From the NCBI GenBank assembly GCA_017642695.1, contig JAEPQD010000001.1:496001-560000 (forward strand): DNA of 64,000 nucleotides. Direction: 5' to 3'. The position numbers and the translations under genes are program-made. Source of the DNA: Parvibaculum sp. Its GTDB lineage: Bacteria; Pseudomonadota; Alphaproteobacteria; Parvibaculales; Parvibaculaceae. Below the pieces are notes generated by a model. It searched no databases and had not been told where the DNA came from. It was given only the letters and a program-made list of their open reading frames with translations. Positions 1 through 64,000 of this stretch are shown here, in pieces (positions within the stretch are counted from its first letter, which is position 1; each line of letters starts with the position of its first letter).

Positions 1-403
1 CGATCTTGAAAACCGCGTCTTCGCTTTGCTCGTGACTCCTGAGATGGGCCCGGATGCGCGCGAGCAGGACCCCGAAACGGAACGGCTTGGTAACGTAATC
101 ATTTGCTCCCGCATCCAGGCCGAGGATCGTGTCGGAATCGGTGTCTGCGCCGGTCAGCATGATGATTGGCACTTTCACGCCCGCCTTGCGCATCAAGCGG
201 CAAACCTCTCGGCCGTCCATGTCCGGAAGTCCGACGTCAAGCAGGACCAGATCGACATGATGCGCGCGCGCATGTTCCAGTCCTGCCGCCGCCGTCGCGA
301 CCGCCATGCAGGAAAACTCCTCATGAAGCTGCAGCTGTTCGGCAAGAGAGCCGCGCAGAATATCGTCATCGTCGACAACGAGAATCTTCTTTGTTCCGAT
401 CAT
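1..403 (-). CDS. Response regulator, receiver domain (partial, runs off the window)
   Basis: This is the N-terminal 134 residues of a two-component response regulator, read leftward; the C-terminus lies outside the window. The start ATG is at 403. The receiver domain has the acidic cluster DDDD at residues 11-14, phospho-acceptor Asp56 in LLDVGLPDMDG, Thr84 in MLTGA, and Lys106 in VTKPF, so all switch residues are present. The spacing and the end of the domain (ARIRAHLR) resemble OmpR/PhoB-type regulators, but the output domain cannot be seen. The gene begins 7 bases after the stop of the TPR sulfotransferase, so the two are probably co-transcribed. No histidine kinase is visible here. Confidence 0.9.
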   Translation of the reverse strand, partial: MIGTKKILVVDDDDILRGSLAEQLQLHEEFSCMAVATAAAGLEHARAHHVDLVLLDVGLPDMDGREVCRLMRKAGVKVPIIMLTGADTDSDTILGLDAGANDYVTKPFRFGVLLARIRAHLRSHEQSEDAVFKI

Positions 404-410
404 GTGACCT

Positions 411-2348
411 TCAGGAAGCGTATCCGAGCCGCTCGATATGCGGCCGGAGGATGGGAAGCACAGATTTCATCTGCTCCTCGTATCGCCGCCATCTCTCTGT
501 CGCACTCGAATAGATTGGCTGTGTGACTTGCGAATAGGAAGGCGTGCGAATAGTACCCCGCGCAAGGGCATGCGCCGCTGGATCGCTCACGGCATCGTCC
601 CATGCAAGACCGAGAAACGTCAGCGCCGGCTCCACTTCCGCGCGCAGATCTGCCACCAACCGCTCATAGCGCACCTCCTGCACCTTCAGCGGGAGCAATT
701 CTCGATATCTCTCCCACAAGGTCATTACCCGGTCATAGAGTTGGGCCGAACCCTCGAGAGTGAGGAAGTTGAGCATGGAGGCATTGGGTACGAAATCCTG
801 CATGAAACAGGAAAGCACGCAATCTGCAGGATGTCGGCTGGCAAAAATGAACCGTGCTTCCGGAAAAACCCGTGAAACAAGTCCGGCATGCGCAATATCG
901 AGAGGCATCTTGTTGATGACGAGCTTGCCTTCGAGGTCCGCCCCCGCATCCTTGAGCGCGTTCCAGTAGACCTGCCGAAGACCGGTTCTTTGCTCTTTCG
1001 TCATGGTCCCGAGCGACAGCGGATAGCCGGATGACGACGCCACCTTCTTGACCTTGCTCAGAAGTGGCATCTCCTCGAAAACCTGAACACCGGGATGCGC
1101 ATCGAGTATCTGATCGAGCAGGGTCGTTCCGGATCGCGGGAAACCCACGAGGAACACCGGCACCGACGCATGACCCGGTTCAATTTCTATCTCCGGCAAG
1201 GATCTCCACTCTGAAACGAACTTGCTGGTAAAAACACCGAGCAACTGATCCAGGTCATCGATGAACTTTGTTCGGTCCACATTCTTCAACGAAGGCAGCT
1301 GGCTCGTTCTGTCGTTCAAGAGCACGAAATAGGAAAACGCCTGCTCTGTATCTCCCTGTTCGTCGCAAATCTGAGCCAGCTCCGAATAGACCAGACGCGC
1401 GTCAGAGCTTTTCATCTTGCCGGGATTGGCCTTCTCTAGGCGGTGTCTCAATTCGGCGAGAAGTTCCGGGTCATGTCTGATCTTGCGCCGGCGAGCCTTG
1501 GACCAGGTCCGCAAGGCTCCCGCGTTCTCTGGCTTTCGGACCAGAATGCTTTCGGCACGGGCGATGGCCTCATCGAGATTTCCAAGCCGTTCATGCGTCG
1601 TTGCCAGAATCGTTTCGATCTGCAGCGGAACGACATCAAGCCGATCAATCGCCTCTTCGCAATATGCGATCGCTTCGCGAAACTTGCCCGCATCTGCTGC
1701 GGCGGAGGCCGCTCTCAGATACGATGTGGCCTGATCGGGTTGCAGTTCGATGAGGCGTTCGAAATCGGCTATCGCTTCGGCGAATTGCGATGTTTCCTGG
1801 TAGAGTTGCCCTCGGTTGAGAAAGACATCCGGATAGTCGGGCTTTAGCATTTCGGCATGATGGTATGAAAGCACCGCTTCGTCTGTCTTCCCCTGATCCC
1901 TTTGCGCGTTGCCGAGATTGACCCACACATTGACGTGCTTCGGCATCACGGCGGCAGCAGCCGCAATCAGCTTCTCTGCAGTCGCAGGTTCTCCCTTGCC
2001 GAGCGCGACAAGTCCGAGCAGGTGAAGTCCGTCGGGGTTTTTCGGCTGAAAGCCGAGGACGGCCGCTGCCGCCTTTCCCGCATGATCGAGCCGACCGGCA
2101 GCAAGGTGGCCACCACCGAGCTGAAGAAGGCGGGTGATATCCGCCGGCGAGGCTGGCGCGCGAGACGGCCCCACCCCTGGCTTGAACCCACCCAGGGAAT
2201 TTCCCCCCGGAACGGTTATGGCCGGCTTGACCGGCCCCTTTCCGATCGCCGAGGCCGGCAGTCCGACTGTCGGGCTGAACCTGCCGGGTGCTGCCACACC
2301 GGGACTGAACGGTTTAGCCGGATCCTTGGGTGTTGGTTTCTTCGCCAT
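411..2348 (-). CDS. TPR-repeat sulfotransferase family protein
   Basis: This is a 645-residue protein with three parts. Residues 1-70 are rich in Pro, Gly and Lys and look disordered. Residues of about 75-290 form tandem TPR helices (for example the AEMLKPDYPDVFLNRGQLY type). Residues of about 395-610 form a sulfotransferase domain. The PAPS 5'-phosphosulfate loop is FPRSGTTLLDQIL near residue 402, and the 3'-phosphate motif is ASRHPADCVLSCF near residue 504. Such proteins transfer sulfate from PAPS to a carbohydrate, lipid or protein; the acceptor is unknown. The MAKKPTPK start at 2348 is preferred over an upstream ATG at 2408 because the extra 20 residues are Arg-rich and look like non-coding sequence. 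It lies just upstream of the response regulator. Confidence 0.88.
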   Translation of the reverse strand: MAKKPTPKDPAKPFSPGVAAPGRFSPTVGLPASAIGKGPVKPAITVPGGNSLGGFKPGVGPSRAPASPADITRLLQLGGGHLAAGRLDHAGKAAAAVLGFQPKNPDGLHLLGLVALGKGEPATAEKLIAAAAAVMPKHVNVWVNLGNAQRDQGKTDEAVLSYHHAEMLKPDYPDVFLNRGQLYQETSQFAEAIADFERLIELQPDQATSYLRAASAAADAGKFREAIAYCEEAIDRLDVVPLQIETILATTHERLGNLDEAIARAESILVRKPENAGALRTWSKARRRKIRHDPELLAELRHRLEKANPGKMKSSDARLVYSELAQICDEQGDTEQAFSYFVLLNDRTSQLPSLKNVDRTKFIDDLDQLLGVFTSKFVSEWRSLPEIEIEPGHASVPVFLVGFPRSGTTLLDQILDAHPGVQVFEEMPLLSKVKKVASSSGYPLSLGTMTKEQRTGLRQVYWNALKDAGADLEGKLVINKMPLDIAHAGLVSRVFPEARFIFASRHPADCVLSCFMQDFVPNASMLNFLTLEGSAQLYDRVMTLWERYRELLPLKVQEVRYERLVADLRAEVEPALTFLGLAWDDAVSDPAAHALARGTIRTPSYSQVTQPIYSSATERWRRYEEQMKSVLPILRPHIERLGYAS

Positions 2349-2586
2349 CGTGAGTCCAGTCGCTTGCCGCCGCCGCCGGGTCGAAATCCTGAGCGCGGAG
2401 TGTGCCATAGCTTGGCCGGGTGGCCAAAATTATTGAGGCATTGCAGGGGGTTCGGCGAAAAACGCGCAAACTTTGCCGTGAACGGTGCCGCCCCGGCATT
2501 TTTTGCCGGTCCGCTGGACGGTTCAAGAGAAATTCCGCTGAAGGCCGCCGTGTTTGAGGTGGCCCGATGTTTGCTGCAGTCTCAGC

Positions 2587-3291
2587 ATGGTCGACCTTGC
2601 CCCAGAGATCAGCCCGCTTCACTTGAAGCCCGGCAAACACAACATGGCCTCGGCTGCCTTCGCGGAATTGCGGGCGGCCCGTCGCAGTGACAACGAGCCG
2701 GAAGGCACCAAGATAACCTTCGGTGATCTTCTGGACAGCGTGAACCCGCTCCAGCACATCCCGGTCGTCTCCGAAGCCTATAGGCACCTCACGGGAGATG
2801 GCATCGACCCGGAAGCCCGGGTCGCCGGGGGCTTGCTCTATGGCGGGCCCATCGGTGCCATTGCTTCCATATTCAGTCTTGCCGTATCCGACAATGGCGA
2901 AGACGGAATCGGCGACCGGATCTTGGCGGGCATCGTCGAAACGTCCACCGACGGCTTGGCATCACCTGTCGCCGACAGCCGCAGCGCGCCTGGGGAAGCA
3001 CGCACCGCATCGCGCTCTGCAGCGAATTCTTCCTCTTCTCCGCTCACCCGGGCGGCTTCTGCCGGCGAACCGGCCCTGCCTCGCCTGAGCTCCGATGCGT
3101 TTCAGGCTTTGATCACATCCTTTGCCGATCCCGGCGCTCTCCAGCAGACCAGAGCCGCCATAAGCACCGAAGATGGGGTGCCAACCGAGAGAGACCCTGC
3201 CACACTTGCGGACGCAGGCTTGATGAACGCCATGCAGCAGGCTATGGACAAGTACGACTCCCTGAAGAAGCAGACAGTCGGCCGACCGTAA
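2587..3291 (+). CDS. Uncharacterised protein with a Gly-rich conserved N-terminal motif
   Basis: This is a 234-residue protein of unknown function, started at the ATG at 2587 (MVDLAPEI); a longer ATG at 2554 is less likely. Residues of about 40-100 contain a compact motif, ITFGDLLDSVNPLQHIPVV, followed by a Gly/Ala hydrophobic stretch (GGLLYGGPIGAIASIF). I recall this pattern from other alphaproteobacterial hypothetical proteins. The middle (about 120-165) is Ser/Ala-rich and low in complexity. The C-terminus is charged and helical (MQQAMDKYDSLKKQ). The hydrophobic patch could associate with membrane but is short. It is transcribed away from the TPR sulfotransferase and lies upstream of an L,D-transpeptidase gene. 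No function is inferred. Confidence 0.75.
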   Translation: MVDLAPEISPLHLKPGKHNMASAAFAELRAARRSDNEPEGTKITFGDLLDSVNPLQHIPVVSEAYRHLTGDGIDPEARVAGGLLYGGPIGAIASIFSLAVSDNGEDGIGDRILAGIVETSTDGLASPVADSRSAPGEARTASRSAANSSSSPLTRAASAGEPALPRLSSDAFQALITSFADPGALQQTRAAISTEDGVPTERDPATLADAGLMNAMQQAMDKYDSLKKQTVGRP

Positions 3292-3343
3292 AACTTGTTG
3301 CGCCGCTGTGGTCTACCAACCGCTTGACCTTCTTTGAACGCTC

Positions 3344-3895
3344 ATGAGCGCTCCTCACGACATCGCGGACAGCGAGATTCTCGTTACTGCTGCTCGCGGC
3401 AGCACCCAGGGACGCCTGCGCATTGGGCCACATGGTTTCCCTTGCGCGCTGGGGCGGTCCGGGCTCGTGGAGGTAAAGCGTGAAGGCGATGGCGGCACAC
3501 CGGTCGGCTGCTTTCCCTTGCGCACGCTCCGCTACCGCGCCGATCGCCGCGCCGCGCCTGAAACGGGGCTGCCGCTAGCCACGATATCGCCAGACGATGG
3601 CTGGTGCGACGCACCGGACGACCTTGCCTACAACCGGCCCGTTCGCCTGCCCTACCCGGCAAGCGCCGAAGCCATGTGGCGGCACGATCACCTCTACGAC
3701 CTCGTCGTCCTCCTCGGACATAATGACGACCCCGTAATCCCGGGGGCAGGCAGCGCTATTTTCTTTCATCTTGCAAAGGAAGCCGACGGCGCCCTTCTTC
3801 CTACGGAAGGTTGTGTGGCGCTGCGCCTCCAGGACATGCTGACTGTTCTTCCTCTTTGCGATGCGCGAACCGTGATCCGGATCGAACTAGATTAG
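3344..3895 (+). CDS. L,D-transpeptidase (YkuD) family protein
   Basis: This is a 183-residue YkuD-fold protein. The catalytic signature is present: His142 in GSAIFFHLA and Cys157 in PTEGCVAL, matching the family pattern of His, about 14-17 residues, then S/T-x-G-C. Family members form 3-3 peptidoglycan cross-links or attach proteins to peptidoglycan. This subgroup is short and shows no signal peptide or membrane segment at its N-terminus, so its location and substrate are unclear. The 3' end overlaps the convergent yggS-family gene by 4 bases. Confidence 0.88.
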   Translation: MSAPHDIADSEILVTAARGSTQGRLRIGPHGFPCALGRSGLVEVKREGDGGTPVGCFPLRTLRYRADRRAAPETGLPLATISPDDGWCDAPDDLAYNRPVRLPYPASAEAMWRHDHLYDLVVLLGHNDDPVIPGAGSAIFFHLAKEADGALLPTEGCVALRLQDMLTVLPLCDARTVIRIELD

Positions 3896-4587
3896 GTCCG
3901 TGTACCGAACAAGGCGCTTCCTATGCGAACATGGGTTGCTCCGAACCTGATCGCGGTTTCGAAGTCGCCGCTCATACCCATAGACAATCCGGAAATCCCG
4001 TTCCGCTGTGCGAGCTTTCTAAGCAGAGAAAAATGAAGAGCTGGCTCTTCATCGACGGGCGGAATGCACATAAGGCCTTCTATTTCGAGTTGCCATTCCT
4101 TTTGGCATCGGGCGATGAAATCATCGAGCTCATCGGGGATGACGCCCGCCTTTTGCGGCTCCTCGCCCGTATTGACCTGAACGAAGAGACGAGGCAGACG
4201 CGCACCTTTGTCGCGCGCGCGCATCAGCGCTTCTGCAAGCTTTACGCGGTCGAGCGTTTGCAGAACATCGAAGAGGCCCACCGCATCGATGACCTTGTTG
4301 GACTGGAGAGGCCCGATGAGATGAAGCTCCACATCCGTCTGGCGCTCCTTCAACTCCGGCCATTTTCGGGCGGCTTCCTGAACCCGGTTTTCTCCGAACA
4401 CCCGGAGACCGGCCTCGATGAAGGGAACGATATCCGGCACGTCAAATGTCTTGGACACCGCAACCAGCGTTACCTCTTGCGGCTGGCGGCCTGCATCGCT
4501 CGCAGCCTCATTCATACGGCTGCAAACCGCTTCGATCCGCTCCGCTGCAGAAGTGCCTGAATTGGCATTGTTGTTCGTCATTGGCAT
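3892..4587 (-). CDS. YggS family pyridoxal-phosphate homeostasis protein
   Basis: This is a 231-residue single-domain alanine-racemase-like TIM barrel protein. The PLP lysine is Lys46 in VAVSKTF. Other family motifs are FGENRVQEA, HLIGPLQSNK, VQVNTGEE and the C-terminal SMGMSGDFETAI...VRIGSALFG. Family members bind PLP and maintain its homeostasis without a known catalytic turnover. A second ATG lies at 4581. The gene is divergent from the ThiE-like gene, and the two starts are only about 70 bases apart, so they share a promoter region. Confidence 0.95.
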   Translation of the reverse strand: MPMTNNNANSGTSAAERIEAVCSRMNEAASDAGRQPQEVTLVAVSKTFDVPDIVPFIEAGLRVFGENRVQEAARKWPELKERQTDVELHLIGPLQSNKVIDAVGLFDVLQTLDRVKLAEALMRARDKGARLPRLFVQVNTGEEPQKAGVIPDELDDFIARCQKEWQLEIEGLMCIPPVDEEPALHFSLLRKLAQRNGISGLSMGMSGDFETAIRFGATHVRIGSALFGTRT

Positions 4588-4658
4588 AGTCTCGGTTGTC
4601 GAAGACGGCGGCTAGGCTAGAGTCCAGCCCGATCGCTGACAAGCGGGGAAGGCGAGCA

Positions 4659-5276
4659 ATGCAGATCGCACGGAGCATCAGATATCTGTCGGCAGGAACC
4701 GCTTCGATTTCCCTGATAGCGATGACGGACCCCGAACGGTTCCCGATTCCGGAAGACATGTTGCGGCTTCTTCCTCGCGGAAGCGCGCTGATATGGCGAG
4801 CATATGGCGAGAACACCAGTATCTCGCGCTTTCGCGATCTTTCGGCTCTGGTTCGTTCGAAGGGCAGCATTCTTCTGGTGGCAGGCCATCCACAAGCCGG
4901 ATCGAGCATCGGTATCGACGGCCTCCATCTTCCGGAACGGGCACTCCACCGTCGCGTCGAGAAGGGGCATGTGCGCTGGGTCGGCCGCAATAGGCATAAC
5001 CTCCTTGTCACCGCTGCCTGCCACTCGGAGCAGGCTATCCTGGCCGCAGCGGCGGCAGGCGTCGATGCCGTGCTGATCTCTCCTGTTTTTTCGACCAGGA
5101 GTCATCCGGAAGCGGTGCCGCTTGGAGTTGTACGTTTCGCGCAACTGGCTCGGCTTGCCCGGTACCTTGGGCTGCTCCCCTATGCCTTGGGCGGCATAGC
5201 AACCGATGCAGATGTTCGGCGATTGCGGGGAACCGGAGCAGTCGGCGTCGCAGGGATCAGCATGCTGATGCCTTGA
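4659..5276 (+). CDS. Thiamine-phosphate synthase (ThiE/TenI) family protein
   Basis: This is a 205-residue TIM-barrel protein of the ThiE/TenI family, which joins the pyrimidine and thiazole halves of thiamine or, in TenI-type members, isomerises the thiazole. The visible motifs are GIDGLHLPE, then VTAACHSEQAILAAAAAG, then LISPVFSTRSHPEAVPLG, then ALGGI and GVAGISML. These align with the substrate-binding loops of ThiE. The residues around the first motif are less typical (LPE rather than LGQ), so a paralogous role is possible. The ATG at 4659 follows an AAGGCGAG ribosome site; an in-frame TTG at 4596 is less likely. No other thi genes are nearby. Confidence 0.82.
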   Translation: MQIARSIRYLSAGTASISLIAMTDPERFPIPEDMLRLLPRGSALIWRAYGENTSISRFRDLSALVRSKGSILLVAGHPQAGSSIGIDGLHLPERALHRRVEKGHVRWVGRNRHNLLVTAACHSEQAILAAAAAGVDAVLISPVFSTRSHPEAVPLGVVRFAQLARLARYLGLLPYALGGIATDADVRRLRGTGAVGVAGISMLMP

Positions 5277-5304
5277 GCTCTATGCGAACATAGAAAAGCG
5301 AACC

Positions 5305-5330
5305 GAGAGCGAGTGCTTCCACTCGCTCTC
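5305..5330. terminator. Bidirectional hairpin terminator
   Basis: This is a perfect 11-bp stem (GAGAGCGAGTG / CACTCGCTCTC) with a 4-base CTTC loop. It lies between the converging ends of the ThiE-like gene (5276) and the first porin (5370). A T-rich run follows it on both strands (ATCGATTTTC on plus, GGTTCGCTTTTC on minus), so it can terminate both genes. Confidence 0.85.
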
Positions 5331-5369
5331 ATCGATTTTCAGATCCTCCAGTCGGAGGAGCAGGGATCG

Positions 5370-6506
5370 TCAGAAGGAGACCGATAGCACAAGACCAGCC
5401 GACGTCGAGTCGTAGCTGATACCTCCGAGAATCGGCAGATCGACGTCGCTCTTTTGCACGTCGAGACCAATGTCTACCCCGGAGCCGAGATTGTAGCCGC
5501 CACCGGCCTGCCAGGTGTTCACATCGACCGACGCACCAACGAAACCAATCTCGATTTCGTCTTCAAGATAGGAAACGCCCACGGTCCAGGGACCCGTCGC
5601 ATAGGAGACACCCGCCGTCCAGACTTCCTCTTCAATGCCGGCAAGCGAAGGCATCGGGATCGAAGTCGTGAAAAGATCTTCACTGTTGTACCAGGCGCCA
5701 CCGAGCGTGAAGCCGCCGAAACCAAGATTCAGACCGAAACCCATCTCTTCGGGGTCCGACGAGGTGCCGGGAAGGAAGACATTGTCGCCATCGCCGGTGA
5801 CATAAAAGCCATCAGCACCAACATCGACGTTGCCGAACGTACCCGAATAGTTGACCGCCACTTCGATCACGTCATGGAGCGAAGTCCCGATCACCGCAAC
5901 ACCGAGGCCATTTGGATTCGGACCGTTGTAGCTGGTGTCCGGCGTGTAGGAGAGGCCGAGCTGGAAGCTGGCGAAGCGCGGCGTGAAGTAGGTCACCTTG
6001 TTCGCATCGGCGCCCATGAGCGAGAAGGTAGAATTGCGGAAGCCGACGCCCGCGGTCGCGGCCACAACATTGAGGATGTTCGGGCTGTCGACACCGTTGC
6101 CCGGCACGAACCAGGGTGAGGTGTAGTGCATCTTGAACGCAGCGCCGTCCGTACCGCCGATTTCGAACCGGCCAAGGCCGCCTTCGAGATAGACGAAGAG
6201 TTCACGGAAGGTTGCATCGTTGTTGACGTGATAGTTCCAGTCGTCGCCAAGCGAAAGCGTCGCCGTCACACCGGCAACCATTCCGTTGTCGAGCGTTCCT
6301 TCGGCATTGATGTCGATGTTGCGCGCAACGAGCTTGACGGCGGTCTCGCTGAACGAGGTGCCGCCGATATCGTCATGGTCGATTGCATAGAAACCGGCAG
6401 TGACCGTACCGCCAACCGTAACGGTCAGCGGATCACTCGCGAGCACTGGACCGGCAATCAAACCTGCCGAGATAAGGGCTGTTGTACCAAGAAGCATCTT
6501 CTTCAT
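5370..6506 (-). CDS. Outer-membrane porin (copy 1)
   Basis: This is a 378-residue beta-barrel porin. It has a Sec signal peptide with cleavage expected after Ala23 (AGPVLA/SD). The rest is made of alternating amphipathic strands (for example LTVTVGGTVTAGFYAI, VAGVTATLSLGDDWNYH), and the protein ends in SVSF with a terminal Phe, the usual BAM-recognition end. It resembles the general porins of alphaproteobacteria. It is a close paralogue of the porin at 8536-9678: the first roughly 135 residues are almost identical, and the loops in the middle differ. It is the left boundary of a porin / sulfotransferase / sulfotransferase / porin block. Confidence 0.93.
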   Translation of the reverse strand: MKKMLLGTTALISAGLIAGPVLASDPLTVTVGGTVTAGFYAIDHDDIGGTSFSETAVKLVARNIDINAEGTLDNGMVAGVTATLSLGDDWNYHVNNDATFRELFVYLEGGLGRFEIGGTDGAAFKMHYTSPWFVPGNGVDSPNILNVVAATAGVGFRNSTFSLMGADANKVTYFTPRFASFQLGLSYTPDTSYNGPNPNGLGVAVIGTSLHDVIEVAVNYSGTFGNVDVGADGFYVTGDGDNVFLPGTSSDPEEMGFGLNLGFGGFTLGGAWYNSEDLFTTSIPMPSLAGIEEEVWTAGVSYATGPWTVGVSYLEDEIEIGFVGASVDVNTWQAGGGYNLGSGVDIGLDVQKSDVDLPILGGISYDSTSAGLVLSVSF

Positions 6507-6674
6507 GTTGTCCCCCCAGAGACCCTGTTACCGGCTTCGCTGTTTCCGCAAAGCCCGGCGGCGGTGGCACGACGGAGCGGATTTTAGTGCCCGATATCGG
6601 CTCCCCGTATACGGGAAAATGAAGGCAACGTGACGAAATGCCAATCTGTGTTTCCGGAAAAGCACATACGCTCG

Positions 6675-7514
6675 TCAGACATATTCCGAAGGGACATAGC
6701 CGAAACGTGTCATTTGTTCCCGGTGATCGGCAATGATCCGGCGAACCTGGTCCGGGGTTAGCCCGTCCCGCCATTGATCGGACTTGCCTACCCGGAAAAA
6801 GGCTTCCGCGTTGGCGGGCTTTTCTCGAAATCCCTGTTTCTCTTCCTGCCCGCTGAGGACAGAAAAGGAGGAATGCCGGATCGCACGGTCGAGATTCTCG
6901 CTGTCGCCGCCCGCACCGACAAGCCGCGCGATCGCGCCAAAAGCGTTGAGCGGTTGCGAAAGCAGGTCTTCATAGCGCACGACAAGAAGCGCGGCGCTTT
7001 GCTTCGACGTCCAGCTCGCCACATGATTTGACCAGGTGTCGTAGATTTCCGGCATATGACTTGGTGCCAGCTTCGTACCGATGCCGCGTGTAGAGATAAA
7101 ATCGATCGCCTGATCGACACTCATGCCCCTGTGAGGCGCGAGCGATAGAACGAGATCGAGCGGATTGCGGATGATATAGATGGCGCCGGCCGTCAGCGAC
7201 AGGTCGTGCAACGGTACGTTGAACCAGTCGCCGAGATAGTTGTGCGTCTTTACCGGAATGGCGTTGGGTCTGCTCTCGGCCATTCGCTGCTGGGCATGCG
7301 GCCTCAGCTGCGCCAGCTCCTCAGGCGTGAGCTCCTCGAGCGGTCCTGGCGCAACCTCCTCGAACCATCGCCGCGACGATGTGTTGAGCGCCATGGTGTT
7401 GAGCTGATTGATATCGGCGGGCTCGCTTGTCCTGTGAAGCAGGTTGTAGAGAAAGCTTCTGACCCAGGTGTTGCCGGATTTCGGGTAGGAGGCGATCCAG
7501 AGGAGTTTTCCCAT
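6675..7514 (-). CDS. Sulfotransferase domain protein (tandem copy 1)
   Basis: This is a 279-residue cytosolic P-loop sulfotransferase. The PAPS 5'-phosphosulfate loop is SYPKSGNTW at about residues 9-17. The 3'-phosphate-binding region is IIRNPLDLVLSLAPH near residue 120. The C-terminal family motif is FFRVGKSDQWRDGLT. It shares much of its sequence with the next gene upstream (HNYLG, LLVVRYEDLL and QVRRII blocks are common to both), so the pair arose by tandem duplication. The acceptor is unknown. The stop of the upstream copy is 27 bases before this start, so the two are probably one transcript. Confidence 0.92.
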   Translation of the reverse strand: MGKLLWIASYPKSGNTWVRSFLYNLLHRTSEPADINQLNTMALNTSSRRWFEEVAPGPLEELTPEELAQLRPHAQQRMAESRPNAIPVKTHNYLGDWFNVPLHDLSLTAGAIYIIRNPLDLVLSLAPHRGMSVDQAIDFISTRGIGTKLAPSHMPEIYDTWSNHVASWTSKQSAALLVVRYEDLLSQPLNAFGAIARLVGAGGDSENLDRAIRHSSFSVLSGQEEKQGFREKPANAEAFFRVGKSDQWRDGLTPDQVRRIIADHREQMTRFGYVPSEYV

Positions 7515-7541
7515 CTTTGACCTTGGGGTGCGGTTGCGCCA

Positions 7542-8411
7542 CTAAACGGCGTCTTCCTTCCGGGGCACGGCGTCGCGATAGTCGTCCGGAATGTATCCAA
7601 ACCGCTCCATCTGTTCGTAGTGGTCACCGATGATCCGGCGCACCTGCTCAGGCGTCAGAACGTCGCGCCACTGCTCCGACCGTCCCTCGCGGAAGAACAT
7701 GTCCGCCTTCTTGGATTTTTCCTTGAACCCCTTTTTTTGTTCGATTGCCTTGAGCGCTTTGAAGGACGAGTTGCGGATTGCACGTTCGAGTCTGGCAGGC
7801 GGCGGATTCAATCCAAGGAAACTGGTGACCTGCTTGAAATATTTGCGCGGCTTCCGTAGCAGGTCCTCGTAGCGGACGACAAGGAGCTGCGGGCTCGGGT
7901 TTTCAGTCCAGCTCTTCACATGAGTCGACCATGACCGATGAAGCTCGAAGACATGGGAATCCATGTTTCCGGCCATGTATTGTTCGTTTGAGAGATGCTC
8001 TATCGCCTCGTCGATTGTCTCGCCGAAGTGATGACTGACCGAAATCACCACGTCGAGTGGATTGCGAAGGACATATATGCCACCCGCCGTTACCTCCATT
8101 GTATGGAGGGGCACGCCGCATGACTCACCCAGGTAATTGTGCGTCTTGACGAAGACCGAGTCCGGAAAGACGGTCGTGAAATCCCGGTGAACAAGCGGCC
8201 TCAGCTTGGCTAGCTCTTCTGGTGTCAGCTCATTCAGTGGTTGATCGGTATGCCGCCGATACCACTGTGCTGCAGACTCACCCAGGCAGAAGTCGCTGAT
8301 CTCGTTGATATCGACCGGCTGCTCCGAATTCCTGAACAGATTGTGCAGGAAACTTCGCATCCACGTGTTTCCCGACTTGGGATACGACGCGAGCCATATT
8401 AGAGCGCCCAT
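7542..8411 (-). CDS. Sulfotransferase domain protein (tandem copy 2)
   Basis: This is a 289-residue paralogue of the adjacent sulfotransferase. The PAPS loop is SYPKSGNTWMRSF near the N-terminus, the 3'-phosphate motif is LRNPLDVVISVSHH near residue 120, and FFREGRSEQWRDVLT lies near the C-terminus. The C-terminal tail is longer than in its neighbour (extra DAVPRKEDAV). It is the promoter-proximal gene of the pair and lies downstream of porin copy 2, but a strong hairpin separates it from that porin. The substrate is not predictable. Confidence 0.92.
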   Translation of the reverse strand: MGALIWLASYPKSGNTWMRSFLHNLFRNSEQPVDINEISDFCLGESAAQWYRRHTDQPLNELTPEELAKLRPLVHRDFTTVFPDSVFVKTHNYLGESCGVPLHTMEVTAGGIYVLRNPLDVVISVSHHFGETIDEAIEHLSNEQYMAGNMDSHVFELHRSWSTHVKSWTENPSPQLLVVRYEDLLRKPRKYFKQVTSFLGLNPPPARLERAIRNSSFKALKAIEQKKGFKEKSKKADMFFREGRSEQWRDVLTPEQVRRIIGDHYEQMERFGYIPDDYRDAVPRKEDAV

Positions 8412-8476
8412 GTATCTTCCTCACGGCCAGTCCCGCCATTCGCACATGTATTAGCAAAGGGACCCGGCAAAACAAA

Positions 8477-8500
8477 GAGAGCGGGCTTTCGCCCGCTCTC
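8477..8500 (-). terminator. Rho-independent terminator of porin copy 2
   Basis: This is a perfect 10-bp stem (GAGAGCGGGC / GCCCGCTCTC) with a 4-base loop. On the minus strand it is followed by TTTGTTTT. It lies 35 bases after the porin stop, and it should isolate the porin transcript from the downstream sulfotransferase genes. Confidence 0.88.
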
Positions 8501-8535
8501 CGTAACTTCCGTCGATAAACCGATCGTGATTACGA

Positions 8536-9678
8536 TCAGAACGAGACCGACAGTACCAGACCACCCGACATGGAGTCGTAGGATCCGGCGGCACCGTAGT
8601 CGACATCGGACATCTGCAGGTCGAGACCCACATCGACGCCGGAGCCGAGGTTGTAACCGCCACCCGTCTGCCAGGTTTCGATCTCAGCCGAATAACCCGG
8701 CGTGCTGAGCTCGTCCGTCAGATAGGCAACACCAACCGTCCACGGACCGGTCGAGTAGGAAAGACCAGCCGTCCATACTTCTTCTTCGAGGCCAGAGGCC
8801 GAAGGCAGAACGACCGAGGTCACAGCCAGGTCTTCCGACTGGTACCAGGAACCGCCCAGCGTGAAGCCGCCGAAGCCAAGGTTCAGACCGAAGCCCAGTT
8901 CTTCCGGATCACCGTTTGTGGCGGTGGGCGCATCGCCCGTCACGTAGAAGCCGTCAGCACCGAGATCGACGCTACCGAACGAACCCGCATAGTTGAGGGC
9001 AACTTCGACGACGTCATTGACGACGGCACCGGAAGCCGCAACGCCGAGACCATTCGGGTTCGGGCCATTGTAGGTCACGTCCGGCGTGTAGGAGAGGCCG
9101 AGCTGGAAGCCGGCGAAACGCGGCGTGAAGTAGGTCACCTTGTTCGCATCGGCCGCCATCAGGGAGAACGTCGAATTCCTGAAGAACGGGGTCGAGGCGA
9201 GAGCCGTCAGCGTCGCAATCGAGCTGTTGACCGTGTTCACGTTGAGGATGTTCGGGCTGTCGACACCATTGCCCGGCACGAACCAGGGCGAGGTGTAGTG
9301 CATCTTGAACGCAGCGCCGTCCGTGCCACCGATTTCGAACCGGCCGAAGCCGCCTTCGAGGTAGGCGAACAGTTCGCGGAAGGTCGCATCGTTGTTGAAG
9401 TGGTAGTTCCAGTCATCGCCGAGCGAGAGCGTCGCCGTCACACCGGCAACCATGCCGTTGTCGAGCGTGCCTTCGGCATTGATGTCGATGTTGCGCGCGA
9501 CGAGCTTGACGGCGGTGTCGTTGAAACCGACCGCACCGAAATCGTCATGGTCGATCGCATAGAAACCGGCAGTGACCGTACCGCCAACCGTAACGGTCAG
9601 CGGATCGCTCGCGAGCGCCGGACCGGCGACAAGGCCAGCCGAGACGAGAGCGGTCGTCCCAAGGAGAGTCTTTTTCAT
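8536..9678 (-). CDS. Outer-membrane porin (copy 2)
   Basis: This is a 380-residue porin with a Sec signal peptide (cleavage after ALA at about residue 23) and a terminal Phe (LVLSVSF). It is a paralogue of the porin at 5370-6506. The N-terminal third is almost identical in protein and also very similar in DNA, with mostly synonymous differences. The region of about residues 150-170 has an insertion here (NSSIATLTALAS). The surface loops (for example around NGDPEELG and TSVVLPSASG) differ, as expected if the two channels face different solutes or phages. It has its own terminator. Confidence 0.93.
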   Translation of the reverse strand: MKKTLLGTTALVSAGLVAGPALASDPLTVTVGGTVTAGFYAIDHDDFGAVGFNDTAVKLVARNIDINAEGTLDNGMVAGVTATLSLGDDWNYHFNNDATFRELFAYLEGGFGRFEIGGTDGAAFKMHYTSPWFVPGNGVDSPNILNVNTVNSSIATLTALASTPFFRNSTFSLMAADANKVTYFTPRFAGFQLGLSYTPDVTYNGPNPNGLGVAASGAVVNDVVEVALNYAGSFGSVDLGADGFYVTGDAPTATNGDPEELGFGLNLGFGGFTLGGSWYQSEDLAVTSVVLPSASGLEEEVWTAGLSYSTGPWTVGVAYLTDELSTPGYSAEIETWQTGGGYNLGSGVDVGLDLQMSDVDYGAAGSYDSMSGGLVLSVSF

Positions 9679-9799
9679 GTGTTCCTCGCAGTATCAGCTA
9701 TGAGCTGTTCCATTTGTACGAGCCATCGGAAAGAAACCCCCCGTGGCTGCGTCCATCGCCGGGCCGACTGAAGAAACTGCCCCCCGAGCGCGTATGTCG

Positions 9800-9829
9800 A
9801 TTAATCCGTTGATAACCGCCTTGGGTCAA
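9800..9829 (-). promoter_or_regulatory. Candidate promoter of porin copy 2
   Basis: On the minus strand, TTGACC (9829-9824) is followed after 18 bases by ATTAAT (9805-9800). This would give a leader of about 115 bases before the porin ATG. The spacing is acceptable, but the -10 is only a moderate match. Confidence 0.35.
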
Positions 9830-10132
9830 GCAAACCTCTCCCCATGACGAAGGAATGTCAGATCATGTTGCGGAAAGGGCACAAATCCGCAGGGAACGTT
9901 AACGAAAGCCTAAGAGGAACAGCGAGGGCGGTCCGGTCGCGCGGCGATACTGTGAGCAATGATGCAGACTCTTCGCGATCCGGGCTACACGGCGCATCGC
10001 AAAGCAGGCAGTTCGCTTGCGGATGTCAGACGATGATTAGTGTGCCTTGCTGGCAACAGTAGGGGCACAGGGGGAGTTCCGGGACCGCTTTTTCAGACCT
10101 CTGAACGGGCGGTTGCCCGCGAATATGCGTGA

Positions 10133-10162
10133 TTGCGGCGCAAGGCGTTCTCTCGCTATAAA
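10133..10162 (+). promoter_or_regulatory. Candidate promoter of the DUF3576-leuS-lptE-holA unit
   Basis: TTGCGG (10133-10138), an 18-base spacer and TATAAA (10157-10162) lie about 115 bases before the lipoprotein ATG. The -10 is a good match; the -35 keeps only TTG. Confidence 0.4.
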
Positions 10163-10275
10163 GGCGCGCCCGCCGCGTTCATCGGCGGGAAAGCGAAATC
10201 ACTTGCTCTCCGCGGGGCGATAACGCAAGAACCGGCGGACAGAGGGACGCAACGCGAGAGGCTTGCCGTAAATCG

Positions 10276-10842
10276 ATGACCTATCTCCCACTGACACGCG
10301 CGAAACTGACCGCCGCGGCGCTTCTCTGCGCCACTCTTCTCGGCCTCGCGGCCTGCGGCCCCTCGGAATCGAACTTCCCCGGCCAGCCGACCGGCAAGGG
10401 CCCCAACAACCCGACCGGCGAGGAGCGCGAATCAATCTTCGGCGAAGACGGCCTGACGCTGTTCGGCGGCGCCGCGGAAGAAGACAACACGGGTGGCAGC
10501 GGCATCGGCGTCAACAGCTTCCTGTGGCGCGCCTCGCTCGACACGATCGCCTTCATGCCGCTCGCCTCCGCCGACCCCTTCGGCGGCGTCATCATCACGG
10601 ACTGGTACCAGGACCCGAAGGCGCAGGGCGAGCGCTTCAAGGTGACGGTTTACATCCTCGACAAGCGGCTACGCGCCGACGGCGTGAAAGTGGCAGTTTT
10701 CCGCCAGGAACGCGCGGCAGATGGCGGCGAATGGGTCGATGCCGAGGTCAATGCGGCGACCTCGCTGCAGATCGAGAACGCGATCCTCGTCCGCGCCCGC
10801 CAGCTTCGCATCAACACGATCGAGGCGACGGAGCAGAAGTAA
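10276..10842 (+). CDS. DUF3576 domain lipoprotein
   Basis: This is a 188-residue lipoprotein. The signal peptide ends in a lipobox LAAC with Cys27, followed by a Gly/Pro/Asn-rich linker and a folded domain from about residue 70. That domain ([21 protein letters not shown], then [10 protein letters not shown]) matches the alphaproteobacterial DUF3576 family, which has no assigned function. Its position directly upstream of leuS-lptE-holA suggests an envelope role, but that is inference. The leuS start lies 61 bases downstream, so they are probably one operon. Confidence 0.9.
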
Positions 10843-10903
10843 AGGCCGCATAGCCGGTTCATCTGACAAAGGCGCTTCGCCTCCCGCGGAGCCACCGAAC
10901 GAC

Positions 10904-13507
10904 ATGTCCACAAGATACAATGCCCGCGCGGTCGAGCCGAAATGGCAGAAGCTCTGGGAAGAGCGTGGCGATTTCCTGACCGGCGACGGCACCGACGGCA
11001 GACCCAAATATTATGTTCTTGAAATGTTCCCCTATCCTTCGGGGCGCATTCACATGGGGCATGTCCGCAACTACACGATGGGCGACGTGATCGCGCGCTA
11101 CCGCAAGGCGCGCGGCTTCAACGTGCTGCACCCGATGGGCTGGGATGCGTTCGGCATGCCGGCCGAAAATGCGGCGATGGAGAAGAATGTCCATCCGAAG
11201 GGCTGGACCTACGACAACATCGCGGCGATGCGCGAGCAGCTGAAGGCAATCGGCCTCGCGATCGACTGGTCCCGCGAGTTCGCGACCTGCGACCCCGAAT
11301 ATTACGGCCACGAACAGGCGCTCTTCCTCGACATGCTCGACGCGGGCCTCGTCAGCCGCAAGAAGAGCATGGTGAACTGGGACCCGGTCGACAACACCGT
11401 GCTGGCGAACGAGCAGGTGATCGACGGCCGCGGCTGGCGCTCGGGCGCGGCCGTCGAACGGCGTGAGCTGACGCAGTGGTTCCTGAAGATTTCCGACTTC
11501 GCCGATGAGCTCCTCGAAGGCCTCGAGACGCTCGACCGCTGGCCCGAAAAGGTCCGGCTGATGCAGAAGAACTGGATCGGGCGTTCGGAAGGCGCGCGCG
11601 TCTTCTTCGAGCTCGAGAATGCGCCCGGCGATAACGGCAAACTCGAAATCTTCACGACGCGGCCGGACACGCTTTTCGGCGCGAGCTTCTGTGCGCTCTC
11701 GCCCCACCACCCGCTGACGCAGACGCTTGCGAAGGACAATCCCGCGCTCCAGGACTTCATCCGCGAATGCGACCGCATCGGCACCTCGGAAGAAGCGATC
11801 GAGACCGCAGAGAAGATGGGTTTCGACACGGGGCTCAAGGCGCGCCATCCCTTCATCGAGGGAAAGACGCTGCCGGTCTATGTGGCGAATTTCGTGCTGA
11901 TGGACTACGGCACGGGCGCGATCTTCGCCTGTCCCGCGCATGATCAGCGCGACTTCGACTTCGCGAAGAAATACGGGCTTCCGATCCTGCCCGTCGTGAC
12001 ACCGAAGGATCGCGCGGACGACACCGCGTGGGCCGAGGCGCTCGTCGCCGGCACGGAGGCCTTCACGGGCGACGGCGTGGCGGTCAATTCGGAATTCCTG
12101 AACGGGCTCGACGTCGCGGCCGCGAAGCGCGCCGCCATCGAGAAACTCGAAACGCTGAAGCTCGGCGAAGGCACGGTGAACTACCGCCTGCGCGACTGGG
12201 GCATTTCGCGCCAGCGCTACTGGGGCTGTCCGATCCCGATCATCCATTGTGGAAGCTGCGGCATCGTACCCGTGCCGCGCGACCAGTTGCCGGTCGTGTT
12301 GCCCGACGATGTGAGTTTCAGCGAGCCTGGCAACCCCCTCGACCGGCATCCGACATGGAAGGATGTCGACTGTCCGACCTGCGGCAAGCCGGCGCGGCGC
12401 GAGACCGATACCTTCGACACGTTCGTCGACAGCTCCTGGTATTTCGCGCGCTTCACCGCGCCGGACGCGGCAACACCGACCGACAAGGCGCTCGCCGATC
12501 ACTGGCTGCCGGTCGACCAGTATATCGGCGGCATAGAACACGCGATCCTGCATCTCCTCTATTCGCGCTTCTTCACGCGCGCGATGAAGACGACAGGGCA
12601 TGTCTCGCTCGACGAACCTTTCGCCGGCCTCTTCACGCAAGGCATGGTCAACCACGAAACCTATCGCGACGCGAAGGGCCGCTGGGTGCCGCCCGCCGAA
12701 GTCGCGATCGAGACGGTCGACGGAAAGCGCGTCGCGAAACACATCGCGGACGGGACACCGGTGACCATCGGTTCCGTCGAGAAGATGTCGAAGTCGAAGA
12801 AGAACACCGTCGACCCGGAAGACATCATCGCGAAATACGGCGCCGACACCGCACGCTGGTTCATGCTCTCCGACAGCCCGCCCGAGCGCGACGTGCAGTG
12901 GACGGACCAGGGCGCGGAAGGCGCCTGGCGCTTCACGCAGCGCCTTTGGCGGATGGTGACGGAAAAGCAGGAAGAGCTCGCGGCGAAGGGAACGGCGATG
13001 CCCGCCGCTTTCTCCGACGGCGAACTGGCGTTGCGCCGTGCTGCCCACCAGGCGCTCGCGGCCGCGACCGAGGACTTCGAGAACCTGCGCTTCAACCGCG
13101 CCGTCGCGCGGGTCTACGAACTTGCGAACGCGGTTTCGGGCTTTACCGCCTCGACGCCGGAAGGGGCCTTCGCGAAGCGCGAGGCGCTGGAGATCCTGGT
13201 GCAGATCGTCGGACCCATGATGCCGCATATCGCGGAGGAGTGCTGGGAAGCGCTCGGCCATGGCGAACCGCTGACCGCCACCGAATGGCCGGTTGCCGAC
13301 AAGGCCCTCCTCGTGGAAGACTCCATCACGATCGCCGTTCAGGTGAACGGCAAGCGCCGCGACGAGCTGACCATCGCCCGGGATGCGGACAGGGAAACAG
13401 TGGAGCGGGCCGCACTCGCGCTGGAAAAAGTGGAGAAGGCGATCGATGGAAAAGCCATCCGCAAGGTCATTGTCGTTCCGGGCAAGATCGTCAACATCGT
13501 GGCGTGA
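10904..13507 (+). CDS. leuS: Leucyl-tRNA synthetase
   Basis: This is an 867-residue class I aminoacyl-tRNA synthetase that charges tRNA-Leu. The HIGH-type motif appears as [14 protein letters not shown] near residue 45, the KMSKS motif as [11 protein letters not shown] near residue 625, and the CP1 editing domain lies between them ([12 protein letters not shown]). A zinc-ribbon-like segment with two CxxC-type pairs (HCGSCG, CPTCG) is also visible. The length is normal for bacterial LeuRS. The ATG at 10904 (MSTRYNA) is chosen; an upstream in-frame ATG at 10721 falls inside the preceding gene. Confidence 0.98.
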
Positions 13508-13529
13508 CGCACGGCGCGCGGGCGCGCTG

Positions 13530-14027
13530 ATGATGCTGCTCGCCTTCGCGATGCCGCTTGCCGCCTGCGGCTTCACGCCGCTTTATGCCGAACGCAATGA
13601 CGGCGCGGTGGTCGCCGATCTCGCGGGACTCGATGTCAGCGCACCGGATGACAGGCTCGGCCGCGAACTGAAATACAATCTGCTCGACCTGCTTTCGAGC
13701 AGCGGCAATCCGCCCGCAAGCCCCGCCTATCTCGTCGAGCTCGCCCCGATCATCTACAACGAGGATCTGGCCATCGAGCCGGACGCGGACGTGACGCGAA
13801 AGAACCTCGTCATGGTGGTGCCGTTCCGCCTGATCGATACGGCGACGAACAAGACCGTGCTTCGTTCCACTTCGCGGTCGCGCTCTTCCTACAACCGCGT
13901 TTCATCGGAATTCGCCAACATCGTTGCCGCGCAGAACGCGGAGAGCCGCATCGCGCGGGCCATCGCGAGCGACATCAAGCTGCAGCTCTCGATCTATTTC
14001 GACCGCGTGGCGAGCGCCGGCAGCTAG
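13530..14027 (+). CDS. lptE: LPS-assembly lipoprotein LptE
   Basis: This is an outer-membrane lipoprotein that plugs LptD and helps deliver LPS to the surface. The lipobox is PLAACGFTPLY; the CGFTPLY start of the mature protein is the family hallmark. The remainder shows the expected strand-helix pattern (VVPFRLIDTATNKTV, then IARAIASDIKLQL). The first ATG gives an unusually short signal peptide with no basic residue. An in-frame ATG at 13446, inside the end of leuS, would add a basic N-region, so the true start is uncertain. It lies between leuS and holA, the usual alphaproteobacterial order. Confidence 0.88.
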   Translation: MMLLAFAMPLAACGFTPLYAERNDGAVVADLAGLDVSAPDDRLGRELKYNLLDLLSSSGNPPASPAYLVELAPIIYNEDLAIEPDADVTRKNLVMVVPFRLIDTATNKTVLRSTSRSRSSYNRVSSEFANIVAAQNAESRIARAIASDIKLQLSIYFDRVASAGS

Positions 14028-14039
14028 AGAGGCCCGGCG

Positions 14040-15083
14040 GTGAAGATCTCTCCGAGAGAAGCCGACCGCTTCGCCGCAAAGCCCGACCCGAAGGTTGCGG
14101 CGGTCCTCGTCTACGGGCCCGACACGGGGCTTGTGCGCGAACGCATCAAGATGATGATGAAGACGGTGGTGGACGATCTTGCCGATCCGTTCCGCATCGC
14201 CGAACTCTCCGACAGCGACCTGAAGAGCGATCCCGCCCGGCTTTCAGACGAAGCGGCGGCGATCGCGATGCTTGGCGGACGGCGCGTGGTGCGCGTGCGG
14301 GGCGCCGCCGACGGCCTGTCGAAGACCTTCGAGAGTTTTCTCGCCGATCCGGCGGGCGACGCGCTGGTGCTTGTGGAAGCCGGCGACCTCGGTCCGCGCT
14401 CCTCGTTGCGCTCGCTTTTCGAAGGAGCGGCCAACGCGGCGGCAATCGCCTGCTACGCCGACAACACGGAAGCGCTCGAAGGCGTGATCCGCCAGCGGCT
14501 CGCCGCCAACGGACTGGCGCCGGAACCGGCGGCGCTCGAATACCTGCTCGAAAATCTCGGCTCCGACCGCGGCGTGACGCAGAGCGAACTCGAAAAGCTC
14601 GTGCTCTATATGGGTCCCGGCGAGGAAGGCGGAAAGCGGACGGTGACGCTCGACGACGCGCGCGCGAGCGTCGGCGACAATGCAGGCTCCAGCCTCGACG
14701 AGGTGATCGACGCGGCGCTGACCGGCGACCTCGACGGCCTCGACACGGCGATGGCGCGCGCGAAGGCCGCCGATACGAATGCCATCGCGATCCTCAATGC
14801 GCTGACGCGGCACATGACGCAACTTCACCTGGCGGCGGCACGGATCGAAACGGGTAGCGACATCGAGGGCGCGATCCGGAGCTTCCGTCCGCCGGTCCAT
14901 TTCAGCCGGAAAAACTCCGTACAAGGACAATTGCGCGCCTGGAACCGGAAGCGTCTCGACCGCGCGCTGGCGCTGGTGCTGGAAGCGGAAGGGCAATGCA
15001 AATCTTCCGGCCAGCCCGATACGGCGATCTGCGGCCAGACGCTTTTCAGGATCGCGCAAGGCGCGCGCGCCGGGCGGCGCTGA
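14040..15083 (+). CDS. holA: DNA polymerase III subunit delta
   Basis: This is a 347-residue delta subunit of the clamp loader, which opens the beta clamp. It starts with GTG at 14040. The family pattern is present: an N-terminal AAA+-like fold with VLVYGPDTGLVRERI, then LVLVEAGDL, the lid helix region (LEYLLENLGSDRGVTQSELEKL) and the collar domain (IAILNALTRHMTQLH). It starts 12 bases after lptE and completes the leuS-lptE-holA unit. It converges on parB. Confidence 0.95.
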   Translation: MKISPREADRFAAKPDPKVAAVLVYGPDTGLVRERIKMMMKTVVDDLADPFRIAELSDSDLKSDPARLSDEAAAIAMLGGRRVVRVRGAADGLSKTFESFLADPAGDALVLVEAGDLGPRSSLRSLFEGAANAAAIACYADNTEALEGVIRQRLAANGLAPEPAALEYLLENLGSDRGVTQSELEKLVLYMGPGEEGGKRTVTLDDARASVGDNAGSSLDEVIDAALTGDLDGLDTAMARAKAADTNAIAILNALTRHMTQLHLAAARIETGSDIEGAIRSFRPPVHFSRKNSVQGQLRAWNRKRLDRALALVLEAEGQCKSSGQPDTAICGQTLFRIAQGARAGRR

Positions 15084-15427
15084 CGGTAGCGCGATACCTC
15101 AACCGGGGATAAAACGCGGCGACTGTCACTGAACTGTCATGAAAACGTCATGGAGCGTTTCACGGACAACCGCCCTGCCCGTTCGAGGCCCTTCCGTGCC
15201 GCCCGGCCACACCCCTGTGCAACGCTGCAACGGCATTCGGGCCACAGCGGGGATTTCCTTTGTCACAGCGCGGCGGTGCGGATGGGCGACAGCGGGGACA
15301 AGTTCCCTTCCGGTTTGCGCCGGTCATGTTTCGACATCCACCCTGCCACAGGGGGAGGGTTATCCAGATGACTTACGCCGGCATCACGCCCGGACCCGGA
15401 TAACCCCTCCGTACCCGGAAGATATTC
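15084..15427. other. Intergenic region between holA and parB
   Basis: These 344 bases lie between convergent genes. They contain an inverted repeat GGGTTATCC (15357-15365) / GGATAACCC (15398-15406). The left arm overlaps TTATCCAGA (15360-15368), one base from a DnaA box. A 13-mer AGCGGGGACAAGT (15291-15303) recurs exactly in the putative oriC at 36501-36513. No protein-coding sequence is credible here. Confidence 0.5.
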
Positions 15428-16336
15428 TCAGTGCATCTTCTGGGCGGTCCGGCCGGCGAGGCGGCGGCAGATCTCGTCGAGCTGCTCGAGCGTCTTGTAG
15501 GCGATACGGACCTCGCCGCCCTTGTCGCCCGAATAGGCGATCTCGACCTTGAGGCCGAGCTGGTCGGAGATGTTCTTTTCGAGCGCCAGCGTGTCCGCGT
15601 CCTTTTCCGCTTTCGGCAGCGACTTCGGCTTGGTCGAGGCGGCCGCCGGATCCGGCTTGCGGGTGAGCGCCTCCGCCTCGCGGGCCGAAAGTCCCTTGGC
15701 GACGATCTCGCGGGCGAACTTCTCCGCCTCGTCATGGCCGATCAGCGGCCGGGCCTGGCCGGCTGTGAGCTTGCCTTCCTCGATGAGGGAGCGAACGCCA
15801 TCCGGCAGCGACAGCAGGCGCAGCGTGTTGGCGACATGGGAGCGGCTCTTGCCGATGAGCTTGGAGAGCTTGTCCTGCGTGTATTCGAACTGCTGCATCA
15901 GCCGCTCATAGCCCGCCGCCTCTTCGACGGCGTTGAGGTCCGCGCGCTGAACATTTTCGATGATCGCAATTTCGAGCGACTCGGCATCCGAGAGCTCCTT
16001 CACGATCACCGGCACCTGATGAAGCTGCGCCGCCTGCGCCGCGCGCCAGCGGCGTTCGCCGGCGACGATCTCGAAAGAGTTTGCCACATTGGCAACGGGC
16101 CGCACGACGATCGGCTGAAGGATGCCTTTCTCGCGGATCGAGTTCGCGAGATCCTCCAGGTCTTCCGGCCGGAACGTATGGCGCGGCTGGAACGGGTTCG
16201 CGCGCAGATATTCGATCGGCACCTCGCGAACACCCTTGGGTTGCGGCGCTTCCTTGTCGCCAAGGGCGAACGCCGTATCCTCTCCGATCAGTGCCGCCAG
16301 ACCGCGTCCAAGACGGCTCGGGGTTTCCTCTGCCAT
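15428..16336 (-). CDS. parB: Chromosome-partitioning protein ParB
   Basis: This is the CTP-dependent DNA clamp that loads at parS and spreads to form the partition complex. It has about 302 residues from the MAEETPSRLGRGLAALIG start at 16336; in-frame ATGs at 16342 and 16405 are also possible. The order is an N-terminal ParA-stimulating segment (SRLGRGL), then the ParB/Srx CTPase motifs (NPFQPR near residue 50 and GERRWRA near 100), then IIENVQRADLN, the HTH that reads parS (KLIGKSRSHVANTLRLL), and a C-terminal dimerisation domain. Its gene is 270 bases from parA, wider than the usual tight parAB pair. Confidence 0.97.
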   Translation of the reverse strand: MAEETPSRLGRGLAALIGEDTAFALGDKEAPQPKGVREVPIEYLRANPFQPRHTFRPEDLEDLANSIREKGILQPIVVRPVANVANSFEIVAGERRWRAAQAAQLHQVPVIVKELSDAESLEIAIIENVQRADLNAVEEAAGYERLMQQFEYTQDKLSKLIGKSRSHVANTLRLLSLPDGVRSLIEEGKLTAGQARPLIGHDEAEKFAREIVAKGLSAREAEALTRKPDPAAASTKPKSLPKAEKDADTLALEKNISDQLGLKVEIAYSGDKGGEVRIAYKTLEQLDEICRRLAGRTAQKMH

Positions 16337-16606
16337 TGCCATCGCTTCCCTTCCAATGCCTTTCATAAAACCCTCAACGCCCTGAACACTCGACTTCCCG
16401 GACACTCACCGATCCGAACATGCGCCGGATCCTCTATCTGCCGGCTGCCCTCGGTATGGCCGGTATGACCTAACCATAATCCCGGAATTCCGGGACCTGT
16501 CCGCGAACCAACTTACCAGAACACTACCTTGTATGACCCATAATCAAATAGTTTCAATCCGTTAGGAGACGTTGTTAAGACAACTCACAGCGCCCTTCCG
16601 GACATG
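16337..16606. promoter_or_regulatory. parA-parB spacer with a 16-bp perfect palindrome
   Basis: These 270 bases separate parA from parB, both leftward. The perfect palindrome TCCCGGAATTCCGGGA is at 16480-16495. Beside it is a direct repeat (CGGTATGGCCGGTATG). The part near parA is AT-rich. It may hold a separate parB promoter and an operator. Confidence 0.5.
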
Positions 16607-17554
16607 TCAGGCCGCGCTCCGGCGAATCGCCCGCTCGCGCTGGATCATCTCCGCGGCGAGCTTCATATAGGCCTTGCTGCCGGCGCAGCGATGATCGTAG
16701 ACCAGCGCCGGCTTGCCATAGGACGGCGCTTCCGAGATGCGGACGTTGCGCGGGATCACCGTGCGGTAGACCTTGTCGCCGAGATGCGTGCGTACGTCGC
16801 TCGCGACCTGGTCGGACAGTTTGTTGCGCTGGTCGAACATGGTCAGCACGATGCCCTGGATGTCGAGACGCGGATTGAGACTGGTCTTGACGCGCTCGAC
16901 GGTGCGCAAGAGCTGGCTCAGACCTTCCAGCGCGAAGAACTCGCATTGCAGCGGAACGAGAATCGCGTCGGCCGCCGTCATCGCATTGATGGTGAGCAGG
17001 TTCAGCGACGGCGGGCAATCGATCAGCAGATAGGAGTAGGGCCGCTGGCTCATGCGCTGCTCGGCTTCGCTCGTGTCGCGCTGCTTGCCGTTGCGCGGCA
17101 TGCGCGCGAGCGCATCGCGCAAACGATGCGAGCGGCGCGGCACGGAAGCAAGTTCGAGTTCGGCGCCGAGCAGATCCATCGTGGACGGAACAATATCGAG
17201 ACCGGGCACCTTGGTCGGCACGATCGCATCCTCGATCAGCGCCGCACCGATCAGCACGTCGTAAGCGGAAACCTTGCGCTCATTGCGTCCGATGCCGAGG
17301 CCCGTGCTTGCATTGCCCTGCGGATCGAGATCGACGACAAGGACACGCTCGCCGACAGCGGCAAGCGCGGTACCGAGATTGATCGCCGTCGTCGTCTTGC
17401 CTACGCCGCCCTTCTGATTGGCAACAACGAGGATGCGCGGACGCTCCGTGGACGGAACAACCATCCGGTCGGACCCGGTAGTACCTTGCGGTGTCGTGAT
17501 CGAAGCGGCGGTATTTGCCGCGTCAGCTACCAGCGTCTTGTCGATCTGTTCCAT
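16607..17554 (-). CDS. parA: Chromosome-partitioning ATPase ParA
   Basis: This is a 315-residue ParA-type Walker ATPase that forms the DNA-bound gradient moving ParB-parS. The deviant Walker A is QKGGVGKTT at about residues 47-55, Walker A' is VVDLDPQGNAST, and Walker B is YLLIDCPPSL. Residues 1-36 form a low-complexity N-terminal extension before the fold (ATP-binding strand RILVVANQ). It overlaps the end of rsmG by 32 bases, so rsmG and parA are translationally close. A C-terminal insertion in the EAPSYGKPALVYDHRCAGS loop is typical for the family. Confidence 0.97.
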   Translation of the reverse strand: MEQIDKTLVADAANTAASITTPQGTTGSDRMVVPSTERPRILVVANQKGGVGKTTTAINLGTALAAVGERVLVVDLDPQGNASTGLGIGRNERKVSAYDVLIGAALIEDAIVPTKVPGLDIVPSTMDLLGAELELASVPRRSHRLRDALARMPRNGKQRDTSEAEQRMSQRPYSYLLIDCPPSLNLLTINAMTAADAILVPLQCEFFALEGLSQLLRTVERVKTSLNPRLDIQGIVLTMFDQRNKLSDQVASDVRTHLGDKVYRTVIPRNVRISEAPSYGKPALVYDHRCAGSKAYMKLAAEMIQRERAIRRSAA

Positions 17555-18203
17555 GGAGGCCTCTCAGCTTCAGCACGGAACCCGCCGGATCCGACTGACT
17601 GGGGTAAATGTCAGCCTCGAATATCCAGCTTTTTCGAGCGGCGGTCAATTCATCCTGAACGCCCTGCCCCTTCAAAAACAGGCCAATCGTCTCCGGCCCG
17701 AACAGAGGCGCCGCCCAGCCGAGAAGACGGCCGAGGGGCGCCAGGGCCCGGGCAGACACCACATCGAAGGGTCCGGCCTCGGCGGCGAAGGCCTCAATTC
17801 TCTTATTATACACCTTCGCGGGGGCGCCCGTGGCCCGCGCGACCTCGCGCATGAAGACGCATTTCCGCTGGTCGCTTTCGACCAGATGCATCTCGAAGCC
17901 GGGCCTTTCACGCAGGAGAATGGCGATCACAAGGCCCGGAAAGCCGCCCCCGGAGCCCAGATCGGCCCAGCGCAGGGCCGTTTCCGGCGCCAGGCCCGAA
18001 ATCTGGGCAGAATCGAGCATATGCCGGCGCCAGAGCTCCGGCAAAGTGGCCGCGGAAACGAGATTTATGCTTTTCTGCCACTTGATCAGGAGGGACTCGT
18101 ATTGTGCGAGCCGCTCCATTGTTTCACGTGAAACATGTAGAGCGTCCGAAAAGGATTCCGCATCAATGACTTGCGGGGTTCCGGACACTATATGTTGGGG
18201 CAT
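17523..18203 (-). CDS. rsmG: 16S rRNA (guanine527-N7)-methyltransferase
   Basis: This is a 226-residue Rossmann-fold SAM methyltransferase that modifies G527 of 16S rRNA. The motifs are WADLGSGGGFPGLVIAI (SAM loop), HLVESDQRKCVFMREV and VVSARALAPL. The N-terminus (LLIKWQKSINLVSA) is standard. Codons 23-28 encode HVSRET, which is how the sequence accommodates a perfect parS site within the gene. It sits in the mnmG-rsmG-parA-parB order and starts 15 bases after mnmG ends. Confidence 0.96.
   Translation of the reverse strand: MPQHIVSGTPQVIDAESFSDALHVSRETMERLAQYESLLIKWQKSINLVSAATLPELWRRHMLDSAQISGLAPETALRWADLGSGGGFPGLVIAILLRERPGFEMHLVESDQRKCVFMREVARATGAPAKVYNKRIEAFAAEAGPFDVVSARALAPLGRLLGWAAPLFGPETIGLFLKGQGVQDELTAARKSWIFEADIYPSQSDPAGSVLKLRGLHGTDRQDAGS
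18120..18135. promoter_or_regulatory. parS site 1 (perfect)
   Basis: TGTTTCACGTGAAACA is the exact 16-bp consensus bound by chromosomal ParB. It lies inside the 5' part of the rsmG coding sequence, about 1.8 kb from the parB start. Confidence 0.95.
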
Positions 18204-18218
18204 ACCAGGTATGATGCC

Positions 18219-20075
<1,857 letters not shown>

Positions 20076-20162
20076 CCGCAAAAAAACCTGTCGGAGAATA
20101 AAGTGCCGGAAGAAGAAATGCATGTGCCCGTAGGAACGGATTCGACAGGCGACACGCAGAGA

Positions 20163-20191
20163 GGTTTAGGCGCTTGCGCCCCGCGCGTCAA
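20163..20191 (-). promoter_or_regulatory. mnmG: Candidate mnmG promoter with palindromic spacer
   Basis: On the minus strand, TTGACG (20191-20186) and TAAACC (20168-20163) are 17 bases apart. The spacer contains a perfect inverted repeat GGCGC-TT-GCGCC (20169-20180). The leader before the ATG would be about 80 bases. Confidence 0.55.
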
Positions 20192-20282
20192 AAACTTTTC
20201 CACAGAGTCGAATCAGGATTCCACCGAGTTGAGGATTCCCGTGCAAGCCTTTGAAGCGGAATCGGATTCGCCCGCTTCTTCA

Positions 20283-20298
20283 TGTTTCACGTGAAACA
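20283..20298. promoter_or_regulatory. parS site 3 (perfect)
   Basis: This is the exact TGTTTCACGTGAAACA consensus. It lies in the non-coding gap between mnmG and mnmE, about 4 kb from the parB start and about 16 kb from the putative oriC. Confidence 0.95.
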
Positions 20299-20390
20299 GG
20301 AAATCGCGCCTCATCAATCAAATGCGTCATGACCCGGCTTGTCCGGGCCATGACGAACTGGAAAGGACGAGAGACACGCTCTTCGCCCTC

Positions 20391-21698
20391 CTACTTTCCG
20401 ATGCAGAAATCCCGGAAGATGACGTCGAGCAGGTCCTCGACATCGACCCGCCCGGTGATGCGGCCAAGCGCGCGGGCGGCAAGGCGAAGATCTTCGGCGA
20501 CGAGCTCGGCATCGCGTCCGGCTCGAAGGGCATCGCCGGCTCGGCCGAGCGAGGCCGCGCATTCGGCAAGGCCCTCGCGGTGGCGGGCGCGGGTAATGAG
20601 CGGATGCTCCTGGGCTTCATAGGCAGCGCCGGCTTTCTCGCGGAGCACGGCTTCGAGCGCATCGAGCCCCTCGCCTGTCAGCGCCGATACGCCAATGACC
20701 CCCTCGCCCGCCCTGCCACCGAGATCGGTCTTGTTCATGACCCGGATATCTCCATCGCGGGCAAGCGTGAAGTCCGTTCCCTCCCCCGGTGCGGCGACGA
20801 CAATCCGGAGGTCCGCCTTCGTGGCCCGGGCGAGCGCACGGCGCACCCCTTCCTGCTCGACGGCACCGACGGCCTCCCGCAACCCCGCCGTGTCGGCCAG
20901 TGTCACCGGCACGCCGCCGAGATCGAGCCGGACTTCGAGCACGTCGCGCGTGGTCCCGGCCTCGTCCGAAACGATGGCCGCCTCGCGTCGCGCAAGGCGG
21001 TTGAGAAGGCTCGACTTGCCCGCATTGGGCGGGCCGACGATCGCGACCTCGACGCCGTCGCGCAACCGCTCGCCCTTGCGCCCGTCATCGAGATGGGCCG
21101 CGATCTCGCGGGAAAGAGTTTCGATGTCGGGTCCGAGTTTCGCGATCAGGTCACCGGGCACTTCCTCGTCCGGGAAGTCGATCTCGGCCTCGGCATAGGC
21201 CAGCGCCTTCATCAGCCGCGCGCGCCAGCCCTCGTAGAGCGCTCCCAGAGCGCCCTCCATCTGGCGGAGCGCCTGGACGCGCTGCGCTTCGGTTTCGGCG
21301 TCAATCAGATCGGCAAGACCCTCGACGGCCGTGAGGTCCATCTTGCCATTCTCGAAGGCGCGGCGCGTGAACTCGCCGGGCATGGCCGCGCGCAAGAAAT
21401 TCATGTGCCCCAGGCAACGGAGCATCGCCGCGACAACGGCGCGGCCGCCATGAATATGGAATTCGGCGACGTCCTCGCCGCTGAAACTGTTTGGGCCCTC
21501 GAAGAACAGAACGAGTCCCCGGTCGAGCGCGGCACCGGTTTCGGGATCGCGGAACCGTCTGAGCGCGGCCTCTCTCGGGCGGGGCGCTTCGGCCCCGGTG
21601 AGATGCGAGATCGCGTCGCGCGCGCCAGCGCCCGAGACTCGTATCACGGCGACCCCCGCCCTGCCGGGCGCCGTCGAAAGCGCGTAGATCGTTTCCAA
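20391..21698 (-). CDS. mnmE: tRNA uridine-5-carboxymethylaminomethyl modification GTPase MnmE
   Basis: This is a 435-residue GTPase and the partner of MnmG in wobble-uridine modification. The order is an N-terminal formyl-THF-binding domain ([20 protein letters not shown]), a helical domain, an inserted Ras-like G domain ([31 protein letters not shown]) and the C-terminal CIGK motif whose Cys is catalytic. The start is TTG at 21698: homologues begin [14 protein letters not shown], and a GGAAAAAGAG site lies just upstream. An in-frame ATG at 21803 would add a segment not seen in the family. Confidence 0.96.
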
Positions 21699-21721
21699 AC
21701 CGACTCTTTTTCCGAAGGGCT

Positions 21722-22009
21722 TCAGTCGCCCTTCTTGGTGCCGCCGGACTTCGCACCGCCAGACTTCGAGCCGCCGCCCATCGCGCTGCGCGCCATGCCC
21801 CACATCATGTCCTGGAATTTCTCCAGGCCCTGGGCGCCGGCGGGCAGCACCGCGCGGACAAGCGCCTCCGGATCCATGTAGGAAAGATTGCTGGCGAGCT
21901 GCTTTTCAAGCTGCTCGAGAAGCCGCTGCTGCATCGGTTCGAGATCCGGCAGGCCCATCAGGGTGCGCGCTTCTTCGGCGGACATGTCGAGGTCGATTTT
22001 TACCTTCAT
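21722..22009 (-). CDS. DUF6489 family protein
   Basis: This is a 95-residue protein started at the ATG at 22009 ([25 protein letters not shown]). The N-terminal half has the DUF6489-type motif, known to me only as an alphaproteobacterial conserved domain of unknown function. The C-terminus is a Gly/Ser/Lys-rich tail ([18 protein letters not shown]), likely disordered and basic. It lies 23 bases upstream of mnmE on the same strand and is probably co-transcribed. The family assignment is from memory. Confidence 0.75.
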
Positions 22010-22087
22010 GAATCTGGCTCTTTTCATCGACGGGGGGGCTTCGCTGCCCCACATTGCTTGGACAGAGTGAAACCCCCGGAAGGCCAC

Positions 22088-24118
22088 ATGTCACGTAATT
22101 TCCTGCGCGCGGAAACGAGCCCCTATCTTCTCCAGCATGCCGACAACCCGGTCCACTGGCGGCCCTGGGGCGAGGAGGCGCTCGCGGCGGCGAAGAAGGA
22201 GAAGAAACCGATCCTGCTTTCGGTCGGTTATGCCGCCTGCCACTGGTGCCATGTCATGGCGCATGAGAGCTTCGAGGACGAGAACGTGGCCGCCGTGATG
22301 AACGAGCACTTCGTGAACATCAAGGTCGACCGCGAAGAGCGTCCGGACATCGACGCGATCTACATGTCGGCGCTGCATCTGCTCGGCCAGCAGGGCGGCT
22401 GGCCGCTGACCATGTTCCTGACGCCGGAGGGAGAACCCTTCTGGGGCGGCACCTATTTTCCCAAGGACGCGGCCTATGGACGCCCGGGCTTCACCGACGT
22501 GCTGACCGAGGTCGCGCGGATTTTCCGCGAGGAACCGGCCAAGGTCTACAAGAACCGCACCGCCCTGACGAAGGCGCTGGAGGAACAGTCGGCGACCGCG
22601 CGGCCGGGCGAACCGACGCCGCAGGTGCCGGTGGTGGTTGCCGAGAAACTGACCGAACTGATGGACCCCGAGAATGGCGGGATTCGCGGGGCCCCGAAAT
22701 TTCCGCAAGTGCCCCTGCTCACGCTGATGTGGCGCGCGCATCTCCGGACCGGGCGCGACGAGTTCGCCGCCCCCGTAACGCGCGCGCTCGACCACATGTC
22801 GGAAGGCGGCATCTACGATCATCTCGGCGGCGGCTTCGCGCGCTACTCGGTCGACGAGTTCTGGCTCGCGCCGCATTTCGAAAAGATGCTCTACGACAAT
22901 GCGCTGCTGATCGACCTCCTGACGCTTGCCTGGGCGGAGACGCGCAAACCCCTCTATGAACGCCGGGTGCGCGAAACCGTCGAATGGGTCGCGCGCGAGA
23001 TGACGGTCGAGGGCGGCGCCTTCGCGGCCTCGCTCGATGCCGACAGCGAGGGCGTCGAGGGGAAGTTCTATGTCTGGTCCGAAGCCGAGATCGACAATCT
23101 CTTCACGCCCGGCGAGGCGACGCTCTTCAAGCGCTTCTATGGCGTCACCGGCGAGGGCAACTGGGAACACACGAACATCCTGAACCGCCTCGCCCGCGCC
23201 GACGCGCCCGTGACGGCGGAAGAGGAAGAGGCGCTGGAACCGCTGAAAGCGAGGGCTTTCGTCGAGCGCGACATGCGCGTGAAACCCGGCTTCGACGACA
23301 AGGTGCTGGCCGACTGGAACGGGCTGATGATCGCGGCGCTGGCCCGCGCGGGCAGCGCCTTCGGCGAGAGCGAATGGGTGGCGATGGCAAAGGCCGCCTT
23401 CCGCTTCGTGATGGAGACGATGCGTATCGACGGACGGCTCCACCATGCCTGGCGGGAGGGCAAGCTCCAGCATCTCGCCATGGCCGACGACCTCGCGAAC
23501 ATGGCCGACGCCGCGATCGCGCTGGCGGAAGCCACCGGCGACGAGGGGTACGTGGCGGAAGCCGAAAGCCTCGTTGCCGAGCTCGACGCCCATTACCGGG
23601 ATGCCAATAATGGCGGCTATTTCTTCACCGCGGACGACGCGCCCGCGCTGATCGTCCGTAGACGGACGGTTGCCGACGACGCCACGCCCGCCGCCAACGG
23701 AACGCTCTCCGGCACGCTGACGAAACTCGCGCTCCTCACCGGAAAGGCGGACTATTTCGACCGCGCCGACGAGGTGATCCGCTCCTTTGCGGGCGAGCTG
23801 CAGCAGAACATCTTTCCGCTGGGCAGCTATATCGCGAGCCTCGACACGCGGCTGCGGCCCGTCCAGGTCGTGCTGATCGGGAGCGCGGCAGAGACGGCGG
23901 AGCTGGCAGGGGCGGTTTTCGCCACCTCCTGCCCTGCCCGCGTGCTGATGCGGGTCGCCGACGGCAAGGTGCTGCCGGAAGGGCACCCGGCGCATGGCAA
24001 GGGACGCCAAGACGGCAAACCGACGGCTTACGTCTGCGCCGGCGAGACCTGCTCGCTCCCGGTGACGGACAGGGACGCGCTCATCGAGGAGCTGAAGCAG
24101 GCGCGGCGCTCGCCCTGA
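22088..24118 (+). CDS. Thioredoxin-domain protein of the DUF255 (YyaL/SPATA20) family
   Basis: This is a 676-residue protein. The N-terminal thioredoxin-like DUF255 domain begins [21 protein letters not shown] and contains the redox pair in [13 protein letters not shown] near residue 55. The rest is an (alpha/alpha)6 barrel resembling glycosidases and epimerases ([38 protein letters not shown]). Family members are widespread but without a settled function; a role in thiol redox or carbohydrate processing is proposed. It starts the accessory block between mnmE and rho and is divergent from the DUF6489 gene. Confidence 0.93.
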
Positions 24119-24122
24119 CGCC

Positions 24123-24716
24123 TCAGCGCGTTGCCGCCTCGCGTTTCGCGGCGCCGAGAATCTCCGGCGTGAACGGCAGCGGCTCCCCCGGCTCCTGGTT
24201 CGACGGCGCGAGGTCGAGGCCCCACCAGCCGACATCACGCCAGGCGCCGAACTTGTAGCCGACTTCCGGATAGATGCCGATGGGCCGGAAGCCTTGCGCC
24301 TCGTGCAGGCCGACGCTCGCCGCGTTGGGCAGCGTGATGCCGCCATAGACGCGGTGATAGCCCTGCAGCCTGAGCGCCGCGAGGAGCGTCGCGTAGAGCG
24401 CGGTGCCGATGCCCTGGCGGTGTGCACCGCCGTCGAGATAGATGCCCGCATCGACCGACCAGCGATAGGCCGCGCGCTCGCGGTGCGGGCCGGCATAGGC
24501 ATAACCCGTGACCCGGCCGCCGGCCTCATGAACGAGCCAGGGAAGGCCGGGAAGGATTTTCTGGATCCGCTCCGCCATCTGCGCTTCATCCGGCGGAACC
24601 GTCTCGAAGGAGATCACCGTGTCGCGGACATAAGGCGCGTAGATGGCCGCGATCGCGGCGGCGTCATCGAGTGTCGCAGCGCGAATGTTGTCGACGGCTG
24701 TTGCTTTCCCGGTCAT
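24123..24716 (-). CDS. GNAT N-acetyltransferase (phosphinothricin acetyltransferase-like)
   Basis: This is a 197-residue GNAT protein. The fold motifs are IRAATLDDAAAIAAIYAPYV at the N-terminus, YRWSVDAGIYLDGGAHRQGIGTAL (the acetyl-CoA loop, motif A), and GLHEAQGFRPIGIYPEVGYKFGAWRDVGWW. This layout is that of the Pat/MddA subgroup, which acetylates phosphinothricin or methionine derivatives. The ATG at 24716 follows a GGAGAG site; further ATGs lie at 24728 and 24746. It converges on the DUF255 gene with a 4-base gap. Confidence 0.9.
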   Translation of the reverse strand: MTGKATAVDNIRAATLDDAAAIAAIYAPYVRDTVISFETVPPDEAQMAERIQKILPGLPWLVHEAGGRVTGYAYAGPHRERAAYRWSVDAGIYLDGGAHRQGIGTALYATLLAALRLQGYHRVYGGITLPNAASVGLHEAQGFRPIGIYPEVGYKFGAWRDVGWWGLDLAPSNQEPGEPLPFTPEILGAAKREAATR

Positions 24717-24752
24717 GAGACTCTCCATCGCCAGCTCACGATACAACCAAAT

Positions 24753-25703
24753 TCAGCGCACCGCCCTGCCCCTGCCCCTCGGCGTCAGCATCTCCGGCGG
24801 GTTCGGATCCTCGGGCGGACCGAGCCCCGCCTCCTCGCGAATCCAGCGGCGGAAGGCATCGACCTTCGGCTTGCGGTTTCCTTCCGGGTAGACCAGCCAG
24901 TATCCTTCCTCGTCCGGCATCTCGATGTCGAACAGACGGACCAGGCGGCCTTCGGCGAGGTCGGCCATGGCAAGCGTGTCGTTGGCGAGCGCGACGCCCT
25001 GCCCGCTCGCCGCCGCCTGCAGCGCAAGGCTCGCCTCGATGAAGAGCGGGCCCTTCGCCGCCCAGCGCGGATGCTTGACGCCCGCCTGTTCAAGCCAGTT
25101 CAGCCAGTGCTGCATCGTCTCCTCGTGCAGCAGCGGATAGGCCTTGAGGTCTTCGGGTTTGCGGATCGGCTTCCTCGGATCGATCAGCGAGGGCGCGCAG
25201 ACCGGATAGACCGTCGCCTCGAAAAGCTTCTCCGAGACGACATCCGGCCAGCCGCCGAGCCCGTAGCGCACGCCGATATCGACATCCTCGCGCGAGAAGT
25301 CGACGACCTCGGCCGAGGGCAGCAGGCGCAGCTCGATCTCGGGATAGGCGCGGTTGAACTTGCCGAGCCGGAGAACGAGCCAGCGCGCGGCGAAGGACGG
25401 TTCGACCGAGACGGTGAGCGCGGCGCTGTCCTTCGCGCCCGCCTGCGCCCAGGCCTCCGCCATCTGCTCGAAGGCGGCGGTGAGCGCGGGAAAAAGTTTC
25501 TGGCCGCGCTCGTTCAGCTCCACATGACGGCCGGTCCGGTGAAAAAGCTGCGCCCCGAGATCTTCCTCCAGCGCCCTGATCTGATGGCTGATCGCCGCGT
25601 GGGTGACGCTGAGCTCGCCCGCCGCGGCCGAGAAACTGCCGTGGCGCGCCGCGGCCTCGAAGGCGCGGAGCGCTTTCAGCGATGGCAGGCGACGGGGGGC
25701 CAT
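24753..25703 (-). CDS. LysR-family regulator, GcvA-like
   Basis: This is a 316-residue LysR regulator. The winged HTH lies at residues 8-66 (LPSLKALRAFEAAARHGSFS, HAAISHQIRALEEDLGAQLF). The effector domain follows (VSVEPSFAARWLVLRL, YPVCAPSL). The sequence is of the GcvA/AmpR subgroup. It is divergent from the gene for a 55-residue protein, with about 150 bases between the starts, which would be a normal site for LysR binding. A GNAT gene lies downstream. Its ligand cannot be told. Confidence 0.94.
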   Translation of the reverse strand: MAPRRLPSLKALRAFEAAARHGSFSAAAGELSVTHAAISHQIRALEEDLGAQLFHRTGRHVELNERGQKLFPALTAAFEQMAEAWAQAGAKDSAALTVSVEPSFAARWLVLRLGKFNRAYPEIELRLLPSAEVVDFSREDVDIGVRYGLGGWPDVVSEKLFEATVYPVCAPSLIDPRKPIRKPEDLKAYPLLHEETMQHWLNWLEQAGVKHPRWAAKGPLFIEASLALQAAASGQGVALANDTLAMADLAEGRLVRLFDIEMPDEEGYWLVYPEGNRKPKVDAFRRWIREEAGLGPPEDPNPPEMLTPRGRGRAVR

Positions 25704-25856
25704 TTGTTAGTTTTCTCACAACTGCGGTGCAAAAAGATCGTTTGATATATAGACGCCGCAACGGCATATCACCAGCGTAAACCCAAGCTACAAAAGGATA
25801 CGCGGCCGGGCTCGATGGGAATGGTTCCCCGCTGGCCGTGTCTGAAGGTGAATAAA

Positions 25857-26024
25857 ATGAACATCCTTGCCACTTATGCCAACAGCTACGTCGGCGTTCT
25901 CGACGTTGCCCTGTCCGCGCGCAGCGAACAGATGGCCGGCAAGACGCGCGAGGCCGCCCGCGAAGGCCGCCTCACGAAGCTCTTCTCCCTCGGCCTCCGC
26001 AAGGAGACGGCTGAAGCCGCCTGA
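25857..26024 (+). CDS. Small uncharacterised protein (55 residues)
   Basis: This is a 55-residue protein from the ATG at 25857, preceded by GAAGGTG at good spacing. The sequence is amphipathic and basic (LATYANSYVGVLDVALSAR, then REAAREGRLTKLFSLGLRKE). There is no signal peptide or membrane segment. It sits alone between a divergent LysR gene and a dienelactone hydrolase gene. That position is common for LysR-controlled small proteins. No family is recognised. The case rests on start context and position, so it is moderate. Confidence 0.55.
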   Translation: MNILATYANSYVGVLDVALSARSEQMAGKTREAAREGRLTKLFSLGLRKETAEAA

Positions 26025-26144
26025 TACGCCGCCGGTAAAAATGGCGGGTCCGCCCGCCCGCATCCCCTCGCTTCGCCGCGCGAGGATGGTTAGAGTCCCC
26101 CGCGACCCCAACCTTCCCCCGAGACGATACGAGGAGATGCGCAA

Positions 26145-26837
26145 GTGAGCGGCGAGACGATAACGATCAAAGGCGCGGACGGCTCTTTCACCGGCTATCT
26201 TTCGAAGCCCGCCAGCGGCACCGGCCCGGGCATCGTGGTCATCCAGGAAATTTTCGGCGTCAACAAGGTCATGCGCGACCTGACGGATGCCTATGCGGCG
26301 GCCGGCTATGTCGCGCTCTGCCCCGACCTGTTCTGGCGCATCGAGCCCGGCATCGACATCACCGACCAGACGGAAGCCGAGTGGAAGCAGGCCTTCGACC
26401 TGTTCGGCAAGTTCGACGTCGACAAGGGCGTGACGGATATCGCGGCGACCATCAAGACGCTGCGCCCGATGACGACCGGCAAGGTCGGCGCCGTCGGCTA
26501 CTGCCTCGGCGGCCAGCTCGCCTATCTCACCGCCTGCCACACCGACGCGGACGCCGCCGTCGGCTATTACGGCGTCAACATCCAGAACCGCCTCGACGAC
26601 GCGAAGGGCATCAAGGCACCGCTCATGCTGCACATCGCGGGCAAGGACGAGTTCGTGCCGCCGGAAGCGCAGGAAGAGGTCGTCAAAGGCTTGCACGGCA
26701 ACACGCATGTCACCATCCATCGCTATCCGGAGATGGACCATGCCTTTGCGCGGCCGGGCGGCGCGCATTACGACAAGAAGACCGCCGACGAGGCGAACGA
26801 CCGCACGATGAAATTCTTCGCGCGGCATCTGGCCTGA
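26145..26837 (+). CDS. Dienelactone hydrolase family protein
   Basis: This is a 230-residue alpha/beta hydrolase. The family triad is visible: Cys120 in VGYCLGG, Asp168 in AGKDEF and His199 in MDHAFARPGG. Other family signatures are VVIQEIFGVN and FWRIEPG. Dienelactone hydrolases open the lactone made during chlorocatechol degradation, but most family members act on other esters or are uncharacterised. The start is GTG at 26145, with GAGGAG nearby. No other aromatic-degradation genes are in the window. Confidence 0.93.
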   Translation: MSGETITIKGADGSFTGYLSKPASGTGPGIVVIQEIFGVNKVMRDLTDAYAAAGYVALCPDLFWRIEPGIDITDQTEAEWKQAFDLFGKFDVDKGVTDIAATIKTLRPMTTGKVGAVGYCLGGQLAYLTACHTDADAAVGYYGVNIQNRLDDAKGIKAPLMLHIAGKDEFVPPEAQEEVVKGLHGNTHVTIHRYPEMDHAFARPGGAHYDKKTADEANDRTMKFFARHLA

Positions 26838-26855
26838 CGGTCTCCTCCAGGGTGA

Positions 26856-27488
26856 GTGACGTGTTTGCCGCTTGACCTCTATCTCGGCTTCATCGCCGCG
26901 ACGCTGATCCTCTGCGTGATGCCGGGTCCGGTCGTGACCTGGCTCGTCGCCGTCGGCGTGCGCGAGGGTCCGCAGGCGGCGCTGACCGGGCTCGCCGGCA
27001 CCACCGCCGCGCTCACGACGCATATGATCCTGACGGTGGCCGGGCTCGCACCGCTCCTCGCGCTCCTCGGCCCCTGGGCCGAGGCGCTGAAGCTCGTCGG
27101 CGCCGTCTATCTGGTCTGGCTCGGGGTGCAGGCCTTCCGCGCGCCCTATGAGGATCCGCATCTCCCCAAAGCGGGGCGCGGGCAGACCGCGGCACGGGTT
27201 CTGTTCCGCCGCGGCTATCTCATCTCCGTGACGAACCCGAAGACGCTCGTCTTCTACGCCGCCTTCTTTCCGCAATTCATCGATCCCGCCGCACCGAGCG
27301 GCCCGCAGCTTGTGCTGCTCGCCGTTACCTTCATCGTGGTGAGCACGCTCTCTGACGGCGCCTTCGGCCTGGCGGCGGGCAGGCTCGCGCCCTATCTGAA
27401 GGGCGAACGCGCGCAAATGCTGCGCAACAAGATCACCGGCGGCGTGCTCGTCGCGGCGGGCATCGGGCTCGCGCTGTCGAGACGCTGA
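26856..27488 (+). CDS. LysE-family amino-acid exporter
   Basis: This is a 210-residue inner-membrane protein with about six hydrophobic segments, in the LysE/RhtB superfamily. The signature MPGPVVTWLVAVGVREG is near residue 22, and the typical TNPKTLVFYAAFFPQFID is near residue 125. It should export an amino acid or related molecule. The start is probably GTG at 26856; a TTG at 26865 is possible. It lies 18 bases after the hydrolase gene and is probably co-transcribed with it. Confidence 0.9.
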   Translation: MTCLPLDLYLGFIAATLILCVMPGPVVTWLVAVGVREGPQAALTGLAGTTAALTTHMILTVAGLAPLLALLGPWAEALKLVGAVYLVWLGVQAFRAPYEDPHLPKAGRGQTAARVLFRRGYLISVTNPKTLVFYAAFFPQFIDPAAPSGPQLVLLAVTFIVVSTLSDGAFGLAAGRLAPYLKGERAQMLRNKITGGVLVAAGIGLALSRR

Positions 27489-27512
27489 CACATATCGAAC
27501 GGGACAAAACGC

Positions 27513-28496
27513 ATGACGACGATCAAGGCGATCCGCATCGAAAAGACCGGCGGGCCGGAAACGATGGCGCTGAAGGAGGTGGAACTCGGGAACCCCCGGC
27601 CCGGTGAAATCACCGTGCGCGCGAAGGCGATCGGCGTCAATTTCATCGACACCTATCACCGCTCGGGCCTCTATCCGGTGCAGCTTCCCTCCGGCATCGG
27701 CATGGAAGCGGCCGGTATTGTCGAAGCCACCGGCGAAGGCGTCACGCAATTCACGAAGGGCGACCGCGTCGCCTATGCGTCGGGACCCGTCGGCGCCTAC
27801 GCCGAAGCGCATAATGTCAGCGCGGCGAGCGCCGCCAGAATACCGGATGGCGTCTCCGACGAGGAAGCGGCCGCGATGATGCTGAAAGGCATGACCGCGC
27901 AGTTCCTGCTGCGGCAGACCTTCCGGGTCGAGAAGGGCCAGACGATCCTCTGGCATGCAGCGGCGGGCGGCGTCGGCCTCATCGCCTGCCAGTGGGCGAA
28001 GCATCTGGGCGCCACCGTGATCGGCACGACGAGTTCCGACGAGAAGGCGAAGCTCGCGCGCGCGCATGGCTGTGACCACGTCATCGACTACACCAAGGAA
28101 GACGTGGCGGCGCGCGTGATGGAAATCACCGGCGGCAAGAAACTTCCCGTCGTTTACGACGGCGTCGGCAAAGCGACCTTCCTGTCCTCGCTCGACAGCC
28201 TCGCGCCTTTGGGGTTGCTCGTCTCGTTCGGCAATGCGTCCGGTCCCGTCACGGATGTGAACCTCGGCATTCTCGCTCAAAAAGGCTCGCTCTATGTGAC
28301 GCGGCCGACCATGTATCACTACGCCGCGAAGACGCCGACGGCGTTCCAGGAAATGGCGGACGATCTCTTCGCGGTCGTGAAGTCCGGCGCCGTGAAGATC
28401 GAGATCAACCAGCGCTACTCGCTCGCCGAGGCCGCGCGCGCGCATCTCGATCTCGAGGCCCGCAAGACCACCGGCGCGAGCGTGCTCGTGCCGTAA
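27513..28496 (+). CDS. Quinone oxidoreductase (MDR superfamily)
   Basis: This is a 327-residue medium-chain dehydrogenase/reductase of the zinc-free quinone oxidoreductase type. The N-terminal GroES-like domain contains IGVNFIDTYHRSGLYP and IGMEAAGIVEATGEGV, and the NADPH-binding Rossmann loop is AAAGGVGLIACQWAKHLGATVIG. The expected reaction is one-electron reduction of quinones with NADPH. It lies 24 bases after the LysE gene. Confidence 0.93.
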   Translation: MTTIKAIRIEKTGGPETMALKEVELGNPRPGEITVRAKAIGVNFIDTYHRSGLYPVQLPSGIGMEAAGIVEATGEGVTQFTKGDRVAYASGPVGAYAEAHNVSAASAARIPDGVSDEEAAAMMLKGMTAQFLLRQTFRVEKGQTILWHAAAGGVGLIACQWAKHLGATVIGTTSSDEKAKLARAHGCDHVIDYTKEDVAARVMEITGGKKLPVVYDGVGKATFLSSLDSLAPLGLLVSFGNASGPVTDVNLGILAQKGSLYVTRPTMYHYAAKTPTAFQEMADDLFAVVKSGAVKIEINQRYSLAEAARAHLDLEARKTTGASVLVP

Positions 28497-28508
28497 AGAG
28501 GAGGAGAG

Positions 28509-28925
28509 ATGGTCCAGGGTTCCTGCCTCTGCGGCGCGGTGCGTTTCACCGCAAAGGCGATGAGCGGCATCGTCGAGTGTCACTGCTCCATGTGCCGCAA
28601 GGCGGCGGGCGGTGCCAGTGGCGCCTTCTTCGTCGCGCTCCGCAAGGACGTGACCTGGCAAGGCGCGGAACACCTCACGGCCTACCGGAGTTCCGCAGAG
28701 CTCGAGCGCGCCTTCTGTTCGCGCTGCGGCACGGCGATGACGGGCGCGAACCTCGTGGAACCCGACGACACGATCATCCTCGCCGCGAACGCGCTGGACG
28801 GAAACCCGCCCGGCCGCGTGATCGCGCAGGAACACGCCGCCTCGAAAGCGACATGGTTCGAAGGCCATGATGAGGCACCGTCCTTCGACGGGCCTTATCC
28901 TGGATGGGAAAAACTCCGGCCATGA
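28509..28925 (+). CDS. GFA family protein
   Basis: This is a 138-residue GFA-fold zinc protein. Zinc ligands are seen in GSCLCGAVRF, CHCSMCRKA and FCSRCGTAM. The family is named for glutathione-dependent formaldehyde-activating enzyme, although most members have no proven activity. It starts 12 bases after the quinone oxidoreductase and overlaps the next gene by 4 bases (ATGA), so this is one transcript. Confidence 0.9.
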   Translation: MVQGSCLCGAVRFTAKAMSGIVECHCSMCRKAAGGASGAFFVALRKDVTWQGAEHLTAYRSSAELERAFCSRCGTAMTGANLVEPDDTIILAANALDGNPPGRVIAQEHAASKATWFEGHDEAPSFDGPYPGWEKLRP

Positions 28926-29893
28926 AATCCTTCGCGCCCGTTGCTGTCGTTATTGCGCTCTCCCTCTCGTTCATCGCTGCCCCGGCTGCCTCGGCGGAAC
29001 CTTCATGGACCGAGGAGGAAGTCACGCTCGACAACGAGCTCTACGGTACGCTGACCCTGCCGGAAGGGGATGCGCCCGCCGATGCGGCGCTCCTCATCTC
29101 AGGCTCCGGCCCGACCGACCGCGACGGCAATTTTCCCGGCGGACCGAACGACAGTCTGAAAATGCTCGCGGCGGAACTTGGCGACAGGGGTATCGCCTCG
29201 CTCCGCTTCGACAAGCGCGGCACCGGCGAGAGCATCGCCGCTGCGCCCCCGGAAGAAGAACTGCGCGCTGAGACTTTCGTCGAGGACGCGGTGGCCTGGC
29301 TCGAATTCCTCAAGGAGCAAGATCGCGTCCGCCGCACGGTCGCGATCGGGCACAGCGAGGGGGGCCTCGTCGCAACGCTCGCGGCGCAGCGGGAACCCGT
29401 CGCCGGGCTCGTGCTCCTCGCTTCCGCCGGACGCCCCGCGCCCGATCTCATCCGCGAGCAGCTCGCCGGACAGGACCTTCCCGCCGATCTCTCGAAACGC
29501 TCCGACGACATCATTGCAAGCCTGGAACGCGGCGAAACGGTCGATGACGTGCCGCATCAGTTCGACGCTCTCTTCCGCCCGAGCGTGCAGCCCTATCTCA
29601 TCTCCTGGTTCAAATACGATCCTGCCGCCGAACTCGCGAAGACGGCAGGTCCCGTCCTCGTCGTGCAGGGAACGCGCGACCTGCAGGCGCGGCCCGCCGA
29701 TGGCGAGAAACTCGCCGCCGCGCGCGGTGAGACGACGCTCGTCACCATCGAGGAGATGAACCATGTGCTGAAGACGGCGCCGGAAAGCCGCGCGGGAAAC
29801 ATGGCGCTCTATGCAGATCCGTCGGTGCCGCTGGCGGCAGGGCTCGCCGATACGATCGCCGATTTCATCGGCAAGATGGCGGCGCCCGACTAG
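28922..29893 (+). CDS. Secreted alpha/beta hydrolase
   Basis: This is a 323-residue exported hydrolase. A Sec signal peptide (MKSFAPVAVVIALSLSFIAA, cleavage near ASA/EP) is followed by an alpha/beta fold with LISGSGPTDRDGN, RFDKRGTGES, the nucleophile elbow GHSEGG (Ser145), VVQGTRDLQ and the catalytic-His region EMNHVLK. It belongs to the DUF3887/serine-aminopeptidase-like esterases, acting in the periplasm. It overlaps the GFA gene and converges on the PAS gene with 4 bases shared. Confidence 0.9.
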   Translation: MKSFAPVAVVIALSLSFIAAPAASAEPSWTEEEVTLDNELYGTLTLPEGDAPADAALLISGSGPTDRDGNFPGGPNDSLKMLAAELGDRGIASLRFDKRGTGESIAAAPPEEELRAETFVEDAVAWLEFLKEQDRVRRTVAIGHSEGGLVATLAAQREPVAGLVLLASAGRPAPDLIREQLAGQDLPADLSKRSDDIIASLERGETVDDVPHQFDALFRPSVQPYLISWFKYDPAAELAKTAGPVLVVQGTRDLQARPADGEKLAAARGETTLVTIEEMNHVLKTAPESRAGNMALYADPSVPLAAGLADTIADFIGKMAAPD

Positions 29894-30558
29894 GCGAGAA
29901 GCCGGGACGCGTTTTTCGGCAGACCGTATCCGATATCGATGAAGGCGGCGCGGCGCAGCGCGATGTCGCCCGAATAGCCGACCTTCTTCGACCAGGACGC
30001 TTCCTTCAGTTCGACCCCCATCACCGTGCCGATGACGCGCGGACTGCCGTCGCTGCCCGCCGCGACGGGGAGCGTCAGAAGTTCACAAGGGTGAATGCCG
30101 CCCGATCCGTCCGGCAGCTCGCGGATCATGACAAGGCCACAAGGCGTATCGTGCAGTGCCTTCATGCGCGCGACGTCGGCAGCGCGGCCTTCGTAGTCGC
30201 CCTCATAGAGACGTGAACCTGTGAGGTCGCGTCCAGCCGCGGCGGCAAGCGCAGAACCGAAGATGCGGATGACAAGTTCATCGCCGTCCCAGCTCATGTA
30301 GCGGATATAGGGAAGAAGCTGACGGAGCGCCCTGGGGCTCACATCGTCCGCGGAGGGCATCGCCGCGTCGCCGCGCGCCTCAAACCACCAGGCGAGAAGC
30401 TGGTGACCGACCGGGCTCAGCCTGATGCCGCCGTGACGGTCCGGAACGTCGGAGGCGTCGCCCGCGATATCGGCGCGCGCATTGAGCGCATAGTCGCGGT
30501 CGAGCGCGCGGGAGACCCAGCCGGGCGCGATCTCGTCATTGTCGTCAAGCGTGCTCAT
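29890..30558 (-). CDS. PAS_5 domain protein (copy 1 of 3)
   Basis: This is a 222-residue soluble protein made mainly of a PAS_5 (DUF1457-type) domain. The core is RALRQLLPYIRYMSWDGDELVIRIFGSAL...TGSRLYEGDY, then CGLVMIRE and a C-terminal block (LRRAAFIDIGYG). There is no kinase, cyclase or HTH output. Stand-alone PAS proteins of this type in alphaproteobacteria can act as cell-cycle or stress signal adaptors. It is the last of three tandem paralogues, about 6 bases after copy 2. Confidence 0.88.
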   Translation of the reverse strand: MSTLDDNDEIAPGWVSRALDRDYALNARADIAGDASDVPDRHGGIRLSPVGHQLLAWWFEARGDAAMPSADDVSPRALRQLLPYIRYMSWDGDELVIRIFGSALAAAAGRDLTGSRLYEGDYEGRAADVARMKALHDTPCGLVMIRELPDGSGGIHPCELLTLPVAAGSDGSPRVIGTVMGVELKEASWSKKVGYSGDIALRRAAFIDIGYGLPKNASRLLA

Positions 30559-30564
30559 GCAGCC

Positions 30565-31236
30565 TCAGGCCGAAAGGGAAGCAGCAGCATCGGGGATGCC
30601 ATTGCCGATGTCGAAGAAGATCGCGCGGCGAAGCGTCAGCGGCGGCGAGAGCCTGAAATCGACATCGCCGTCGGGCATCCGTTCGCGTGCCATTACCGTC
30701 CCGATGATGCGGTCCTTGCCGTCATTGCCGCCGGAGACGGGCAGTGTCATCAGCTCGCAGAGATAGGGCTGCCCGGCCGGCGTCTTCAGTTCGCGGATCA
30801 ACAGCAGACCGCAGGGATGAGAATGAAGCAGGCGGAGCCGCGCCTTGTCCGCCGCCTTGCCTGGATAATCGATATCATCGCCGAACGTGTCGGAACCGGT
30901 GAGATCGAGGCCTGTCGCCTCGGCGAGTGCGCTGCCGTAGATGCGGAAGACAAGGCGATCATTCTCCTCCCAGCTCAGATAGCGCATATAGGGAAGGAGT
31001 TCGACAAGCGCGCGCGGACTGACATTGTCGGGCGCTGGCATGATGCGCGTCCCCCGTGCTTCGAGCCACCACGCATAGAACTGATGGCTGAGAGGCGTGA
31101 GATCGATGTCGCCGATCATTCGTGGCGCCGCGTCTGCCGAACCGGCAAGACGCGCTTTCGCATTCTCCACCGCCGCCCATTCCATATGCGGCCGAACCCA
31201 CGCGGCACGGCGTTGTTGTTCGTTCTCGACGGTCAT
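30565..31236 (-). CDS. PAS_5 domain protein (copy 2 of 3)
   Basis: This is a 223-residue paralogue of its neighbours. The shared pattern is an N-terminal WAAVENAKARLAGSADAAPR segment, FYAWWLEARGTRIMP, SPRALVELLPYMRYLSW, FRIYGSALAEATGLDLTGSDTF, HPCGLLLIREL, and a C-terminal LRRAIFFDIGNG. This copy has FGDDIDYPG in place of the shorter loop in copy 1. There is no output domain. Copies 2 and 3 are more alike in their N-terminal part than copy 1 is to either. Confidence 0.88.
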   Translation of the reverse strand: MTVENEQQRRAAWVRPHMEWAAVENAKARLAGSADAAPRMIGDIDLTPLSHQFYAWWLEARGTRIMPAPDNVSPRALVELLPYMRYLSWEENDRLVFRIYGSALAEATGLDLTGSDTFGDDIDYPGKAADKARLRLLHSHPCGLLLIRELKTPAGQPYLCELMTLPVSGGNDGKDRIIGTVMARERMPDGDVDFRLSPPLTLRRAIFFDIGNGIPDAAASLSA

Positions 31237-31332
31237 GAACTTCCTGTCTGTCCCTGCCAGGGGGATGACTAAGCGCTCAACCTAGAAAGAAGAAGTGAAG
31301 AAAGATTAACGGCGCGACGCCGCCACGCCGCT

Positions 31333-32004
31333 TCAAACGCCGAAACCGAGCGCCGGATCGGGAACACCGTGGCCTGTATCGAAATAGATGGCCCGGCGCA
31401 GCGTCAGCGGGCCGGCGAAGACGACCTCGACATTCCATTCCCGCATCTTCACGGCAGGCACCACCGTGCCAATGATACGCGCCTTACCGTCAATGCCGGG
31501 CGCTATGGGCAGCGTCATGAACTCGCAAGGGTAAAGCTTGCCGTCACGGCCATAGACATCGCGCACCATCACGATGCCGCAGGGTTGGGCATGAAGCATT
31601 TTCAGGCGCGCGCGGTCGATCGCGACCTCGTCATGAGCATTCGCGAAAATGCCGTGGCCCGTGAGATCGAAACCGCTCGCCTCGACCAGCGCGCTGCCAT
31701 AGATACGGAAGACGAGGTTGTCGTCATCTTCCCAGCAGAGATAGCGGATATAGGGAAGAAGTTCGACAAGAGCGCGCGGGCTGACGTCGTCGGGACCGGG
31801 CATTGCCCGCCCCTCGCGCGCCTCGAGCCACCACGCAAGAATCTGCCGTCCGGGATTGGACAGAGTGACGCCACCGATCTCCGTGGGAACGTGGTCGATC
31901 GGACCGGCAAGCCGCGCCCGGGCGTTCTCGACCGCCGACCACTCCATGAGCGGCTGCATCCAGGTCGGCCGTGAATCGCCGGTTCCGTGCCTGCTGACCG
32001 TCAT
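31333..32004 (-). CDS. PAS_5 domain protein (copy 3 of 3)
   Basis: This is a 223-residue PAS_5 protein. The motifs are WSAVENARARLAGPIDHVP, ILAWWLEAREGRAMPGPDDVSPRALVELLPY, FRIYGSALVEASGFDLTGH, QPCGIVMVRD and LRRAIYFDTGHG. It is the first gene of the leftward triplet; a 96-base gap precedes copy 2, so copy 2 may have its own promoter. Rho lies immediately downstream of the block's other side, 63 bases from this start, also leftward but upstream in reading order. Confidence 0.86.
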   Translation of the reverse strand: MTVSRHGTGDSRPTWMQPLMEWSAVENARARLAGPIDHVPTEIGGVTLSNPGRQILAWWLEAREGRAMPGPDDVSPRALVELLPYIRYLCWEDDDNLVFRIYGSALVEASGFDLTGHGIFANAHDEVAIDRARLKMLHAQPCGIVMVRDVYGRDGKLYPCEFMTLPIAPGIDGKARIIGTVVPAVKMREWNVEVVFAGPLTLRRAIYFDTGHGVPDPALGFGV

Positions 32005-32067
32005 CGAACCCTACTCAACCCGCCTCACGTATCGCTTGCAGGCAAAAGAATAGCAGGTTTTCCGGGA

Positions 32068-33333
32068 TCAGGTATTCATGCTGTCGAAGAACTCGCCGTT
32101 GTTCTTGGTCTGCTTGAGCTTGTCGAGCAGGAACTCGATGGCGTCGACCGTGCCCATCGGATTGAGGATACGGCGGAGCACATACATCTTCGAGAGCTGA
32201 CCCTTGTCGACCAGGAGCTCTTCCTTGCGGGTGCCGGACTTGAGGATGTCGATTGCGGGGAAGACACGCTTGTCCGCGATCTTGCGGTCGAGAATGATTT
32301 CCGAGTTACCGGTACCCTTGAACTCTTCGAAGATGACTTCGTCCATGCGGCTGCCTGTGTCGATCAGCGCCGTGGCGATGATGGTGAGCGATCCGCCTTC
32401 CTCGATGTTACGCGCGGCGCCGAAGAAGCGCTTGGGGCGCTGCAGCGCGTTGGCATCGACACCGCCGGTCAGCACCTTGCCCGAGGACGGCACCACCGTG
32501 TTGTAGGCGCGGCCGAGACGCGTGATCGAGTCGAGCAGGATCACGACGTCGCGGCCATGTTCGACGAGGCGCTTCGCCTTCTCGATCACCATTTCGGCGA
32601 CCTGGACGTGGCGCTGCGCCGGTTCGTCGAAGGTCGACGAGATGACCTCGCCCTTCACCGAACGCTGCATGTCGGTCACTTCTTCCGGGCGCTCGTCGAT
32701 CAGAAGCACGATCAGATAGCACTCGGGATGGTTGGTCGTGATCGAATGGGCGATGTTCTGCAGCAGAACCGTCTTGCCGGTGCGGGGCGGTGCGACGATG
32801 AGGCCGCGCTGGCCCTTGCCGAGCGGCGCGACGATGTCAATGACCCGGGAGGAACGGTCCTTCAGCGTCGGATCGTCGACTTCCATCTCGAGCTTCGAAT
32901 CCGGATAGAGCGGCGTCAGATTGTCGAAATGGACCTTGTGGCGCGCCTTGTCCGGGCTTTCGAAATTGACCGTCGAGACCTTCAGCAGCGCGAAATAGCG
33001 TTCGCCATCCTTCGGGCTTCGGATCTCGCCCTCGACCGTGTCGCCGGTCCGGAGCGAGAAACGGCGGATCTGCGAAGGGGAAACGTAGATGTCGTCGGGA
33101 CCCGGCAGATAGTTCGCTTCCGGCGAGCGCAGAAAGCCGAACCCGTCCGGCAGCACTTCCACCACGCCCTCGCCGATGATGTCGACGCCCTGTTCGGCAT
33201 ACTGCTTCAGGATCGCGAACATCATGTCCTGCGTCCGGAGCGTGGAGGCGTTTTCAACCTCGAGTTCTTCCGCGAGCGCCAGAAGGTCTGTCGGGGATTT
33301 GGCCTTGAGGTCCTGCAGTTTGATCTGCGTCAT
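32068..33333 (-). CDS. rho: Transcription termination factor Rho
   Basis: This is a 421-residue hexameric RNA helicase that ends transcription. The N-terminal Rho_N segment ([22 protein letters not shown]) is followed by the RNA-binding cold-shock-like domain ([29 protein letters not shown]) and the RecA-like ATPase with [11 protein letters not shown] (Walker A), [16 protein letters not shown] (Walker B) and the Q/R-loop region ([20 protein letters not shown]). The start is ATG 33333 (MTQIKLQ); a longer ATG at 33378 is unlikely. It sits in the hemE-hemH-hemJ-rho order, with a 365-base leader. Confidence 0.98.
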
Positions 33334-33698
33334 CGGCTTGATCGGTCTTTCTCTGGGGGTTTCCGCCGTACCGCCCATTTTTCAGGGCCGGGTCTCATGA
33401 GAGAGGGGGAAATCTTTCTGGAAGGGGAAGGATAGAACGGGTCTGCGAAGGAGTGATGATGTGTCGGGGAAACGGGCCTTGAGGTCTCTTTCCGTCGCCG
33501 CCTCGGTCTCGGGCTTTTTGCCTCGATTACCCTTGGCGGGGTCTTCTGGCTGCCGCAACGCGCCTCGAAATGGAAGGAACGCCTTGTCGGAGCCGGGAAA
33601 GAACATAGGAAGGCCGCCGGAAGAAATCCGGCTTTCAAACCCATATAAAGCCAGCCGGTTCCGATTTCAACGGAAATTGGATGGCAAAAACGAAATGG
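33334..33698 (-). other. Long leader between hemJ and rho
   Basis: These 365 bases precede rho and follow hemJ on the same strand. The only structure I see is a 6-bp hairpin GCCGGA-5-TCCGGC (33616-33632). A long leader fits Rho autoregulation, known in other bacteria, but no specific element is visible. There is no good coding sequence on either strand. Confidence 0.4.
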
Positions 33699-34142
33699 CT
33701 AGAAGGGCTTCGCCACGGCGAGCAGGACGATGAAGATCACGAGGACGGGCGGCGCCTCGTTGACGATGCGGTAGAAGCGCGCGTCCTTGGTGTTTTCGTC
33801 GCGTTCGAAATCCTTGCGCCAGCGCGAAAACATGCCGTGAAGCCCGGCCATGACGAGGATCAGCACGAGCTTCACCTGCATCCAGTGATCGGAGAAGAGC
33901 GCCGGGTTAATGGCAAGCATCAGGATGCCGAAGAAGAAGGTCGCGATCATCGCCGGGTTGACGATACCCCGGAGCAGCCGCCGCTCCATCACCTTGAAGG
34001 TCTCGGACTTGTCGGACCCGGGCGCGGCGTCGGCATGATAGACGAAGAGACGCGGCAGATAAGCCATGCCGGCCATCCAGAAGATCACCGAAATGATGTG
34101 AAGAGCCTTGATCCAGACATAGTATTCGAGAAGAAAACCCAT
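33699..34142 (-). CDS. hemJ: Protoporphyrinogen oxidase HemJ
   Basis: This is a 147-residue membrane protein with four hydrophobic segments. It carries the HemJ family pattern: an N-terminal His in WIKALHIISVIFWMAGMAYLPRLFVYH, then FKVMERRLLRGIVNPAM, HWMQVKLVLILVMAGLHG and the C-terminal FYRIVNEAPP. HemJ oxidises protoporphyrinogen IX to protoporphyrin IX, the penultimate step of haem synthesis, in the inner membrane. It directly follows hemH in the hemE-hemH-hemJ order, which supports the assignment. Confidence 0.92.
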   Translation of the reverse strand: MGFLLEYYVWIKALHIISVIFWMAGMAYLPRLFVYHADAAPGSDKSETFKVMERRLLRGIVNPAMIATFFFGILMLAINPALFSDHWMQVKLVLILVMAGLHGMFSRWRKDFERDENTKDARFYRIVNEAPPVLVIFIVLLAVAKPF

Positions 34143-34156
34143 TCTCTTCTTTTCCC

Positions 34157-35218
34157 TTATTGGCGGATCGTCTTCAGGCCCGCGTCTTTCGTACAGACAT
34201 GGCCGGCAGCATCCTCCGGGCAGAGAATGGTGTCCCGGGCCTGCGCCTCACGGACCAGCCGGGCAAGCCCCTGGATAAAAGCGGGCTCCGTGCCGAGCGC
34301 AGGCACGCGGAGATAGGAGGGTACGCCCGCCTCCTTCGCGAGATGCCCGTATTCCTTGTCGAGCTCAACCAGCGTTTCCGAATGTTCCGAGACGAAGGCG
34401 ACGGGCAACACAATGAGGGACTTGCCCTCGGTGCCGGCCCGCCGGATCTCGTCATCGGTCGCGGGCCCGATCCATTCAAGCGGACCGACACGGCTCTGGT
34501 AGCAGGTCACCCAGTCGAGACCGTCGATCCCGAGTTTTGCCACGATGGCAGCGCAACTCTGCTCGACCTGGGCCTGATAGGGGTCGCCCGCCTCGATCAC
34601 CTTTTTCGGCAAGCCGTGGGCCGAGAAAAGGACGCGAAATCCTTCATGACCTCCCGCTTCGCTAATGGCATTTGCCAGAAGCGCCGCATATCCGGCTACA
34701 AAACCCTCATCTGCCGGATAACAACAGACGGCCCTTGCCGGGACGGCAAGCTCCGCTTTCGCAGCCGCCCGCTCCCAGTCCTTGAGGGACGATTCCGTCG
34801 TCGTGGTCGAGTATTGCGGATAAAGCGGCAGCAGCACGATTTCGTCGGCACCCCAGTCCTTCGCTTCCCGCGCCGCTTCTTCCGCGAAAGGATGCCAGTA
34901 GCGCATGGCGAGAAAAGCACGAACCTCGGACTCGCCATTGGCTAAGGCGGCTTCGAGCGCCCGGCCCTGCGCCTCCGTCAACGGCACCAGCGGCGAGCCG
35001 CCACCAAGCGCGGCATAGATCTCCCTTGCCACAGGGGCACGGCGCTTCGAGACCAGCTTCGCGATCAGCCAGCGCAACGGGTTCGGCACCCGGATGATCG
35101 CCGGGTCATTGAACAGGTTGAACAGGAACGGCTCGACGGCATCGGGACTGTCAGGTCCGCCAAGGTTGAACAGGATGATTGCGGTCTTTTTCCGCGGAAC
35201 GCCGCTCAAGACCGCCAC
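34157..35218 (-). CDS. hemH: Ferrochelatase
   Basis: This is a 353-residue ferrochelatase that inserts ferrous iron into protoporphyrin IX. The motifs are AIILFNLGGPDSPDAVEPFLFNLFNDP at the N-terminus, YPQYSTTTTESSLKDW, VLFSAHGLPKKVIEAGDPY (catalytic His), YQSRVGPLEWIGP and VAFVSEHSETLVELD. The start is GTG at 35218, overlapping the hemE stop by 13 bases. A TTG at 35209, 8 bases after GGAG, is also possible. Confidence 0.96.
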   Translation of the reverse strand: MAVLSGVPRKKTAIILFNLGGPDSPDAVEPFLFNLFNDPAIIRVPNPLRWLIAKLVSKRRAPVAREIYAALGGGSPLVPLTEAQGRALEAALANGESEVRAFLAMRYWHPFAEEAAREAKDWGADEIVLLPLYPQYSTTTTESSLKDWERAAAKAELAVPARAVCCYPADEGFVAGYAALLANAISEAGGHEGFRVLFSAHGLPKKVIEAGDPYQAQVEQSCAAIVAKLGIDGLDWVTCYQSRVGPLEWIGPATDDEIRRAGTEGKSLIVLPVAFVSEHSETLVELDKEYGHLAKEAGVPSYLRVPALGTEPAFIQGLARLVREAQARDTILCPEDAAGHVCTKDAGLKTIRQ

Positions 35219-36258
35219 TCCTGCACCAGCCTTACCAGCTCCGCGACATGCTCGGGCGGCGTCTGCGGCACGATGCCGTGGCCAAGATTGAAGATGAACG
35301 GGCCCTGACCCAGCGTTTCAAGGATATGGAGCGCCTGACGGCGCATCTCCGCACCGCCCGCGACGAGCAGCAGAGGATCGAGATTGCCCTGAAGGCAACC
35401 TGCCTTTTGAAGATTGTCCCGCGCCCATGCCGGGCTCACCCCGGTGTCCAGGCTGAGGCCCGTCACGCCAGTTTCGCGGAAATAGCGCTCCGCCATCCCG
35501 CCCGCGCCGCGCGGAAAGGCAATCACCGGCACATCAGGGAAACGCTCTTTCAGCTTCTTGCGGATCGCCTTCATCGGCAGCAGCGCGAACCGCTCGAAGG
35601 AAAGTTCAGGCAGGCTTCCCGCCCAGGTATCGAACACCTGCAGCACCTCGGCGCCTGCCTCGACCTGTGCGGACAGATGCTCGACCGTCGCTTCGACCAG
35701 AAGGTCGATCAGCATCTGAAACTCATCCGGCGCGCGATAGGCCCATGCCTTTGCCGCCGCCTGGTCGGGTGAACCGCGCCCGCCAACCATATAGGTCGCG
35801 ACCGTCCAGGGCGCACCGGCGAAACCGATCAGGGTGGTCTCGGACGGAAGGCTGCCGGAAAGCCGTGTGACCGTCTCGTAGACCGGCGCAAGCTTGCCCC
35901 TCACGACATCAGGGGACGACAGTTTCGCCAGAGCGGCAAGATCGGTAACGGGCTCGAGCACCGGTCCTTCGCCTTCCTTGAAGGCAACCTTCTGACCGAG
36001 AGCGTCCGGCACCACGAGAATATCTGAAAAGAGGATCGCCGCGTCGAAGCCGAACCGGCGGATCGGCTGCAACGTGACCTCCTCCGCAAAGTCCGGCGTG
36101 TAGCAGAGATCGAGAAAACTGCCTGCCTCCGCCCGCACCTTCCGGTATTCGGGCAGATAGCGTCCCGCCTGGCGCATCAGCCAGACAGGAATGCCATTCG
36201 CCTTCTCGCCTGCGAGTGCCTTGAGCAGCTTCTTTCTGGGAGCCTTTCGATCGCTCAA
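35206..36258 (-). CDS. hemE: Uroporphyrinogen decarboxylase
   Basis: This is a 350-residue enzyme that converts uroporphyrinogen III to coproporphyrinogen III. The signatures are PVWLMRQAGRYLPEYR near the N-terminus, LFSDILVVPDALGQ, GFAGAPWTVATYM and DTWAGSL, with the C-terminal FNLGHGIVPQTPPEHV. The start is TTG at 36258 (LSDRKAPRKKLL), which follows a GGAAAAGAAC site; an in-frame ATG at 36393 would place codons in the AT-rich gap and is less likely. It borders the putative oriC. Confidence 0.96.
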   Translation of the reverse strand: MSDRKAPRKKLLKALAGEKANGIPVWLMRQAGRYLPEYRKVRAEAGSFLDLCYTPDFAEEVTLQPIRRFGFDAAILFSDILVVPDALGQKVAFKEGEGPVLEPVTDLAALAKLSSPDVVRGKLAPVYETVTRLSGSLPSETTLIGFAGAPWTVATYMVGGRGSPDQAAAKAWAYRAPDEFQMLIDLLVEATVEHLSAQVEAGAEVLQVFDTWAGSLPELSFERFALLPMKAIRKKLKERFPDVPVIAFPRGAGGMAERYFRETGVTGLSLDTGVSPAWARDNLQKAGCLQGNLDPLLLVAGGAEMRRQALHILETLGQGPFIFNLGHGIVPQTPPEHVAELVRLVQEWRS

Positions 36259-36801
36259 CCGTTCTTTTCCTAACCCTATAAAAGAATCTTGTTTGTAGTG
36301 GATAGTGGTGGATGCCTGTGAAGCACGGGGATCATTTTTCGCTCCCGTTTCTTCCACAGACATGCAGCCGTCACACGGGACCCCGCCCGGCACCCGCCTT
36401 CTATGCCACAGCCTGTTGACGATTGCAGCCCGTCACGCTGACGCGCCTTGTTACGCAGACCCTTGCCCTGTGGATTGCCACCGCATGCAAAACCGTTAAT
36501 AGCGGGGACAAGTCGCGCGACAGGCGCTGACCTCGCGGTCATACCCATTTTCCGCAAGCGGGAGACGGCGTTTCCCACCAGTGAGATGGAATCGGGGAGC
36601 GAAAACGAAGCACGGGTATGACCGGGTAGGGCTTCAATCCTTAAGCCCGCTTACACCCGTTAATCACAGCTTTCCACAGGCACGGGGCGAACATGCGCTC
36701 CCACTGTTATGGCTTGCAGAAAAAGAATTGGCCCCGGCGGGACGCGCCCGATACCTTTGCCAGCCGGCGGCGCTGCCGCCGGACCCTGCGGACCGGAGTT
36801 C
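36259..36801. other. Putative chromosome replication origin (oriC)
   Basis: This is a 543-base non-coding gap between hemE (leftward) and ppsR (rightward). In Caulobacter and many relatives the chromosome origin lies between these genes, and the downstream ppsR-maf-aroE-coaE-dnaQ order here is the same. Five 9-mers are within two mismatches of TTATCCACA: 36297-36305 (minus), 36350-36358, 36469-36477 (minus), 36660-36668 and 36670-36678. Two GANTC sites lie at 36284 and 36589. A hairpin (CCGGCGGC-GCT-GCCGCCGG) lies at 36764-36782, just before the ppsR start. Confidence 0.75.
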
Positions 36802-37626
36802 ATGAGCAACAAGCGCGTCTTTCATCTTCATCTCGTTTCCGATGCGACCGGCGAAACGCTGAACATGGTCGCGCGCGCGGCGTGCGCGCAATACGAGGAC
36901 GCCCGCCCGATCGAACATGTCTATGCCCTGGTGCGCGGACCGAAGCAGCTCGAACGCGCGCTTGGCGAGATCGAGAACGCGCCCGGCCTCGTCATGTTCA
37001 CGATGGTGAACGACCAGCTGCGCGAGCGGCTGGAGAAACGCTGCGCGGAAATCCAGACACCCTGCATCTCCGTGCTCGACCCGGCAATGCAGGCGCTCGG
37101 CAAGTATCTCGGCAAGGAATCGTCCCACAAGCCGGGCTCGCAGCACATCATGGATGCCGAATATTTCGATCGCATCGCGGCGCTCAACTACACGATGAGC
37201 CATGATGACGGGCAGTCGGCGGGAGACCTCAACGAGGCCGACATCATCCTTCTCGGCGTCAGCCGCACCTCGAAGACGCCGACCTGCATCTATCTCGCGA
37301 ACCGCGGCATCAAGGCGGCGAACATCCCGATCGTGCCGAACGCGCCGCTGCCGCCGGATCTCGAAAGCGTCGAGCATCCGCTCGTCGTCGGCCTCACCAC
37401 GAGCCCGGATCGCCTGGTGCAAATCCGCAAGAACCGTCTGCTTTCGCTGCACGAGAACACGGACACGGATTATGTCGCACCGGACGTCGTTGCCGACGAG
37501 ATTTCCTTCGCACGCCGGCTTTTTGCCAGGAACGGCTGGCCAGTGATCGACGTCACGCGGCGCTCCATCGAGGAGACGGCCGCAGCGGTACTGAACCTCT
37601 ACAATGAACGCCAGCGCAGCGCCTGA
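36802..37626 (+). CDS. ppsR: Pyruvate, phosphate dikinase regulatory protein (DUF299, kinase/pyrophosphorylase)
   Basis: This is a 274-residue DUF299 protein that inactivates and reactivates PEP synthase or PPDK by phosphorylation and phosphorolysis. The motifs are FHLHLVSDATGETLNMVARA at the N-terminus, the P-loop-like GVSRTSKTPTCIYLANRG near residue 150, and the C-terminal VIDVTRRSIEETAA. The ATG at 36802 follows GGAG. It is the first gene right of the putative origin, the position of its homologue in Caulobacter and Rickettsia. Confidence 0.93.
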   Translation: MSNKRVFHLHLVSDATGETLNMVARAACAQYEDARPIEHVYALVRGPKQLERALGEIENAPGLVMFTMVNDQLRERLEKRCAEIQTPCISVLDPAMQALGKYLGKESSHKPGSQHIMDAEYFDRIAALNYTMSHDDGQSAGDLNEADIILLGVSRTSKTPTCIYLANRGIKAANIPIVPNAPLPPDLESVEHPLVVGLTTSPDRLVQIRKNRLLSLHENTDTDYVAPDVVADEISFARRLFARNGWPVIDVTRRSIEETAAAVLNLYNERQRSA

Positions 37627-37632
37627 TTTGCC

Positions 37633-38256
37633 ATGCCTGCCTCTTCTCTCATTCTTGCTTCCGCCAGCGCCGTTCGCGCGAAACTGCTCGCCGATGCCGG
37701 GCTTCGTTTCGAGGCCGTGGATTCGCGTGTCGATGAAGATGCGATCAAGGCCGGATTCGCGAAGGGCGACAAACAGCACGGCAACGCCGAAAGCGAAACC
37801 GATGCGCTGGCGCTGAAACTTGCCGAAGCGAAGGCTCTTGCCGTGTCGGCAACGAACGGGCATGCGCTTGTCATCGGCGCCGACCAGATTCTTTCCTGCG
37901 AGGGAAAGCGCTACGACAAGCCGAAAAGCATGGAGGAAGCCCGCGCGAACCTTCTTGCCTTTCGCGGCCGGCCGCACATTCTCCATTCGGGGCTGGTGCT
38001 CGCAAAGAACGGTGCGACGCTCTGGAACCTGTCGGTCCGCGCGACGCTCACCATGAGAGAGTTCAGCGAAAGCTTTCTCGATGCCTATCTCGAGGAAGCG
38101 GGAGAGCGCGTGATGAAGAGTGTCGGCTGCTACCAGCTCGAAGGACCGGGTGTGCAGCTCTTCGAGACGATCGAGGGCGACTATTTTTCCATATTGGGGC
38201 TGCCGCTGCTGCCGCTTCTCGACGAGCTGCGCCGGCACGGGCAGGTGATGTCATGA
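37633..38256 (+). CDS. Maf-family nucleotide pyrophosphatase
   Basis: This is a 207-residue Maf protein that hydrolyses non-canonical or m5-type nucleoside triphosphates. It begins [16 protein letters not shown] (the S-A-S-x-x-R-x-x-L motif), and has [16 protein letters not shown] and the C-terminal [27 protein letters not shown]. The subtype (YceF- or YhdE-like) is not decided. It lies 6 bases after ppsR and overlaps aroE by 4 bases. Confidence 0.93.
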
Positions 38257-39095
38257 TCCGCAAGGTCTGCGTCATGGGCTGGCCGGTTGCACATTCGCGC
38301 TCGCCCCTGATCCACAATCACTGGATCGCCGAACACAGGATACCCGACGCGCGCTACGAGCTCCTCGCCGTGAAGCCGGAAGACGCCGCCGAGACGATCC
38401 GCCATCTCCACAAGCTCGACTTCGTCGGTGCGAACGTGACGGTGCCGCACAAGGAAACGGCCTTCGCGACGCTCACCCGCCACGACGCGGTCGCAAGACG
38501 GTTGAAGGCGGTGAACACCATTGTGACGCTCGAGGACGGAACGCTCGAAGGCCGCAATACCGATGGCTATGGCTTCATCGCGAACCTGAAGGACGGCGCA
38601 CCGGACTGGCGGCCGGGCGAAGGTCCGGCCGTGATGCTTGGCGCCGGCGGCGCGGCGCGCGCGATCGCTGCCGCCCTCGAAACCGAGGGCGTTCGCGAAA
38701 TCCGCATCGTGAACCGGACCCCGGAACGGGCCGAGGCCCTGATCCGCGATCTCGGCCTCAAATCGGCGAAGGCCTATTCCACAGCGGAGACGACGGCAGC
38801 GCTCGGAGGCGCAGGTCTTCTCGTCAACACGACGACGCTCGGAATGAAGGGCGAGAGCGATGTCGATATAGACATATCGGCATTGCCGCGCGATGCCATC
38901 GTCACGGACATCGTCTACACGCCGCTCGAAACCGGTTTGCTGAAACGGGCGCGGCTTGCCGGGCATGAAACCGTGGATGGGCTCGGCATGCTGCTGCATC
39001 AGGCGGTGCCGGGCTTCGAGGCCTGGTTCGGCGTGCGTCCGCATGTGACGGACGAACTGAGAGAGATCGTCCTGGCCGATCTCGGCATGACATGA
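38253..39095 (+). CDS. aroE: Shikimate dehydrogenase
   Basis: This is a 280-residue NADPH-dependent enzyme that reduces 3-dehydroshikimate in aromatic amino-acid synthesis. The N-terminal substrate motifs are [14 protein letters not shown] and [14 protein letters not shown] (catalytic Lys); the dinucleotide loop is [15 protein letters not shown], followed by [12 protein letters not shown], and the C-terminus has VVDGLGML-like [17 protein letters not shown]. The start overlaps the maf stop, so these genes are co-translated. Confidence 0.96.
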
Positions 39096-39106
39096 CGGAG
39101 AAAGAC

Positions 39107-39733
39107 ATGCTGCTAATCGGTCTCACCGGTTCGATCGGAATGGGAAAGTCGGAAACCGCGAAGATGTTCCGCGCGCTCGGCGTGCCCGTCTATGACGCGG
39201 ACGCCGCCGTCCACAAGCTCTACGACAAGGGCGGCAAGGCGGTCGAACCGATCCGCGAGGCCTTTCCCTCCGCCGTCGTCGACGATGCCGTCGACCGCAA
39301 GGCGCTGTCGCGCGCGGTGCTTGGTCTTCCGGACGAGATGAAGAAGCTCGAAGCCATCGTCCATCCGCTTGTCGGCGAGGCGCAGATCGCGTTCCTGAAG
39401 GAGAACATGGCGGCCGGGCACGAGATGGCGGTGCTCGACATTCCGCTCCTCTACGAAACGGGCGGCGAGACCCGTGTCGATGTTGTGGTCGTCGTTTCCG
39501 CCCCTTACGATATCCAGAAGACGCGCGTACTGGCGCGGCCCGACATGGATGAGGCGAAATTCGCCGCCATTCATGCAAAGCAGACGCCGGATGCCGAAAA
39601 GCGCAGACGGGCCGATTTCATCGTCGAGAGCGACAAGGGCCTCGACCATGCGCGCGAACAGGTGTCGGCCATTGTCGATGCGCTGAAGGGCCGTGAAGGC
39701 AAGGTGCTGAAAGAGCGTCTCGCCGGCGGTTGA
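39107..39733 (+). CDS. coaE: Dephospho-CoA kinase
   Basis: This is a 208-residue P-loop kinase for the last step of coenzyme A synthesis. The Walker A is [12 protein letters not shown] at the N-terminus, followed by [14 protein letters not shown], the HPLVGEAQ motif, and [11 protein letters not shown]. The ATG at 39107 has GGAG at 7-base spacing; an ATG at 39092 that overlaps the aroE stop would add five residues. It sits in the maf-aroE-coaE-dnaQ order. Confidence 0.95.
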
Positions 39734-39750
39734 ACAACAAGGGGATCGTC

Positions 39751-40179
39751 ATGGAACAGCGCGTGAGCTTCATCACGCTGGGCGTCGCCGACCTCTCACG
39801 GGCGCGCGAATTCTACGAGACACTCGGCTGGCGGGCGCTGCCGCAAAGCAACGAGACCGTCGCTTTCTTTCAGTGCGGCGGCATCGTCTTCGCGCTGTTT
39901 TCCCGGCAATCGCTCGCGGAAGATGCGAATGTCGCGCCCTATGGCGAAGGATTTGCCGGAATCGCGCTCGCGCACAATGTTCGCGAGAAACACGAAGTGG
40001 ATGCGGTCCTTGCCGAGGCGGAAGCCGCGGGTGGACGCATCCTGAAGCGCGGCGAGGACGCGTTCTGGGGTGGCTATACCGGATATTTCTCCGACCTCGA
40101 CAATCATGTCTGGGAAGTCGCGTGGAACCCGCAAGGCGTCATCAGCGAAGATGGGTCGTTCCATTTCTCGAGCGAATAG
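39751..40179 (+). CDS. VOC superfamily protein (glyoxalase-like)
   Basis: This is a 142-residue vicinal-oxygen-chelate fold protein made of two beta-alpha-beta-beta-beta modules. The pattern is MEQRVSFITLGVADLSRAREFYETLGW, then FQCGGIVFALF, and the second module ending YFSDLDNHVWEVAWNP. The family covers glyoxalase I, dioxygenases and antibiotic-resistance proteins; the residues here do not choose one. The ATG at 39751 follows AAGGGG. It is inserted between coaE and dnaQ, an unusual position. Confidence 0.88.
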   Translation: MEQRVSFITLGVADLSRAREFYETLGWRALPQSNETVAFFQCGGIVFALFSRQSLAEDANVAPYGEGFAGIALAHNVREKHEVDAVLAEAEAAGGRILKRGEDAFWGGYTGYFSDLDNHVWEVAWNPQGVISEDGSFHFSSE

Positions 40180-40241
40180 GCGAGAATCGAGGCATCGCTT
40201 TCGGGGGAAAGCGGCGGGACCCATGGGCGGACGGGATACAT

Positions 40242-40928
40242 ATGCGCGAAATCGTGCTCGACACGGAAACCACGGGCATCAGTCCGAATGACGGGCATCG
40301 CCTGGTCGAGATCGGCTGTCTCGAGCTCTTCAATCACGTCGCGACAGGCAAGACCTTCCACACTTATGTCGATCCCGAGCGCGACATGCCGGAAGGCGCT
40401 TTCAAGGTGCACGGGCTCTCCGAGGAGTTCCTGCGCGGCAAGCCGAAATTCGCGGACATCGTGGACGAGTTCCTCGCCTTCATCGGCGACGACCCGCTCG
40501 TCATCCATAATGCGTCGTTCGACATGGGCTTCCTCAATGCCGAGCTGAAGAAGATCGGCCGCACGGCCTTGCCCATGGCGCGTGCCATCGACACGCTCGA
40601 TATCGCGCGGCGGAAATATCCGGGCGCCCAGAACAATCTCGATGCGCTCTGCCGCCGTTTCGGCGTCGACAATTCGGGCCGCACCAAGCATGGGGCGCTG
40701 CTCGACAGCGAACTGCTTGCGGAAGTCTATCTGGAAATGATGGGCGGCCGTCAGCCGGGCCTGGTGCTGCAGGCCGATTTCGGCGGACCGGCGGCGCAGA
40801 AGACGGCGCGGACGCCGCGCCCGGCGCCGCTGCCCTCGCGCCTCACCGATGCGGAGCGCGAGGCGCATGATGCTTTCATTGCAAGTCTCGGCGGCGAGCC
40901 GCTCTGGACAGCCCAGACGACGGATTGA
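40242..40928 (+). CDS. dnaQ: DNA polymerase III subunit epsilon
   Basis: This is a 228-residue proofreading exonuclease. DEDDh motifs are present: ExoI in REIVLDTETTGISP, ExoII in HNASFDMGFLNAEL, and ExoIII in HGALLDSELLAEVYLEM. A C-terminal tail rich in Pro and Ala (PAPLPSRLTDAEREAH) is the part that contacts the polymerase subunit. The ATG at 40242 is chosen over longer frames because homologues start directly at this motif. It converges on secB. Confidence 0.95.
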   Translation: MREIVLDTETTGISPNDGHRLVEIGCLELFNHVATGKTFHTYVDPERDMPEGAFKVHGLSEEFLRGKPKFADIVDEFLAFIGDDPLVIHNASFDMGFLNAELKKIGRTALPMARAIDTLDIARRKYPGAQNNLDALCRRFGVDNSGRTKHGALLDSELLAEVYLEMMGGRQPGLVLQADFGGPAAQKTARTPRPAPLPSRLTDAEREAHDAFIASLGGEPLWTAQTTD

Positions 40929-40943
40929 GGCTGAGAACGAGGC

Positions 40944-41423
40944 TTAGTTAGGCTGGGCCGCGTTCGCGACTTCCTTCGACATCTGTTCGCGGCGCTGCTG
41001 ATAGAGGCTCACGAAGTCGATCGGATCGATCATCAGCGGCGGATAGCCGCCGTCCCGCGTCGTGTCGGCGAGGATGCGCCGCGCGAAGGGAAAGATCTGG
41101 CGCGGGCATTCCACGACGAGCACCGCTTCGAGATCCGCCTCCGGCACGTTGGTCAGGCGGAAGAGGCCGGCATATTCGACCTCGATCAGGAACATCGGCT
41201 TTTCCTTCACCGTCGCGTCGGCGCCGACCTTGAGCGAGACTTCGAAGTCGGTGTCGTTCATGCGCTTGACGCCGACATCGACCTTGAGATTGATCTGGGG
41301 TTGTTCGTCGACGGGTCCGAGGCTTCCCGGCGCATTCGGATTTTCGAAGGACAGGTCCTTCACATATTGCGTGAGAACCCTGAGCTGCGCGCCCGTGTTG
41401 CCGCCATTCGCCTGATCCGACAT
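40944..41423 (-). CDS. secB: Protein-export chaperone SecB
   Basis: This is a 159-residue cytosolic chaperone that holds presecretory proteins unfolded for SecA. The family pattern is LTQYVKDLSFENPNAPGSL, then INLKVDVGVKRMNDTDFEVSL, IEVEYAGLF, CPRQIFPFARRILADTTRDGGYPPLMIDPIDFVSLY. The start at 41423 (MSDQANGG) is chosen over an ATG at 41444. The dnaQ-secB pairing is the conserved right flank of alphaproteobacterial origins. Confidence 0.96.
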   Translation of the reverse strand: MSDQANGGNTGAQLRVLTQYVKDLSFENPNAPGSLGPVDEQPQINLKVDVGVKRMNDTDFEVSLKVGADATVKEKPMFLIEVEYAGLFRLTNVPEADLEAVLVVECPRQIFPFARRILADTTRDGGYPPLMIDPIDFVSLYQQRREQMSKEVANAAQPN

Positions 41424-41496
41424 GCCCTGCCTCGCTACTTCCACGAAGGCTGCTGGCTAGCATGGAAAGGCGTGGGGAACAAGAAACCGGGCGGCA

Positions 41497-42027
41497 TTAT
41501 TGCCTCCAGGGCGAATTATCCCGCGGGCCGCCGCGATCGCTGTCGTTCTCGCCGATCTCTTCCGCCTCGCCCTCGATCACCGGACCCGGGCCCCTTGGTG
41601 GCCGCGCGGGACCGCCGGGTCCGACGCCGCCCATCCCTCCCATGCCGGAGGTGTGGACATGGAAGCGGCTGCTCTCCGCGAGCCGGCGGGCGGCATAGCG
41701 CCCGATGGCGCGCCGCACCGGCGGAATGAGAAAGAGGATGCCGATGGCATCGGTGAAGAGACCGGGCGTCACCATCAGCAACGCGGCGATAAACAGAAAG
41801 ATGCCGTCGAGCATCTCCGCGACCGGCGGTTCACCGCGCCGCATCGCCTCTTCCGCCCGCCGCCAGGTCTGGAGCCCTTGCAACCTGAGAAGGGAGGCCC
41901 CGAGAAAAGCGGTTCCGAGCACGATGGCGATGGTCGGCCAGACGCCGATCAGCCCGCCGACCTGAATGAAAATCGCGATCTCGATGACCGGCACCGCGAT
42001 GAAAATGAGAAACAGAATGAGGGGCAC
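41497..42027 (-). CDS. fxsA: FxsA family membrane protein
   Basis: This is a 176-residue membrane protein with three hydrophobic segments (VPLILFLIFIAVPVIEIAIFIQ, GVWPTIAIVLGTAFLGA, IFLFIAALLMVTPGLFTDAIGILFLIPPVR). The last includes the signature of FxsA, named for suppressing F-factor phage exclusion. The C-terminus is Gly/Pro-rich. The start is probably GTG at 42027, matching the usual MPL(I/L) start of the family. It is divergent from the Tim44-like gene. Confidence 0.85.
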   Translation of the reverse strand: MPLILFLIFIAVPVIEIAIFIQVGGLIGVWPTIAIVLGTAFLGASLLRLQGLQTWRRAEEAMRRGEPPVAEMLDGIFLFIAALLMVTPGLFTDAIGILFLIPPVRRAIGRYAARRLAESSRFHVHTSGMGGMGGVGPGGPARPPRGPGPVIEGEAEEIGENDSDRGGPRDNSPWRQ

Positions 42028-42289
42028 GCGGCGTTTTCCGATCGATGATCCTTGAAAAAGGGGGGCTGCGGCGCTTGGCCACGCCGTTATCCATAGAGGA
42101 AATAGGGCGTGAAAGCGGCCCGCCCAACCCGGCTCCGGTAGCAAAATGCCTTCCGATGCCCTAGGTTAGAGGGAAGAACGAAACCAACACTAACGGCAGG
42201 TCGCCCGCCCGTCACCCCGCGCGCCCCCAAGGGCGCCCCGGCACAACGCTGGAGAGGAGACGGCGGCACTATAGAGGCTCCTCGAGCGA

Positions 42290-43021
42290 ATGGACGACGG
42301 CTTGAACCTTCTCAACATCATCCTTCTCGCCATCGCGGTTGGCGTGTTTCTGAAGCTCAGAAGCGTGCTCGGCCGGAGAACCGGCCATGAGCGTCCGCCC
42401 TACGATCCCTATTCCGACGCGGGCACCGGCAACGACAAGGTTGTGACCCTGCCGAAGCGCCCGCGCGACAGTGCGGCGCGTGACCGCGTCGTCGATGCGG
42501 CGGGCGATCCATTCGCCACGGGCGGGTCGTCGCCGAACCGCTGGCACGGTATCGCCGAGCCGGACAGCGATCTGGCGGCGAAGCTCGACAGCGTGGCGGC
42601 GGTTGACCGCGACTTCGACGGCGAAGCCTTTCTGCACGGTGCGCGCCAGGCCTATGAAATGATCGTGACCGCGTTTGCCGAAGGCGACCGCGAGACGCTG
42701 CGCCCGCTTCTGAGCGACGACGTCTACAAGAGCTTTGAGGGCGCGATCTCGCAGCGCGAGAAGGACGGACTCACCGTCGATCAGAGTTTCATCGGCATCG
42801 ACAAGGCAAAGATTGCGGATGCGGACGCCACGGGCTCGCGCGTGCGCGTCACCGTCTCCTTCTCAAGCAAGATTACCTCCTGCACCAAGAACGCCGACAG
42901 CGTCGCGATCGAGGGCGATCCCGTGACGGTACGTCAGGTGAACGACGTCTGGACCTTCGAGCGCGACGCGAAAAGCCGTGACCCGAACTGGCAGCTCGTC
43001 GCGACCGGCGCGGCGGCGTAA
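42290..43021 (+). CDS. Tim44/TimA-like domain protein
   Basis: This is a 243-residue membrane-anchored protein. Residues 5-25 form one hydrophobic anchor (GLNLLNIILLAIAVGVFLKL). A polar linker follows, then a Tim44-like domain from about residue 110 (DFDGEAFLHGARQAYEMIVTAFAEGDRETLRPLLSDDVYKSFEGAI). This is the bacterial relative of mitochondrial Tim44. In alphaproteobacteria it lies beside secB and fxsA and is thought to assist membrane protein handling; the function is not settled. Confidence 0.9.
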   Translation: MDDGLNLLNIILLAIAVGVFLKLRSVLGRRTGHERPPYDPYSDAGTGNDKVVTLPKRPRDSAARDRVVDAAGDPFATGGSSPNRWHGIAEPDSDLAAKLDSVAAVDRDFDGEAFLHGARQAYEMIVTAFAEGDRETLRPLLSDDVYKSFEGAISQREKDGLTVDQSFIGIDKAKIADADATGSRVRVTVSFSSKITSCTKNADSVAIEGDPVTVRQVNDVWTFERDAKSRDPNWQLVATGAAA

Positions 43022-43026
43022 CCAGA

Positions 43027-44151
43027 GTGGGAGCGCGGCTTTGCTGGGCGGCGATCACGGGGGTCGCCGTTTTCCTCCTCGCCATGGGCGGCGCTGACAT
43101 GAAAGCGGAAGCGGCCGGCCCTTCGCGCATTTCCTATTCGGACATCGAAGGTTGGGGCACGGACGATCAGTCGGCCGCGCTCGACGCCTTTCGCCGTTCC
43201 TGCGCGCGCATCCTGAAACTCTCCCCCTCGGCCGCTCTCGACACCAAGGGCGGCGATCCTCTTTATGGCCGTGCGCGCGACTGGCAGCCGGCCTGCGAAG
43301 CGGCGGCGCAGGTCGCGCCCGGCGCGGGCAATGCGCGTGGTTATTTCCAGCACTGGTTCGTGCCCGTGCGCTATCCCGCGACGCAGGGGCTCTTCACCGG
43401 CTACTACGAGCCGGAGATGAAAGGGTCGCTGACGCGCGGCGGTCCGTATCAAACACCGGTGCTGGCTCCGCCAGCGGGTTTTCGTATGGTCGATGGCGGT
43501 GGCTCCTTCCCGGCGCGCGCCGAAATCGAGGACGGCGCGCTCGATACGGACAAACTCGCGCTTCTCTGGCTCGAAAGTCCCATCGACGCCTTCTTCCTGC
43601 ATGTGCAGGGCTCGGGCCGCGTGAAGCTCGAAACAGGCGAGATCGTGCGCCTCAGCTTTGCGGCGAAGACGGGTCATCCCTATACCTCCATCGGCAAGCT
43701 TCTCGTCGAGCGCGGCGAGATGAAGCTTGAAGAGGTCTCGATGCAGACGATCCGCGCCTGGCTCGCCGCACATCCCGCGGAAGGCCAAGCGCTGATGCGC
43801 GAAAACAAGTCCTACATCTTCTTCCGTATACTGAGGGATATCGATCCGGAACTCGGCCCTCCCGGCGCAGAGGGAACCAACCTCACGCCCGGCCGCAGCC
43901 TTGCCGTCGACCGCTCGCATCATCCGCTTGGTACGCTGCTCTGGCTCACCACCGAGCATCCGACGGTCGACGGACAAAGCCTCGTGCCCGTCGCGCGGCT
44001 GATGGTGGCGCAGGACACGGGATCGGCGATCAAGGGTCTTCAGCGCGGCGACATCTTCTTCGGCTCGGGAGCGCAGGCGGGTGAGATCGCGGGCCGCATG
44101 AAGGCGGAAGGCGAGCTGATCGCGCTGGTGCCGAAGGACATTGCGCCGTAA
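43027..44151 (+). CDS. mltA: Membrane-bound lytic murein transglycosylase A
   Basis: This is a 374-residue peptidoglycan lytic transglycosylase. It starts with GTG at 43027, with a Sec-type signal (CWAAITGVAVFLLAMG) but no lipobox Cys, so it is probably periplasmic or anchored differently from E. coli MltA. The MltA domain contains VRYPATQGLFTGYYEPEMKGS and DAFFLHVQGSGR, and the C-terminal 3D domain has SLAVDRSHHPLGTLLWL and VAQDTGSAIKGLQRGDIFFG, with the catalytic Asp. It lies 5 bases after the Tim44-like gene. Confidence 0.93.
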   Translation: MGARLCWAAITGVAVFLLAMGGADMKAEAAGPSRISYSDIEGWGTDDQSAALDAFRRSCARILKLSPSAALDTKGGDPLYGRARDWQPACEAAAQVAPGAGNARGYFQHWFVPVRYPATQGLFTGYYEPEMKGSLTRGGPYQTPVLAPPAGFRMVDGGGSFPARAEIEDGALDTDKLALLWLESPIDAFFLHVQGSGRVKLETGEIVRLSFAAKTGHPYTSIGKLLVERGEMKLEEVSMQTIRAWLAAHPAEGQALMRENKSYIFFRILRDIDPELGPPGAEGTNLTPGRSLAVDRSHHPLGTLLWLTTEHPTVDGQSLVPVARLMVAQDTGSAIKGLQRGDIFFGSGAQAGEIAGRMKAEGELIALVPKDIAP

Positions 44152-44188
44152 AAAAGAAGAGGCAGGTCGCAACCGGCGGAGCGGAGGC

Positions 44189-44806
44189 ATGGCAGAGGGC
44201 AAAGAGAAGAAACTGCGCCGCAGCCGCCGTCTCACCGAGGACGAACGCAAGCTCTGGCGCGCGGTGACGAAGGACACGACGCCGCTTTCTCGCGCGCGCA
44301 TGCCGGAGCCCGATCCCGCCATGCCGTCCGGCACCGTCCTGCCCGTCGAACCCACCACGCTTTCGCCGATGCAGAGCCAGGCCGCTCGGCCTGCGCCGCC
44401 TGCGCCCTCGCGCATGCCCGGTCCGCCGCCGCTCACCGGCCTCGATCGTCGCTTGAGCCAGCGCCTCGCCAGAGGGCAGATGGAGGTCGAGGCGACGCTC
44501 GATCTTCACGGTCACACTCAGGAGCGCGCCCATGGTGCGCTGCTCGATTTCCTGTCGCGCGGGCGTGCGCGCGGATTGCGATGCGTACTGGTCATCACCG
44601 GCAAGGGGGCCTCGCCCTACGCACGGCACACGCTTCACGGCGCGGACTTCTACGAGGTGCCGGAGCGGCAAGGTGTGCTCCGGAGCGCGTTGCCGCGCTG
44701 GCTCAACGAGGCCGACTTCCGCACGCATGTGTCCGGCTTCCAGCCCGCACATCCGAAACATGGCGGCGGCGGCGCCTTCTATATCTGGCTGAGACGGAAG
44801 AGATGA
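44189..44806 (+). CDS. Smr domain protein
   Basis: This is a 205-residue protein with a basic, Pro-rich N-terminal half (about residues 1-105) and a C-terminal Smr domain (LDLHGHTQERAHGALLDFL, then VLVITGKGA and HPKHGGGGAFYIWLRR). Smr domains act as nucleic-acid-binding or endonuclease domains in DNA mismatch repair or ribosome rescue. The ATG at 44189 follows GGAGCGGAGG. It overlaps the XRE gene by 4 bases (ATGA). Confidence 0.92.
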   Translation: MAEGKEKKLRRSRRLTEDERKLWRAVTKDTTPLSRARMPEPDPAMPSGTVLPVEPTTLSPMQSQAARPAPPAPSRMPGPPPLTGLDRRLSQRLARGQMEVEATLDLHGHTQERAHGALLDFLSRGRARGLRCVLVITGKGASPYARHTLHGADFYEVPERQGVLRSALPRWLNEADFRTHVSGFQPAHPKHGGGGAFYIWLRRKR

Positions 44807-45174
44807 CGCCCTTCGGCCGCAGGCTGCGGGAGTTGCGGCGAGAGCGCGGCGTCACCATGAAGGAGATGGCGGCGGCGCTGCGCGTCACCCCTGCCTATCT
44901 CTCCGCGCTGGAGCATGGCCGCCGCGGCAAACCGAGCTGGCGGCTGGTGCAGGCGATCATCGGCTATTTCAACGTGATCTGGGACGAGGCGGAGGAACTG
45001 GAACGTCTTGCGCGAATTTCGCACCCCCGCGTCGTCATCGACACGGCGGGCCTTGCCCCCCAGGCAACGGAAGCGGCAAACCGGCTGGCGGAAGAGATTT
45101 CGGACATGTCTTCGGCGGAAATCGCCAAGCTGCTTGCCCTTCTCGATGGAAGAAAACGCCGGCGCGGCACATGA
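44803..45174 (+). CDS. XRE-family helix-turn-helix protein
   Basis: This is a 123-residue single-domain regulator. The HTH is at about residues 15-50 (GVTMKEMAAALRVTPAYLSALEHGRRGKPS), followed by a helical tail (LIGYFNV-type, then SSAEIAKLLALLDGRKRRR). It is co-translated with the Smr gene, so it may regulate that unit. No toxin partner is visible. Confidence 0.9.
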   Translation: MTPFGRRLRELRRERGVTMKEMAAALRVTPAYLSALEHGRRGKPSWRLVQAIIGYFNVIWDEAEELERLARISHPRVVIDTAGLAPQATEAANRLAEEISDMSSAEIAKLLALLDGRKRRRGT

Positions 45175-45356
45175 CTCGCTGCAGGTTAATGTAAAAGGGG
45201 CCTGTGGACTCGCTCCGGGCGAAGAAATGATTTTCGGGATTCGCCCGTTGCGAGACGGGCGCCCGCCGCGGATTCGCTGGCGGCAGCGCGATAGACGAAC
45301 CGGCCGCGAGCGGCTTCAATGAAGCGGCGCTCCTTGCCGCCACGGCATGACGGATC

Positions 45357-46295
45357 ATGGACGACAAGAAGAAAATCGATACGAGCTTTGCCCGGAAGGT
45401 GGACTGGAACCTGTTCCAGCTCTTCCATGAGATCGTGCGCGCGGGCGGCATCGGCGCGGCGGCGCGGCGGTTGAACCGTCAGCAGCCGACGGTGAGCGCG
45501 GGGCTGAAGCGGCTCGAGGATCATCTCGGCGTGACATTGCTGAAGCGGACGGCGTCGGGCGTTGAACTCCTGCCGGCAGGCCGCGCCCTCTTCGACCTCT
45601 GCGAGACCATGATGGGCGCGGCCCGCGCCGCGCCTCACGATGTCGCCGTCGCGGCCGGCCTCGTGGAAGGTATCATCAACATCCGCATGATCTCTTCGGT
45701 GGTTTCGCCCGCCTTCGATGAAGCGCTGGCAGGTCTTCACAAGCACCACCCGGGCGTCGGCATCCATATCGATGTCGCGCCCTGGCGGAACGTGATCGAG
45801 GCGCTGAAATCGGGCGAGGCGGAAGTCGGCATCGCCTGCGACAACGCGCCGGACGCGGCGCTCTGCTATCAACCCCTGATGAAGGAAGTCCAGCAGCTCT
45901 ATTGCCACAGGGCGCATGCGCTTTACGGCATGACCGTGCCGCAGCCCTCGGATCTGGCCGCCGAGTCCTTCATCGCGACCGGGCTCGACGAACCACAGGA
46001 GCTTGCCAATTTCCGCACACGCTACGGCCTTGGAAGCCGGATCGGTGGTTATGCGGAAAACCTGCACGAGACCAAACGGCTGATCGAGCTCGGCGTCGGC
46101 ATCGGCTTCCTGCCGACCTGCGTCGCCGAAACGCTCGATCACGACGGCGCGCTCTGGCCGATGCTGCCGGAGGCCGTGCTTCCCGCCTATCAGGTCTATC
46201 TGGTGACGCGGGACGAGCCCGCCCGCAACACGCCGACCGAACTCTTCCTGGCGGAAATCATGGGAAAACTGCGGGAGCCTGGCCGGGACACATAA
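45357..46295 (+). CDS. LysR-family regulator
   Basis: This is a 312-residue LysR regulator. The N-terminal HTH is DWNLFQLFHEIVRAGGIGAAARRLNRQQPTVSAGLKRLEDHLGVTLL, residues about 16-70. The effector domain (about 95-290) has INIRMISSVVSPAFDEAL, VGIACDNAPDA and GVGIGFLPT. It begins a rightward group: an unknown protein 69 bases downstream, then an oxygenase and a binding protein. It probably controls these. Confidence 0.92.
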   Translation: MDDKKKIDTSFARKVDWNLFQLFHEIVRAGGIGAAARRLNRQQPTVSAGLKRLEDHLGVTLLKRTASGVELLPAGRALFDLCETMMGAARAAPHDVAVAAGLVEGIINIRMISSVVSPAFDEALAGLHKHHPGVGIHIDVAPWRNVIEALKSGEAEVGIACDNAPDAALCYQPLMKEVQQLYCHRAHALYGMTVPQPSDLAAESFIATGLDEPQELANFRTRYGLGSRIGGYAENLHETKRLIELGVGIGFLPTCVAETLDHDGALWPMLPEAVLPAYQVYLVTRDEPARNTPTELFLAEIMGKLREPGRDT

Positions 46296-46364
46296 ATCTT
46301 ATCTATGTCCCTCATTGAGAAATGCCGTCTAGGCACATGACCCCCGCTCCCGCAGCATGGGTCC

Positions 46365-47195
46365 ATGTCCATCGCCGCGTCCGCTCCTGTTGCCCTCCCC
46401 GAACCCTCGCTCGAGACCCTGCCGGGCCTCTGGCGCCGCTCGCTTCTTGCCTGGCCGGACGGGCGCGAGGACCGGACGAGCTTCGTCAACTGGATGCAGG
46501 GGCCGGGCCTCTATCTTGACCTCCGCCAGCCGGACGGCGCGCCCGACTTTTCCGGCGCGGCCTCACTCTCGGATCTCCGGCAGGACGAGATCGTCTGGCT
46601 CGCGCGGCAGGAAGGTTTCTCCGGCGAACTCGTCCATGAGGACGGCTGGTTCGAATGGCGGCGCGACATCGATTTTCAGCCCCAGGCGATCTATTCGGAT
46701 CGCGGCCGGCTCTGGATCGAGGGCGGTACAATGGTCGAGGAGGGAAAGGACATTCCCTATATCGAGCACTGGCACCGTGAGCCGGTTGCCGCAGGCCCGG
46801 AATGGGCGGCGCGGCTCGAAGACCGCGAGACCGGACAGAAGGGGGCGATCGCGCGGCTCGGCGGCCTCTTCATGATCGCGCGCGAACGCAACTGCGAGAC
46901 ACCGGCAGGCCTCACCCTTTCAGAATGCGTCGAGGGCGCAGCCGATATCTCCCGCGCACGGGACTTCATCGATTGCGAAATCTCGCAAGGCGCGGTGACG
47001 AGCGCGGGCTGGATCGTTCAACGCTCGAGCCTGCCCTTCCGCGAGGGCAAGGCGGTGATGCCTTGCCTCGACGACGGGCTTCTCGAAACGGCGGACATGG
47101 ACGCTAAGGGGCGGCCCTTCACACGGCGCTGGGAAATCACGGATCTCCGCGGCGCCCCCCTCCTCGATGTGATGGAGAACGGAGTAACACGATGA
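46365..47195 (+). CDS. Uncharacterised protein upstream of a 2OG-Fe(II) oxygenase
   Basis: This is a 276-residue soluble protein of unknown function. Visible features are an N-terminal PGLWRRSLLAWPDGRED, then FVNWMQGPGLYLDLRQP, a beta-rich middle (LVHEDGWFEWRRDIDFQPQAIYSDRGRLWIEGGTM), and ISQGAVTSAGWIVQRSSLPFREG near the C-terminus. The alternating Trp and charged residues suggest a beta-barrel or lipocalin-like fold. There is no signal peptide. It overlaps the oxygenase gene by 4 bases, so they are translated together and may act together. Confidence 0.8.
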   Translation: MSIAASAPVALPEPSLETLPGLWRRSLLAWPDGREDRTSFVNWMQGPGLYLDLRQPDGAPDFSGAASLSDLRQDEIVWLARQEGFSGELVHEDGWFEWRRDIDFQPQAIYSDRGRLWIEGGTMVEEGKDIPYIEHWHREPVAAGPEWAARLEDRETGQKGAIARLGGLFMIARERNCETPAGLTLSECVEGAADISRARDFIDCEISQGAVTSAGWIVQRSSLPFREGKAVMPCLDDGLLETADMDAKGRPFTRRWEITDLRGAPLLDVMENGVTR

Positions 47196-48253
47196 GTGAG
47201 ATCGAAGCGAAGGGCACGGCCTTCACCAGCATCCCGGTTGTCGACATCGCGCCGCTCTTCTCGGACGACGAAGCGGCGAAGCGGAAGGTCGCCGCCGAGA
47301 TGGCGGAAGCGGCAGCCAATGTCGGCTTCCTCTACGTGAAGGGCCACAATATTCCCCCCGAGATGATCGAGCGCCTCGAAGCGCGCGCGGCGGAGTTCTT
47401 CGCGCTGCCGGAAGAACGCAAGATGGATCATTACATCGGCAAGTCGCGCGCCCATCGCGGCTATGTGCCGACAGGCGAGGAAGGCTTCTACGACGGCACG
47501 AACCCGGCGAAGATGGACAAGAAGGAAGCCTTCGATCTTTCAATCGAACTGCCCGAAGACGATCCCGACCATGTGACGGGTTACCGGATGCTCGGGCCGA
47601 ACCAGTGGCCCTGCGAACTGCCGGAGATGAGGCGTGACGTCTATGCCTATTACGAGGCGGCGATGGCGCTCGGCCATACGATCTTCAAGGGCTTCGCGCT
47701 CGCGCTCGGCCTTTCGGAAAACCATTTCGAGCAATGGCTGACGAAACCGCCCTCGCAGCTGCGCCTCGTGCACTATCCCTCCGACCCCGCACGCGCGGTG
47801 GCGGAATGGGGCATCAGCGCGCACACGGATTACGAGTGTTTCACGATCCTCCATGTGACCGCGCCGGGTCTGCAGGTGATGAACGCGAAGGGCGACTGGA
47901 TTGAAGCGCCGCCCGTCGAGGGCGCTTTCGTCATCAACATCGGCGACATGCTGGAGGCGTTGACCAACGGGCGCTTCATCGCGACGCCGCACCGCGTGCG
48001 CAATGTGGCCGAGGAGCGCTTCTCCTTTCCGCTCTTCTGCGCGCTCGACTACGACACGCTGATCGAACCGCTGCCGCAGTTCGTCGATGGCGAGAAGCGT
48101 TATCCGCCCTACGTCGCCGGCGGGCATCTCGTCACCCAGACCATGCGCACGTTCAGATATCTCAAGGACCTCGTCGCCGACGGCACCCTGGAACTGCCGG
48201 AAAGCGAAGACCATGCGACGGCCTTCGGCCGCCGCGAGAGCGAGCCGGCCTAG
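47192..48253 (+). CDS. 2-Oxoglutarate/Fe(II) oxygenase, isopenicillin N synthase-like
   Basis: This is a 353-residue enzyme. An N-terminal DIOX_N domain (IPVVDIAPLFSDDEA, FLYVKGHNIPPEMIERLEARAAEFFALP, AHRGYVPTGEEGF) is followed by the catalytic jelly roll with HTDYECFTILHV (His-x-Asp), GDMLEALTNGRFIATPHRV (second His) and the 2OG-binding Arg in SFPLF-type strands. It belongs to the family that includes isopenicillin N synthase, ethylene-forming and gibberellin oxidases; the substrate is unknown. A binding-protein gene follows after 107 bases. Confidence 0.93.
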   Translation: MSEIEAKGTAFTSIPVVDIAPLFSDDEAAKRKVAAEMAEAAANVGFLYVKGHNIPPEMIERLEARAAEFFALPEERKMDHYIGKSRAHRGYVPTGEEGFYDGTNPAKMDKKEAFDLSIELPEDDPDHVTGYRMLGPNQWPCELPEMRRDVYAYYEAAMALGHTIFKGFALALGLSENHFEQWLTKPPSQLRLVHYPSDPARAVAEWGISAHTDYECFTILHVTAPGLQVMNAKGDWIEAPPVEGAFVINIGDMLEALTNGRFIATPHRVRNVAEERFSFPLFCALDYDTLIEPLPQFVDGEKRYPPYVAGGHLVTQTMRTFRYLKDLVADGTLELPESEDHATAFGRRESEPA

Positions 48254-48360
48254 ACCGGCACAAGGGGACGCGGGGAAACGCCTGGAAGAACGAACGGCCT
48301 GCCGTGCGGGGATACCCTTTCCGCGCGACCGGGAAACTGTAACCAGCGAAAGGACACATC

Positions 48361-49440
48361 ATGCCGCGATCATCCTTCTTCCGGAGAACCGCTTTCGCCC
48401 TTTTCGTTTCGCTCCTGACCGGCCTGTCCTTTGCGGGCAGCGCGGCGGCGGCGGACAAGACCTTCAAGCTTGCCTGGGCGCTTTACCCCGGCTACATGCC
48501 CTGGGCCTATGCCGAACACTCCGGCATCATGGACAAGTGGGCCGGCAAATACGGCATCGATGTCGAGATCGTGCAGATCAACGACTACATCGAGTCGATC
48601 AACCAGTATACGGCGGGCGAATATGACGCGGTGGCGAACACCGTGATGGACACGCTCACGATTCCGGCCGCGGGCGGCGTCGACTCGACCTCGATCATTC
48701 TCGGCGACTACACCAACGGCAACGATGCGATCTTCGTGAAGGGCGAAGGCAAGACGATGGCAGATCTGAAGGGCAAGAAGGTCCATCTCGTCCAGTACTC
48801 CGTCTCGCATTACATGCTGGCGCTCGCGCTCGAAAAGGCCGGCATGAGCCTCGACGATGTCGAGACCGCGAACATCGCCGATGCCGACTTCGTCGCCGCG
48901 CTTCAGACTTCCGAAGTCGAGGCCGTGGTCACCTGGAACCCGGCGACGGTACAGCTCTATGACGACCCCTCCGTCACCTCCGTATTCGATTCCTCCGAAG
49001 TGCCCGGCGAGATTCAGGACATCCTGATCGTGAAGACGGATGTGCTGAAGGAGAATCCGGAACTCGGCAAGGCGCTTGTGGGAGCCTGGTACGAAGTGCT
49101 CGCCATCATGAAGCAGGACGACGAGGAAGGCATCGAGGCCCGCACCTTCATGGCCGAAGTCTCCGGCACCGACCTTGCCGATTTCGACCGTCAGGTCGCG
49201 ACGACCTATTTCTACGGTCCCGCAGAAGGCGCGGAGGCCTATGGTGGCGAGACCATGCCGGACATCATCGCCAGCACGACGGGCTTCGCCTTCTCGCAAG
49301 GTCTGCTCGGACCGGAAGCGAAAGATGAAGGCTATGTCGGCGTCGAACTCGCAGATGGCACGATCATCGGCGACGAGGACAACGTGAAATTCCGTATCGA
49401 CACGAGCTACATGGAGATGGCGTCGAAAGGCGAAATCTGA
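48361..49440 (+). CDS. Periplasmic substrate-binding protein (NitT/TauT-type)
   Basis: This is a 359-residue exported binding protein. The signal peptide ends AGSAAAA/DK at about residue 31. The fold matches the NitT/TauT/ABC periplasmic group (FKLAWALYPGYMPWAYAEHSGIMDKWAGKYGIDVEIVQINDY, YDAVANTVMDTL, VHLVQYSVSHYMLALAL, VVTWNPATVQLY). It resembles proteins found near urea carboxylase genes, but that is from memory. No permease or ATPase is in the window, so it is an orphan unless it serves a distant transporter. It is followed by a strong terminator. Confidence 0.9.
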   Translation: MPRSSFFRRTAFALFVSLLTGLSFAGSAAAADKTFKLAWALYPGYMPWAYAEHSGIMDKWAGKYGIDVEIVQINDYIESINQYTAGEYDAVANTVMDTLTIPAAGGVDSTSIILGDYTNGNDAIFVKGEGKTMADLKGKKVHLVQYSVSHYMLALALEKAGMSLDDVETANIADADFVAALQTSEVEAVVTWNPATVQLYDDPSVTSVFDSSEVPGEIQDILIVKTDVLKENPELGKALVGAWYEVLAIMKQDDEEGIEARTFMAEVSGTDLADFDRQVATTYFYGPAEGAEAYGGETMPDIIASTTGFAFSQGLLGPEAKDEGYVGVELADGTIIGDEDNVKFRIDTSYMEMASKGEI

Positions 49441-49453
49441 GGCGGGAAAATCC

Positions 49454-49488
49454 GGCGCGGGCTTCTCTCAGGGGAGCCCGCGCCTTTC
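49454..49488 (+). terminator. Terminator after the binding-protein gene
   Basis: This is a perfect 10-bp stem (GGCGCGGGCT / AGCCCGCGCC, 49454-49484) followed by a short CTTT run. It lies 14 bases after the binding-protein stop, between it and the converging hslU. Confidence 0.75.
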
Positions 49489-49523
49489 GAGCGCCCGGAG
49501 ACTTCCAGTTCTCTCGGGCCGGC

Positions 49524-50831
49524 TCAGAGAATGAACTTGGTGAGATCGGCGTTCTTCGTGAGATCGCCGATATGCTCGTTCACATAGGCCGCGTCGATCT
49601 TCACCGTTTCGCCCGCCTTGTCGGAAGCGGCGAAGCTCACCTCGTCCAGCACCCGCTCCATGACGGTGTGGAGCCGCCGCGCGCCGATATTCTCGACCGT
49701 TGAATTGACCGACGTCGCAATGTCGGCGATGGCGTCAATGCCGTCATCGGTGAAATCGAGCATGACCTCTTCGGTCTTCATCAACGCGACATATTGTTTT
49801 ATGAGGCTCGCTTCGGGTTCGGTCAGGACGCGGCGCATGTCGTCTTTCGAGAGCGCCTGAAGCTCGACGCGGATCGGCAGGCGGCCCTGCAGTTCCGGCA
49901 GCAGGTCCGACGGCTTCGCGATGTGGAAGGCGCCCGACGCGATGAAGAGAATGTGGTCGGTCTTGACCGCGCCATGCTTCGTCGCGACCGTCGTTCCCTC
50001 GATCAGCGGCAGCAGGTCGCGCTGCACGCCTTCGCGGCTGACGTCCCCGCCCTGCTTTTCCGTGCGGGCGCAGATCTTGTCGACCTCGTCGAGGAAGACG
50101 ATGCCGTTCTGCTCGACCGCATGGATCGCGTCCTGCGTCACCTGCTCCTGGTCGAGCAGCTTGTCGCTTTCTTCCGCAATCAGGGTTTCGTAGCTGTCGC
50201 GCACCCGCATCCGGCGCGGCTTGGTGCGGTTTCCGAACGCCTTGCCCATGATGTCGGAGAGATTGATCATCCCGACCTGACTGCCGGGCATGCCGGGAAT
50301 GTCGAGCGTCGGCATGCCGCCGGTCGCGTCCTGCACCTCGACCTCGATTTCCTTCTCATCGAGTTCGCCACTACGCAGCTTCTTGCGGAAGCTTTCGCGT
50401 GTCGCCTCGCTGGCATTCTGACCGACCAGCGCTTCGAGTACGCGGTTTTCGGCGGCGAGATGCGCCTTTGCCTGCACGTCCTTGCGCTTGCGTTCGCGCG
50501 TCATCGAGAGCGAGATCTCGACAAGGTCCCGGATGATCTGCTCGACGTCGCGGCCGACATAGCCGACCTCGGTGAATTTGGTGGCTTCGACCTTCAGGAA
50601 CGGCGCTTCGGCAAGCTTCGCGAGGCGCCGCGAGATTTCCGTCTTGCCGACGCCGGTCGGCCCGATCATCAGAATGTTCTTCGGAAGTACTTCCTCGCGC
50701 AGATCCTCCGGCAACTGCTGGCGCCGCCAGCGGTTGCGGAGCGCGATCGCGACCGCGCGCTTGGCATCGCGCTGGCCGACGATATAGCGGTCGAGTTCGG
50801 AAACGATCTCACGCGGCGAAAAACTGGTCAT
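49524..50831 (-). CDS. hslU: ATP-dependent protease ATPase subunit HslU
   Basis: This is a 435-residue AAA+ unfoldase that works with HslV. The start is ATG 50831 ([20 protein letters not shown]). The Walker A is [11 protein letters not shown], the Walker B region is [12 protein letters not shown], and the sensor-2 and C-terminal parts ([15 protein letters not shown]) and final hydrophobic tail that docks in HslV (DLTKFIL) are all present. The intermediate domain is between. It follows DUF2585 by 4 bases. Confidence 0.97.
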
Positions 50832-50835
50832 CGAA

Positions 50836-51423
50836 TTACATTCCTCCTGCCGCCTGCCATTCGCGGACGGCATCGACGGGGTAGATCAACATCAGGACAT
50901 TGAGGGTGAGGTTATCGCGGATCATGTAGGCAACGCCCGCTTCCATGAGAAGCCCTGCCGCCACCACACTCCATATGGGAAGCCGCATGGCCACGACAAA
51001 GCCGAGCACCATGGCGAGACTGTCGGCGACGGAGTTCAGGATGCTGTCGCCGAAATAATCGAGTGAGATTGTCTCCGCTCTGTAGCGCTCGATCACCATG
51101 GGCGTGTTCTCGAGAACTTCCCACGCGCCTTCCACGAAGAGGGCGGCAACGAGCCACCAGCCCTTCGGCCAGCGCCGGAGCAACCAGAAAGCGGCGGCAT
51201 AGAACAGGAAGCCATGAACGACATGGGAGAAGCTGTACCAGTCGGTGAGATGTTGCGAGTTCTCCGAACTCATCACCACGCCGTGCCAGAGCTTCACCGT
51301 GCCGCATTCGCAGATCGGGACGCGGCCCATCGCCCAGAGCAGTACGGCCTGCAGCACGAGAAGCCCGGCGCAGGCGATCAGCCAGAGCGGAGGCCGCCAT
51401 CGCTCGGGAAGGGTGGATATCAC
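50836..51423 (-). CDS. DUF2585 family membrane protein
   Basis: This is a 195-residue membrane protein with about four hydrophobic segments ([80 protein letters not shown]). It matches the DUF2585 (UPF0314) family. The conserved residues [18 protein letters not shown] and [10 protein letters not shown] are visible. It overlaps hslV by 4 bases and ends 4 bases before the hslU start, so it is translated within the hslVU operon. The function is unknown. Confidence 0.88.
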
Positions 51424-51974
51424 GCGTCGAGGCTTTCAACGGTCAGGTTGTTGTTGGTGTAGACGCAGATTTCGGCTGCGATCTTCATGGCCTTGCGGGC
51501 AACCTCTTCCGCGGTGAGGTCCATATCGGCCAGCGCGCGGGCAGCGGCGAGTGCGTAGTTGCCGCCGGAACCGATGCCGGTAACGCCGCCCTCTGGTTCC
51601 AGCACGTCGCCATTGCCGGTGAGGACGAGGGTCACTTCCCGGTCTGCGACGATCATCAGCGCCTCGAGGCGGCGAAGGTAGCGGTCGGTCCGCCAGTCCT
51701 TGGCGAGTTCCACGCAGGCGCGCATGAGCTGGCCGGGATACTGCTCGATCTTCGCTTCGAGCCGCTCGAACAGCGTCATCGCGTCGGCGGTTGCGCCCGC
51801 GAAGCCCGCGATCACATCGCCCTTGCCGAGGGGCCGCACTTTCCGGGCATTGCCCTTCATGATGGTGTCGCCCATCGAGACCTGGCCGTCGCCCGCGACC
51901 ACGACCTTGCCCCCCTTGCGAACGGTGAGGATGGTCGTGCCGTGCCAGTTGATCGGGTCGTGCGAAGACGTCAT
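51420..51974 (-). CDS. hslV: ATP-dependent protease subunit HslV
   Basis: This is a 184-residue threonine peptidase of the proteasome-like HslVU complex. The N-terminal propeptide ends before the catalytic Thr in [24 protein letters not shown]. Other motifs are [12 protein letters not shown] and the active-site region ALAAARAL. It is the first gene of hslV-DUF2585-hslU. A heat-shock-like promoter may lie upstream (52021-52049). Confidence 0.97.
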
Positions 51975-52020
51975 TTCTTTCCTGTCGGGTTATGTCAGGA
52001 GGCGGGAGGTTGCGGATAGC

Positions 52021-52049
52021 ATGTGGCCGCTTCGCGCCATAGGGTCAAG
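52021..52049 (-). promoter_or_regulatory. Possible heat-shock (sigma-32-type) promoter of hslV
   Basis: On the minus strand, CTTGAC (52049-52044) and CCACAT (52026-52021) lie 17 bases apart. CTTG with a CC-A-T -10 resembles alphaproteobacterial sigma-32 sites. The -10 is weak, and the expected heat control of hslVU is partly why I looked there. Confidence 0.25.
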
Positions 52050-52130
52050 TGCAAGGAGCGGCGACTTGCCATGAGCGGCACCTTCTGCAAATGATAGTCT
52101 TTCGCAAAACATGATAATGGGGGAAGGCCG

Positions 52131-52745
52131 ATGTCCGGCAATCTGAAGACTGAAGAGGCGCTGCGCACCGTCTATCCGGACCCGGGTCAGACCAGGGGCA
52201 AGGTGCTCGCCGCACTCGACCCCCACGCAAAGACCTTCATCGGCCTTTCGCCCTTTCTCTGCATTGGCACCTCGCGCCCGGACGGGCTTGGCGACGTCTC
52301 GCCCCGTGGCGGCGAGCAGGGCTTCGTTCATGTGCTGGACGACACCCGCCTTGCCATGCCGGATCGGCCCGGCAACAACCTGATCGATACGCTCTCGAAC
52401 ATCGCCCACTCCCCCTCGGTCGGGCTTCTCTTTTTCGTGCCGGGTTTCGAGGAAATGCTGCGGGTGAATGGCGTCGCAGAGATCACCACCGACCCGGAAA
52501 TGATGGAGCGCTTCACGGTCGACGGCAGAAAGCCCCGCTCCGTCATGCTGATCGAGGTGCGCGAGGTCTTCTTCCATTGCACCAAGGCGCTGAAGCGTTC
52601 CAGCCTCTGGGACGCCTCGAAGCAGGTGCCGCGCGACAGCATGCCGAGTTTCGGCCAGATCGTTCGCGACCAGATGAAACTCGATGTTGCGCCCGCCCTG
52701 ATCGATACGGCGCTGGAAGACGACGCGAAGAAGAACCTTTACTGA
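52131..52745 (+). CDS. Pyridoxamine 5'-phosphate oxidase-fold protein (MSMEG_1061-like)
   Basis: This is a 204-residue flavin/heme split-barrel protein of the PPOX superfamily. The barrel is seen in FLCIGTSRPDGLGDVSPRGGEQGFVHVLDDTRLAMPDRPGNN and SVGLLFFVPGFEEMLRVNG. The subgroup has a long helical start and the VFFHCTKALKRSSLWDAS tail. Members bind FMN, but their reactions are not known. It is divergent from hslV. Confidence 0.88.
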   Translation: MSGNLKTEEALRTVYPDPGQTRGKVLAALDPHAKTFIGLSPFLCIGTSRPDGLGDVSPRGGEQGFVHVLDDTRLAMPDRPGNNLIDTLSNIAHSPSVGLLFFVPGFEEMLRVNGVAEITTDPEMMERFTVDGRKPRSVMLIEVREVFFHCTKALKRSSLWDASKQVPRDSMPSFGQIVRDQMKLDVAPALIDTALEDDAKKNLY

Positions 52746-52758
52746 CGGGCTTGTCCGC

Positions 52759-53289
52759 TCAGGCCGACATCTCGAATTCGCCGGGATCGCCGCCGAGATC
52801 GCGAACCTGCGTCTCAAGATCGCGAATGCGACGCTCCAGCCTGTCAAAAGCGGGCGTGAGGGCTGCGGAATCCCAGCGCGGCAGGATGTGGCTCGGGCAA
52901 TTCGCGTCCCACTCCAGAATGTCGAAGAGGATCGCCCGCTCGACCCGGCCCCGGTAGCCGGGGTCGGAGAGCGAACGGGTGAGTGCCGGATCGTCGCTCA
53001 GCGCGCGGGCGCGGCCGCGGACCTTCACCCGCCGCCTTGTCGGATAATCGATCAGGAAGAGGAAAGCCTGGTCGTTCTCGGAAAGATGGCCGAGCGTCAC
53101 GAATTGCTGATTGCCCGCGAAATCGGCAAAGCCGAGCGTGGTGTCGTTGAGGACCTTCAGGAACCCCTTCGGCCCGCCCCGATGCTGGATATAGGGCCGG
53201 CCGGCGGCATTGGCGGTCGCCATGTAGAAGTGGTCGCGTTCGGCAATGAACTGGGCGAGCTCGGGGGTCATGCGGGTCTGCCAGGCCAT
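52759..53289 (-). CDS. Pyridoxamine 5'-phosphate oxidase-fold protein
   Basis: This is a 176-residue PPOX-type protein. The barrel motifs are FYMATANAAGRPYIQHRGGPKGFLKVL, then LGFADFAGNQQFVTLGHLSENDQAFLFLIDYPTRRRVKVRGRA, and the C-terminus is a coiled helix (RLERRIRDLETQVRDLGG). It may bind FMN. The start is at 53289; an ATG at 53355 is possible but adds an Arg-rich stretch. It converges on the other PPOX gene with a 13-base gap. The two are distant paralogues. Confidence 0.88.
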   Translation of the reverse strand: MAWQTRMTPELAQFIAERDHFYMATANAAGRPYIQHRGGPKGFLKVLNDTTLGFADFAGNQQFVTLGHLSENDQAFLFLIDYPTRRRVKVRGRARALSDDPALTRSLSDPGYRGRVERAILFDILEWDANCPSHILPRWDSAALTPAFDRLERRIRDLETQVRDLGGDPGEFEMSA

Positions 53290-53658
53290 GGGCTCGGGCT
53301 CCTTTCGGGCGGCGTCGGGGCGCCTTATATGGCGTCGGGGTACCTCCGGCGCCATTGCTTATTCTCTTCAACATATTGTGAGGTAGTGTGCTTCGAATAC
53401 TAGAAGAGCAGCGCGGCTATAATTTGAATCAACAAGTTAGCACTTGTCCCGAAAGAGGATTCGGAGCAACTTAAAGTATTGGATGAGAAGTGCTCCAGAA
53501 TATTGGTTAACGTGCTGTAAGTATTTGTGATTCAATCTGAATCATCGCTTGAAGGATGACGGGCGCAGTGGCGGAGGCTTTGCGCTGGTCCGTCGCCCGC
53601 CCGCCTGATAAAAGCGGCCCGCCAACCGGCCGTTTGAGCCCGAACCGGAAACCGAACA
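53290..53658 (+). other. AT-rich region upstream of hisB
   Basis: These 369 bases are clearly richer in A and T than the flanks. Four GANTC sites lie at 53426, 53458, 53529 and 53539. An inverted repeat GGAGCA (53463-53468) / TGCTCC (53491-53496) lies between them. It must hold the hisB promoter. I see no coding sequence. Confidence 0.45.
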
Positions 53659-54270
53659 ATGAAGACCGAGAGCGAAAGCCGCAGCGCAACCGTCGAACGC
53701 AAGACGAAGGAGACGAACGTCTCCGTTTCACTCGATCTCGACGGCAATGGCGAATATGACGTCGATACTGGGATCGGCTTTCTCGACCATATGCTGGAAC
53801 AGCTCTCTCGCCACTCGCTGATGGACCTGAAGGTTAGCGCCAAGGGCGATCTCCATATCGACTATCACCACACCACCGAGGACACCGGCATCGTGATCGG
53901 CGAGGCCGTGCGCCGGGCGCTCGGCGACTTCAAGGGCATCCGCCGCTACGCGACCTCGGTGATCCCGATGGACGAGACCTGCACCCGCGTTTCCATCGAC
54001 GTGTCGCAGCGCCCCTATCTCGTCTGGAAGGTGAACTTCACCAAGCCGAAGCTTGGCGAGATGGACACGGAACTCTTCAAGGAGTGGTTCCAGGCCTTCG
54101 CGCAGAATGCGGGCATCACGCTGCACATCGAGAACATGTATGGCGAGAACAACCACCACATCGTGGAAAGCTGCTTCAAGGGTCTTGCCCGGGCGCTGCG
54201 CGAGGCGGTGGAGATCGATCCGCGCACGTCCGGCCGCGTTCCCTCAACCAAGGGCGTGCTCGGGAACTGA
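53659..54270 (+). CDS. hisB: Imidazoleglycerol-phosphate dehydratase
   Basis: This is a 203-residue manganese enzyme that removes water from imidazoleglycerol phosphate in histidine synthesis. The duplicated His clusters are present: [26 protein letters not shown], and the second half [18 protein letters not shown]. The N-terminus is [22 protein letters not shown]. It is a single-function enzyme with no phosphatase domain. It starts the hisB-DUF2628-hisH-hisA-hisF group. Confidence 0.97.
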
Positions 54271-54356
54271 TTTCCCCTCTGCCGTCTGGCCTTTTGGCCC
54301 TGTCTGTCCTAGATAAGGGCCGAAATACCGGGCCCCATTCGGGCGGAACGACACCC

Positions 54357-54848
54357 ATGCGCATCTACACGGTCCACGAACTACCCGGCGCGCCGCTCGA
54401 CGGCGCGGGCATTGTGCTGGTGAAGGAGGGTTTCTCCTTTCCGGCCTTCGCCTTTTCCTGGGCCTGGCTTCTCTGGCATCGGCTCTGGATTGCGTTCTTC
54501 ATCTGGCTCGGCCTCACCGCCGCGCTTTCGTTTCTGATGCAAATGGCGTTCGGCGCCGGCGCCGCGATGGCCTGTTCTCTGGCGCTGCAATTCCTGCTCG
54601 GCACGGAAGCGAATGACATCCGCCGCTGGACGCTTGCCCGCAAGGGCTATCGTGAACTCGGCGTCGCCGGTGGCGGTAGCCTCGAGGAGGCGGAGCGCAA
54701 TTTCTTCGCGAGATGGGATCGTCCGCTCGAGGTCGAAAAGGTGAGGCCGGTAACGGCGCCTGTCTGGCCGCGCCCCGCGCCGGCGCGGGCCACGGACGAC
54801 GACGAGGTCTTCGGCCTCTTCCCGCAAGGTCCCAGGGCAGAGAGCTGA
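54357..54848 (+). CDS. DUF2628 domain membrane protein
   Basis: This is a 163-residue protein with two or three hydrophobic segments ([52 protein letters not shown]). It matches DUF2628 ([24 protein letters not shown]). The C-terminus is polar and Pro-rich. It lies between hisB and hisH in many alphaproteobacteria. Its TGA overlaps the hisH ATG. The function is unknown; it may be a passenger in the operon. Confidence 0.85.
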
Positions 54849-55492
54849 TGCCGATGAAGGTTGCGATCATCGATTACGGCTCCGGCAATCTCCGCTCCGC
54901 CGCCAAGGCCTTCGAGCGCGCGGCGCGCGATGCCGGCCTTGGCGCAGATGTGCTGGTGACGGAAGACCCCGAAGCGGTGCGCGATGCGGACCGCATCGTT
55001 CTGCCGGGCGTCGGCGCCTTCGGCGACTGCGCGGCGGGCCTGCGCGCCATTCCGGGCATGGAGGAAACGCTGAACGAGACGGTGCGTGAGAAGGCGCGGC
55101 CCTTTCTCGGCATCTGCGTCGGCATGCAGCTCATGGCGGCACGCGGCCTCGAACACGGTACGCATCAGGGCCTCGGCTGGCTTGAGGGCGACGTCGTGAA
55201 GATCGAACCCGCCGATCCCTCGCTCAAGATTCCGCATATGGGCTGGAACGAACTCGAAATCGTGAACGGCCATCCATTGCTCGGCGGTATCTCGGCGACG
55301 CACGCCTATTTCGTCCATTCCTATGCCTTCGCGGTCGCGGACCCGGCAGCGCTTGTCGCGTATGTCGACTATGCGGGCCCGGTGACAGCGATGGTCGCGA
55401 AGGAAAATATGGCCGGTACGCAATTCCATCCCGAAAAGAGCCAGGAACTTGGCCTTGCGCTGATCGGCAATTTTCTGACGTGGCGCCCCTGA
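54848..55492 (+). CDS. hisH: Imidazole glycerol phosphate synthase subunit HisH
   Basis: This is a 214-residue glutamine amidotransferase that feeds ammonia to HisF. The motifs are [24 protein letters not shown], the nucleophile Cys in [17 protein letters not shown], and the His-Glu pair in [15 protein letters not shown] second ATG at 54854 is possible. It overlaps DUF2628 by one base and is followed by hisA. Confidence 0.97.
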
Positions 55493-55502
55493 AGGAAACC
55501 CG

Positions 55503-56234
55503 ATGATCCTGTTTCCCGCGATCGACCTCAAGGACGGTGAGTGCGTCCGCCTGGTCCACGGCCTTATGGACCAGGCGACCGTCTTCAACGACGACCCCGC
55601 CGCACAGGCGCGCGCCTTTGAGGAAGCGGGCTTCGACTACATTCATCTCGTCGATCTGAACGGAGCCTTCGAAGGGCGTCCCGTGAACGCGGATGCGGTG
55701 GAGAGTATCCTCGCCGCCATCTCGATTCCGGCGCAACTCGGCGGCGGCATTCGCGATCTTGCCACCATCGAGACCTGGCTCGAGAAGGGCATACGCCGCG
55801 TCATCATCGGCACAGCGGCGGTGAAGAACCCCGACCTCGTGATCGAGGCCTGCCGCAAGTTTCCGGGCCGCATCGCCGTCGGCCTCGATGCGAAGGGCGG
55901 GCATGTCGCGACCGAGGGCTGGGCGGATGTCTCCGACCTCACCGTCATCGACATGGCGCGCCGCTTCGAGGATGCAGGCGTTGCCGCGATCATCTACACC
56001 GACATCGACCGCGATGGGGCGCTTGGCGGATTGAATATCGACGCGACGGTCGCGCTTGCCGACCAGATTTCCATTCCGGTTATCGCGTCCGGCGGCCTCT
56101 CTTCCATCGACGACCTGAGGAAACTCATCGCCGCGAACTGTTCCGGCATCGAAGGTGCGATCTCGGGCCGCGCGCTTTATGACGGCCGCCTCGATCCGAA
56201 GGAAGCGCTGAAACTTCTGCGGGGGGCCGCCTGA
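55503..56234 (+). CDS. hisA: 1-(5-phosphoribosyl)-5-[(5-phosphoribosylamino)methylideneamino]imidazole-4-carboxamide isomerase
   Basis: This is a 243-residue (beta/alpha)8 isomerase (ProFAR isomerase). The catalytic Asp lies in [14 protein letters not shown]. Other motifs are [37 protein letters not shown] and [15 protein letters not shown], the second catalytic Asp region, and [13 protein letters not shown]. Its stop codon overlaps the hisF start (TGATG). Confidence 0.97.
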
Positions 56235-56992
56235 TGCTGAAGGCGCGCATCATTCCCTGCCTCGACGTCAAGGACGGCCGTGTCGTCAAGGGGGTGAACT
56301 TCGTCGACCTGCGCGACGCGGGCGATCCGGTTGAAGCCGCGCGGGCCTATGATGCGGCCGGTGCCGACGAACTCTGCTTCCTCGATATCACGGCGAGCCA
56401 TGAAGAGCGTGCGATCATTTTTGACGTCGTGCGCCGCACCGCCGAGCAATGCTTCATGCCGCTCACCGTCGGCGGTGGTGTGCGCACCACAAATGACGTT
56501 CGACAGCTCCTCCTCGCGGGCGCGGACAAGGTCTCGATCAACACGGCCGCGGTTTTCGATCCGGACTTCGTGCGCGTCGCTTCCGAGAAGTTCGGCAATC
56601 AGTGCATCGTCGTCGCCATCGACGCGAAGCAGACGGCGCCGGGCAAGTGGGAAATCTTCACGCATGGCGGACGGAAGCCCACAGGCATTGATGCGGTCGA
56701 ATATGCGGTAAAGGTATCGGAGCTTGGCGCAGGCGAGATCCTGCTGACGTCAATGGACCGTGACGGCGCAAAATCGGGTTTCGACATCGCGCTGACACGC
56801 GCCGTTTCCGACGCGGTGCCGGTGCCGGTCATCGCGTCTGGCGGTGTCGGCACTCTCGACCATCTGGTCGAAGGCGTTCGTGATGGTCATGCAAGCGCAG
56901 TGCTCGCCGCCTCGATCTTTCATTTTGGCGACTACACCATCGGCGAAGCCAAGGCACATATGGCGGATGCGGGCCTTCCGATCCGCCTCTAG
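56234..56992 (+). CDS. hisF: Imidazole glycerol phosphate synthase subunit HisF
   Basis: This is a 252-residue TIM-barrel cyclase. The motifs are [65 protein letters not shown], and the C-terminal [13 protein letters not shown] and [13 protein letters not shown]. The catalytic Asp pair (DVKDG and DRDG) is present. It ends the tight hisHAF cluster; a hairpin follows. Confidence 0.97.
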
Positions 56993-57032
56993 ACACAAGC
57001 TCTTGTGCCAATTCAGGCCTTTCGGCACTGCA

Positions 57033-57055
57033 CCCTGCGGAGAAACGCCGCAGGG
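57033..57055 (+). terminator. Hairpin after hisF
   Basis: This is a perfect 8-bp stem (CCCTGCGG / CCGCAGGG) with a 7-base loop. A palindrome CACAAG-CT-CTTGTG lies just before it at 56994-57007. There is no T run, so it is a weak intrinsic or Rho-dependent terminator at best. Confidence 0.4.
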
Positions 57056-57165
57056 CGTCAGTAAAGTGAATGTGACAATTGCGCGTCACCGGAAGCCCCG
57101 GCAGAATGAGTGTGTTCCCGGTGCGCGTAAGCCTTGGTCCTCCTTTCGGGCTTGAACCTGAGAAA

Positions 57166-58701
57166 ATGTCTGACCGCGAAATCGAACTGAAGCTCGTCTG
57201 CGAGCCGACGGAGCTTGAGCGTATCAGGCGCGCGCCTGCGCTGCAGCGCCTGAAGCAGGGGCGCGCAAGCGGCAAGCATCTTCGTTCCGTCTATTTCGAC
57301 ACCGAGAACCTGACGCTTGGCGAGAACGGGCTGGCGCTTCGTCTGCGCCGGACCGGAGGCGTCTGCGTACAGACGCTGAAAACGGAAACGGGTGCTTCGA
57401 GCGACAAGACGGGAGCGCTTGCACGCGATACCGGCGAGCATGAAACGCGGCTGCCGCGCGGCAGTTCGGCGCCCGATCTGAACCGCTTGCCGGCGAACCT
57501 CAAGAAGCGCATCCAGAAACTCGCGAACGGCCACACGCTCGGACCTCGCCTCGAAAGCGATATCCGGCGAACGATCCATAATCTCGCAACACCGCAAGGC
57601 GATCGGATTGAGCTCGCGCTCGACAAGGGAGCGCTCCGTGCCGAAGGCCGCGCCGCACCGGTAAGCGAAATCGAACTCGAATTGAAGGAAGGCACACCTT
57701 CAAGTCTTTACCGCGTGGCGCTCGATCTGAACGAAATTGCGGACCTGCATATCGGCTACAAGAGCAAATCGGAACGGGGGTTTGCGCTTCTGCGCGCCGA
57801 GAAGCCGGAAGCGGTCAAGGCGGAATCCGTTCTGCTCGACCGCGAGATGCCGCTGGCTGATGCCTATGCCGCGGTGTTGCGGCATTGCCTCGTCCATCTG
57901 ATGGCGAACGAGGCGGCGACGACCGAAGCCCGTTTGCCCGAAGCGCTCCACCAGATGCGCGTGGCGCTGCGCCGTGCGCGCTCGGCTTTCGAGATCTTCC
58001 GTCCCGCCATCGGCGGCGAAACGGCGGACCGTCTTGCAGCGGAAGCGAAATGGCTCGCGAATGAACTCGGCCCCGCGCGCGACTTTGATGTCTTCCTGAA
58101 CGACATTCTCGCGCCCGTCACGCCACGGGACGCCGCGCTTGCTGGCCTGCGCAAGCGCGCGGAAGCGATGCGGCGGGATCATTGGGACAGGGCGGTCTCG
58201 GTGATCGGCTCGCGTCGCTATACGCGCTTCCTGCTCGAATACGGACTCTTCCTTGCCGAGCGCGGCTGGACCGTGAAATCGAAGGCGCCTGTCCTTGCCC
58301 TTGCTTTCGCAAGCTCCGCTCTCGACAAACGGCTCAGAAAGGCGGCGAAGATCGCCCGCGAGATCGAGACGCTGGATGGCGAACACCGCCATGAGTTGCG
58401 CAAGCGTCTGAAGAAGCTTCGCTATGCGCTGCATTTCTTTTCCTCGCTCTACGAGGCGCGGGAAGTGAAGCCCTATCTGAAACATCTGTCGCAGATGCAG
58501 GATGTCTTCGGCGGGCTGAACGACGTTGTGACAGCCCATGCGATCCTTGACGGGCTCGCCGCCGGGGCGAGGCAGCGCAATGCCGCTGCGCGTGTGATCG
58601 CCTGGCATGAGAAGCGGGCGGAACGGGACTGGAAGGGCGCGATCCGCCTCTGGAAGCGGTTCCGCGCGACGGAGCCCTTCTGGTCCGTCCGCAATGACTA
58701 A
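57166..58701 (+). CDS. CYTH-CHAD protein (inorganic triphosphatase family)
   Basis: This is a 511-residue protein. The N-terminal CYTH domain starts with the ExExK motif in DREIELKLVCEPTELERIR and has tunnel-lining basic residues (LRLRRTGG, LESDIRRTI). It should hydrolyse triphosphate. The C-terminal CHAD domain, about residues 220-500, is helical with conserved His (LHQMRVALRRARSAFEIF, HELRKRLKKLRYALHFF), a polyphosphate-binding fold. The ATG at 57166 is chosen over an upstream ATG at 57079. Confidence 0.92.
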   Translation: MSDREIELKLVCEPTELERIRRAPALQRLKQGRASGKHLRSVYFDTENLTLGENGLALRLRRTGGVCVQTLKTETGASSDKTGALARDTGEHETRLPRGSSAPDLNRLPANLKKRIQKLANGHTLGPRLESDIRRTIHNLATPQGDRIELALDKGALRAEGRAAPVSEIELELKEGTPSSLYRVALDLNEIADLHIGYKSKSERGFALLRAEKPEAVKAESVLLDREMPLADAYAAVLRHCLVHLMANEAATTEARLPEALHQMRVALRRARSAFEIFRPAIGGETADRLAAEAKWLANELGPARDFDVFLNDILAPVTPRDAALAGLRKRAEAMRRDHWDRAVSVIGSRRYTRFLLEYGLFLAERGWTVKSKAPVLALAFASSALDKRLRKAAKIAREIETLDGEHRHELRKRLKKLRYALHFFSSLYEAREVKPYLKHLSQMQDVFGGLNDVVTAHAILDGLAAGARQRNAAARVIAWHEKRAERDWKGAIRLWKRFRATEPFWSVRND

Positions 58702-58829
58702 AAGCATAATTTTTCATACTTCTTTCCAAAACTCCGGTTTCCGTTAAGCAATTCTGAAGCGGTCGGCCATAGCATCGCCTCGCCGGGGCTTGTTCGCCCT
58801 CGCATATCTGGTGTTGAGGGTTTCCTGCG

Positions 58830-59921
58830 ATGTCCGACCGTTCTGCCCAAGCTGCCCGTCCCGAGGGCATCGAGGCCTCAGCTGCCAGAAGCAAGGGGTC
58901 GGCTGACGGCAATGCCATTGTCGGCCGTCGGATCAGCCAGGAAGCACTGAACCGCCTCAATGAGCTCCATCAGCGGTACCTGAAAGGCATTCCGAACGGC
59001 TGGTGTGCCGTCATGAAGGAGTGCGATCTGACGGGTCTCGATTGCCGCAATCTCAATTTCTCGCATGGCCACTTCATTGGCTGCGATTTCTCCGGTTCCA
59101 ATCTCGAAGACGCATATTTCATGGGTTCGAATCTCTTCGGCGCGAACTTCGACGGCTGCAACATGACCCGCACCAATTTCTCCCGCGCGGATCTGCGTGG
59201 AGCGAACTTCGCCGATGCAGAGATGACGGGCGCCCAACTGGACGGTGCGGATCTGCGCCGGGGCGCCGTTATCAAGCGCGGCGCGACGGCGGCATCCGGC
59301 CGCGAAAACTCGACCTTCCGCGGCGCGAAGATGCACGGCACCAACATGTCGGAATGCAAGCTTCTCGATGCCGATTTCGAAGGGGCGACCATTTCCGGTG
59401 CGAGCCTCCAGGGTGCGGATCTTCGCGGCGCGAGCTTCGCCGGTGCGGAACTCACCGGCGTCGAACTCATGGGCGCCAACCTCTCGGACGCGGACTTTCG
59501 CCGCGCGGTGATGGATGATGCAACCGCCTCGCGCGGCGACCTGATGCGGGCGACGCGTCCCCGCCCTGCACCGAGCCCCGAGCGCATGGCGAAGATACTC
59601 GCTTCCCACCTTGAATGGATCCAGACCGGGCAGCAGCGTGGCGAACGCGCCGACTTCGCCCGGATGGATCTCTCCCGCTCCGACTTCTCCCGGGCCGTTC
59701 TGGCCGGCGCTCACTTTCGCGAAGCGATCCTGGCAGATGCAAACTTCGAAAAGGCTGTTCTCGCCGCAGCCGATTTCTCCGATGCGATCCTCTTCCGGGC
59801 GAACCTGAAGGGAGCGGACCTGCGCGGGGCGGACCTGCGCGGGGCGGACCTGAAGGATGCCACGCAGGATAACGCCAAGAAGGGCGAACTCGACGGCACC
59901 AGCCTCTCCACGCGGCTCTGA
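58830..59921 (+). CDS. Pentapeptide-repeat protein
   Basis: This is a 363-residue protein with two blocks of A(D/N)LxX repeats, forming right-handed beta-helices. Block 1 is at about residues 65-235 (CDFSGSNLEDAYFMGSNLFGANFDG). A helical insertion of about 40 residues (PERMAKILASHLEWIQTGQQRG) precedes block 2 (about 275-350). The N-terminus has a helical segment (QEALNRLNELHQRYLKG). Proteins of this type can mimic DNA and bind gyrase, but most are of unknown role. An exact 15-base DNA repeat lies near the 3' end. Confidence 0.92.
   Translation: MSDRSAQAARPEGIEASAARSKGSADGNAIVGRRISQEALNRLNELHQRYLKGIPNGWCAVMKECDLTGLDCRNLNFSHGHFIGCDFSGSNLEDAYFMGSNLFGANFDGCNMTRTNFSRADLRGANFADAEMTGAQLDGADLRRGAVIKRGATAASGRENSTFRGAKMHGTNMSECKLLDADFEGATISGASLQGADLRGASFAGAELTGVELMGANLSDADFRRAVMDDATASRGDLMRATRPRPAPSPERMAKILASHLEWIQTGQQRGERADFARMDLSRSDFSRAVLAGAHFREAILADANFEKAVLAAADFSDAILFRANLKGADLRGADLRGADLKDATQDNAKKGELDGTSLSTRL
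59814..59843 (+). repeat. Perfect 15-base tandem repeat in the pentapeptide gene
   Basis: Two identical GCGGACCTGCGCGGG units abut here, followed by a partial third (GCGGACCTG). Each unit encodes one pentapeptide (ADLRG). It marks recent unit duplication and a possible slippage site. Confidence 0.9.
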
Positions 59922-60038
59922 GGCCGCTTCGGCGGCTGTACTGGCCTCAATCCCCCAAATCTGCTACGCAAAGCCGCCGCGCGCGGGCCTTTCCGGACTC
60001 GTGGAATGTGGCCCCGTCAACCGCCTGGGGAGCGCCAG

Positions 60039-60368
60039 ATGGCCGCCGATGCCAGCCAGCTCGACCGTCTGTTCGAAGTGATCGCCGCCCGAAAGGGAGC
60101 CGATCCCGCTTCGTCCTATACGGCAAGGCTCTTCTCGAAGGGTGTCCAGGCCTGCGCGCAGAAGCTCGGCGAGGAAGCGGTGGAAACCGTGATCGCTGCC
60201 GCATCCGGCGACCGCGAAAGCGCACTCTCGGAAAGCGCCGATCTCCTCTATCATTGGCTTGTGCTCATCGCCGCGCTCGATCTTGAGCCGGGGCAGGTCT
60301 ATGCGGAGCTTGCGCGCCGTGAAGGCCGCTCGGGCCTCGACGAGAAAGCCGCGCGCACCGAGCGCTGA
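60039..60368 (+). CDS. hisE: Phosphoribosyl-ATP pyrophosphatase
   Basis: This is a 109-residue enzyme of the second step of histidine synthesis, an all-alpha NTP pyrophosphohydrolase. The motifs are [43 protein letters not shown] (the metal-binding ExxE region) and [17 protein letters not shown]. The ATG at 60039 follows GGGGAGCG. It is separated from hisF by the CYTH-CHAD and pentapeptide genes, and is 19 bases from coaA. Confidence 0.95.
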
Positions 60369-60387
60369 CCGGGGGAGCGGAGTTCGC

Positions 60388-61359
60388 ATGGTCGCCACCG
60401 ATATCGAGACGATCGAGGAGAAGAAGTCGCTCTCGCCGTTCCGTCATTTCACGGCAGCGGATTGGGGGCGCCTCAGGCAGGACACGCCACTGCCGCTCTC
60501 CGAAAGGGAACTCGAAGAGCTGAAGGGCTTCGGTGAGCGCATCTCGCTCGACGAGGTCTCGGAAATCTTTCTGCCGCTGTCGCGCCTTCTCAATCTTTAT
60601 ATCGGCGAGACGCAGGAACTCTACCGCGTGACGTCGGACTTTCTCGGCCGCGAACAGGACAAGGTGCCCTATATTGTAGGCGTTGCCGGTTCGGTCGCCG
60701 TCGGCAAGTCGACCATGGCCCGTATCCTGCGCACCCTGCTCGCCCGCTGGCCGAACCATCCGAAGGTCGATCTCATCACGACCGACGGCTTTCTTTATCC
60801 GAATGCCGTCCTCGAAAAGCGCGGCCTCATGCAGCGCAAGGGCTTTCCCGAGAGCTTCGACATCAAGCGTCTGATCCGCTTTCTCTCCGACGTGAAGGCA
60901 GGATCGCCCCGCGTCGAGGCGCCCGTCTATTCGCACTTCACCTACGACATTCTTCAGGGCGAGACCGTGTCGGTCGATCAGCCGGATATTCTCGTTGTCG
61001 AAGGGCTCAATGTGCTGCAGCCCTGGAAACCCGCCGACGGCGACGAGCCACAGCCCTTCGTGTCGGACTTCTTCGATTTCTCTATCTATCTTGATGCCGA
61101 TGAGGAAGCGATCCGGCGCTGGTATATCGAGCGCTTCCTGAGCTTGCGCCGGACCTCGTTCAAGGATCCGGCGGCCTATTTCCACCGCTACTCCAAGCTC
61201 ACGGAAGATGAAGCGGTGAAGACCGCCGACGCGATCTGGACCTCGATCAACCTCGCGAACCTCCACAAGAACATCCTGCCGACGCGGCAGCGTGCAGATC
61301 TGATATTGCGCAAGGGCGACGACCACCGCATCCGCGACGTCTATCTGAGAAAGCTCTGA
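60388..61359 (+). CDS. coaA: Pantothenate kinase (type I)
   Basis: This is a 323-residue P-loop kinase, the first step of coenzyme A synthesis. The Walker A is [17 protein letters not shown] near residue 100, followed by [38 protein letters not shown] and [11 protein letters not shown]. The N-terminal helices ([20 protein letters not shown]) match CoaA. The hisE-coaA pair is common in alphaproteobacteria. It converges on the GST gene with a 3-base gap. Confidence 0.97.
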
Positions 61360-61362
61360 GGG

Positions 61363-62010
61363 TCAGAAGGCGAGACGGCGTTTGAGCTCCTCGAACGGCA
61401 CCATGACGTGTTCCGCGTAAGGGGCCCGTTCGCGAAGCCGCGCGTACCATGCTTCTACATTGGGCGCTTCGGGCCGCTCTATCTCAAGACCGAAATAGCG
61501 ATACAGCATGGTGCCGGCCGGAACGTCGGCAAGTGTGATTTCGTTGCCGCAGATGTAGGGCCGGTCGGCAAGAAGCCGGTCCAGCATGAGGATATGCCGG
61601 CCGCATAATTTGGCGGCGCGCTCGACCGCCTCCATGTTCCGCTGCGCCTCGGGCATGCGGTAAAAACCCCAGAAGATTCCGGTGAGGAAATTCGGCAGAA
61701 GCGCCGTCTGCGCCCATTCGATCCACTGGTCGGCTTCGGCGCGCCGCGCTGGGTCCTCGATCCAGAACCCGCCCGCGCCGTAGCGCGCAGCGAGATAACG
61801 CAGGATCGCATGCGATTCCCAGACGACGGTGCCGCCATCCTCGATGACGGGAACAAGCCCGTGCGGGTTGCGTGCCCTGAATTCGGGCGCGTCGAGACCG
61901 CCGAACGAACCGCCAGCGTCGATATGCTCGTGCTCAAGGCCGAGTTCGCCGGTGAGCCACATCACCTTCTGGACGTTGAACGAACTGCGGCGGCCCCAGA
62001 CCTTGAGCAT
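61363..62010 (-). CDS. Glutathione S-transferase family protein
   Basis: This is a 215-residue GST. The thioredoxin-fold domain begins LKVWGRRSSFNVQKVMWLTGELGLEHEHIDAG and has NPHGLVPVIEDGGTVVWESHAIL (the glutathione-binding Glu-Ser). The helical C-domain has CGRHILMLDRLLADRPYICGNEITLADV. The N-terminal catalytic residue would be a Ser in RRSSFN. It lies 15 bases downstream of the adenosine kinase gene and is probably co-transcribed. Confidence 0.92.
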   Translation of the reverse strand: MLKVWGRRSSFNVQKVMWLTGELGLEHEHIDAGGSFGGLDAPEFRARNPHGLVPVIEDGGTVVWESHAILRYLAARYGAGGFWIEDPARRAEADQWIEWAQTALLPNFLTGIFWGFYRMPEAQRNMEAVERAAKLCGRHILMLDRLLADRPYICGNEITLADVPAGTMLYRYFGLEIERPEAPNVEAWYARLRERAPYAEHVMVPFEELKRRLAF

Positions 62011-62025
62011 CGAAACATCTTTCGT

Positions 62026-63021
62026 TCAGGCGAGGCCCTTCTGCTTCGCAAGTTCGGCAAGCGAGACCTGCGGACGCGGCCCATAATGGGAGATCACTTC
62101 CGCCGCCGCGAGCGCGCCAAGACGGCCGCAGGTGACGGGGTCCTTGCCGCGCGTGAGACCGTAGAGGAAGCCGGCGGCGAAGAGGTCGCCCGCGCCTGTC
62201 GTGTCGACCACCTTGGAAACGGGTTCCGCATCGACCACATGCACCTCGCCATCGGCGACGATGACGGAGCCCTGTTCGGAGCGTGTCAGCGCCGCGAACT
62301 TGCAGTCCTTGCGGACCTGCTGCAGCGCCTCGTCGAAGACCTCCGTTTCGTAGAGCGAGAGGATTTCCGCCTCGTTCGCGAAAAGAAGATCGACTTCGTC
62401 TGTCGCCAGGCGCCGGAACTCGTCGCGGAAACGATCGACGCAGAAACTGTCCGACAGTGTCAAAGAGACGAGCCGTCCGGCTTCGTGTGCGATCTTCGCG
62501 GCCTTGAGAAAGGCCTCTTTCGCGCCGGGCTCGTCCCAGAGATAGCCTTCCATGTAGGTGACGGCGGCTGCCTTGATCGTTTCCGGATCGATGTCGTCGG
62601 GGCCGAGCTTCTGCGCGGCGCCGAGAAAAGTGCTCATGCTGCGCTGTGCGTCCGGTGTCACGATGATGAGACAGCGTCCGGTCGGCGCGCCGTCCGTCGC
62701 CTGTGAGGCGGGAAAGGCGACGCCGAGCGACTTGATGTCGTGAATGAAGACTTCGCCGAGCTGGTCGCCCCTCACCTTGCCGAAGAAAGCGCCCTTGCCG
62801 CCAAGCGAGGCGAGGCCCGCGATCGTGTTGGCGCAGGAACCGCCCGACATCTCGATGGAAGCGGCCATCTTGCCGTAGAGCTCGTCCGCGCGCTCCGCAT
62901 CGATCAGCGTCATACCGCCCTTCTCGATGCCGTTCGCCGTCAGGAACTTGTCGTCTGCGTTCGCAATCACGTCCACCAGCGCATTGCCGATGCCCGCCAC
63001 GTCGTACTTAAGGTCTGCCAT
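62026..63021 (-). CDS. PfkB-family carbohydrate/adenosine kinase
   Basis: This is a 331-residue PfkB (ribokinase-like) kinase. The N-terminal pattern is YDVAGIGNALVDVIANADD, then MSGGSCANTIAGLASLGGKGAFFGKVRGD, and the catalytic signature is DTTGAGDLFAAGFLYGL with the Asp. The layout is that of alphaproteobacterial adenosine kinases, so adenosine is the likely substrate. It is divergent from the EI24-like gene across a region of palindromes. Confidence 0.93.
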   Translation of the reverse strand: MADLKYDVAGIGNALVDVIANADDKFLTANGIEKGGMTLIDAERADELYGKMAASIEMSGGSCANTIAGLASLGGKGAFFGKVRGDQLGEVFIHDIKSLGVAFPASQATDGAPTGRCLIIVTPDAQRSMSTFLGAAQKLGPDDIDPETIKAAAVTYMEGYLWDEPGAKEAFLKAAKIAHEAGRLVSLTLSDSFCVDRFRDEFRRLATDEVDLLFANEAEILSLYETEVFDEALQQVRKDCKFAALTRSEQGSVIVADGEVHVVDAEPVSKVVDTTGAGDLFAAGFLYGLTRGKDPVTCGRLGALAAAEVISHYGPRPQVSLAELAKQKGLA

Positions 63022-63105
63022 GATCCTCTGGTATTTTTAGGGAGAATTTCGGGGTGCGGGCCGGAGTATAGGGATTGAGCCCCATATGTCCAAAAACACC
63101 CGTAA

Positions 63106-63141
63106 TCTCCGGAATTCTGCCGTTTTCCGGAGACGTCTCCG
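63106..63141. promoter_or_regulatory. Overlapping palindromes between adkinase and EI24-like genes
   Basis: TCTCCGGAA (63106-63114) and TTCCGGAGA (63125-63133) form a 9-bp inverted repeat with a 10-base spacer. A perfect 14-base palindrome CGGAGACGTCTCCG at 63128-63141 overlaps the right arm. The gap between divergent genes makes an operator likely. Confidence 0.5.
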
Positions 63142-63229
63142 TCTGTCCGGGGCATTTGCAGTGAGCCTTTCCGGGCACTAGGTTAGGCGCGTCGGCTGGG
63201 ACGTATCCCGCCGTTTGCGGGAGTCTTCG

Positions 63230-63910
63230 ATGCTGTCCGACGCCATACGCGCCTTCCGGGAAACCTTCTCGCCGCCCTTCCGCCGGGTGATGTGGCTGTC
63301 GCTGGTGGTGACGGCGGTCACGCTCTTCCTGTTTGGCGCTGGGCTGCAATGGGCACTCGCCGCCCTGCCGGAATTCGGCCCCGATCTCGCAGGTGGCTGG
63401 GTCGATACGATCCTCGAATTCGTGGCGCGCTTTCTCGCCGTCATCGTGCTGATCCCGCTCGTCCATCCGGTCGTCTCGCTGGTCGCGGGGCTCTTCCTCG
63501 AAAATGTTGCCGCCCGCGTCGAGGCCGAAGATTATCCTGCCGATCCGCCCGGTCGCGACCAGCCTTTCTGGCAATCGCTCCTCGTCGCAGTGCGGTTCAC
63601 GCTGGTCCTGATCGCCGTCAACCTGCTGGCGCTGCCCTTCTACCTGCTGCCCGTTGTGAATATCGCCCTGTTCTGGGTGGTGAACGGCTATCTCCTCGGC
63701 CGCGAATATTTCGAACTGGTCGCGCTGCGCCATTTGCCCGAAGCCGACGTACAGGCACTCCGTAAACGCCACCGCCCGCGTATCTTCCTTGCGGGCGTCG
63801 TGGTGGCACTGTTCACCACCGTGCCCATTCTCAATCTTCTCGCGCCGCTCTTCGGTACGGCGCTGATGGTCCACACCTACAAGAACCTCGCCGCGCGGAG
63901 ACAGGCATGA
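63230..63910 (+). CDS. EI24/CysZ-like membrane protein
   Basis: This is a 226-residue inner-membrane protein with four or so hydrophobic segments (VMWLSLVVTAVTLFLFGAGLQWALAAL, FLAVIVLIPLVHPVVSLVAGLFL, VRFTLVLIAVNLLALPFYLLPVVNIALFWVVNGYLLG, IFLAGVVVALFTTVPILNLLAPLFGTALMVH). The GREYFELVALRHL stretch is typical of the EI24 domain shared with CysZ sulfate permease. The ATG at 63230 has GGGAG nearby; a TTG at 63215 is less likely. It overlaps the next gene by 4 bases. Confidence 0.88.
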   Translation: MLSDAIRAFRETFSPPFRRVMWLSLVVTAVTLFLFGAGLQWALAALPEFGPDLAGGWVDTILEFVARFLAVIVLIPLVHPVVSLVAGLFLENVAARVEAEDYPADPPGRDQPFWQSLLVAVRFTLVLIAVNLLALPFYLLPVVNIALFWVVNGYLLGREYFELVALRHLPEADVQALRKRHRPRIFLAGVVVALFTTVPILNLLAPLFGTALMVHTYKNLAARRQA

Positions 63911-64000
63911 AACATCTGCTGATCGTCGCGCTGGTGCTCGGTCTCGCCGCTTGCGAAACGGCGCCCGGCCGGGGGATCGACGCCCGGGGCGGTGTCATGG
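63907..64000 (+). CDS. Lipoprotein, partial
   Basis: Only the first 31 residues are visible: a short signal peptide MKHLLIVALVLGLAAC with a lipobox Cys16, then ETAPGRGID. The ATG overlaps the upstream stop (ATGA). The rest is outside the window, so the function is unknown. Confidence 0.75.
   Translation, partial: MKHLLIVALVLGLAACETAPGRGIDARGGVM

Follow-up and report, generated by a model that had tools for sequence, protein, structure and literature searches.

How bacteria segregate a centromere only once it has been copied, and how they tell the sister centromeres apart, is an open problem. The parS of plasmid P1 uses IHF. In Caulobacter, a CGACTC motif is reported to mediate the activation of ftsZ and mipZ by CcrM methylation (PMC3708114), and 96 cell-cycle start sites are described with a GANTC at most 50 bp upstream, 11 of them with more than one, timing being related to position (PMC4287350). 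DnaA binds the parS region of Caulobacter crescentus (Mera et al. 2014, as cited in the review PMC6399470). In repABC replicons, a role in partitioning was suggested for the GANTC near parS of Agrobacterium (A. tumefaciens ori2, PMC11514494), and GANTC is also reported near parS in pAMI4 3parS (PMC9040568). GANTC methylation at the Caulobacter parS locus was described as unchanged upon methylase expression (PMC5172544), a result which, in our view, neither supports nor excludes a switch. GANTC is said to be scarce in CcrM-bearing alphaproteobacteria generally, the intergenic DNA of these genomes being richer in it (PMC3973325).

Here we analyse a window of 64,000 nucleotides from a Parvibaculum sp. 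genome of 3.62 Mb (3623 kb) in nine contigs. Comparison of its MnmG with relatives supports this genus, the top named hit being a Parvibaculum MAG at 91%. A preliminary description of this DNA had pointed to a group of GANTC sites upstream of mnmG. The observation is confirmed and its interpretation partly supported, the focus being moved from control of mnmG or of an origin to the centromere and the par operon.

RESULTS

The mnmE-mnmG gap precedes the par genes and carries a parS

Both mnmE and mnmG are on the minus strand. The likely mnmG start is at 20075, and the gap between the two genes therefore covers 315 bp (20076-20390). mnmG (gidA, 18219-20075, Pfam GIDA 2e-171) is followed on the same strand, with tight spacing, by rsmG (gidB, 17523-18203, Pfam GidB), parA (16607-17554, AAA_31 3e-57) and parB (15428-16405, domains ParB_N, HTH_ParB and ParB_C). 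Past mnmE lies a terminator-like hairpin (20325-20355, minus strand), a possible operon boundary although weak as evidence, since one was found against 0.6 expected in shuffled sequences. Given the common strand of the genes, this hairpin and the close gene spacing, a mnmG-rsmG-parA-parB operon most likely has its promoter in the gap.

A putative promoter of this operon, TTGACG-N17-TAAACC, reads on the minus strand from 20191 to 20163, in the mnmG direction as previously described. It is proposed from its conservation: the alignment shows the forms TTGACG-N17-TATTGC, TAAAGC or TAAACC in relatives. Scanning the region with the E. coli-type sigma-70 consensus returned no promoter. The GANTC at 20139-20143, placed in the control region by the earlier layout, sits downstream of this promoter in the presumed mnmG leader, within a conserved GAATCCGTTCCTACGG that shows few changes, and is kept in 13 of 13 aligned sequences. 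The leader (20100-20143) is conserved around GAATCCGTTCCTACGGGCAC, and no evident Shine-Dalgarno sequence precedes the mnmG ATG. A leader RNA hairpin, CCGT-loop-ACGG, was judged by eye on the alignment and rejected, being broken in L016. The GGCGC-TT-GCGCC palindrome that had been counted in the control region is present as GGCGCTTGCGCC (20169-20180) and is not conserved past the nearest relative; partly kept only in L009 and absent from the other 11 aligned relatives, it was rejected as an operator.

Motif search located a perfect parS, TGTTTCACGTGAAACA, at the far end of the region as claimed (parS1, 20283-20298) and a second one within rsmG (parS2, 18120-18135). A degenerate parS with one mismatch, which includes a GANTC, lies at the mnmG 3′ end (18235-18250); it reads TGATTCACGTGAAACA on the operon strand and is present with one or two mismatches in 18 of 33 loci. 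These three are the only places in the genome within one mismatch of parS. A perfect parS beside parA and parB and near oriC is what characterises a chromosomal ParABS centromere, and ParB binding is predicted.

A dense GANTC array adjoins a DnaA box

The seven announced GANTC do start at 20139, 20205, 20210, 20217, 20234, 20259 and 20265, the last six forming a cluster within 65 bases (20205-20269). The background of about one site per 256 bases against which they had been set understates the anomaly, because GANTC is depleted in the window (96 seen against 386 expected) and has a rate of 1.49/kb over 864 kb of the genome. This sample consists of the window and 40 stretches of 20 kb, that is 24% of 3623 kb. 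Over it, the top 70-bp span is the cluster with six sites, the next best (nine spans) having three; for 135 bp, the figures are seven at the cluster versus four elsewhere. None of 5000 dinucleotide shuffles of the 93-bp segment holding the six sites reached six (mean 0.8). In the window, the next-densest groups, at 45173-45275 and 53426-53543, have four GANTC each.

A degenerate consensus for the DnaA box is TTWTNCACA. The proposed DnaA-box-like TTTTCCACA (20196-20204, plus strand), 4 bp upstream of the -35 box, fits it without mismatch and is its sole match in the 64 kb. By itself, one match per window is unsurprising, since 0.8 is expected and 59 of 100 shuffles reach one. All 11 cluster-bearing loci have TGTGGAAAA or TGTGGATAA on the operon strand. 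A box at parS1 was also found in two g5 loci. In five of seven g3 genomes (G003, G009, G006, G007 and G008; loci L209, L223, L224, L226 and L228), the box match TGTGGATAA lies at the mnmG-rsmG junction, 54 bp before parS2. A DnaA box beside parS, as expected of a DnaA-bound centromere, is thus found in the sequence; its occupancy is predicted.

The array is conserved in part of the genus

Relatives were taken from 40 family genomes, which also make up the genomes of the order. MnmG was matched in 36 of them (weakly in G029), and 30 were returned as loci, the window's own included; counts come from related genomes and are uncorrected for kinship. Eleven of the 30 family loci (L008-L018, same genus, own included) carry four to six of the six array sites together with a TTWTNCACA box, so that the cluster is present in close relatives. 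L019, L023 and L024 keep three upstream sites, without the DnaA box, and the remaining 16 loci have zero to two GANTC. In 13 of the 19 family loci devoid of the full array, a GANTC nevertheless stands 0-4 bp from parS1. A perfect parS is found upstream of mnmG in 30 of 30.

Across 13 aligned sequences, the sites from 20205 to 20265 are kept in 8, 7, 10, 13, 13 and 12, respectively. L014, which carries an insertion, was excluded from this alignment and from the column tests, and included in the observed/expected counts for the gap. These were 66/24.5 for 10 cluster loci (one with the insertion), 33/14.7 for 19 other family loci and 24/30.7 for 59 other alphaproteobacterial loci; they used 10 of 11, 19 of 19 and 59 of 71 loci, those with an unrecognised mnmE end or mnmG start being excluded. 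Columns of the cluster GANTC are more conserved than the others (permutation p 5e-5 with 10 sequences, 0.004 with 13, kinship uncorrected), and the degree of conservation is about the same in their N columns as in the fixed ones.

Chance or base composition could in principle have produced such an array: intergenic DNA of CcrM-bearing genomes is reported to be richer in GANTC (PMC3973325), and seven sites in the whole 315-bp gap were reached by 10 of 5000 shuffles. This explanation is contradicted by conservation. The spacing is conserved in 11 to 14 genomes, no comparable span occurs in the 864 kb, and each of the 12 relatives compared with the window resembles it more closely in the cluster segment than at the third codon positions of mnmG. 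We therefore regard an artefact as barely credible.

The mnmE-mnmG gap of Niveispirillum irakense (L075:2253-2299) contains five GANTC in 36 bp, then TTTTTCCACA, possibly an independent GANTC-plus-DnaA-box module. Its congener L073 has a short gap and no GANTC.

The same GANTC-containing element stands at both parS

Sequence comparison revealed an element, CAAGCCTTTGAAGCGGAATC (element 1, 20244-20263, plus strand), 19 bp from parS1, and a similar one, CAAGTCATTGATGCGGAATC (element 2, 18154-18173, minus strand), 18 bp from parS2. Read towards parS, 17 of 20 bases are identical, the shared form being CAAG-N-C-N-TTGA…GGAATC. Element 1 is non-coding and element 2 is codon-locked in rsmG. The spacing is 18 bp at both parS in seven relatives. 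With the GANTC set aside, g2 left out and the best value among all site pairs taken, one column shuffle in 5000 gave a likeness as high.

The parS neighbourhoods were compared across the window, G013 and 31 fetched regions, which make 33 family loci with 68 perfect parS including those of g2. A GANTC lies at most 40 bp from 63 of the 68. In the 31 non-g2 genomes, GANTC occurs at 16.7/kb within 60 bp of a perfect parS (124 sites) versus 1.9/kb elsewhere, an 8.9-fold enrichment and the highest among 16 palindromic pentamers, the others reaching at most 3.95 (TANTA, 7 sites), then 1.96. A GANTC starts 23 bp before parS2 in 31 of 33 loci. The peptide QVxDAESF could account for it, and codon identity was therefore measured: after parS, element 2 is the most codon-locked block of rsmG (CAA 30/30, GAT 31/31, TCC 30/31, TTT 32/33). 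The arrangement GANTC-N18-parS occurs in 35 of the 40 genomes of the order (43 places; control 0/40). It is missing from g2 (G001 and G002) and from three incomplete genomes (G010, G028 and G029).

Genome searches gave the same localisation. With CAAGNCNTTGANGNGGAATC, all 16 zero-mismatch matches in 18 genomes are at the par locus, as are five of six matches with one mismatch; with two mismatches there are 26, two at the par locus and 24 elsewhere, the control giving 21 at up to two mismatches. As the pattern was built from the same sequences, matches at the locus are expected, and the result is their absence elsewhere. CAANNNNTTGNNNNNGAATCCT was matched 16 times, in 12 of 14 genomes and always at the par locus, with none in the control and few expected by chance. 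In the window, CAANNNNTTGNNNNNGANTC has three zero-mismatch matches, at the two parS; this count alone proves nothing because shuffles with one mismatch allowed average 3.2.

Outside the family, at 110 parS-like sites of other alphaproteobacteria (outer base free, 71 scanned loci), no GANTC was found at gap 18, two were found at gap 17 or 19, and GANTC enrichment is small (3.1 versus 2.1 per kb). Within the family, the g2 genomes (L230 and L219) have two parS between mnmE and mnmG, without the element; their par locus is GANTC-poor (2 in 5.7 kb and 7 in 6.9 kb of the fetched regions), with a GANTC within 40 bp of two of six parS.

The conserved N columns of the array, together with the locked TCC and TTT codons, raise the possibility that selection acts on a protein site which merely contains GANTC. 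The IHF consensus is WATCAANNNNTTR, with a CAA-N4-TTG core. CAAG…GGAATC might accordingly be bound by a protein, either IHF-like or a ParB accessory, with a nucleoid or partition role, that bends or organises parS DNA, the GANTC being incidental. Both elements have the CAA-N4-TTG core, the reverse strand of element 2 reading CATCAA-N4-CTTG-like, one base off; the genome has ihfA, and conservation of the N and flanking columns is close to that of GANTC. This core and ihfA make an IHF-type protein a candidate. As IHF sites are degenerate, however, the match is weak evidence. The WAT part is only partial, and poor at element 1, which fits IHF worse than element 2. In addition, GANTC is still near parS1 in those 13 of 19 loci, whose lineages lack the element there. 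We consider this reading, with its incidental GANTC, rather doubtful.

Methylation machinery and an insertion bearing on promoter control

Absence of ccrM would have counted against the earlier interpretation; the gene is found, with a RAMA domain, and gcrA is present as well. RAMA matches were obtained in 37 of 40 family genomes, including a CcrM-type match in G002, a g2 genome without the element; no RAMA match was found in G018, which is 98% complete and has the elements. A conserved GANTC near a candidate promoter, in a genome with ccrM and gcrA, is the configuration of CcrM/GcrA promoters, and dependence on methylation or GcrA is predicted.

One reading would be purely transcriptional, with a mnmG-rsmG-parAB promoter responding to CcrM, GcrA and DnaA, and parS near it merely by sharing the gap. 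The DnaA box abuts the -35 box, and both the core promoter and the leader GANTC are conserved. The promoter-proximal GACTC is part of a CGACTC, the motif described as important at Caulobacter ftsZ and mipZ (PMC3708114), and the timed Caulobacter start sites with GANTC at most 50 bp upstream offer a parallel (PMC4287350). Yet element 2 is in coding DNA with no conserved -10 seen, and matches element 1 in sequence and spacing, and the GANTC 0-4 bp from parS1 persists in the 13 loci mentioned above. As parS2, for which no promoter was recognised, has the same element at nearly the same distance, the GANTC association is, to judge from the sequences, with parS itself and not only with the promoter.

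G013 also bears on this point. It carries both elements, and a transposon-like insertion (L168:7645-8776) lies between its DnaA box and -35 box. The insertion encodes a transposase-like protein, which we take to be IS1595-type, and is flanked on both sides by AAAGTTTT; its end repeats contain a TGTGGATAA. parS1, four array sites and the DnaA box stand on one side, the promoter on the other. This layout, a single case, agrees with the element belonging to parS. It speaks against promoter control as the whole explanation, which we hold to be possible though unlikely, and also counts against the main reading proposed below.

The origin probably lies beside hemE

An origin-like function had also been suggested for the gap. 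In a Caulobacter-type oriC, the gap adjacent to hemE has several DnaA boxes and a Kinase/PPPase gene follows in order. In the window, the hemE start is placed near 36257 and is followed by a gap and then a Kinase/PPPase gene, about 16 kb from the mnmE-mnmG gap. On this gene order, the interval of about 540 bp (36258-36800, ends inferred) is the probable chromosomal oriC. The window has 68 sequences that differ from TTATCCACA by at most two bases, and six of them fall here. This interval also contains two GANTC. The mnmE-mnmG gap has one DnaA box and no hemE. GC skew, taken from stretches sampled in two genomes, was too noisy for locating the origin.

A DnaA-box match adjoining methylation sites could still denote a second origin or a DnaA-titrating site analogous to datA or DARS. 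But the box is single, and the oriC gene order and the six DnaA-like sequences are in the hemE gap 16 kb off. The gap was therefore rejected as the origin, and any origin-like or titrating function appears very improbable.

DISCUSSION

From the layout, its conservation, the duplicated element and the presence of ccrM, gcrA and ihfA, we infer a model in which methylation, readers, binding, timing and effect are predicted. We propose, with a probability of roughly one half, that the locus is a centromere together with the head promoter of its operon, and that a parS-linked, CcrM-methylatable element makes both sensitive to fork passage. In Parvibaculum, CAAG-N-C-N-TTGA…GGAATC places a CcrM site 18-19 bp from each parS and, at parS1, is extended into the GANTC array and the DnaA box abutting the promoter. 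Since the locus is about 16 kb from the probable oriC, the fork would pass early and leave the GANTC sites hemimethylated. A methylation-sensitive reader, GcrA being the best candidate, would act at these sites with DnaA and possibly an IHF-type bending protein. It would change how the par operon is transcribed, how ParB-parS complexes assemble, or both, and segregation would thereby be tied to replication of the centromere. That methylation, DnaA and ParB are linked to this locus, as first suggested, is plausible; as the promoter heads mnmG-rsmG-parA-parB, parAB is a likelier target than mnmG alone.

In a variant of this model, each chromosomal parS of Parvibaculaceae would form a composite with a CcrM-methylatable element at fixed distance, a methylation-marked centromere whose hemimethylation once the fork has passed would license ParB-parS assembly or discrimination of the sisters, with DnaA as a second input. 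We view this variant as possible though unlikely.

Several observations count against reading the element as a methylation element. g2 lacks it despite the CcrM-type RAMA match of G002, and G018 has it without a RAMA match. Only some members of the genus have the dense array and the box at parS1, and GANTC enrichment at other alphaproteobacterial parS-like sites is low.

If the proposed fork-sensitive centromere and promoter is correct, a parS accompanied at fixed spacing by a conserved methylation site would be a natural sensor of replication passage, and a methylation cluster with a DnaA box at the promoter of the partition operon could let the cell sense that the region has just been copied. 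Among the top-ranked results of an open-literature search, with subscription journals mostly outside its scope, no earlier description of a unit of parS and a methylation element at fixed spacing was found.

Known systems share parts of this arrangement. P1 plasmid parS resembles it through a possible site for a bending protein beside the ParB site, and differs in ParB type, spacing and the methylation site; a role of IHF in Parvibaculum would follow from motif resemblance only. The Caulobacter ftsZ and mipZ promoters, reported to be activated by CcrM, likewise have conserved GANTC, including CGACTC, upstream of a segregation or division gene (PMC3708114), whereas Parvibaculum has six sites in 65 bp and its GANTC track parS even in coding DNA. 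Caulobacter crescentus, as reviewed, likewise has its chromosomal parS next to a DnaA site and a few kb away from the origin (PMC6399470). In Parvibaculum, by contrast, a consensus box, where DnaA is predicted to bind, adjoins a GANTC array that is dense and conserved, and an element recurs at both parS. The repABC replicons are described with CcrM sites in the promoter of the partition operon and near parS (A. tumefaciens ori2, PMC11514494; pAMI4, PMC9040568). In contrast to them, the Parvibaculum locus is a main-chromosome ParABS system with canonical parS, a fixed spacing of 18-19 bp and a sequence element shared by the two sites.
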